Of a DNA stretch of 38,379 nucleotides, positions 1 through 38,379 are shown piece after piece. The notes beneath the pieces were generated by a model. That model was not told the origin of the DNA and did no database searches. It worked only from the letters and a program-made list of their open reading frames with translations. This DNA is from an uncultured Pelagibacteraceae bacterium (GTDB lineage: Bacteria; Pseudomonadota; Alphaproteobacteria; Pelagibacterales; Pelagibacteraceae). The translations under genes were made by a program, and so were the position numbers. The stretch covers positions 1 through 38,379 of the forward strand of contig CACDLR010000007.1 in NCBI GenBank assembly GCA_902553695.1, read 5' to 3'. Every line of letters begins with the position of its first letter. Positions within the stretch are counted from its first letter, which is position 1.

Positions 1-1
1 T

Positions 2-1609
2 TATGATTTTGCCAGAAAAGAACCATTTACAGATGAAGATTTAAAAGAAATTGAAGATAAAATGAGAGAGATAGTGGAAAGAGATGAAAAGACAACTAGA
101 GAAGTTTGGCCAAGAAAAAAAGCTATAGAACATTTTAAAAAAATTGGTGAAATTTATAAAGCAGAAATTATTAAAAGTATTCCAGAAGGAGAAGAGGTTT
201 CAATATATTTTCATGGAAAATGGCATGATCTTTGTAGAGGACCACATTTAGCTTCTACAGGAAAGATTGGAAAATTTTTCAAATTGACAAAGGTTTCAGG
301 TGCATATTGGAGGGGAGACTCAAGTAATGAGATGCTTCAGAGAGTGTATGGTACTTGTTGGTCTACTCAAAAAGATTTAGATAATTATCTTAAAAGAATT
401 GAAGAGGCAGAAAAACGTGATCATAGAAAACTGGGAAAAATAATGGATCTATTTCATTTTAGAGAAGAAAGTCCAGGAGCAGTATTTTGGCACGAAAAAG
501 GATGGACACTTTTTCAAAAATTAGTTTCATACATGAGATTTAAGCAAGATCAAGCGGGTTACAAAGAAATTAATACTCCAGAAATATTAGACAGATCTCT
601 ATGGGAAAAATCAGGTCATTGGGAAAAATTTGGGGCAAATATGTATACTTCTGAAACACCAGATCAAAAAATATTTGCTATTAAGCCTATGAATTGTCCA
701 GGTTGTGTTCAGGTATTCAATCAAGGTTTAAAGAGTTATAGAGATTTACCTTTTAAAATGTCTGAATTTGGTAAAGTTCACAGATATGAACCATCAGGAG
801 CATTGCACGGACTTTTAAGAGTAAGAGCATTCACTCAGGATGATGCACATATTTTTTGTACTGAAGATCAAATAACGGATGAATGTCTATCTATTACTAA
901 TTTAATATTAGAAATTTACAAAGATTTGGGATTTGAAAATGTTATTTTGAAATATTCAGATAGGCCTGACTTGAGAGTTGGTGATGATGCTGTATGGGAT
1001 AAATCAGAAGCAGCATTAATTAAAGCGGTGGAAGCATCTAAATTAGAATACAGTATAAACAAGGGAGAGGGTGCTTTTTATGGTCCTAAGATAGAATTTG
1101 TTTTGAGAGATGCAATTGGAAGAGATTGGCAATGTGGAACATTGCAAGTTGATTTAAATTTACCAGGAAGATTAGGTGCAAGTTATGTTGATAAAAATGG
1201 ATCAAAAAAAATTCCTGTTATGCTTCATAGAGCTCTATTTGGCTCACTTGAAAGATTTATAGGAATATTAATTGAAAATTATGCTGGAAAGTTACCTTTT
1301 TGGTTATCTCCGCTCCAAACTGTTGTAATTCCTATATCAGAGGATTTTAATGATTATGCCTCGTCTGTTTATAAAAAAATTAAAAACTCTGGCATTTCTT
1401 GTGAAGTTGATCTTAAAAATCACAATTTGAATTATAAAATTCGTGATCATTCCAATTCAAAGGTACCAATGCTATTAATTTGTGGAAAAAAAGAAGTTGA
1501 CTCTAATGCAGTAACTATTAGAAGATTGGATTCTAATAAACAAGAAAATATGCTAGTTGACGATTTTATAAAAAAACATACTATTTTAAATAAAGCCCCA
1601 TCTATTTAG
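2..1609 (+). CDS. thrS: Threonyl-tRNA synthetase, 5' truncated by the window edge
   Basis: Frame of ORF 62..1609 stays open to base 2 (YDFARKEPFTDEDLKEIEDK-M...). ThrRS motifs present: FHGKWHDLCRGPHLASTGKIGKFFKL, MNCPGCVQVF, HRYEPSGALHGLLRVRAFTQDDAHIFC. Confidence 0.97.
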   Translation, partial: YDFARKEPFTDEDLKEIEDKMREIVERDEKTTREVWPRKKAIEHFKKIGEIYKAEIIKSIPEGEEVSIYFHGKWHDLCRGPHLASTGKIGKFFKLTKVSGAYWRGDSSNEMLQRVYGTCWSTQKDLDNYLKRIEEAEKRDHRKLGKIMDLFHFREESPGAVFWHEKGWTLFQKLVSYMRFKQDQAGYKEINTPEILDRSLWEKSGHWEKFGANMYTSETPDQKIFAIKPMNCPGCVQVFNQGLKSYRDLPFKMSEFGKVHRYEPSGALHGLLRVRAFTQDDAHIFCTEDQITDECLSITNLILEIYKDLGFENVILKYSDRPDLRVGDDAVWDKSEAALIKAVEASKLEYSINKGEGAFYGPKIEFVLRDAIGRDWQCGTLQVDLNLPGRLGASYVDKNGSKKIPVMLHRALFGSLERFIGILIENYAGKLPFWLSPLQTVVIPISEDFNDYASSVYKKIKNSGISCEVDLKNHNLNYKIRDHSNSKVPMLLICGKKEVDSNAVTIRRLDSNKQENMLVDDFIKKHTILNKAPSI

Positions 1610-2154
1610 TGCCAATCTTCAAACAAAACTATTTTCAAAAAAAAAATAAATCTTATGGTCCAAGATATAATAACAGAATAAATTCATCCGAAGTCCAGGT
1701 TATTGATAGTGAAGGTGAAAATTTAGGCATACTGAATACTCAAGAAGCTATAAGTAAAGCTAAAAATGAGGGTTTAGATCTAATTGAAATTGCTCCAAAT
1801 GCAAAACCACCAGTGTGTAAAATTATGGACATTGGAAAATACAAATATGATCAACAAAAAAAAGCAAGTAAAGCAAAAAAAAATCAGAAAAAAGTTGAAT
1901 TAAAAGAAATAAAATTAAGACCGGTAACAGAAGTTCATGATTATACTTTCAAAATTAAAAATGCACAAAAATTCCTCTCAAAAGGTGATAAAGTAAAATT
2001 TACGATCAAATTCAAGGGCAGAGAACTTCAACATGTAAATCTTGGAAATGAGCTAATGGACAAGATTAAGCTTGATATGGAAAATATTGGAAAAATAGAA
2101 TTACAGCCTAAATTTGATGGAAAACAAATGATTATGGTGGTTCAACCCGCTTAA
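1609..2154 (+). CDS. infC: Translation initiation factor IF-3, GTG start overlapping the thrS stop
   Basis: [26 protein letters not shown]...[29 protein letters not shown]...KEIKLRP is classic IF3; located between thrS and rpmI. Confidence 0.96.
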
Positions 2155-2201
2155 TTATTCTAGTTGTAAAAAAGTTAGTATTTTGTATAAAACCTGAAAA
2201 T

Positions 2202-2408
2202 ATGCCAAAACTAAAAACAAAAAGCTCAGCAAAAAAAAGGTTTAAAATTACATCCAGAGGTAAAGTGGTAATGCCTCAAGCTGGTAAAAGACACGGCATG
2301 ATTAAAAGAACCAATTCACAAATAAGAAAACAAAGAGGCACAACTATAATGTCAAAACAAGACGGCAAGATTGTAAAATCGTATATGCCTTATAGTTTGA
2401 GAGGTTAA
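2202..2408 (+). CDS. rpmI: 50S ribosomal protein L35
   Basis: [22 protein letters not shown]; infC-rpmI-rplT order. Confidence 0.96.
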
Positions 2409-2409
2409 T

Positions 2410-2766
2410 ATGGCTAGAGTAAAAAGAGGAGTAACAAGTAGAGCCAAACATAAAAAGGTTTTAAAAGCAGTTAAAGGTCAATTCGGAAGACGAAAAAATA
2501 CCATAAGAGTTGCAAGACAAGCAATGGAAAAAGCAATGCAATATGCTTATAGAGATCGAAGAAATAAAAAAAGAGATTTTAAATCATTATGGATACAAAG
2601 AATTAATGCTGGTGTAAGAAGCGAAGGATTAACTTATTCAAAATTTATAAGTGGTTTAAGCAAGTCAGGAATTAAATTAGACAGAAAAATTTTAGCTGAA
2701 ATAGCCTACGAAAATCCCCAAGCATTTAAAACAATTGTAAAAAAAGCTCAAGCAGCACTTAATTAA
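2410..2766 (+). CDS. rplT: 50S ribosomal protein L20
   Basis: [42 protein letters not shown]...[23 protein letters not shown]. Confidence 0.97.
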
Positions 2767-2784
2767 ACAACTTCACTATTGTTT
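2765..2784 (+). terminator. Possible weak hairpin between rplT and pheS
   Basis: AAACAA-cttcacta-TTGTTT followed by ttcttgg; only 6 AT-rich bp. Confidence 0.25.
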
Positions 2785-2812
2785 TTCTTGGTTTAAGAAA
2801 TAATCTATAAAA

Positions 2813-3880
2813 ATGTCAGAATTTGAAAAAAAAATTACTGAGTATAAAGGTAAAATAAAATTATCAACAAATATTGAAGAAATAGAGTCTTTAAGATTAG
2901 ACCTATTTGGTAAAAATGGAGTAATAAATTTAGAGTTTAAAAAACTAGGTCAATTATCTGCTGAAGAAAAAAAAATATTTGCAGCAAATATAAATAAAAT
3001 TAAACAAGACTTGTTAGATATATATAATGCAAAATCTGTTGAGATATTGGACAAAGATATAATACAAAAAGTTGAAAAAGAAAAAATTGATATAACATTA
3101 CCAGAAAAAGAATTTAAAATTGGTAAAGTTCATCCTGTTTCGCAAGTTATTGATGAAATTTCATGTATTTTTTCAGAAATTGGATTTTCTGTTGAAGAAG
3201 GCCCTGATGTAGAAAATGATTATAATAATTTTACTGCTCTCAATACTCCTGAAAATCATCCCGCTAAAGATATGCATGATACTTTTTATTTAGATGAAAA
3301 TATGAAAACATTGTTAAGAACCCACACTTCTCCAGTACAAGTACGAACAATGCTAAAAGGAAAGCCTCCATTTAAAATTATAGCTCCTGGCAGAACATAT
3401 AGGAGTGACAGTGATCAAACTCATACCCCAATGTTTCATCAACTAGAGGGTCTTCACATTGATAAAGATATAAATATGGGCCACTTAAAAGGTTGTCTTA
3501 ATTATTTTATTAGAGAATTTTTCGAGGTAGATAAAATTAAAATGAGATTCAGGCCAAGTCATTTTCCATTCACAGAGCCATCTGCAGAGGTAGATATAGG
3601 ATATCGAATAGAAAATAATAAAATAATAATCGGTGAGGGTGACAAATGGCTTGAAATACTAGGATGTGGCATGGTTCATCCAAATGTTTTAAAAAATTGT
3701 AAAGTTGATCCAAATAAATTTCAGGGTTTTGCTTTCGGTATCGGTATAGATAGATTAGCAATGTTAAAATATGGAATCAATGATTTAAGATCTTTTTTTG
3801 AATGTGATTATAGATGGTTAAATCATTATGGTTTTGATCCACTAGATGTTCCAACTAATTACAGAGGATTAAGTAGATGA
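2813..3880 (+). CDS. pheS: Phenylalanyl-tRNA synthetase alpha subunit
   Basis: [19 protein letters not shown]...[14 protein letters not shown]...[22 protein letters not shown]...[28 protein letters not shown]. Confidence 0.97.
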
Positions 3881-6258
3881 AATTCACAAAAGATTGGTTA
3901 AATGATCACCTAAAAACAAAAAAAAATGAACAACAAATTATTGATAAGCTTAATGGGATCGGGTTAGAGGTTGAAAAAGTTGAGCCTATTAAAAATGGAT
4001 TAAGTAATTTTATAGTTGCCAAGATAGTAAGAGCGAATAAACATCCTAATGCCGATAGATTAAAATTATGCGATGTAGATATTGGAGAAAAGGAAAATAT
4101 AAAAGTCGTTTGCGGAGCTCCTAATGCACAAGATGGTTTATTAACTATTTACGCACCGCCTGGCTCAACAATTCCAAAAAACGGAATGAAATTAGAAGTG
4201 TCAAAAATTAGAGGAGAGACTTCTTACGGAATGCTTTGTTCTGAGTCTGAATTAAAATTATCCAAAGAATCTGAGGGAATTATTGAATTAGGCAAAAAAT
4301 ATATCAATAAAATTGGTAAATCATATTTTAAGAATAATGAAAAAAGTAATGTTATAGAACTGTCTATAACACCAAATAGACCTGATTGTTTGGGTGTGAG
4401 AGGGATCGCAAGAGATTTATCCGCCAGTGGCTATGGCGATCTTAAAGATATTAAAAAAGTTAAATTTAAGAATATTTTAAAACATAATTTAAAAGTAAAA
4501 ATAGAAAAAAATAAAAACCAAGCTTGCTCAATTTTTGGTAGTTGTTTAATAAAAAATATAAGAAATAAAGAAAGTCCAAGTTGGCTTAAAGAGAGAATTC
4601 TAGCATTAGGTTTAAGGCCAATTTCTGCAGTTGTAGATATTACAAATTATGTAATGTTTGATCTAAATAGACCTCTCCACGCATATGATTTAGACAAAAT
4701 AAAAAAATCAATCAAGGTAAGAAATTCTATAAAAGGTGAAAAATTAACAGCACTAGATAATAAAACATATACATTAAAAGAAAATATGTGTGTGATAGCA
4801 GATGAAGAAGGCGCTTTAGGACTAGGAGGTATAATTGGAGGGGTGAGATCTGGAACTGAGCTTGAAACTAAAAATATATTGATTGAATCCGCATATTTTG
4901 ATCCAGGAATAACAAGAAAAACAGCAAAAGAATTAGAAATAAATAGTGATGCTAAATTTAGATTTGAGAGAGGGATAGATCCACAATCGGTTAAAGAAGG
5001 TTTAGAAATGTCTGCCCGACTAATTGTTGATATATGTGGTGGTGAAGTCTCAAATTTCGATATTCAAGAAATCACAAAGTTTAGAGAAAAAATAATTAAT
5101 TTTGATCCAAAATTAGTATCAAAAACAGTTGGATTAAATGTAAAAGAGAAAGAAATTATTAAAATTCTAAATAAATTAGGTTTTGTCTCAAAAAAAAAAA
5201 GTAAAAAACTTAAAGTAAAGATACCATTATGGAGGCCTGATGTACTTGGTGAGATAGATTTAGTTGAAGAGGTAATAAGAATTTTAGGTTTTGAAAATAT
5301 TAAATCTATAGAACCAGAAAAAGTAAGAAAAAAACCAACATTAAATTTTTATCAAAAAAATTTTCACTTAGCTCAAAGATCGGTGGCATCAAAAGGTTAC
5401 TTCGAAACTATTACATGGTCTTTCAGTGATGAAAAAATTAATGACAAATTCAAAGAAAATTTTGAATCTATAAGAATTATTAATCCTATTAGTTCAGATT
5501 TAGGAGTATTAAGAAATTCTTTATATCCAAATCTGATATATTACATGAACAAGAACTTAAAAAGAGGCTTTAGTGATCAATCTTTATTTGAGATAGGTCC
5601 AGTTTTTACAGGTAACCAGCCTGGAGATCAGATAACAGTGGTATGTGGAATTAAAAAACAACATTATGATCAAGAAGATTTTAAAAAAGACGAACAATTA
5701 GATGTGTTTGAGATTAAGAAAGATCTTGTTCAAACACTTGTTGAGCTTGGTTTAGATAAAAATGAAATTTTAGTTGAAGATAAATCGCCGTCTTACTATC
5801 ATCCTGGTATTTCAGGTTCAATTTCATCTAAAGATAATAATTATTTGTTTGCTTATTTCGGTCAGATACATCCCAAAATTACAGAATTATCCTTCGGTTT
5901 TGAGATATTTTTGGAAAATTTAGTTGATTTTAAAATTAAAAATAAAAAAAATAAAGATAGTTTAATATTATCGGATTATCAAAAGTCAGATAGAGACTTT
6001 GCTTTTTTGGTAAACAAAGATACAAAAGCTCAATTACTTGTAGATGCAATACAGAATATAGATAAGTCTCTTATAAAAAATATAAAAATATTCGATGTTT
6101 ATGATGGAAAAAATATTCCATCAAACAAAAAGTCTATTGCACTTAAAGTTACAATTCAATCTGATTACAAAACCCTTAATGAGAAAGACCTATCAGATAT
6201 TTCAAATAAAATTATCAAATCAGTTGAAGAAAAAACTAATGCAAAACTAAGATCCTAA
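3877..6258 (+). CDS. pheT: Phenylalanyl-tRNA synthetase beta subunit
   Basis: [12 protein letters not shown]...VVCGAPNA...[21 protein letters not shown]; follows pheS with 4-nt overlap. Confidence 0.97.
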
Positions 6259-8066
6259 TGGATAAAATCGAAAATATTAGAAATTTTGCAATTATTGCGC
6301 ATATAGATCACGGCAAATCCACTATTGCTGATAGAATTATACATAAATGTGGTGGTTTAACTGACAGAGAAATGAAAGCTCAAGTATTAGACTCAATGGA
6401 TATAGAGCGTGAAAGGGGTATTACTATTAAAGCTCAAACTGTAAAGTTAAAATATAAATCAAAAAATGGAAAAGAATATATTTTAAACATTATTGATACC
6501 CCAGGCCATGTAGATTTTAGCTATGAAGTGAGTAGATCACTTTATGCATGTGAGGGTTCCATTTTAATAGTTGATAGCTCTCAAGGAGTAGAAGCACAAA
6601 CCTTAGCTAATGTCTATCAAGCTTTAGATATGAATCATGAAATAATTCCAATACTTAATAAAATAGATCTTCCAGCTTCAGATTTAGAAAGAACAACAAA
6701 GCAAATTGAAGATGTTATTGGAATTGAAACCTCTAATGCAATTCCTTGCTCTGGAAAAACAGGCGAAGGAATAGATGAAATCTTAGAAAATATAGTAAAT
6801 TATCTTCCGCCACCAAAAGGAAATAGAAATGATGTATTAAAATGTTTATTAGTTGATAGTTGGTATGACACTTATCTAGGCGTTGTTACTTTAGTTAGAG
6901 TTATTGATGGAAAAATTATTAGGAATATGAAAATAAAAATGATGTCAACTAATCAAGAATATGTTGTTGAAAAAGTTGGAGTTTTCACTCCTAAAGCCAA
7001 AGATGTTAATGAATTAAACACTGGTGAAATCGGATTTATCATTACTGGTATAAAAAATCTCTCTGACACAAAAGTTGGTGATACAATTTGTGAGGCTAAT
7101 AAACCCTTAGAGAAAGCTCTACCAGGTTTTAGACCAAGTAAACCAGTAGTTTTTTGTGGATTATTTCCAGTTGATAGTTCAGATTATCAAAAATTAAAAG
7201 ATGGCCTTGCAAAACTTCAATTAAATGATGCAAGTTTTTCATATGAACCCGAGTCTTCCTCTGCACTTGGATTAGGTTTTAGATGTGGATTTTTGGGTTT
7301 ATTACATTTAGAAATAATTACAGAGAGATTAGAAAGGGAATTTGATATTAACCTCATCACAACAACCCCGGGAGTAGTTTATAAGGTACATTTTAATAAT
7401 GAAAATACTATAGAGCTACAAAATCCTTCAAGTCTACCAGATCCTTCTCTTATTAAGTTTATAGAAGAACCGTGGATAAAAGCTACAATAATTACTCCTG
7501 ATGAATATCTAGGATCTATAATGAAACTCTGTCAAAATAAAAGAGGAATTCAAACTAATTTGAGTTATTCAGGGAACAGAGCTGTATTAAATTATGAAAT
7601 ACCTTTAAATGAAGTAGTATTTGATTTTAATGACAGATTAAAATCTATGACTAGTGGTTATGCAAGCTTTGATTATGAAATTTTAAGCCATAGAGAAGGT
7701 GATCTTGTAAAATTATCTATTATTGTAAATTCAGAGCCTGTTGATGCATTAGCAATGATGGTACATAAAGATTTTGCTCAAAGTATAGGAAGAGATGTAT
7801 GTGAGAAACTTAAAGATTTAATTCCTAGACATAATTTTATGATACCTATTCAGGCAGCTATTGGAGGAAAAATTATTGCAAGAGAAACAATTAAAGGGTT
7901 TAAAAAAGATGTATTATCAAAAATACATGGTGGTGGAGCTCTTGATAGAAAAAGAAAATTATTAGAAAAACAAAAAAAAGGAAAAGCTAGAGCAAAGCAG
8001 TTTGGTAGAGTAGAAATCCCGCAAGAAGCCTTCATAGGAGTTTTAAAAATATCAAAAGAAAATTAG
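6258..8066 (+). CDS. lepA: Elongation factor 4 (LepA) GTPase
   Basis: [59 protein letters not shown]-terminal [35 protein letters not shown]. Confidence 0.97.
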
Positions 8067-8067
8067 T

Positions 8068-8880
8068 ATGATATATGATTGTTTTTCTTATTTGGATGAA
8101 GATTTACTTTTAGATCTTAGGTTAAATATTTTAAACGATCATATAGACTATTTTGTTATTATCGAAGGGAATAAAACTTGGCAGAATAATCATAAAACTT
8201 TTAAATTTGACATAAAAAAATTTAAAAAATTTGAGGATAAAATTATATATATAAAAGTCGAAGATTTGCCTGACGGCAAGGATCCTTATTTAAGAGAAAA
8301 CTTTCAACGTAATTCAATCAACAAAGGATTATTAAAGGCTAAGGATAACGATATTATTATGATATCTGATTTAGATGAAATTCCAAATCCAAAAGTTATA
8401 AACCTATTTAAACCAAAAATGAAATATGCAAGTTTTAAGCAAAAACATTTTTATTATAAATTTAATTTACAAAGTACAAATCATCCTTATTGGCTAGGTA
8501 CTAGAATATGTGTAAAAAAATATCTGAAATCGCCTCAATGGCTTCGAGATTTAAAATTTAAAAAAAGACCTTTTTGGAGAATCGACAAATTAAATTTAAA
8601 TAATATTATCAATAATGGTGGTTGGCACTTTTGTAATTTAAAAAATCCTGACTTGTTACTTTATAAATATAAAAATCTGTGTGAAACAAATGATCCAGTA
8701 AATTTTAAAGAAATGATTGATGAAAAATACTTAAATATCAATGAAATAAAAAAAAGAATTGAAAATGGTAAAGATATTATTGGCCGAGAAGACAATTTTA
8801 AAAAAATTGAACTAGACAACTCATTCCCTGATTACTTAATAAACAATAAAGCAAAATATAAAGACTGGATAGAATTATAA
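8068..8880 (+). CDS. Glycosyltransferase family 17-like (MGAT3-like) protein
   Basis: MIYDCFSYLDEDLLLDLRLNILNDHIDYFVIIEGNKTWQN...ENFQRNSI..GL..AKDNDIIMISDLDEIPNP resembles the GT17 family. Confidence 0.8.
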   Translation: MIYDCFSYLDEDLLLDLRLNILNDHIDYFVIIEGNKTWQNNHKTFKFDIKKFKKFEDKIIYIKVEDLPDGKDPYLRENFQRNSINKGLLKAKDNDIIMISDLDEIPNPKVINLFKPKMKYASFKQKHFYYKFNLQSTNHPYWLGTRICVKKYLKSPQWLRDLKFKKRPFWRIDKLNLNNIINNGGWHFCNLKNPDLLLYKYKNLCETNDPVNFKEMIDEKYLNINEIKKRIENGKDIIGREDNFKKIELDNSFPDYLINNKAKYKDWIEL

Positions 8881-9618
8881 AATTATTTTTTTATTATTTG
8901 GAAAGCAAATTAAGTTTTCTTCAACTTTAAAAAAATTATACTTTTTACTCTTTAGAACCTTAATTAATTTCTCAAATATATGAGTTTCAATGTGGATATA
9001 CTCAAATATAATAATTGGTTGAAAACTACAGTCTTTAAAATAGTTATTAACAATATAGCCATCATACCCTTCAGCATCAATAACTAATAAATCTAAGTTT
9101 ATAAAATTATATTTATCTAATACTTCTTTTAATGTCAGAGAATTTACTTTTTCTTTTATTATATCCTTACTATTAACACCATGTTTTAGTAAATGTTCTT
9201 TTTTGAAAGAACTTATTCCCGATATATGTTTATCATAATTTGCTAATTGGTTTTGATTTACTGTATAAATATATTGTAATTTATTTTCATTTGAAATTGC
9301 AGAATTTTCAAAAAAAATATTTGAATGATTTTCATAATTAATTTTTAATTCATTATAAAATTCTTTTATTGGTTCAATTAAAACTGTCTTACAACTGCTT
9401 TTTTTTAAAAAAAAATTCAAATTATCAAATCTTTTTCCATCATTTGCACCAACTTGAATTACATTTTCAATTTTATTCAATGAAAAAATAATCTCTAAAA
9501 CTTTATTAATATTTATGTAGGAATAATTTGCTATAATTCTGTTATTTTTTATTAATTGTTTTTCAATCAGTTTGAATCCAAACCAACCTATTAATTTATA
9601 AATAATTTTTTTCATCAA
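8875..9618 (-). CDS. FkbM-family SAM-dependent methyltransferase
   Basis: NVIQVGANDGKRFDNLNFFL...KTVLIEPIKEFYNEL...LLVIDAEGYDGYIV matches the FkbM pattern. Confidence 0.8.
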   Translation of the reverse strand: MMKKIIYKLIGWFGFKLIEKQLIKNNRIIANYSYININKVLEIIFSLNKIENVIQVGANDGKRFDNLNFFLKKSSCKTVLIEPIKEFYNELKINYENHSNIFFENSAISNENKLQYIYTVNQNQLANYDKHISGISSFKKEHLLKHGVNSKDIIKEKVNSLTLKEVLDKYNFINLDLLVIDAEGYDGYIVNNYFKDCSFQPIIIFEYIHIETHIFEKLIKVLKSKKYNFFKVEENLICFPNNKKIIL

Positions 9619-9669
9619 TATAAATATTAATTTAAATGAGAATTAAAAGATATATATTAGTTATTTATT

Positions 9670-10524
9670 ATGCCTGATATTTATCTTTGTTCATTCGCTA
9701 GTCCTAATTTAGATTTAAGCGTTAAAAGATTTAAAAAAGAGGCTAAACAATTAAATATATATAAACAAATTAAAGTATATAGAAAAGAAGACTTACCAAA
9801 TGAAATGATAACTAGAATTAAAAATTTTAATTATCCTGTTTTAAAAATGAGATTATATGGTTATGCATGTTGGAAACCATATATTGTAAAAAAATTTTTT
9901 AAAGAAATACCAGAAAATTCTATTCTCCAATACACTGATATTGGATGCGAGTTTAATGTTAAAGGTATTAAGAGACTCAACGATTATATTAAGTTATGTA
10001 ATGATAAAAATATTTTAGTATTTCAGTATCGGCCTCCTGATTGGGATAAAAAATATAATAATATTAAATTTCAAGAATATTTTGAATACCAATATACGAA
10101 ATCAGAAACAATGGAGAGTATGCGTGTTAATGACGACTCAAATATAATATCAACCGAACAAATTTGGTCTGGCTGTTTTTTTATAAAAAAAAATAAAGTT
10201 GGAGAAGCTATTATAGATAGTTGGATAAAATATAGTGAAATTGATAACTTAATTAATGATGACTATTCTAAATTAAAAAATAATAATAATTTTAAAGAAC
10301 ACCGACATGATCAGAGCATTTTTTCAATAATATGTAAAAAAGCAGAAGTATTTTCGTTAAGTGCTTCTGAGTGTGAGTGGGGCGAAAAAGAAAGCAAAAG
10401 AACCTGGGAACATTTAAATGAATTTCCAATTCAAGCGAAAAGAAACAAAAAATATAATTTCATTAAAAGATTTTTAAATAGACAAATACGAAATTTCAAA
10501 AGAAGATGGTTTAAAAATGAGTAA
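9670..10524 (+). CDS. Putative glycosyltransferase / polysaccharide biosynthesis protein
   Basis: MPDIYLCSFASPNLDLSVKRFKKEA...YACWKPYIVKKFFKEIPENSILQYTDIGCEFN; glycan gene neighbours. Confidence 0.5.
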   Translation: MPDIYLCSFASPNLDLSVKRFKKEAKQLNIYKQIKVYRKEDLPNEMITRIKNFNYPVLKMRLYGYACWKPYIVKKFFKEIPENSILQYTDIGCEFNVKGIKRLNDYIKLCNDKNILVFQYRPPDWDKKYNNIKFQEYFEYQYTKSETMESMRVNDDSNIISTEQIWSGCFFIKKNKVGEAIIDSWIKYSEIDNLINDDYSKLKNNNNFKEHRHDQSIFSIICKKAEVFSLSASECEWGEKESKRTWEHLNEFPIQAKRNKKYNFIKRFLNRQIRNFKRRWFKNE

Positions 10525-11338
10525 TAACCTAGATATATATTGTATAACTGACAAAAAGTTAGAATATTTGGAAAAACTACCTTACAAGTTAGGTGCAGTT
10601 GGCCAAGATATATTTAATCAAAAATATATAATGTCCAATAATTTAGAAAATATTTATCATAAAGAAAAAAATTATTCCGAATTAACTTTTCAGTATTGGT
10701 ATTGGAAAAATCAACTTAAATATAATAAAAAAGAATGGATAGGTTTTTGCCAGAAAAGACGTTTTTGGATTAATCCATCTGTAAATATAGATACGGTAAA
10801 TGAAAATAATTTTATAAATAATTTACTATTAAACATCGATGATAAATATAATGAATATGAAAGTATTATCTGTAATTCGATAAAAGTATCAGGTGTAAAA
10901 AAAATTAAACTTTTAAAAAGAGGGTGGAAAAATATACTAAAAGACCCATCAATTTTTTTTAATAAAAAAAAACAATCAATTCTTTTACATTTTGATATGC
11001 ACCATGGATTTAGAAATCTTGAGAGAGCAATTAATTTATTAAATCAAAAAGATAGATCAGATTTCTATGAATATGTAAAAAATAGAGATTTTTTCAACCC
11101 AAACATAATGTTTATTGCAAAACCTCAAATTTTAAATAAATGGTTTGATAACCTTTTCCCATGGTTAGAGGAATGTGAAAAAATTTTTGGTTTTGAAAAT
11201 TTAAAAGGTTATGACACTACAAGATTATATGCCTATCTTGCAGAAAGATATTTGTCTTTCTGGTTTAAAAAATATACCAAATATTTAGAATTTCCCTATT
11301 ATACACTATCGATTGGGAGAGATGGCCGAGCGGTTTAA
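10517..11338 (+). CDS. DUF4422-like glycosyltransferase; 3' end runs into tRNA-Ser
   Basis: KLGAVGQDIFNQ...YSELTFQYWYWKN...HFDMHHGFRNLERAINLL...NIMFIAKPQILNKWFDNLFPWLEECE; last codons (..GRDGRAV*) are tRNA-Ser sequence. Confidence 0.65.
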   Translation: MSNNLDIYCITDKKLEYLEKLPYKLGAVGQDIFNQKYIMSNNLENIYHKEKNYSELTFQYWYWKNQLKYNKKEWIGFCQKRRFWINPSVNIDTVNENNFINNLLLNIDDKYNEYESIICNSIKVSGVKKIKLLKRGWKNILKDPSIFFNKKKQSILLHFDMHHGFRNLERAINLLNQKDRSDFYEYVKNRDFFNPNIMFIAKPQILNKWFDNLFPWLEECEKIFGFENLKGYDTTRLYAYLAERYLSFWFKKYTKYLEFPYYTLSIGRDGRAV

Positions 11339-11405
11339 GGCGCACGCTTGGAGAGCGTGTATAGGGGTAACCCTATCGTGGGTTCGAATCCCACTCTCTC
11401 CGCCA
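11316..11405 (+). tRNA. tRNA-Ser(GGA), CCA encoded
   Basis: Acceptor GGAGAGA/TCTCTCC, discriminator G, anticodon arm CACGC-TTGGAGA-GCGTG, long variable arm ATAGGG-GTAA-CCCTAT, T arm GTGGG-TTCGAAT-CCCAC. Confidence 0.97.
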
Positions 11406-11522
11406 AAAAAAATATAAAAAATTAAATTTATTGGATTAATTTAAAAAGTAACTTAATTTTTTTTTTTTCATCAAATTACCATTGATTATCAACATAAATA
11501 GATCAGTTACTTTTGACCAGGT

Positions 11523-13621
<2,099 letters not shown>

Positions 13622-14902
13622 ATGGAGTTTTTAAATAATTCTAAAAATTATTCACTCAATAGAAAGACCTATATAAACTTACGATGGATAGCAATAATAG
13701 GTCAATTTATTGCAATCAATATTGCTGCACTTATTTTTAAATATGATTTTTCATTTATAAAATCAAATATTGTAATTTTCATAGGTGCTATAAGTAATAT
13801 TTATTTAATAAGTTTTTATGTAAAAAATTTGTTATCTAATAGAACTGCGTTTAATTTTTTAATAATTGATATTTTACAATTAACACTATTATTGTATTTT
13901 ACTGGAGGAATTTTAAATCCATTTATAATTTTTTTGATTATTCCTAGTGTATTTGCTTCATTAAGCTTAGAAAAAAAAACTAATTATGTTTTAATCTTAA
14001 TCACACTAGTTTCTATATTGTCTTTAACATTTTTTTATGAAGAAACATCCTTGCCTTTTCCCAAGAGATTAATGATCGATGAATATTTTTACTATTCAAT
14101 ACCTATTTCTCTTATAATTGGTTTATTTTTTCTTAACTATTTTGCAATTACATTTGGTCAAGAAGCTAGTTTAAGAAAAGATGCACTTGATAAAGTTCAA
14201 CAATTAATTGCAAAAGAACACGAATTGGTATCCCTTGGTGGACAAGCTGCTGCTGCAGCACACTCACTAGCCACACCTTTATCTACGATTAAATTAATAA
14301 CTCAAGAATTATCTGAGTCATTAAAAGGGAATATAGAAATAGAGAAAGATATAGTCTTATTGATTGAACAGGTAGAAAGATGTAACCAAATATTAAAAAA
14401 ACTTTCAATAAATCCAGACATAGACGATGAATTTATTGACTATGAACTTACGCTATCTAATTACGTTAATGAAATAATCAGATCTTTCCAAAGTATAAGT
14501 AAAAAGAAATTTTTTTTTCATAATAAGCAAGATACGAATCCAATAAAGTTTAAGAAATCGATTGAAGTTGTTTATGGTTTAAGAAACTTTATTGGAAATG
14601 CAAATAAATTTGCAAAAGAAAAAATATTTATAACGGTCAATTCAGATAGTGAAATAACTGAAGTAATAGTTGAAGATGATGGAGATGGTTTTCCTAAAGA
14701 CATTCTAGATAAAATTGGAGAACCCTATATAAGATCAAAAGAAAAAAATTTAAATAATAAATCGGGATTGGGTTTAGGAATTTTTATTGGCGGTACTTTG
14801 TTAGAAAGAAATTATGCAAAAGTAACTTGTAGAAATTCTTTAACAAGAAATGGAGCAGAGGTTATAATTAAATGGAAAAATAAAGATTTAATTGGTATTT
14901 AA
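13622..14902 (+). CDS. regB: Membrane sensor histidine kinase of the RegB/PrrB type
   Basis: Multi-TM N-terminus with GGILNPF motif, H-box [21 protein letters not shown], ...[13 protein letters not shown], ATPase motifs VEDDGDGFP and [15 protein letters not shown]. Confidence 0.82.
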
Positions 14903-16698
14903 TTTAAATTTCTTTTATCTTTAAATAAATTACTTAATTCAGCAATCATTACATCGCCTAATTCTTGTACATCTGTGATTTTGATTGCTCTACTATAATA
15001 CCTTGAAACATCATGTCCTATACCGATAGCTAAAATTTCTACATCGTCCTTACTTTCAACAAATTTTACTACCTTTTTTAAATGCTTTTCTAAGTAGTCC
15101 CCTGAATTTACTGATAAAGTTGAGTCGTCGACTGGTGCCCCATCCGATATTACCATTAATATTCTTCTTTCTTCTTTTCTTTTTTTAAGTCTACTGTATG
15201 CCCACATTATGGCCTCACCATCTATGTTTTCTTTTAATATTCCTTCTTTAAGCATAAGGCCTAAATTTTTTTTTGACTGACGCCATTGACTATCAGCACT
15301 TTTATAAATGATATGTCTCAAATCATTTAATCTTCCAGGATTTTTAATTTTTCCATCTTTATTCCAAGCTTCTCTTGATTTGCCACCCTTCCAGTTTTTT
15401 GTTGTAAATCCTAAAATTTCAACTTTTACAGAACATCTTTCTAAAGTCCTAGAAAGGATATCTGCACAAAGTGCTGCTATAGTTATTGGTCTACCTCTCA
15501 TTGAACCAGAATTGTCAATTAACAAACTTACAACTGTATCCTTAAATTCTAAATCTTTTTCTTTTTTAAAAGATAATGAATTATATGGATCCATTATTAT
15601 TCTTGGTAATTTTGAGCTGTCCAAAAGCCCTTCTTCAAGATCAAAATCCCAAGATCGATTTTGTTTTGCCATTAATTGTCTTTGCAATTTATTTGCTAAT
15701 TTAATTATTATATCTTTAAAATTAATTAATTGTTGATCCAGATTTTTTCTTAACTTTAAAATTTCTTCTGTTTCTTCTAAATTTTCTGCCTTCTCTATTT
15801 CATCAAATTCTCTAGTGAAAATTTTATATTCTTTAACACCTTTTGTATTATTTAATTTTTGGATAATATTTTCTGAACTTTTTTGATCACTTTCAGTATC
15901 AAAAAGTTGCTCTTCCATTCTAAACTCATTTACATCCATATCAGCTTCCGAAGCAGATTGATTTTCTGCCTCGTTTTGATCTTGATTTTCATTTGTTTCA
16001 TTATTTGTTTCGGAGTTTTGTTCATTATTCTGATCATTTTCTTGTTGATTATCGTCTTTTTTTTCTTCCTCATCCTTTTCTAAAAAATCTAATTCTTTCA
16101 ATATTTCTATGAATTTTGAGCTATATAGCTCCTGGTTTTCTAGATTTTGTTTTAAAAAATTTAAATGTTTACCGAAACTTTTTCTGAATTCATCATCCCA
16201 AAAACTTAAAATTTTTTCACATAAAGCATTTGGTTTTATATCAAAAAAATTTTGCAACATATAGATTTCAAATGCTTCTGAGATAGAAGTATCCTCTTTA
16301 GATTTAAGTTGATCTTTTCTTTTAAGATTAATTTTATAATTATAATTATTAATTATATTTTTGTTAATTCCTTGTAACATTTTAGTTCCAAGTTTTTCAT
16401 ATCTTATTTTTTCTGATATATTATATAAAGATTTAAGTGTTGGCTTAGATGGTAAATTTTTTAAATATATTGACTTATTTGAAAATTTTCTTTTCAAAGC
16501 CTCCGAATCTGTTTCTGCTCTAAACTTTAAAAAATCATATTTATTATTTAAATTATCTAACTCAAAAAAATTATAGTTTTTAGAACTATCATTTCTTTGA
16601 TTTAAACTAGTAGTATTTTTAAAATCTTCGGATATTGCTTTAACAGTTGAAATTAGTGCTTGTTTAAACTTCTCCTTTAAATTTTCGTCTTTTTTCAT
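14899..16698 (-). CDS. cobT: CobT-like VWA protein (cobaltochelatase CobT subunit family)
   Basis: Acidic low-complexity linker then VWA domain [57 protein letters not shown]; adjacent to CobS. Confidence 0.88.
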
Positions 16699-17673
16699 CT
16701 AAATCTGAATATTTACTAAAGATTCTGGCAAATCCTCTCCAAAACATCTTTGGTAATATTCGGCTATAGTATTTTTTTCAACATCGTCACACTTATTTAA
16801 AAAAGTAACTCTAAATGAGTATCCTATATCTTTAAAAATTTGGCTGTTCTCAGCCCAGTGAATAACAGTTCTTGGACTCATTACGGTAGATATATCACCT
16901 GCAATAAATCCTTTTCTTGTTAATGTAGCAACCTTAATCATGTTAGAGATAATTTCTTTACCTTTGGAATTATTCATACTTTTATTTTTAGATAGAACAA
17001 TTTCCATTTCTTTTTCAAGTTCAAGATAATTCAAAGTTGTAACTATATTCCATCTATCCATTTGTCCTTGGTTAATTTGTTGAGTTCCATGATAAAGACC
17101 AGTTGTGTCTCCTAGTCCAATTGTATTTGATGTAGCAAATAATCTAAAATATTTATTTTGTTTTAAAACTTTATTTTTATCTAATAGGGTAAAGCTTCCT
17201 TCTGACTCTAAAACTCTCTGTATTACAAACATAACATCGGGTCTACCTGCATCATATTCATCAAAAACTAAAGCAACTGGGTTTTGTATCGACCATGGAA
17301 GAATACCTTCTTTAAATTCTGTAACCTGTTTGCTATCTTTAATAACTATTGCATCTTTACCTATTAAATCAATTCTACTTATATGACTATCTAAGTTTAC
17401 TCTTATACAAGGCCAATTTAATCTTGCAGCAACTTGCTCAATGTGTGTAGATTTTCCAGTTCCATGATATCCTTGAACTAAAACTCTTTTATTAAATGAG
17501 AAGCCAGATAGAATTGCTAAAGTAGTATCTCTATCAAATTTATATCCTTTATCAATTTCAGGTACAAATTCATTTTTTTTTGAAAATCCGTCTATCTCCA
17601 TATCACTTTCTATGCCAAAAGTTTGCTTTACTGAAAGTTTGATATCAGGTGTTGAATTAATATTTTGTATCAA
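16699..17673 (-). CDS. cobS: CobS-like AAA+ ATPase (cobaltochelatase CobS subunit family)
   Basis: [50 protein letters not shown]...[23 protein letters not shown]. Confidence 0.9.
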
Positions 17674-18181
17674 GTTTTCCTCTATAAGTGTTCTTAAGTT
17701 GAGTATAAGCCAAAGTAATTATCTTAAGTTTTTCCTCAAATTTTTTGTTTCCAGCATTCATATCAGGGTGTAATTTTTTGACAAGCTTTTTAAACTTTTC
17801 TTGTATTTTCTTCCATTCAACACCGACAGGAATATTTAAGATGGTAAATGCCTGAAAATCTTGAATCGTGAATCTAAATTTTTTCATGTGATCTAAATTG
17901 TTAAATTTTTGAGCTTCATCTTTAAGCGCATTATTCCACAGAATTTTAAAAAAATTATCAGAAGAACTAAAGCTTTGGGTCGGTTTATGCCAAATCATAT
18001 CAGATTTAATAAATTCAATTATTTGTTGGTCATTCATTCCTGAGAAGTAATTCCAATTTTTATTAAACTCTTTTATATGCTCCAAGCAAAGCATTCTATA
18101 TTTTTTGCTATTGTCCTTTTCAACTGGAGCTCTAAACTCACCTAATTTATTGCATTTACTCCACTCGCAAATTGTTTTCAT
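17657..18181 (-). CDS. J-domain protein with Cys-rich N-terminus
   Basis: C-terminal J-domain with HPD ([33 protein letters not shown]); N-terminal CEWSKC...CLEH; upstream of cobS. Confidence 0.82.
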
Positions 18182-18206
18182 AATTATTTAATTTATAATA
18201 TTTATT

Positions 18207-18467
18207 ATGGATATAGAAAATTTAAATAAAAATATCAAAACAAAATTGTTAAAAAATTCCTTTATTCAAAATGTAAAAATAGAGGATAAAACTTATCTCC
18301 ATATTAATCATTTATCTCATGAGAAAAACAAGTTTCATATAAAATTAACAATCTTTTCAAATCAATTAAGAGCAATTAGTAAATTAGAAGCAACAAAAAA
18401 AATAAATAAAATATTAGAAGAGGAAATAAAAAAACATATTCATTCTATTCAAATTTTATTTGAGTAA
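18207..18467 (+). CDS. bolA: BolA family protein
   Basis: 86 aa, BolA-like fold pattern (HINHLSHEKNKFHIKLTIFSNQLRAISKLEATKKINKIL), next to J-domain/cobS/cobT. Confidence 0.7.
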   Translation: MDIENLNKNIKTKLLKNSFIQNVKIEDKTYLHINHLSHEKNKFHIKLTIFSNQLRAISKLEATKKINKILEEEIKKHIHSIQILFE

Positions 18468-19553
18468 CACATCTTTAATAAATTTTTTTACTTTAGGAAT
18501 ATCAATTTGGCTATTAATTTTTACTCTGCCAATTTTTTTTAAAGTAATAAAATTTATTTTTTTTGTAGTATTTTTTTTGTCGGTAACCATAAAATTAACA
18601 ATTTTGATCAGGTCTTTCTTTTTGAAGAATTTTCTTAGATTATCAAAATCTAACTTAGATAAATGATTTAATACTAATTTATAATCTTTATTATTTAACA
18701 ACTTAAGTTGTTTACTTAATTTTATTGCTGAAAAGATTCCTAATAAAACACCTTCACCATGGTTTAATTTTTTTGAATAATTTAATGTTGCTTCATAAGC
18801 ATGCCCAAAAGTATGACCAAAATTTAAACTTTTTCTTAAACCACTTTCCTTTTCATCTTTTTCCACTATATATTTTTTTATCCTACAACTTTCTAAAATA
18901 GCTTTCTCAATATATCCTTTTTTTAGTTTTAAAATATTTTGTAAATTTTTATCTAAAAATAGAAAAAAATTTTTATTTTTTATTAATGTATGTTTTAATA
19001 TTTCTGCATATCCACAAATTATTTCTCTTCTTGATAAGCTTTCAAGTAATTTTGAATCAGAGACTACTAAGTTAGGCTGATAAAATGATCCAATTAAATT
19101 TTTACCATATTTATTATTAACACCAGTCTTCCCACCAATTGAGGAGTCCACTTGAGCCAAGAGAGTTGATGGAATGTTTATAAATTTCAATCCTCTTTTA
19201 AAAATACTTGCAACAAAACCAGAAACATCTCCAGCAATACCTCCTCCGATACAAATTATTACATCGCCCCGTGAAAAATTATTTCTTAGTAAAACTTGAA
19301 GAATGGAATTTACATTCTTTAAGTTTTTATTTTTTTCAGACGCTTCGAATGAAAGAAAAATATTTTTTTCAGAGCTTATTTTATTTTTTAATTTTTTAAT
19401 AAAAACTTTAGGAATATTTTTATCAAATATAACTAAAGATTTTTTGAATTTTATATTCTCTTTTTTAATTATATTATTTATGTTTGCTATAATATTATAG
19501 CCTATATATATTTTATAATGTTTGCTTTTTGTTTTAACTAGTATTGTTTTCAT
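18456..19553 (-). CDS. aroB: 3-dehydroquinate synthase
   Basis: GGGIAGDVSGFVASIFKRGLKFINIPSTLLAQVDSSIGGKTGVNNKYGKNLIGSFYQP...LNFGHTFGHAYE. Confidence 0.96.
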   Translation of the reverse strand: MKTILVKTKSKHYKIYIGYNIIANINNIIKKENIKFKKSLVIFDKNIPKVFIKKLKNKISSEKNIFLSFEASEKNKNLKNVNSILQVLLRNNFSRGDVIICIGGGIAGDVSGFVASIFKRGLKFINIPSTLLAQVDSSIGGKTGVNNKYGKNLIGSFYQPNLVVSDSKLLESLSRREIICGYAEILKHTLIKNKNFFLFLDKNLQNILKLKKGYIEKAILESCRIKKYIVEKDEKESGLRKSLNFGHTFGHAYEATLNYSKKLNHGEGVLLGIFSAIKLSKQLKLLNNKDYKLVLNHLSKLDFDNLRKFFKKKDLIKIVNFMVTDKKNTTKKINFITLKKIGRVKINSQIDIPKVKKFIKDVLLK

Positions 19554-20055
19554 TTTCTAAATTATTTATAATTTGAATTATTATTTCATTTTTATCTTTG
19601 CTTTCACAGTTTATTTTAAAATCAGATAATTTATAGAACTTAACTCTTTTTCTATATAGATTTGCAAGATCTTTTTCATTTAATTTTATAGCTAGAGGTC
19701 GTCTTTTATTTCTTGAAACTCTCTTTAAAATAGTCTTTATTTTCCAATTTAACCAAAATGAAATACTATTTTTTTTTATTTTTTTTCTTATTTTGTCGTT
19801 AAGAAATGCCCCGCCTCCTATTGAAATTACTGTTTTAGTTTTTTCTAAGAAAGATAGAGTTATTTTTTCTTCTAATTTTCTAAAGTAAATTTCACCTTTG
19901 TTTTGAAATATATCAACAATTTTTTGGTTTTCTGATTGTTCAATCTTTGAGTCAATATCAACAAAATTATACTTTATTTTTTTGGCTAGTTTAAAACCAA
20001 TTGTAGTTTTGCCAGCCGCCATCATCCCAATTAATACTATATTTTTTTTTAACAT
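19534..20055 (-). CDS. aroK: Shikimate kinase
   Basis: IVLIGMMAAGKTTIGFKLAKK...FVDIDSKIE...FRKLEEK...VISIGGGAFL; overlaps aroB. Confidence 0.93.
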   Translation of the reverse strand: MLKKNIVLIGMMAAGKTTIGFKLAKKIKYNFVDIDSKIEQSENQKIVDIFQNKGEIYFRKLEEKITLSFLEKTKTVISIGGGAFLNDKIRKKIKKNSISFWLNWKIKTILKRVSRNKRRPLAIKLNEKDLANLYRKRVKFYKLSDFKINCESKDKNEIIIQIINNLENENNTS

Positions 20056-20110
20056 TTATTAATATTGAAAAAACATAAATATGTCTTATTTCTAAACTAA
20101 TTAAACATTT

Positions 20111-20296
20111 ATGGAATTTCAAAGAAAAAATAATAACTCAATTATTGGTAAGTTACGAGGCCCATTGGTAAAAATAATATTTGTTCTTATAGTATTAGTG
20201 GGTTTTATATACGCTTTAGGGTCAATAGATTTTCCTGCTCCAAACAAAAAGATTGAAAAAGTCATACCTAATGAAAATTTCAAAATTGTTAAATAA
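20111..20296 (+). CDS. Small single-TM membrane protein
   Basis: 61 aa with one TM helix (IIFVLIVLVGFIYALGSI) followed by a Lys-rich tail; divergent from aroK. Confidence 0.5.
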   Translation: MEFQRKNNNSIIGKLRGPLVKIIFVLIVLVGFIYALGSIDFPAPNKKIEKVIPNENFKIVK

Positions 20297-22037
20297 AATA
20301 AATATTTTATTTTTTCTATTTTTTGTTTTTTTAAGCAGTTCAATTGCTAATGAACCTGTTGATATATGGAATATTGATAAAACTAAATTAGAAGAAGACA
20401 CTGAAGATCAAAATAAATCTTTAATACTAGATGAAGAATCTGAGGAAAAAATATCAGTTTATGATTTAAATAGCCAAAATAATGAAAGTAATAAAAGCCA
20501 AGTTTTTTTAGAAAATAGCCTTGAAAATAAAATTTCACTATATGGTTTATACGATCCTGACGAAAACAATTTGTCAATTGAAATGTGGAGTCAATCTGAT
20601 GGGGCAGAAATAAAAAAAATATTTAATAACATTTTTTCAAAGAATTTATCAAGAGATGCTTTAGATTTACTTGAAGTTATTCTTTTGACAAATTCAAATA
20701 CGCCAACTAAAAATATTTCTAGAGAAGAATTTTATAATTTTCAAAAAAATTTCTTGATTAAAAATAATGATTTAGAGTTAATTAAGTTATTTGTAGAAAA
20801 TAATCCAAATTTTTTTTTTATTGATGATTTAATAAATTATTATGCCAACTATTATCTCGCACAAGCAAACATCGAAAAAAGCTGTGAAATTTTTGACTCC
20901 TTAAACGAAGTTGCTTTAACTAGTGATTACTCTTCAAAACTAAAAATTTATTGTCTTATAAATTCTAATAAAATTGATCAAGCGTTATTAATTTATGACT
21001 TAAAAAAAGAAGTAGGTTTAAAAGATAATTTTTTTGAAAAAAAACTTTTTAAACTAATTGGATTTGAAGAGGAAAGTAATCAAATATCTGATAAAAACTT
21101 ATTAGAACTACATCTTTCCCATATCGTAGTTGAAAATTTTGAATATATTCCTGATGACAATACATCAAAAGAGGTGTGGAAATATTTAGCATCTGCTAAT
21201 TTACTTGAGAAAGTAGAAAATATAGATTTAGAAGATATTGAAAAAATTAATTTAATTGAAACAGCTGTTCATGAAGGTAACTATAATGAGGACGATTTGT
21301 TTAGCTTATATACAAGATACCAATTTAATTTTAATCAACTTTTATATGCTAAACAAAACTATAAATCTTTAGATAATTCAAGCCAAAGAGCATTGATATA
21401 TCAAAAGATGCTACTGACCCTTGATATTAACGAGAGATTATACCTTGCTAAATTATTAAAAAATTTGTTTGAATCTGATGGTTTAGATAATGCTTTTTAT
21501 TTTGAATTATCTAAAATATTATCAGCAAGTGATGTGAACAAATTAAATCCAGATTTAATATCTTTTTATGAAAAAAATATTATTAACGAAGAAGCAGCAA
21601 TTAAAAAAATTAAGTTTAATAATAAAATTATTCATCAATCTAAATTATTGAACTATTTTATAGAAAAAAAGGAAATTTCTAAAATAGAAAAAGAAACTAA
21701 CGATTTATTAAAAAATATTTTGAAAGATAAAAAATATGTTATTACCACAAATGATGAAATAATGCTTGAGTCTCTTAAATATGATGGGGTAAAAATTCTG
21801 AAAAAATATTCTGATAAATATTCATCTACAGTAAATATACCACCAGATATTCAAGCAAAAATAAATAATAGAGATTTAGGAGTAATTTTACTGAGAATTG
21901 TTGAAATAATTGGTGAAGATAAATTAGAGAATCTGGGTTCAGAAACTTTAAATTTTATATTAATTGCATTAAATCAACTAGATCTAGATGCAATGCGAGA
22001 TAAAATTATTTTAAAAACTTTACCAATGAGAGTATAA
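20271..22037 (+). CDS. Secreted/periplasmic hypothetical protein
   Basis: Likely start at ATG 20271 (MKISKLLNKINILFFLFFVFLSSSIANEP, signal-peptide-like) rather than 20253; long alpha-helical repeat-like body. Confidence 0.65.
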   Translation: MKISKLLNKINILFFLFFVFLSSSIANEPVDIWNIDKTKLEEDTEDQNKSLILDEESEEKISVYDLNSQNNESNKSQVFLENSLENKISLYGLYDPDENNLSIEMWSQSDGAEIKKIFNNIFSKNLSRDALDLLEVILLTNSNTPTKNISREEFYNFQKNFLIKNNDLELIKLFVENNPNFFFIDDLINYYANYYLAQANIEKSCEIFDSLNEVALTSDYSSKLKIYCLINSNKIDQALLIYDLKKEVGLKDNFFEKKLFKLIGFEEESNQISDKNLLELHLSHIVVENFEYIPDDNTSKEVWKYLASANLLEKVENIDLEDIEKINLIETAVHEGNYNEDDLFSLYTRYQFNFNQLLYAKQNYKSLDNSSQRALIYQKMLLTLDINERLYLAKLLKNLFESDGLDNAFYFELSKILSASDVNKLNPDLISFYEKNIINEEAAIKKIKFNNKIIHQSKLLNYFIEKKEISKIEKETNDLLKNILKDKKYVITTNDEIMLESLKYDGVKILKKYSDKYSSTVNIPPDIQAKINNRDLGVILLRIVEIIGEDKLENLGSETLNFILIALNQLDLDAMRDKIILKTLPMRV

Positions 22038-22049
22038 ATTAGAAGATAT

Positions 22050-22574
22050 ATGGCAATAAAAGAAATACTTACTGAACCAAACAAAGTTTTGCGACAAGTA
22101 TCCCAGCCTGTTGAAAGAGTTACAAAGGAGGAGCAGTTATTAATGGATGATATGTTAGAGACAATGTATCATGCAAATGGAATTGGATTAGCCGCGATAC
22201 AAATCGGTGTTCCTAAAAGAATAATAGTTATGGATATTTCTAAAAAGGAAGATAAAAAAAATCCAATGTATTTTGTGAATCCTGTTATTAAAAATAAAAA
22301 TAAAGATCTATCTACTTATGAAGAGGGCTGTTTATCAGTCCCCAATCAATTTGCAGAGGTAGATAGGCCAGCAACGTGCGAAGTAGAATTTTTAGACTAT
22401 AATGGTGAAAAAAAAATTCTCAAAGCCAGTGGCTTATTAGCCACGTGTATTCAGCATGAAATGGATCATTTAGAGGGCATATTATTTATTGATTATTTAT
22501 CAAAATTAAAAAAATCAATGATAATTAAAAAACTTTCTAAACAGAAAAAAAGTTCTGAAGCACTAGTAATTTAA
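22050..22574 (+). CDS. def: Peptide deformylase
   Basis: Motifs GIGLAAIQIG, EEGCLSVP, QHEMDHLEG. Confidence 0.97.
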   Translation: MAIKEILTEPNKVLRQVSQPVERVTKEEQLLMDDMLETMYHANGIGLAAIQIGVPKRIIVMDISKKEDKKNPMYFVNPVIKNKNKDLSTYEEGCLSVPNQFAEVDRPATCEVEFLDYNGEKKILKASGLLATCIQHEMDHLEGILFIDYLSKLKKSMIIKKLSKQKKSSEALVI

Positions 22575-22577
22575 TTA

Positions 22578-23507
22578 ATGCAAAAAAAAATTGCTTTTAT
22601 GGGTACACCTATTTTTGCTGTACCAATTTTAAAAAATATTTATCAAAATGGTTATGAAGTATCTGTTGTGTATACACAGCCACCAAGAAAATCAAATAGA
22701 GGACAAAAGTTTGAAAAATCTCCAATACATTCATTTTCTGAAACAATTAACTATAATGTAAGAACTCCTAATAGTTTAAATAACAACAAATCCGAATACG
22801 AATATTTCAAAAACTTAAATCTTGATTTAGTTATCATAGTTGCTTACGGCGTAATCATCCCAAAAGAATTTTTATCACTAAGTAAACAAGGTTTTATTAA
22901 TATTCATGCATCAATACTTCCAAAGTGGAGAGGTGCCGCACCAATTCAAAGATCAATAATGAGCCAAGATAAAGAAACTGGAATCAGTGTGATGAAAATA
23001 AATGAAAAATTAGATGAAGGAGATATTTCACATATTTTTAAAATTAAAATTGGAGAAAATGAAAACGCCCAAAGTTTATCTGATAGACTTTCTGCATTAG
23101 CTTCAGAAAAAATTTCAGAAATAATTGACGGTATTATTGATAAAGAAATTCAATTCAAACCACAAGATCATACCAAAGCTACATATGCAAAAAAGATTAA
23201 AAAATCAGATGGTTTAATTAATTGGAATGATAAAGCTGAAAATATTATTGGAAAAATAAATGGATTATTTCCCTATCCTGGTGGATATTTTATTTTCAAG
23301 GGAGAAAGATATAAAATTTTAAAAGCGCAAATATCTTTTAATAAAGATCAAGCTGGTAAAGTAATATCTAACGATCTAGAAATTAGCTGTGGCGATAATT
23401 CAATTAAAATTTTAGAAATCCAACGCGAAGGAAAAAAACCTCAAAAAACAAATGAATTTATACTTGGTACTCAAATACAAAAGGGAATCAATTTATTGAA
23501 TGTATAG
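22578..23507 (+). CDS. fmt: Methionyl-tRNA formyltransferase
   Basis: IAFMGTPIFAVPIL...VVYTQPPRKSNRGQK...FINIHASILPKWRGAAPIQRSI...DEGDI. Confidence 0.97.
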   Translation: MQKKIAFMGTPIFAVPILKNIYQNGYEVSVVYTQPPRKSNRGQKFEKSPIHSFSETINYNVRTPNSLNNNKSEYEYFKNLNLDLVIIVAYGVIIPKEFLSLSKQGFINIHASILPKWRGAAPIQRSIMSQDKETGISVMKINEKLDEGDISHIFKIKIGENENAQSLSDRLSALASEKISEIIDGIIDKEIQFKPQDHTKATYAKKIKKSDGLINWNDKAENIIGKINGLFPYPGGYFIFKGERYKILKAQISFNKDQAGKVISNDLEISCGDNSIKILEIQREGKKPQKTNEFILGTQIQKGINLLNV

Positions 23508-24240
23508 ATATCAAATTTTAATAGAATATGATGGAACCAACTATTCTGGGTGGCAATCTCAAAAAAACTCAAGCTCAATTCAAAAAGAAATTGAAAAAAT
23601 TTTATCTAAAATTTTGAAAAATAAAGTTAAAATTAACGGCTCTGGAAGGACAGATGCTGGTGTCCACTCCAAAAGTCAATCTGCACATTTTGATTACAAA
23701 AATTTGATATTAAATAAATATAAATTAATTAACTCATTAAATCATTTTTTGAATAAAAAAAATATTTCAATAAAGAAAATAATTAAAAAAAGTATTAATT
23801 TTCACGCTAGATATTCTGCAAAAGAAAGAGAATATGAGTATGTTATACTTAATAGAGATGCACCTCCCGTATTAGATAAAAATAAAGTTTGGTACATAAG
23901 ATCAAAGTTAGATATAAAATTAATAAAAAAAGCATCAAAGAAATTAGTCGGAACTCATAACTTTAATGCATTCAGATCTGTTAATTGTCAGGCGAAATCT
24001 CCAATTAGAACTATAAAAACAATAAAAATTTTAAAGAGAAATGAAAAAATAATCTTTATTTTAAGATCAAAGTCTTTCCTTAAAAATCAAGTAAGATCAA
24101 TTATTGGTTGCTTGAAATATGTAGGAGAAAAAAAATGGACAGCAAAAAAGTTGGAAAATATACTAAAATCAAAAAATAGATTAAATTGTGCTCCTCCTGC
24201 ACCTGCACATGGTTTATATTTATCAAAAATTATTTATTAA
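23500..24240 (+). CDS. truA: tRNA pseudouridine(38-40) synthase
   Basis: EYDGTNYSGWQSQ...GSGRTDAGVHSKSQSAHFD...NFHARYSAKEREYEY...FLKNQVRSIIGCL. Confidence 0.96.
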   Translation: MYRYQILIEYDGTNYSGWQSQKNSSSIQKEIEKILSKILKNKVKINGSGRTDAGVHSKSQSAHFDYKNLILNKYKLINSLNHFLNKKNISIKKIIKKSINFHARYSAKEREYEYVILNRDAPPVLDKNKVWYIRSKLDIKLIKKASKKLVGTHNFNAFRSVNCQAKSPIRTIKTIKILKRNEKIIFILRSKSFLKNQVRSIIGCLKYVGEKKWTAKKLENILKSKNRLNCAPPAPAHGLYLSKIIY

Positions 24241-24688
24241 TTCCTAGGGATTTTTTAATCCTCCATCTAGATCCCTGTCTAACAATATATCCACAGCAAT
24301 TTTCAGAATTACATTTACAGGGATAGTTTTTGAAATCTTCATCAAAACTAAAACCATAATCATAAGAAAGTTCTTCACCTTTTTTAATATCTTTAATTGA
24401 TTCAATCCATAATTTTAATCCTTTACCAACAACTTCACAATTAGGTGAACATGAATGATTTATTAGCCTTGCAGTATTAAAATTAAAATCTCCATCCAAA
24501 TCATATTTTTGGTTTATTTCAAATATATAAATCCTTTTTGAATTATCGAATTTAGGATTATCTTCACTTTCCTTTTTAGATATCAATCTTCCTTTATACT
24601 CAATTATTTTAGTTCCCTTTTTAATATCACCTGCTGCAACTAAACCTTTATTATCTATGTTTGATTTTTTTATTTTATATAATGTCAT
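24230..24688 (-). CDS. SET-domain (lysine methyltransferase-like) protein
   Basis: GLVAAGDIKKGTKIIEYKG...ARLINHSCSPNCEV...GEELSYDYGF...CKCNSENCCGYI; canonical SET NHSC and post-SET Cys cluster. Confidence 0.88.
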   Translation of the reverse strand: MTLYKIKKSNIDNKGLVAAGDIKKGTKIIEYKGRLISKKESEDNPKFDNSKRIYIFEINQKYDLDGDFNFNTARLINHSCSPNCEVVGKGLKLWIESIKDIKKGEELSYDYGFSFDEDFKNYPCKCNSENCCGYIVRQGSRWRIKKSLGINK

Positions 24689-24718
24689 AAATTCTACTTA
24701 TGATAATTTTTTTGAAAC

Positions 24719-25642
24719 TCAATTAAATTCTAAAAGTGCGTTAACATGTTCATTCGCACTTTCTGCAAGAGCATTAAGATCATAACCTCCTTCAAGAATA
24801 GAAACAACTTTGCCATTACAATACTCTTTTGTAGTCTCCAAAACTCTTCTTGTAATTTCATAATAATCTTTAGACTCTAAATTTAGTTGACATAAAGGAT
24901 CATCCTTGTGAGCATCAAAACCTGCAGACATTAGTATAAATTCAGGTTTAAATTCTTTTAGTCTCTTAAGCATATGTTCGTATGCATCGAAATATTCTCT
25001 AGAACTTATGCCAGCAGATAATGGAATATTCAAAGCATTATTGTGATCACCCTTTTCATGCTCAGTCCCACCTCCTGGATAGTATGGATATTGATGTAAG
25101 CTTGAGAAAAAAACATTCTCATTTGACTTAAGAATATCGTAAGTTCCATTTCCAAAATGGCAATCCCAATCTATCACTGCAACTTTTTTATATTTGTATT
25201 TAGAAATTAGATAGTTTGCAGCAACACCAATATTGTTTATTACACAAAAACCCATAGCTTTATCTTTTTTAGCATGATGGCCAGGAGGTCTTGTAACACA
25301 ATGAGCGGCTTCAAATTCTTTATTTTCAACACCATCGATAGCAGCTATTATTGAACCAACCGCATCAAATGTTGCATCTTTGCTTCCAGGTGAAACAACT
25401 GTATCACCATCTAAAAATACCAAACCTTCTTCAGGAAAAGCGTTTTCAACTTTGTCAATATAACTTGAAGAATGTGCTTGTTTAATAATATCTTTGTCAA
25501 AACTAGCTGGATTTTTCCAAATTAACTTTTTATTTTTTTTTAATGTTTCAAGTATTGATGTAACTCTTGAGATGCTTTCAGGGTGCCCAGAACCAGTATT
25601 ATGATTTAAAGAGGATTTGGATGTAATTATTGCTGTTTTCAT
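24719..25642 (-). CDS. Histone deacetylase-like family amidohydrolase
   Basis: HPESISRVTSILETLK...TRPPGHHAKKDKAMGFCVINNIGVAANYL...VAVIDWDCHFGNGTYDIL...SAGFDAHKDDPLC. Confidence 0.93.
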   Translation of the reverse strand: MKTAIITSKSSLNHNTGSGHPESISRVTSILETLKKNKKLIWKNPASFDKDIIKQAHSSSYIDKVENAFPEEGLVFLDGDTVVSPGSKDATFDAVGSIIAAIDGVENKEFEAAHCVTRPPGHHAKKDKAMGFCVINNIGVAANYLISKYKYKKVAVIDWDCHFGNGTYDILKSNENVFFSSLHQYPYYPGGGTEHEKGDHNNALNIPLSAGISSREYFDAYEHMLKRLKEFKPEFILMSAGFDAHKDDPLCQLNLESKDYYEITRRVLETTKEYCNGKVVSILEGGYDLNALAESANEHVNALLEFN

Positions 25643-26781
25643 TAAAAATAATTTTCTAAAATTTTATAATATATTTTAGTCAATTTTTTCAAATCTGAAA
25701 TTGGTGACCTCTCATCTACCATGTGAATAGTGGAGTTTCTTAATCCTAATTCTAATCTTGGGATTGAACCTAAAAATCTACTATCGCTTGTACCACCTCT
25801 ACAGTTTAATTTAGCCGAGTTACCTGTGACTTTTTTAACAATTTTTTTAACCATATAAATTTCTTTATTCGGCTTAGTATAAAAGGCCTCACCACTAACC
25901 CTATATTCTATTTTTGTTTTACATTTTTCTTTTTTGGCAACTGTATTAATTATCTTGCTTAGTTTTTTCTTTAAAGAAGATGATTTATGTTTCGAGTTAA
26001 ATCTTACATTAAATTTTGCACTCGCAGATTGGGGTACCACATTTTCAGATAAATTATCTACGTTTATTTTAGTAAACTCTAAATTAGATGGTGGCATAAA
26101 TTTAGTTCCATTATCTAAAGACGAACTTTTTAATTTTGATATTACTTTAGCTAATGCTGTACAAGGATTGATATAAGAGCCAGCAAATGCTGAGTGTCCA
26201 CTTTTTCCATATAACGTTACAATTCCATTCATAGATCCACGTCTTCCAATTCTTATTTCATCTCCAATTGATCTGTTTGAGGATGGTTCTCCTACTACAG
26301 AAAAATCTATTTTTTCCCCTCTTTTTCTGAGCTGTTTCATAACAGCTGGACATCCATAGCCTGTGGTTTCTTCATCAGCTGAAATAATAATTGAAATTGA
26401 TCCTTTAAATTTTTTGTTCTTAATAAAACTACTAACAGCACTAATCCAACAAGCAACCCCACCTTTCATATCTTGAGAACCCCGGCCATTTAAAAAACCA
26501 TTCTTTACAACTGCTTTGAATGGTGGAATTTTCCAATTGTTAAGATTTGTAACTACATCTGTATGTCCTAAGAAATTTATATGAGGTTTTGATTTACCAA
26601 ATCTAGCATATAAATTTAGGGCTGGCTTTAGTCCAGTTCCTTTTGATTTAATAATTGTACATTTAAAACCAATAGCAGTAAGTTTTCTTGATAAGAATTT
26701 CATTATACCCTTATCTTCAGTTTTAACTGTTGGAAATCTTATTAGCTCTTGAGCTAACTTTACTTCATTATAAGTTTTCAT
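25642..26781 (-). CDS. dapE: Succinyl-diaminopimelate desuccinylase
   Basis: INFLGHTDVVTNLNNWKIPPF...GRGSQDMKGGVACWISA...ISADEETTGYG; adjacent dapD. Confidence 0.92.
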   Translation of the reverse strand: MKTYNEVKLAQELIRFPTVKTEDKGIMKFLSRKLTAIGFKCTIIKSKGTGLKPALNLYARFGKSKPHINFLGHTDVVTNLNNWKIPPFKAVVKNGFLNGRGSQDMKGGVACWISAVSSFIKNKKFKGSISIIISADEETTGYGCPAVMKQLRKRGEKIDFSVVGEPSSNRSIGDEIRIGRRGSMNGIVTLYGKSGHSAFAGSYINPCTALAKVISKLKSSSLDNGTKFMPPSNLEFTKINVDNLSENVVPQSASAKFNVRFNSKHKSSSLKKKLSKIINTVAKKEKCKTKIEYRVSGEAFYTKPNKEIYMVKKIVKKVTGNSAKLNCRGGTSDSRFLGSIPRLELGLRNSTIHMVDERSPISDLKKLTKIYYKILENYF

Positions 26782-26783
26782 TG

Positions 26784-27605
26784 TTAATCTCTTAATAGAT
26801 CATTAAGGCTAGTTTTTGATCTAGTTTTTTCGTCGACAGTTTTAATTATTACCGCACAATATAATGATGGCATACCAGGTTTCTTTGATGGCATTGCTCC
26901 AGGTACAACAACACTGCCCTCTGGCACTTCTCCCATTATAACTTCACCAGTATCACGCCGAATTAATTTTGTTGAAGCACCTAAAAAAACACCCATCGAA
27001 ATAACACTATTTTTTCGCACAATGACCCCCTCGACGACCTCACTTCTAGCTCCAATGAAACAATTATCTTCAATTATCGTTGGACCTGCTTGAACGGGTT
27101 CCAACACACCACCAATTCCAACTCCACCACTTAAGTGGCAATTTTTTCCAACTTGTGCACCCGAACCAACAGTTGACCAAGTATCGACCATCGTACCGCT
27201 GTCAACATAACATCCTATGTTTAAAAATGATGGCATTAAAACGCATCCAGGTGCAACGAAACATCCTTTTCGAGTCATGCCATTTGGAACATATCTAAAT
27301 CCTGCTCTCTTATGATCTTCCTCAGTCCACCCTGCAGTTTTAAAGCCAACCTTATCATACCATACTGAATATGGCCCCGACGTCGTGGTCATTTTATTAG
27401 TTCTAAAAGATAATAGAATTGCTTTTTTTGCAGTTTGGTTGGTTACCCATTTTCCATCTGATTGTCTGTTCGCAACCCTTATCTTTCCTTGATCCAAATT
27501 TTCAATTGTCTCATTTACTGCATCAATAATGCTTTTATCTGAATCTGGAGAAATATCTTTTCTGTTCTCCCAAGCTTCATTTATAATTTTTTCTATATCG
27601 CTCAT
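26784..27605 (-). CDS. dapD: Tetrahydrodipicolinate N-succinyltransferase
   Basis: [68 protein letters not shown]; hexapeptide repeats. Confidence 0.97.
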
Positions 27606-27609
27606 AATT

Positions 27610-28299
27610 TTATTGTTCTTTTAATAACCTTATTTTTTTTAAAAATAAAGCAAGATTATCAATTTTATAATCTACTACATCTTTATATTTATCAATATCA
27701 TTTATTGGCTCATCATTGCTAAACCAAACTTTAATCATATTTTTTGCTGTCTCAGATGTGAGATTTTTACAAATATCCTCTACATAAACAGTTTCTTCGT
27801 TTGTGGGTATCTTAAACCTATCACATAATAATTTAAGAGATTCAGCGTTTGGTTTTGGTTTGAAGTTAAAATCTACAATATCCATGATTTTTCCCTCAAA
27901 TAAATCATCTATCCCTATTTTTTTCATACAGTTTAAGGCGTGTTCTCTACTACCATTTGTTGCACAGTATGCTTTTAGATTAAGTTTTAATAATTCTTCT
28001 CGAAGCTCAAAATCTTTCTCAAGACAATCGTAATTAATTGTATGAACAAATTTTAAAAATTCATGAGCATCAATTTTATCTGGGTGATTAATCAGAAGAC
28101 CATTTAATGAGGTGTCATGTTTATAAAAATAGTCAGATTGAATTTCTTTTGCTTTAGTTTTATCAATTCCAAGCTTAAGTGCAATAAAGTCTGTCATTCT
28201 AGCTGATACCTGACCAAATAGAGTTTTTAAATATTTTGGATGATATACACAACCATCCATATCTAGAATTAGATATTTTACTTTTTTTAGATCTTTCAT
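27610..28299 (-). CDS. HAD-superfamily hydrolase, pyrimidine 5'-nucleotidase type
   Basis: [16 protein letters not shown]...; position between dapD and argB matches alphaproteobacterial neighbours. Confidence 0.8.
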
Positions 28300-29141
28300 T
28301 TTCTGATTAACGTTCCTGCGCCCTTATCAGAAAAAATCTCAAATAAGATTGAATGAGGTTTTCTGCCATCGACAATTACCACACCTGTAACCCCGTTATT
28401 AACAGCATCAAGAACAGTATTAACTTTAGGTATCATTCCTCCTGTTATAGTCTCGTCTTCAATCATTTTTAAGATTTCAGATGAAGTAACTTCTTCTATT
28501 AATTTTTTATGTTTATCTAATACGCCTTCTATATTTGTCATTAAAATCAATCGTCTTGCCTTCAGAGATTTGGCTACCGCACCAGCCGCTGTATCTCCAT
28601 TAATATTATACGTTTGATTATCTTTTAAGCCCAAAGGAGAGATAATAGGGACTACATTTTTTTCTAATATATTATTAATTGTATCATTATTAATTTTATT
28701 TGGTTTTCCAACAAATCCGAGTTCTTTAGATTCTGGAACAACTTCTATAACACTGTTTTCTTTAGTGTGGATAGAAATTGCTTGAGTATCCTTTTTTTTT
28801 AGTGAGTCCACAATATCTTTATTAAAATCAATTAAGACATCCTCAACTATATTTATAATTTTTTCATCAGTAACTCTTAGACCTTTTATAAATTTAGATT
28901 GAATATTTGATTTATCCAACTCTCTTTTAATTCTTGGTCCACCTCCATGAATTACCACAATTGATAAACCTAGTTTATTTAATACACTTATATCTTCGAT
29001 AAAATTGTTGAATATATTTCTATCTATAAAAACATTTCCTCCGTATTTAATAACTATTAAGTCATTTTTATATTTATCAATATATTTATTTACTTCATTG
29101 ATGGAGGGTCCATCTATGGGAAGCAAATCTTCTATTTTCAT
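28296..29141 (-). CDS. argB: Acetylglutamate kinase
   Basis: LIVIKYGGNVF...IVVIHGGGPRIKREL...NINGDTAAGAVAKSLKARRLILMTNIEGV...GGMIPKV. Confidence 0.95.
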   Translation of the reverse strand: MKIEDLLPIDGPSINEVNKYIDKYKNDLIVIKYGGNVFIDRNIFNNFIEDISVLNKLGLSIVVIHGGGPRIKRELDKSNIQSKFIKGLRVTDEKIINIVEDVLIDFNKDIVDSLKKKDTQAISIHTKENSVIEVVPESKELGFVGKPNKINNDTINNILEKNVVPIISPLGLKDNQTYNINGDTAAGAVAKSLKARRLILMTNIEGVLDKHKKLIEEVTSSEILKMIEDETITGGMIPKVNTVLDAVNNGVTGVVIVDGRKPHSILFEIFSDKGAGTLIRK

Positions 29142-29144
29142 TTT

Positions 29145-30827
29145 TTATACTTGAGTTTTTACAGTTACAGATCTCATGATCACAACCTGCTGCATCATTG
29201 TGAAAATATTGTTAAAAGTCCAATAAATAACCAATCCACTTGGAAATGGAGCTAATATTACAGTTAAAAATAATGGAAAGAACATAAATATCTTTGCTTG
29301 AATTGGGTCTGGTGGCGCAGGATTAAGTTTCTGTTGTGCCCACATACTAAGACCCATTAGGCACGGAAACGCCCCAATTATTAAAAATGATGGTGGGTCC
29401 CAAGGAATTAATCCAAACAAGTTAAAAATTGAGGTGGGGTCACGTTCTGATAAATCAGAAATCCAACCATAAAATGGCTGATGTCTCATCTCGATAGTAA
29501 CAAATAACATTTTATAAATTGCAAAGAAGAACGGGATCTGGAGCATAATCGGCGCGCACCCTGATAGGGGATTTACCTTCTCACGCTTATATAATGACAT
29601 CATTTCCTGTTGAAGTTTGACTTTATCTTCCTTGTGTAATTCCTTAAGCCTTTGCATCTCCGGCTGTAATAGCTTCATACGCTGCATTGATCGAAATGAC
29701 ATGTTAGCAAGTGGAAAAAATACTATTCTTATACATATAGTGATTAAAATAATTGCTATTCCAAAATTTCCTGTAAGTTTAAAGAAATAATCAATTGCAA
29801 AGAACAAAGGTTTTACTAACCAGTAGAACCAGCCCCAATCAATAACTAAATCAAATTTACTTATGTTTTGGTTTTCTGCGTATCCATCAATAATATCAAC
29901 CTCTTTTGCAGCAACAATTACTTTAAAGTTATTTGATTTGGTTTCATTTGCACCAACTACAGTTGGTTTATTTTCTATAAAACTTGCTTTAAATTTATTT
30001 TTGTAATCAAAATCAGCTCTGAAAGACTTATTTTCTTGAGGTATTATGCTGGCAACCCAGTATTTATCAACTATAGCAACATATCCTTCATTAGCATTTT
30101 TAGAGTAGGATTTTTCTTCGATGTCGTCATAATCTTCTTCTACCAAATCTCCATCAAATACACCCAATAAACCTTCATGAAGTATATAGAAATTTGTTAC
30201 TTCTGGTGCAGTATTTCTTATTACTTGTCCATAAGGATAAAAATTATAAGTTTTTTCAGAATTATTAGTTATTTTTTGTTCAATGTTGAATAAAAATTTA
30301 TCATCCAATTTAATTATTTTTTCAAATGTTATGTTATTATTAGTCCATTTTAATTTAACTGGAGAATTTGGAGTAAGTTTATTATTTCCTTCAACTTCCC
30401 AAACCGTTTTATTATTAGGAGTTTCAATTTCATTATTATTAATCGCCCAACCTGAGTCTATATAATAGCCAGTTTTAATTTCTTTTGGATTTAAAAGGGT
30501 GACTCTTTCATCACTATCAACTGTGGTTGTGTAATTTTTAAAAGTTAAATCATCGATTACTGCACCAGTTAAAGAAATTGAACCAACTATATTTTCATTT
30601 TCAAATATTATCCTATTTGTTTCATTTAACGCATTCTCTCGCGTTATTAATTTTATTTCTTCATTTTCAATTAATTTAGGAGCATCCTCGTTTTGTATAA
30701 GTTCATTTTTTTCTTTTTGTAATTGTTCTTCTTTAATTTCTTGTGGAGAAGGAGCAAAGAAGAGTCCGTAGAGAATAATAACAGCAGCACTTAAGGAGAC
30801 AGCAGCCAGCGTATTTTTTAAGTCCAT
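29145..30827 (-). CDS. yidC: Membrane protein insertase YidC
   Basis: C-terminal FGIAIILITICIRIVFFPLANMSFRSMQRMKLLQPEM...NPLSGCAPIMLQIPFFFAIYKML; rpmH-rnpA-yidD-yidC order. Confidence 0.97.
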   Translation of the reverse strand: MDLKNTLAAVSLSAAVIILYGLFFAPSPQEIKEEQLQKEKNELIQNEDAPKLIENEEIKLITRENALNETNRIIFENENIVGSISLTGAVIDDLTFKNYTTTVDSDERVTLLNPKEIKTGYYIDSGWAINNNEIETPNNKTVWEVEGNNKLTPNSPVKLKWTNNNITFEKIIKLDDKFLFNIEQKITNNSEKTYNFYPYGQVIRNTAPEVTNFYILHEGLLGVFDGDLVEEDYDDIEEKSYSKNANEGYVAIVDKYWVASIIPQENKSFRADFDYKNKFKASFIENKPTVVGANETKSNNFKVIVAAKEVDIIDGYAENQNISKFDLVIDWGWFYWLVKPLFFAIDYFFKLTGNFGIAIILITICIRIVFFPLANMSFRSMQRMKLLQPEMQRLKELHKEDKVKLQQEMMSLYKREKVNPLSGCAPIMLQIPFFFAIYKMLFVTIEMRHQPFYGWISDLSERDPTSIFNLFGLIPWDPPSFLIIGAFPCLMGLSMWAQQKLNPAPPDPIQAKIFMFFPLFLTVILAPFPSGLVIYWTFNNIFTMMQQVVIMRSVTVKTQV

Positions 30828-31051
30828 TAATTTTTACCTTTTTTAACAGGATCATAACCATGACCACCAAGAGGATGACATGATAAAATTCTTTTTGTTC
30901 CTTTTATAGCTCCTTTAATAACGCCATATTCATTTAAACAATCTATAAAATACTCAGAACAAGTAGGAAGGTATCTACAGCTTGGACCGAGAATAGGTGA
31001 TAAAATTAACTTATAAATTTTAATTAGAGAAATAATTAAATTTTTAATCAT
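30827..31051 (-). CDS. yidD: Membrane protein insertion efficiency factor YidD
   Basis: YKLILSPILGPSCRYLPTCSEYFIDCLNEYGVIKGAIKGTKRILSCHPLGGHGYDPV. Confidence 0.95.
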   Translation of the reverse strand: MIKNLIISLIKIYKLILSPILGPSCRYLPTCSEYFIDCLNEYGVIKGAIKGTKRILSCHPLGGHGYDPVKKGKN

Positions 31052-31389
31052 CTTACTTTTGTTAAATCCTTAAATATTGAGTCTTTTATCATTTTATAAT
31101 TAGCATCATAGATATTTTTTTTTGCAATAAATAAATATGAATAATTAAGGTTCATGTTTATCGTTTTAATAGCATCTCTCAAGATAGACCTCATACGTCT
31201 CTTTATCCGATTTCTAAAAACTGCATTTCCTATTTTTTTCTTTGTTACAATAGCCACATTGAGCATTTTATTATTTTTAGAGGAAATTTTTTTTATAAAA
31301 ATTGTTGAATAGGAGTTAGAAATTTTTCTACCATTTAGTAAATTTTTAAAATCCTCACTCTTTGAAAGACTTAAGATCTTGCTCTTCAT
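31048..31389 (-). CDS. rnpA: Ribonuclease P protein component
   Basis: LNVAIVTKKKIGNAVFRNRIKRRMRSILRDA matches the RnpA signature; directly after rpmH. Confidence 0.93.
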   Translation of the reverse strand: MKSKILSLSKSEDFKNLLNGRKISNSYSTIFIKKISSKNNKMLNVAIVTKKKIGNAVFRNRIKRRMRSILRDAIKTINMNLNYSYLFIAKKNIYDANYKMIKDSIFKDLTKVR

Positions 31390-31526
31390 TAAAGGGCTAG
31401 ACGTTTTCTTCCCTTACGTCTACGGTTTTTTAGGACTTTAGCTCTTTTCCTAGTAGACATTCTAGATCTGAAGCCATGCTTTCTTCTACGCTTCTTTCGA
31501 GAAGTGGGGTTCCAAGTTCTTTTCAT
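31389..31526 (-). CDS. rpmH: 50S ribosomal protein L34 (missing from the supplied ORF track)
   Basis: Translated by eye: MKRTWNPTSRKKRRRKHGFRSRMSTRKRAKVLKNRRRKGRKRLAL*, 45 aa; TAATG overlap with rnpA. Confidence 0.97.
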   Translation of the reverse strand: MKRTWNPTSRKKRRRKHGFRSRMSTRKRAKVLKNRRRKGRKRLAL

Positions 31527-31606
31527 TTGATTTACCTATATTTAAAATTTTGTTCTTATAGAAAATAAAACTATATAAGTACAGGTAATTTTAATAAATT
31601 ATTATT

Positions 31607-32323
31607 ATGAACAACACAAAAAATATCAAAATAATTCTCGGAATTACTTACATATTGATAATTTCAATTTTTTTATGGTTTTTTTTTCAGAATTTTACAA
31701 TTCAAGACTTTACTAGTTATGAATTAATAAAAGAGAATAGGAATACTTTAGAAGGAATTAAAAATAAAAATATATTCTTATCAAGTTTATTATTTTTCTT
31801 TGGTACGATCATTTGGGTTCTTCTTTTGGGATTTGGCTCACCTATATTTTTAGTTGGAGGTTTCATATTTGGAAAAGTGCTTGGCACTTTTCTTGTAGTT
31901 TTTGGTTTATCAACTGGTGCTACACTTTTGTATATTTTTGCAAACTTTTTTTTTAAAGATATTATTAAAGAAAAATTTTCTAGTAGATTTTATAATCTAA
32001 CTGAAAAATTTAAAAAAAATGAATTTGTATTTTTTTTAGTGTACAGGTTTGTTGGGGGAATTCCTTTTTTTATTAGTAATATTTTACCAACATTATTTAA
32101 CATCAAAGTAAAAAATTTCTTTTTTGGGTCAGTAATTGGAATGGCACCACAGCTATTTGTTGGTGTATCACTAGGTGCAGGGCTAAATAAAATTTTGGAA
32201 GAAAACCAAGATCCACCAACCTTTTTTGAATTAATTTTAACACCTGATATTTATATTCCAATTGTTGGAATGATAATTCTAGTATTAATTGCTATTTACT
32301 TAAGAAAGTTTTTTTTAAAATAG
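31607..32323 (+). CDS. TVP38/TMEM64 (DedA-like/VTT) family membrane protein
   Basis: GSPIFLVGGFIFGKVLGTFLVVFGLSTGATLLYIFANFF...YRFVGGIPFFISNILPTLFNIKVKNFFFGSVIGMAPQLFVGVSLG. Confidence 0.85.
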   Translation: MNNTKNIKIILGITYILIISIFLWFFFQNFTIQDFTSYELIKENRNTLEGIKNKNIFLSSLLFFFGTIIWVLLLGFGSPIFLVGGFIFGKVLGTFLVVFGLSTGATLLYIFANFFFKDIIKEKFSSRFYNLTEKFKKNEFVFFLVYRFVGGIPFFISNILPTLFNIKVKNFFFGSVIGMAPQLFVGVSLGAGLNKILEENQDPPTFFELILTPDIYIPIVGMIILVLIAIYLRKFFLK

Positions 32324-32324
32324 C

Positions 32325-32398
32325 TGGTGCCCCGACCCAGAATCTAACTGGATTCTACGATTTACCATACCGTTGTTTTGACATTAAACTACCGGGGC
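32325..32398 (-). tRNA. Divergent tRNA-Thr(GGU)-like gene, CCA encoded
   Basis: Minus strand folds as GCCCCGG TA GTTT-AATGTCA-AAAC A ACGGT-ATGGTAA-ATCGT AGAA TCCAG-TTAGATT-CTGGG TCGGGGC A CCA. All four stems pair; anticodon GGT with U33; T loop TTAGATT and D loop AATGTCA are non-canonical. Confidence 0.82.
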
Positions 32399-32409
32399 CT
32401 TTTTTTAGT

Positions 32410-32438
32410 AGAATAATAGATAAAACTCAATTTGACAA
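32410..32438 (-). promoter_or_regulatory. Putative promoter for the minus-strand tRNA-Thr
   Basis: Minus strand TTGTCA (32438-32433) - N17 - TATTCT (32415-32410), 11 bp before the tRNA 5' end. Confidence 0.45.
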
Positions 32439-32459
32439 ACTTCCACCTTAATTTATAAG
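32432..32459 (+). promoter_or_regulatory. Putative promoter for the 32483 gene
   Basis: TTGACA (32432-32437) - N16 - TATAAG (32454-32459), 23 bp before ATG 32483. Confidence 0.45.
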
Positions 32460-32482
32460 TAATTTAGACATTGGTAAGTATC

Positions 32483-32782
32483 ATGAAAATTTATACAAAA
32501 ATAATTCTAGATAAAGATAATAATTTAATTGAAGAAAAATTCTTCAATTATGAAGGTACAATTTCTCACTGTGGGATACACTATTCATACAAAAATGAAC
32601 GTCCCAAAAAAGCTATGGAAAAACAAGCTAGGAGAGAAAAAAAGCTAAAAGAAAAAAGAGAAAAGAAACAAGCCAAAGCATTAGAAAAAGGTATCCAACC
32701 AAAAGAACTAAAAAAGGATGAGACTATACCTCTAGATACTGTGATCACACTAGATCACTTAACGAACCCAGACAAAAAATAG
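32483..32782 (+). CDS. Lys/Glu-rich hypothetical protein
   Basis: MKIYTKIILDKDNNLIEEKFFNYEGTISHCG...; ATG at 32483 preferred over the TTG at 32471 used in the ORF track. Confidence 0.6.
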   Translation: MKIYTKIILDKDNNLIEEKFFNYEGTISHCGIHYSYKNERPKKAMEKQARREKKLKEKREKKQAKALEKGIQPKELKKDETIPLDTVITLDHLTNPDKK

Positions 32783-32789
32783 TAAAGTC

Positions 32790-32918
32790 ATGAATAAAAA
32801 AAGAAAGCCCTCAGAGCCTGAGCTTGAAAATGCGTTAAGAAAAAATCTAAAAAAAAGAAAAATTTTGCAAAAAAAAATTATAAAAAAAAATGATTCTAAG
32901 CGACAAACAAATAACTAA
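32790..32918 (+). CDS. Small basic ORF (42 aa) overlapping the dcd start
   Basis: MNKKRKPSEPELENALRKNLKKRKILQKKIIKKNDSKRQTNN*, between the 32483 gene and dcd. Confidence 0.4.
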   Translation: MNKKRKPSEPELENALRKNLKKRKILQKKIIKKNDSKRQTNN

Positions 32919-33441
32919 ACTTGCAGTAGAGCAAGAAATGATATCACCTTTTGTAAACAAAAGTGTTTCAAAAGGAATAAGTCATGGGCTTAATTCTTTT
33001 GGTTACGATCTAAGATGTGGCTCAGAGTTTAAAATATTTACAAATATAAAAGGTGCGACTGCAGATCCTAAAAATTTTAGTGAGGATAATTTTATTACTG
33101 TAAATGGCGAGAACTCAATTTTAATACCGCCTAATTCTTTTGCACTAGCAAGTAGTTTAGAATATTTTAAAATGCCACGTAATGTAACAGGTCTAGTAAC
33201 TGCAAAATCTACATATGCTAGGTGTGGTTTAGGTGTACCACCAACCGTACTTGAGGCTGGTTGGCAAGGAAATTTAGTACTAGAGTTTTCAAATCACACA
33301 AGTAATTCAATAAGATTATATGCTAATAGTGGAGCAGCTCAGATTTTGTTTTTTCAAGGAGAACAACCAGACGTATCCTACGCCGATAGAAATGGGAAAT
33401 ATAATTTTCAAACAGGAATTACTCTAGCAAAATCAAAATAA
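32890..33441 (+). CDS. dcd: dCTP deaminase
   Basis: MILSDKQITKLA...GLNSFGYDLRCGSEFKIF...GLVTAKSTYARCGLGVPPTVLEAGWQGNLVLEFSN. Confidence 0.95.
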   Translation: MILSDKQITKLAVEQEMISPFVNKSVSKGISHGLNSFGYDLRCGSEFKIFTNIKGATADPKNFSEDNFITVNGENSILIPPNSFALASSLEYFKMPRNVTGLVTAKSTYARCGLGVPPTVLEAGWQGNLVLEFSNHTSNSIRLYANSGAAQILFFQGEQPDVSYADRNGKYNFQTGITLAKSK

Positions 33442-33445
33442 AATA

Positions 33446-34723
33446 ATGAAAACATTTATAATAAGAGGCCCTAATAAAGCTATTAAGGGTGAAGTAAATA
33501 TAAGTGGAGCTAAAAATTCTTGTCTTCCATTAATGGCTGCATCTATTTTATTTAAAAACAAAATCACTCTTAGAAATGTACCATTTGTGAAAGATGTACA
33601 TACTATGAAGGATCTTTTAGTTTCATTAGGGGCTAGAGTCGATTTTTCAGAGTCGAAGAAAATGATGACAATAACCAACAAAAAATTCCATAAGCTAGTT
33701 GTACCCTATAATTTAGTATCAACCATGAGGGCTGGTGTTTTAACAATGGGCCCACTTCTTTCACGATATCCACAAAAAAAAATCAAAGTTGCATTAGGAG
33801 GAGGATGTGCGTTAGGGGTTAGAGATACAAATTGGCACTTATCTGGATTTAAAAGTTTGGGAGCCACTAATAGCTTAGAGAAAGGATATGTTAATATTTC
33901 ATCCAAAAAAGGTTTGAAAGGTAGTAAATATAAATTTCCAAAAGTGACTGTCACAGGAAGTTCAAACTTAATAATGGCTTCTATTTTTATAAAAGGAACG
34001 CATTTTATAAAGAATATTTCTATTGAACCTGAAGTTTTAGATTTAATTAATTTTTTAAATAAATCTGGAGCTAAAATAAAATTTTTAGGAAAAAGGTCTA
34101 TAAAAATTACTGGAGTTAAAGAGCTTTTAAGTGGGAGCCATAATATTATTGGAGATAGAATAGAAGCTTTTAGTTATTTGTGTGTTGGAGCAATAACTAA
34201 TGGAAATATAAAAGCTAACAATATCGATCCTGGTCAACTTAGATCTGAAATCAGTACATTAAAAAAAATTGGTTATAAAATTGAAACAAAAGATAAATCT
34301 ATTAAAATAGCTCCAGGCGATAAACTTAAACCTATTAAAATTAAAACTGGACCTTTCCCTAATTTTGCAACTGATAATATGCCACTTATACTGGCAGTTC
34401 TAACAACGATAAAAGGAAAAAGTCAAATAGAAGAAACAATTTTTTCAAATAGATTTATGGCTGCACCAGAATTAAACAGAATGGGCGCTAAAATAAATAT
34501 AAAAAAAAATAAAGCTACAATTATTGGACAAAAAAGACTTTACTCGGCAGATTGTATTTCATCTGATTTAAGAACCACATTTTCAATTATACTTGGAGCT
34601 ATCGCTGCAAAGGGTTCATCAAAAATCTCAAGAATTTATCATGGATTAAGAGGATACTATAATCTTGAACAAAAGCTAAAAAAAATAGGAATTAAAATAA
34701 TCTCAAAACATAATGGCAGATAA
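33446..34723 (+). CDS. murA: UDP-N-acetylglucosamine 1-carboxyvinyltransferase
   Basis: GEVNISGAKNSCLPLMAASIL...STMRAGVLTMGPLLSR...GGCALGVRDTNWHLSGF...PFPNFATDNMPLILAVLT. Confidence 0.95.
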   Translation: MKTFIIRGPNKAIKGEVNISGAKNSCLPLMAASILFKNKITLRNVPFVKDVHTMKDLLVSLGARVDFSESKKMMTITNKKFHKLVVPYNLVSTMRAGVLTMGPLLSRYPQKKIKVALGGGCALGVRDTNWHLSGFKSLGATNSLEKGYVNISSKKGLKGSKYKFPKVTVTGSSNLIMASIFIKGTHFIKNISIEPEVLDLINFLNKSGAKIKFLGKRSIKITGVKELLSGSHNIIGDRIEAFSYLCVGAITNGNIKANNIDPGQLRSEISTLKKIGYKIETKDKSIKIAPGDKLKPIKIKTGPFPNFATDNMPLILAVLTTIKGKSQIEETIFSNRFMAAPELNRMGAKINIKKNKATIIGQKRLYSADCISSDLRTTFSIILGAIAAKGSSKISRIYHGLRGYYNLEQKLKKIGIKIISKHNGR

Positions 34724-35111
34724 ATTTTTAAAAAAAATAATCGCTCAAAACAAGGAGGATCTACGAGTAGTTTCTGCTTTATGTTCAGAAGCAAAAATTA
34801 AACAATCAGAAATAAAGTATTTAAAAAAAAATAAAATTTTTCTGATATCTCTTACAAGAGAGAATAAAGAAAAAACTAACAGTAAAGAGAGGATAAATAG
34901 TATTATTAAATTTGAATTTATTGATGAGTCGAAGTCAAAAAATATAGATCAAAATAGCAAAGAAAATATTTTAGAACTATTAGCTATTGAAACTTATCAA
35001 AAAGGGAATAATTATGAAATTATTCTATTATTTTCAAATAATGCAATTATAAATCTTTTCTGTGAAATAATTGATTGTACACTAGAAGATTTAAAAGTAA
35101 CAAATGATTAA
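34713..35111 (+). CDS. DUF2948-like protein
   Basis: MADKFLKKIIAQNKEDLRVVSALCSEAKIKQSEIKYLKK; position between murA and hisD is typical of alphaproteobacterial DUF2948. Confidence 0.65.
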   Translation: MADKFLKKIIAQNKEDLRVVSALCSEAKIKQSEIKYLKKNKIFLISLTRENKEKTNSKERINSIIKFEFIDESKSKNIDQNSKENILELLAIETYQKGNNYEIILLFSNNAIINLFCEIIDCTLEDLKVTND

Positions 35112-36366
35112 AATTTTAAGTTGTAAAAAAAAAGGTTATAAGAAAAAACTAATTAATTTCCTTGAAAAAAGAAGGTCAAGAAAAACAATTAATACTTCAA
35201 AAGTAATTAAAATATTAAATGATATTAAAAAAAATAAGCTTAAGGCAGTGCTTAAGTACGAAATACGATTTTCAAATAATAACAAATTATATGCTTCAAG
35301 AAATGAAATTAATAAATCAATTAAAAAATTAGATCCTAAAATAAAAAAAGCAATAGATTTTGCATATTCTAGAATATACAATTTTCATTCTTTGCAACGA
35401 CCTAAAGACATAAAATATATCGACAAGTATAAAAATAAAATTGAATATAAAAATATACCTTTGCAATCAGTAGGTATATATGTTCCTGCAAATTTACCAA
35501 GTACACTTTTAATGTGTGCTATACCAGCGCAAATTTCGAAAGTTAAAAAAATTATAGTTTCGAACCCAAGAACAAATGGTAAATTAAATTCTGCAGTTAT
35601 GTATGCTGCAAAAAAGTGTGGAGTATCAGAAATAGTTACATGCGGTGGAGCTCAAGCCATTGCTAATTTGGCTTATATTCAAAAAGTTAATAAAGTTATA
35701 GGCCCTGGTTCTGATATTACTACAGAAGCAAAACGTTTAGTTTTTGGTACTGTTGGCATTGATGGCATAGCTGGACCAAGTGAAATTTTAGTACTTGCTG
35801 ATAGAAAAACGAATATAAATGAAATCAGCACATCATTAGTTGGCCAATCTGAACATGGGCCTGAAAGTCAATGTATTTTAGTCACAAAAAATAAAGAAAT
35901 AATAAAGAAGGTTCAAAAAAATATTTTAGAGAATTTACAAAATTTAGAGAGAAGAAACATTGCTACTAAAAGTTTGAAAAAACATGGTTTAATTATTCTA
36001 TGTCAAAATGACAAACAGATTGTTGAAGTTATTAATGAAGTAGCCCCAGAACATCTTGAGCTAAATATAAATAATTACAAAAAATATTTAAGTCATATTG
36101 TAAATGCAGGATCTATTTGCATTGGAAAATATACTCCAATGGCAGTGACTGATTATAATTCTGGAAGTCAGCATACACTTCCAACTTTAGGAAGTTCAAA
36201 ATTTTCCTCTGGTCTAAATGTAAATGATTTTTGTAAAAAAATAAGCTATGTAAACCTTTCAAAAAAAGGTGTTGCAAAAATTGGGAAATTTGCGATACAT
36301 CTCAGTGATTTTGAAGATCTAAAAGGTCATTCAAAATCAATTAAATCTAGAATAAGGAGCAAATAA
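35104..36366 (+). CDS. hisD: Histidinol dehydrogenase
   Basis: [25 protein letters not shown]...[34 protein letters not shown]...[14 protein letters not shown]...GSQHTLPT. Confidence 0.96.
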
Positions 36367-36368
36367 AT

Positions 36369-36584
36369 TTGGCAAAAGAAGAGGTAATGAAATTCGATGG
36401 CGTTGTACAAGAACTGATGCCGAACGCAACTAGCCGTGTGCTTCTTGAAAATGGTCATACATGTATTTGTGTAGTTTCTGGGCGCCTTAGGAAAAACCGG
36501 ATCCGGATTCTTAGTGCTGATAAAGTTCAAGTCGAGGTTAGCCCTTATGATACCTCACGCGGACGTATTTGTTTTAGATATTAA
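36369..36584 (+). CDS. infA: Translation initiation factor IF-1 (TTG start)
   Basis: [71 protein letters not shown]. Confidence 0.96.
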
Positions 36585-36588
36585 TTAT

Positions 36589-36664
36589 GGAACCCTGGTG
36601 TAGCTGGTGCGCACGAACGCCTGAAAAGCGTTAGGACCTGGTTCGTTTCCAGGGGGTTCCACCA
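36589..36664 (+). tRNA. tRNA-Phe(GAA), atypical D and T loops, CCA encoded
   Basis: GGAACCC TG GTGT-AGCTGGTGC-GCAC G AACGC-CTGAAAA-GCGTT AGGA CCTGG-TTCGTTT-CCAGG GGGTTCC A CCA; anticodon GAA. Confidence 0.88.
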
Positions 36665-36756
36665 CTAAAATTAGCTCTTGAATAAATTTTAAAAATCAAT
36701 TAACAAATGTCCAAGCTAAATTTAGCTTAATTAATAACAAAGAAGAAAGAGTAAAA

Positions 36757-36966
36757 ATGAGTCTAAAAGGTAAATGTAAATGGTACAACAGCAAGAAAGG
36801 CTACGGCTTCTTGGAGCGTGAGGATGGCGAGAAAGATGTTTTTGTACATGCAAGTAGTTTGAGAGATGCGAATATAAAATATCTCAATGAGGGCGATTTG
36901 GTAACTTTTGATGTAGAATCAGCAGATAAGGGACCATGCGCTGTAAATTTGGTTAAGAGTTCTTAA
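36757..36966 (+). CDS. Cold-shock domain protein
   Basis: KGKCKWYNSKKGYGFLEREDGEKDVFVHASSL...GDLVTFDVESADKGPCAVNL; CSD RNP motifs. Confidence 0.95.
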   Translation: MSLKGKCKWYNSKKGYGFLEREDGEKDVFVHASSLRDANIKYLNEGDLVTFDVESADKGPCAVNLVKSS

Positions 36967-36992
36967 TTCATAATCATTAACATTTTTGTGTA

Positions 36993-37029
36993 GGAATATT
37001 TATTAAAAAGCATTTTTTAATATTATTCC
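36993..37029. terminator. Long AT-rich hairpin downstream of the cold-shock gene
   Basis: GGAATA tt TATTAAAAA ... TTTTTAATA t TATTCC imperfect inverted repeat. Confidence 0.5.
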
Positions 37030-37077
37030 TATACAATTAAGTATTGTATTAATTAATTTAGGTGTTATTTATCAATA

Positions 37078-37137
37078 ATGATTAAGAAAACATTTAAATT
37101 CAGATCCACACACAGACATCATTTCCATGCTGGCTGA
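37078..37137 (+). CDS. Candidate His-rich leader peptide ORF upstream of tRNA-His/hisS
   Basis: MIKKTFKFRSTHRHHFHAG*, four His codons in six residues; flanked by ATGATTAA / TTAATCAT inverted repeat. Confidence 0.35.
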   Translation: MIKKTFKFRSTHRHHFHAG

Positions 37138-37205
37138 TTGCTAGCTATTAATCATTTTAAAATTTAATTTAAACAACAATTAGTATAAAACAAAGAAAGG
37201 TATAT

Positions 37206-37279
37206 GCCCGATTGGTGTAGTAGAAGCACGTAACTCTGTGGAAGTTGAGGGCCAGTTGCGAATACTGGATCGGGTACCA
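37206..37279 (+). tRNA. tRNA-His(GUG), lacks encoded G-1, A73, atypical elbow, CCA encoded
   Basis: GCCCGAT TG GTGT-AGTAGAA-GCAC G TAACT-CTGTGGA-AGTTG AGGG CCAGT-TGCGAAT-ACTGG ATCGGGT A CCA; anticodon GTG; next to hisS. Confidence 0.88.
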
Positions 37280-37306
37280 CAGTAAAAAAGGCTATGGTAA
37301 TAAAAA

Positions 37307-38379
37307 ATGACCAAAGATAAAAAATTAAAAGCAAGTTTACCCAAAGGATTTAAAGATAGGTTTGGGCCAGAATTAGAATTAAAAAAAAAGATAATTTCAA
37401 AAATTGAAAGGGTTTTTCTTAGTTATGGGTATGAACCGCTAGAGACACCTGCTTTTGAATTTAGTTCAAATATAGGCTCATTTCTAGCTGATGACCCATC
37501 AAACCCGATGAGTGATGTTTTTTCATTTAAAGATGAAAAGGAGGAACTCACATTAAGATATGATTTAAGCGCACCACTCTCTAGATTCATAGCACAAAAT
37601 TATATTGATTTAGTATTTCCTTTTAAAAGATTTGCTTGTGGGGATGTATTTCGCCAAGACAAAGCGGACGTAACACGTTTTAGATCTTTCACACAATTTG
37701 ACTCAGATATAATTGGAGATGCCAATGAAGCTCAAGTGGATGCAGAAATATGCAATTTAATTGCGGACTCTTTTTTAGAATGTGGACTTAAAAAGGAACA
37801 ATTTACAATTAATGTTTCCAATAAAAAAATTCTTCAAGGATTATTATCAGAAATTAAAATTCCTGAGGATAAGCAATACCAAGTACTTAAAACGATAGAC
37901 AAACTAGAAAGGCTCGGTTTCGAAGGTGTAGAGGAATTATTAAAAGAGGGTCGTAAAGATGGCTCAGGAGCATTTATAAAAGGATGTCAATTATCTGATG
38001 ATCAAGTTAGTCAAATAAAAAATGCAATTAATCTTAAAAATATAATTGAATTTAAATCTAATATGAAAAATCAATTAAGCATTGAAGGTATAAATGAATT
38101 AGAAGAATTGTACGAGGTATTATCATATGGAACAAATTCAGGACAAGTCCAGCCTAATATATGTATTACCAGGGGACTTTCCTATTATTCTTCGTTTTTG
38201 GTTGAGACAAATCTAAATTTTAAAGTAAAAAATGCCAAAGGGAAAGAAGTACCAGCAGGAAGTTGTGCCAGTGGTGGCCGTTATAATAGTCTTATTTCTA
38301 GATTTAAAGGTGCTGATTACAAAGGATCTGGAATGAGCATAGGTATTGACAGATTGTTATATGCACTCAATCAAATTAA
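37307..38379 (+). CDS. hisS: Histidyl-tRNA synthetase, 3' truncated by the window edge (not in ORF track)
   Basis: Translated by eye: MTKDKKLKASLPKGFKDRFGPELELKKKI...LRYDLSAPLSRFIAQN...FACGDVFRQDKADVTRFRSFTQFDSDIIG...ITRGLSYYSSFLVE...CASGGRYNSL...GMSIGIDRLLYAL; still open at base 38379. Confidence 0.93.
   Translation, partial: MTKDKKLKASLPKGFKDRFGPELELKKKIISKIERVFLSYGYEPLETPAFEFSSNIGSFLADDPSNPMSDVFSFKDEKEELTLRYDLSAPLSRFIAQNYIDLVFPFKRFACGDVFRQDKADVTRFRSFTQFDSDIIGDANEAQVDAEICNLIADSFLECGLKKEQFTINVSNKKILQGLLSEIKIPEDKQYQVLKTIDKLERLGFEGVEELLKEGRKDGSGAFIKGCQLSDDQVSQIKNAINLKNIIEFKSNMKNQLSIEGINELEELYEVLSYGTNSGQVQPNICITRGLSYYSSFLVETNLNFKVKNAKGKEVPAGSCASGGRYNSLISRFKGADYKGSGMSIGIDRLLYALNQI

Follow-up and report, generated by a model that had tools for sequence, protein, structure and literature searches.

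Reviews (PMC4810234, PMC7912444) give the tertiary pair between positions 19 and 56 of tRNA as Watson-Crick, G19-C56, with an outer face that the ribosome, RNase P and others contact, and the pair is regarded as a constant of tRNA architecture. A stretch of 38,379 nucleotides from an uncultured Pelagibacteraceae bacterium, analysed here as a whole and referred to as the window, contains a tRNA-Thr(GGU) gene in which G19 is replaced by U and C56 by A. Is this gene decaying or wrongly assembled, or is it a working tRNA whose elbow pair has been kept in other letters, and if so how did such an allele become established? We consider it to be a working tRNA-Thr(GGU) with a compensated U19-A56 elbow, an allele that has probably spread and been kept through whole-gene exchange in SAR11, and we would give this reading a probability of roughly 0.86.

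The first-pass annotation of the window described a minus-strand cloverleaf with intact stems, an encoded CCA, G18-U19 and A56, and proposed ARAGORN and covariance-model checks. Its reading of the sequence proved correct when set against the sequence, ARAGORN and Rfam RF00005: ARAGORN calls tRNA-Thr(ggt) at 32325-32398(-), and the RF00005 model scores the gene at 52 bits, the gathering score being 29. Parsed into its structural elements the gene reads GCCCCGG-TA-GTTT-AATGTCA-AAAC-A-ACGGT-ATGGTAA-ATCGT-AGAA-TCCAG-TTAGATT-CTGGG-TCGGGGC-ACCA, and all 21 of its 21 stem pairs form, with G7-U66, G30-U40 and U49-G65 as wobble pairs. It shares with the canonical bacterial tRNA-Thr(GGU) of RF00005 the cloverleaf, the GGU anticodon, G1-C72, C2-G71, A73, CCA, and the elbow pairs G18-U55 and U54-A58, with G18, U54, U55 and A58 all in their usual state. 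It differs in having a 4-nt variable loop, a non-Levitt A15/A48 and, in place of G19-C56, a U19 and an A56 that are Watson-Crick partners as judged from their letters. This tRNA would read ACU and ACC codons, of which the nine neighbouring genes contain 45 and 11, respectively. GGU, U33, G1-C72, C2-G71, A73 and CCA serve ThrRS, and all are present in the window gene.

Table 1. Positions of the tRNA-Thr(GGU) gene, its elbow bases and its neighbours within the window
Feature	Position	Strand	Basis
tRNA-Thr(GGU), U19-A56 elbow, encoded CCA	32325..32398	-	ARAGORN; RF00005; identical copy in genome G337
G18 (32382) and U19 (32381), D loop AATGTCA	32381..32382	-	sequence; U19 in 25/25 A56 relatives
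A56 in T loop TTAGATT, partner of U19	32345..32345	-	sequence; U19 with every A56 in 75 distinct sequences
Anticodon GGU	32364..32366	-	ARAGORN; invariant in 74 relatives
TVP38-like membrane protein gene, 3' side of the tRNA	31607..32323	+	ORF; synteny in most SAR11 loci; name from the first-pass annotation
dcd-like gene (dCTP deaminase), 5' side of the tRNA	32890..33441	+	ORF; conserved neighbour
tRNA-Phe(GAA), second hypervariable tRNA	36589..36664	+	ARAGORN; cross-genome comparison
tRNA-His(GUG), third hypervariable tRNA, A18-G55 replacing G18-U55	37206..37279	+	ARAGORN; cross-genome comparison

The order TVP38-like gene, small ORF, dcd, murA, hisD, tRNA-Phe, tRNA-His and hisS is kept throughout the genus, the names of the neighbouring genes being taken from translations and from the first-pass annotation with no family search behind them. 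A DNA search of 61 relatives with the window tRNA matched only itself because the Thr(GGU) alleles are too divergent, and orthologous loci were reached via dcd, not via the tRNA sequence. In nearly all of the loci examined in this genus tRNA-Thr(GGU) lies between TVP38 and dcd; at two of them (L070 and L071) the tRNA was missed by ARAGORN and read by eye, the former being also matched by Rfam. Absence from related genomes had been raised as a sign against a functional gene. With a strict whole-gene pattern, Thr(GGU) is found in 54 of 62 near-complete related genomes, normally as a single copy. The annotation also suggested a check for a second tRNA-Thr(GGU), and none is seen in the window's own assembly, which is 70% complete; a second, canonical gene was considered and rejected.

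Constraint on the family was assessed with 74 structurally numbered Thr(GGU) sequences. For every one of the 21 stem pairs, between 70 and 74 of these sequences have the pair formed (for most pairs, all 74), and most pairs vary in type, with many compensatory changes between sequences. G1, C2, U8, A14, A21, U33, the GGU anticodon, A37, A38, C61, G71, C72 and A73 are invariant (74/74), and the anticodon loop is nearly fixed, with variation at position 32 only. Pair 15:48 covaries (A-U in 53 sequences and G-C in 15), and A-A occurs in the window copy alone, so that among the oddities listed earlier for this gene the A15/A48 mismatch stands; A32 and the 4-nt variable loop do not, as 50 of 74 relatives have A at position 32 and a variable loop of this length is normal for the family. 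Stems that are kept paired through compensatory changes point to a constrained, presumably working tRNA-Thr(GGU), and neither to a pseudogene nor to an error. The broken stems or lost constraint of a pseudogene are found neither in the window copy, where every stem pair forms, nor in the family, which covaries.

The elbow itself was followed across SAR11. In a search of 399 genomes of the SAR11 genus with an A56 pattern, an A56 tRNA-Thr(GGU) was found in 25 genomes (in 4 of the 57 near-complete ones), and all 25 tRNAs have U19, with four versions of the D loop among them. A broader A56 pattern, applied to 398 genomes of the order sampled from the window's genus and 12 other genera, gave 19 tRNA matches and one chance match, every one of them in the window's genus, with zero from the remaining 12; the six additional A56 tRNAs recovered in this way again have U19. 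When a full-gene pattern harvest was combined with the tRNA-dcd loci, 75 distinct Thr(GGU) sequences were obtained. GG is present in the D loop in 63/63 of those with U55-C56, G18-U19 in 7/7 of those with A56, and A18-G19 in 5/5 of those with G55, and mixed 19/56 or 18/55 states were not seen among the 75. The first-pass annotation had argued for a coupled change at 19/56 as opposed to decay, and had named a random mix of 19/56 states in orthologues as evidence to the contrary. The 75 sequences, with 63 GG, 7 U19-A56 and 5 A18-G55 forms and no discordant state, and with stems that covary, bear out its view, and compensation at 19/56 appears well supported by these comparisons. In other SAR11 tRNAs U55-C56 is accompanied by GG in 69 of 70 distinct sequences; a control from bacterial tRNAs in general, with 3 genes, was too small for comparison. 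Thr(GGU) varies greatly from one species to the next and falls into four elbow classes: TTCRAYT with GG, which is canonical; TTAGATT with U19-A56; TGCAAGT with G55 and A18; and GTCAGTA with GG. In the last of these, represented by 17 distinct SAR11 sequences, G54 and G58 replace the U54-A58 reverse-Hoogsteen pair, and one relative has A54 and U58; among the 74 numbered sequences pair 54:58 is U-A in 56, G-G in 17 and A-U in one.

That the gene is decaying or misassembled, and the 19/56 match a coincidence, could be suspected from odd bases at positions considered nearly universal, from the A15/A48 mismatch and from a draft genome that is 70% complete. The mismatch, together with two wobble pairs where the acceptor and T stems meet, also counts against our own reading. 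However, an identical 74-nt tRNA-Thr(GGU) (74/74) is present in a second genome, G337, with flanks that are 63-83% alike to those of the window (63% downstream, 78-83% upstream), and because the same 74 nt recur between diverged flanks chance or error is ruled out. The coupled state is found in 25 genomes, stems are held by compensatory changes while the identity bases are invariant, and the gene is usually the sole one for Thr(GGU). Decay or error is already refuted by this recurrence and by stem covariation, and we give it almost no weight. U19 and A56 might instead be linked by descent only, one ancestral allele having had both and the pair being structurally meaningless. One related group (78-99% identical) does take in six of the seven distinct A56 sequences, and since the A56 alleles may go back to just one or two coupled events, covariation in Thr alone does not amount to many independent events. 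The window allele, however, is about as near to its closest canonical allele (75%, with nearly the same 3' half) as to the other A56 alleles (74%), which makes a second origin for its U19-A56 form plausible; the closeness hints at such an origin. In addition, the letters at 19 and 56 are Watson-Crick partners in every case, the A19-U56 of virus tRNA-Asp included, and U19 and A56 have remained unchanged while the surrounding stems changed. Linkage by descent only is therefore improbable in our opinion.

In a compensated elbow the Watson-Crick U19-A56 would act as a flat, exposed tertiary pair that keeps the geometry with other letters, on the surface that the ribosome and processing enzymes would touch. 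The main U19-A56 form shows up to 87% identity with a canonical allele of SAR11 (L061 type); losing one G in GGTT and changing C56 to A would turn the elbow of the latter into U19-A56. U19 most likely arose in this manner, one G of the GG in the D loop being lost and the loss compensated at position 56.

Comparison of whole tRNA sets gave a broader and more surprising result than the U19-A56 compensation, namely that tRNA-Thr(GGU) belongs to a hypervariable trio with tRNA-Phe and tRNA-His. Across six genomes His has a mean pairwise identity of 70.2%, Phe of 74.1% and Thr(GGU) of 74.8%, and each other isoacceptor lies at 84-100%, so these three are the only outliers among about 30; their genes all lie within 5 kb. 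Between SAR11 species tRNA-Phe and tRNA-His vary to the same degree as Thr(GGU), and they have discrete allele classes that include A18-G55 elbows. Genomes G004 and G005 are 93-94% identical in the flanks and 73% in Thr(GGU), one having U19-A56 and the other the canonical elbow. The reverse is seen at loci L143 and L339, where the tRNA is 100% identical between flanks that are 66-76% identical. In G010 the tRNA-Phe is 60% identical to that of its near twin G027, and the upstream infA has been replaced along with it. In the near-identical genomes of L142 and of L140 and L150, tRNA-Phe and upstream infA are swapped jointly and conserved DNA resumes just downstream. On a protein tree of yidC, TVP38 and hisD, the Thr elbow class requires at least 12 changes, and shuffled labels require 16-23, a pattern that combines a partial vertical signal with frequent switching. 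Thr(GGU), Phe and His alleles are evidently replaced gene by gene between SAR11 species. The gene, going beyond what the first-pass annotation had seen, is part of a divergent allele pool exchanged between species, and Phe and His are alike in this. The U19-A56 allele has probably spread and persisted through this interspecies exchange of Thr(GGU) and the nearby Phe and His genes. That exchange takes place is seen from the comparisons; its mechanism would be recombination over short tracts, each bringing in an entire tRNA gene with its compensations in place, and divergent donors, tRNA-bearing phages included, probably feed the pool.

Viral records are relevant to the last point. The GTCAGTA class is present in five IMG/VR records, one of them 73/74 identical to a SAR11 allele (in G408 and others). 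The phage character of these records was taken from IMG/VR and from helicase and primase families: in two GTCAGTA-bearing records there are helicase and replicative-helicase families of phage type, and in one of the two a phage-type primase as well. A T4-type capsid search of the virus records gave zero matches, as did its control, and is uninformative. The 14-base pattern used gives many chance matches and only ARAGORN-confirmed tRNAs were retained. Virus searches found no copy of the U19-A56 class, the near-identical virus copy being of the GTCAGTA class only; one viral-contig match to the U19-A56 search was rejected, as it is not a tRNA. The window tRNA-Phe shows 82% identity, along its entire length, with its counterpart in Erwinia phage phiEt88, and 77-83% similarity is seen between other Thr classes and Thr genes of phages. 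In the virus set, which is small (166 distinct tRNAs) and partly selected by the GTCAGTA pattern, GG accompanies U55-C56 in 159 of 160 and AG is found in the D loop in 4/4 with G55. The GTCAGTA T loop itself occurs in viral L229, L230, L253, L265 and L299. Two viral tRNA-Asp (L204 and L315) have the T loops TTTGACT and TTTGATC, with U56, and GA in the D loop, and are thus compensated A19-U56 in both cases.

What drives the variation of the trio is a separate matter. An arms race, in which tRNA cutters or binders (anticodon nucleases, toxins, phage factors) favour new Thr(GGU), Phe and His alleles, would agree with the restriction of the effect to just three of some 30 isoacceptors, with the 73/74 identity of one Thr(GGU) class to tRNAs on virus contigs, and with the documented use of phage tRNAs to evade tRNA-targeting defences (PMC10264068, PMC11555353). 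However, the trio lies within 5 kb and the intervening dcd and murA also look exchanged, pointing to a positional recombination hotspot; a candidate cutting agent was not identified, and the Thr(GGU) anticodon loop varies little, at position 32 only. Such an arms race is possible and somewhat doubtful. The fuller version of it, in which the trio's compensated alleles, U19-A56 included, are traded as cassettes among species and phages, driven by escape from tRNA targeting, with the letters of the elbow among the things that vary, is a tentative proposal that we would rather doubt. Special tRNAs in which the GG of the D loop is altered are known from staphylococci, and a comparable non-ribosomal role, for example in cell-wall or lipid aminoacylation, might have relaxed the elbow here. 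Against this, the gene is normally the only one for Thr(GGU), its neighbours use the codons it would read, and the elbow pair is kept, not lost, and we regard a special role as very unlikely.

Phage-encoded tRNAs, as carried by large tRNA-bearing phages (PMC10264068, PMC11555353), resemble the present system in their compensated odd elbows (A18-G55, A19-U56) and in the virus copy of one SAR11 Thr(GGU) class; the window gene differs from them in its fixed chromosomal place, in being the usual sole isoacceptor, and in that its own class was not found in the viruses searched. Metazoan mitochondrial tRNAs that lack the elbow, as treated in PMC4810234, likewise depart from the standard form, but there the pair is lost and here it is kept with other letters. 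Recombination between SAR11 genomes is common to this work and PMC12374537, whereas here tracts of about one tRNA gene import alleles that diverge strongly, in a class of genes that otherwise evolves slowly. The available portions of PMC4810234 and PMC7912444 make no mention of U19-A56, nor does that of PMC3937112, in which SAR11 tRNA signatures are used for phylogeny, mention allele variation of the Thr/Phe/His kind. Natural U19-A56, A19-U56 and A18-G55 sets, or allele replacement of the trio, are not reported in the literature searched, with subscription journals mostly outside it. With these sets the elbow can readily be tested for covariation, and they are natural substrates for asking which of the contacts with the ribosome, with RNase P and in modification depend on particular letters and which on shape only. 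The trio shows that within one bacterial genus very different alleles can take the place of normally single-copy tRNA genes, which bears on tRNA-based SAR11 phylogeny (PMC3937112) and on phage-host tRNA exchange.

Some further observations concern the neighbouring genes and another tRNA. The dcd at this place is of two divergent types, 82-92% or about 48-55% identical to that of the window. Both dcd and murA (32890-34723 in the window) have two very different types at the same SAR11 position, independent of their neighbours, and this pattern suggests replacement by transfer. A tRNA-Val(GAC) at L170 (genome G012) has the D loop AATAGTA and the T loop AGCGTAA, giving A18, G55, A54 and U58; it was rejected as a hypervariable tRNA because, odd elbow notwithstanding, it is 100% identical in the five genomes having the gene.

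Follow-up and report, generated by a model that had tools for sequence, protein, structure and literature searches.

Can a tRNA-His whose elbow departs from the canonical G18 and U55 be the working, and the only, tRNA-His of a cell? This question is raised by a gene close to the end of the DNA analysed here (the window, 38,379 nt in full), which belongs to a genome of 787 kb in 49 contigs that is 69.65% complete. The locus has the order tRNA-Phe, a small cold-shock-like gene, tRNA-His and hisS, the protein names being read from the sequences. Relatives of the HisRS encoded in the window carry the names Pelagibacteraceae or Candidatus Pelagibacter, which assigns the window to SAR11. The features discussed below are the following:

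32325–32398, minus strand: tRNA-Thr(GGT), with U19 and A56 for G19 and C56 (ARAGORN; elbow inspection)
36589–36664, plus strand: tRNA-Phe(GAA) with a phage-like body, in the same block as tRNA-His (ARAGORN; phage comparison)
37206–37279, plus strand: tRNA-His(GTG), body type A (ARAGORN; Rfam RF00005, 47.4 bits)
37219–37225, plus strand: D loop AGTAGAA, read as A14 G15 T16 A18 (37222) G19 (37223) A20 A21 (numbering via relatives)
37238–37240, plus strand: anticodon GTG (ARAGORN)
37257–37263, plus strand: T loop TGCGAAT, read as T54 G55 (37258) C56 (37259) G57 A58 A59 T60 (sequence)
37276–37276, plus strand: discriminator A73 (sequence)
37307–38377, plus strand: hisS, histidyl-tRNA synthetase (HisRS), continuing past the window end (reading frame; relatives)

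ARAGORN and Rfam are in agreement on the tRNA-His, and all of its stems pair, with T53:A61 closing the T stem. It has G1:U72, A73 and an encoded CCA; an encoded G-1 is absent, position -1 (37205) being a T. The initial annotation had claimed a tRNA-His here with G55, A73, T at -1 and this T loop and closing pair, all of which is seen in the sequence. However, it had read the D loop as G18 A19 and claimed a loss of G19 on top of that of U55. In the alignment of related tRNA-His, AATGGTTA goes with a T loop containing TTC in some and AATAGTTA with TGC in others, from which it follows that position 18 changed along with 55. The relatives thus give A18 G19, and G19 is retained together with its partner C56. 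The elbow is unusual in that U55 is lost, as had been noted, but since the change from G18 to A is matched by that from U55 to G, it appears compensated and not doubly damaged. Psi55 and its G18 contact are called universally conserved in reviews (PMC4810234, PMC7912444). Compared to the canonical elbow described there (G18:Psi55, G19:C56, T54:A58), the window tRNA-His shares G19:C56, T54:A58 and the usual cloverleaf but has A18 and G55 in place of G18 and Psi55. Judged from comparative sequence data, this gene is quite likely the working tRNA-His of a Pelagibacter cell, with a compensated A18:G55 elbow and an exchangeable body.

Covariation of elbow positions 18 and 55

From 119 tRNA-His and 112 tRNA-Phe loci of Pelagibacterales, some of them from the same genomes, 34 distinct tRNA-His and 27 distinct tRNA-Phe were obtained, and D-loop positions were counted back from A21. 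All 61 distinct genes combine either G18 with U55 (39) or A18 with G55 (22), and this rule holds across unrelated tRNA bodies. Five seeming exceptions among tRNA-Phe (loops AGGAGTA, AGGTAGTA) arose when any 'GG' of the D loop was accepted and vanish when counting from A21. The double change is also found on otherwise similar bodies, as between the loci L044 and L047, and in a sister genus, g2, in which two loci (L443, L444) hold a canonical-body tRNA-His that differs from its neighbours by the double change. On a HisRS tree (a single-protein FastTree in which many branches are weak and which is not a species tree), the elbow switches state at least 10 times in tRNA-His and at least 16 times in tRNA-Phe. 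Covariation without exception in 61 distinct genes argues against chance. Because 18 and 55 change only together, the comparison shows that the G18:Psi55 contact has been replaced by a putatively compensated A18:G55 contact, with G19:C56 intact. The comparison of SAR11 orthologs at positions 19, 55, 56 and 73, proposed in the initial annotation, thus gave A73 fixed in 119 out of 119 loci and G19:C56 kept, and the covarying pair is 18 and 55.

Within the tRNA complements of three genomes, the non-canonical elbow is restricted to the tRNAs for His, Phe, Thr(GGU) and Val(GAC). The tRNA-Thr(GGT) of the window (D loop AATGTCA, T loop TTAGATT) carries a matched elbow swap of another kind.

The pseudouridine at position 55 is made by TruB. 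A TruB domain was detected in none of 199 Pelagibacter genomes, including 66 with a completeness of 90% or more, nor in any of an earlier set of 11, but g2, a further sister genus (g277) and 14 out of 14 control genomes possess it. These domain searches show that Pelagibacter is without a recognisable TruB; therefore, Psi55 is probably not made in this genus. Still, the loss of TruB is neither sufficient nor necessary for the swap, since most Pelagibacter tRNAs keep U55 and since g2 possesses TruB and yet has a tRNA-His with the 18:55 swap. A full TrmFO was not found in 13 genomes of the family either, where partial matches under the cut-off lie in reading frames of MnmG length. T-loop modification may be reduced in Pelagibacter. 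TruB is missing in some Mollicutes, too (PMC4014445).

A mechanism along the following lines appears most likely. If Psi55 is not made, U55 would be less favoured and the 18:55 contact would be free to switch. A18 would then replace G18 and G55 would replace Psi55 in a matched contact, in which A18 inserts into the T loop and touches G55, which would keep the L shape, processing and use by the ribosome; charging and decoding would presumably proceed as well. The G18:Psi55 contact is important for the ribosome and for processing enzymes. The joint swaps in many separate lineages suggest that what is needed is a matched pair, not G18 and Psi55 as such. The natural swaps are ready-made pairs for testing this, and Pelagibacter, which has no TruB and counts among the most abundant bacteria, offers a natural experiment on the purpose of Psi55.

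Probable exchange of tRNA bodies at a fixed locus

At the tRNA-His locus the upstream sequence and the start of hisS are conserved. The tRNA between them falls into 13 body types, for which the HisRS tree requires 22 or more changes; for the tRNA-Phe classes it requires at least 19, to be read with the same caution regarding this single-protein tree. Close relatives may differ completely: the loci L055 and L111 have HisRS proteins that are 99% identical and tRNA-Phe genes that are 60% identical, and the corresponding values for HisRS and tRNA-His are 94% and 64% for L031 and L033, and 89% and 56% for the window and L011. Conversely, the type A tRNA-His recurs in L063 with 89% identity to that of the window, although the HisRS proteins are only 59% identical. 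When the genome G000 is compared to G082 or G297, His, Phe and Thr(GGU) are the lowest three of 19 to 21 tRNAs (55 to 70%), whereas most exceed 85%; between G000 and G082 most are conserved at approximately 95%. A canonical tRNA-His, taken as ancestral, is present in the family's other genera and in representatives of a different family within the order. Taken together, these sequence relationships show that the tRNA body has apparently been replaced repeatedly while G1:U72, A73 and the anticodon stayed fixed. Recombination among relatives may have exchanged the bodies in place, perhaps involving phage tRNA genes, too. A donor tRNA within the genome was not found, the best candidate being the tRNA-Phe of the same locus with 66% identity, which is near the chance level. 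A body unrelated to that of orthologues at the same locus is also the outcome of tRNA gene remolding or recruitment in mitochondria (PMC4783518), but the case described here is bacterial and recurrent at a fixed locus beside hisS.

Swapped elbows in viral tRNAs and the question of origin

The same 18:55 rule is obeyed by viral tRNAs. Among 460 viral tRNAs that were not picked for this feature, 422 have GG/U55, 17 have AG/G55 (many of these from the single contig L229), one has AG/U55 and two have GG/G55, the last two with loops that are difficult to parse. Here, positions 19 and 56 also covary (A19:U56, U19:A56). Pattern scans of viral contigs returned at least 120 stretches with A18:G55, eight with A18:U55 and seven with G18:G55, of which ARAGORN accepted 96 tRNAs of many identities for A18:G55, five for A18:U55 and no true case for G18:G55. 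With AGCTC-type D arms, to which these surveys were restricted, the same kind of pattern gave two matches in 385 genomes of the class, both in Pelagibacter, and A18:G55 was not found in an overlapping sample of 399 genomes of the phylum. Most isolate phages examined at first (L596, L598–L603) have a canonical 18:55 pair. However, the isolate Brevundimonas phage vB_BpoS-Kikimora has a tRNA-Met with A18:G55, and Erythrobacter phage vB_EliS-L02 (L605) has a tRNA-Cys with A18:G55 and U19:A56 together (D loop AGTATTA, T loop TGAAATT). The viral contig L229 (160 kb) carries several tRNAs of differing identity with A18:G55, as if a whole set had switched. Thus, A18 with G55 is common to the window tRNA-His and these viral tRNAs (L229, L392, L404 and the two isolates), some of which also have U19 with A56 or A54 with U58; the window gene differs in being chromosomal and apparently the sole copy, and the searches revealed no phage tRNA directly related to its body.

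Do the odd His, Phe, Thr(GGU) and Val(GAC) tRNAs, then, descend from phage tRNAs that supplanted the ancestral host genes at their loci and introduced phage-typical elbows, perhaps as tRNAs resistant to the tRNA-cutting enzymes of phage-host conflict? We consider this possible, but hold it only tentatively. It is favoured by the neighbouring tRNA-Phe, which has 79–82% full-length identity to phage tRNA-Phe (best E 2e-12), and whose phage origin is thereby supported at the level of similarity. It is also favoured by the type H tRNA-His, whose D arm and T loop (AGCGTAA) recur exactly in viral tRNA-Gly, -Gln and -Val. For type H a phage origin may be called suggestive; against phage records it gives short blastn matches only. 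Moreover, viral contigs often contain AGCTC-type tRNAs with A18:G55, a combination not encountered in the Pseudomonadota surveyed outside Pelagibacter, and the outgroups have a canonical tRNA-His. On the other hand, a blastn search of 50,697 phage records gave no match to type A, whose best viral identity of 69% compares to 66% expected from a size-matched sample. Likewise, g2 swapped its elbow on a canonical body, the anticodon arm of tRNA-Phe class P1 is still that of the host, and the direction of transfer may be either. For most tRNA-His types global identity to viral tRNAs is little above the size-matched level and was, therefore, not used as proof of origin. With no donor for type A, a phage origin of the window tRNA-His is unproven and constitutes a lead, not a result. 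With similar reserve, one may imagine a broader scenario in which single-copy tRNAs (His, Phe, Thr-GGU, Val-GAC) of the most abundant ocean bacteria were repeatedly replaced in place by phage-derived ones. Cellular translation would thereby have acquired an elbow code typical of phages (A18:G55, U19:A56, A54:U58), of which the cell had become tolerant through the loss of TruB. Phage tRNAs have been proposed to escape host tRNA-cutting enzymes via changes in the anticodon loop (PMC10264068); a similar role of the elbow is speculation.

Several further observations were made in the course of these comparisons. The window tRNA-Phe reaches its 82% with Erwinia phage phiEt88 and has T58 in its T loop (TTCGTTT). 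The contig L392, which carries a tRNA-Gln, contains phage-like reading frames, as judged by reading them. The combined D-arm and T-loop pattern of Val(GAC) did not occur in viral contigs. The D arm of type A has a match in the viral contig L169, which turned out to be GC-rich coding DNA and not a tRNA.

A purely vertical history, in which the elbow drifted under relaxed selection after the loss of TruB and fast point mutation with compensation produced the differences in the absence of any gene replacement, appears improbable. The absence of TruB from Pelagibacter and the double changes in place in L047 and g2 would fit such a history. Against it speak the conservation of most tRNAs at approximately 95% between G000 and G082, the pairs with 99, 94 and 89% identical HisRS whose tRNA-Phe or tRNA-His differ completely, and the recurrence of type A in L063 beside a distant HisRS.

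An apparently sole tRNA-His, its 5' end and its synthetase

We return to the reading of the window gene as a working tRNA-His with an exchangeable body. Its sequence is identical in two other genomes (L009/G397 and L010, SCGC AAA795-E22) and present as a variant in a third one (G003/L063). Exactly one tRNA-His per genome was found in 26 out of 26 genomes (completeness of 90% or more in 23) with a His-specific pattern that demands an encoded CCA, which the tRNA-His of G040 itself lacks. Additional matches to this pattern in G040, G118 and G190 have no tRNA stems and are not tRNAs. The tRNA sets of the closed genomes G082 and G297 contain a single tRNA-His, and G397, 91% complete, has just the one identical to that of the window. 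Thus the window gene appears to be the cell's only tRNA-His, in line with the earlier expectation that such a sole copy must work. That it is a degenerate pseudogene or a sequencing or assembly error, with the true tRNA-His elsewhere in a genome that is incomplete, is hardly credible, however abnormal A18 and G55 look in isolation, because the same sequence occurs in other genomes, the stems pair, CCA, G1:U72, A73 and anticodon are intact, each of 26 genomes has one tRNA-His and 18 covaries with 55. It should be noted that ARAGORN misses the type H tRNA-His of G082, G297, G694 and others (L096 and similar), which has the T loop AGCGTAA (A54, G55, U58); the G082-type gene was recovered by Rfam and a small pairing scan. 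Such genomes may therefore be annotated as being without tRNA-His.

The combination of A73 with a missing G-1, which had been pointed out as an alphaproteobacterial trait, is indeed already established for this class, SAR11 included (Wang, Sobral and Williams 2007, as far as reported in PMC3937112; PMC9976931). With these tRNAs the window gene shares the absence of an encoded G-1, U72, A73, GTG and a HisRS encoded nearby; it differs from what was described for A73 and G-1 in its 18:55 elbow and in a body that is variable between close relatives. New here are the matched 18:55 swap, the TruB-less genus, the viral tRNAs under the same rule and the repeated body replacement. A Thg1-like gene or domain, which had been suggested for inspection, was not found in 13 genomes, and later addition of G-1 by the Thg1 route is consequently unlikely, as far as gene content can tell.

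Like A73, G1 and U72 are fixed in 119 out of 119 loci, and all 119 have the anticodon loop YTGTGGW. This is as expected from the His identity of Caulobacter, which consists of A73, U72 and the anticodon, read by the HisRS of G-1-less alphaproteobacteria (PMC9976931). The HisRS of the window would read these usual positions. Repeated replacement of an essential tRNA with only the synthetase-read positions fixed is evolutionary evidence in favour of a minimal set of His identity elements. A derived HisRS motif 2 loop (Gly123) goes with G-1-less, A73 tRNA-His (PMC3937112). In the window this loop is FRQDKADVTRFRSFTQ, as compared to AGNG/AGNA in other Pelagibacter. The window's lineage has ADVT, although its tRNA-His ends match those of other Pelagibacter.

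A SCARNA7 match beside the tRNA-His (E 0.21, far under the cut-off) is due to chance. The gap between tRNA-His and hisS (37276–37309) amounts to 27 bases in the window and to ACCAAAAAATG in relatives (L012, L013, L016 and others). With hisS starting so near there is scant room for a separate ribosome site, and it is conceivable that hisS is co-transcribed with, or controlled by, its own tRNA.
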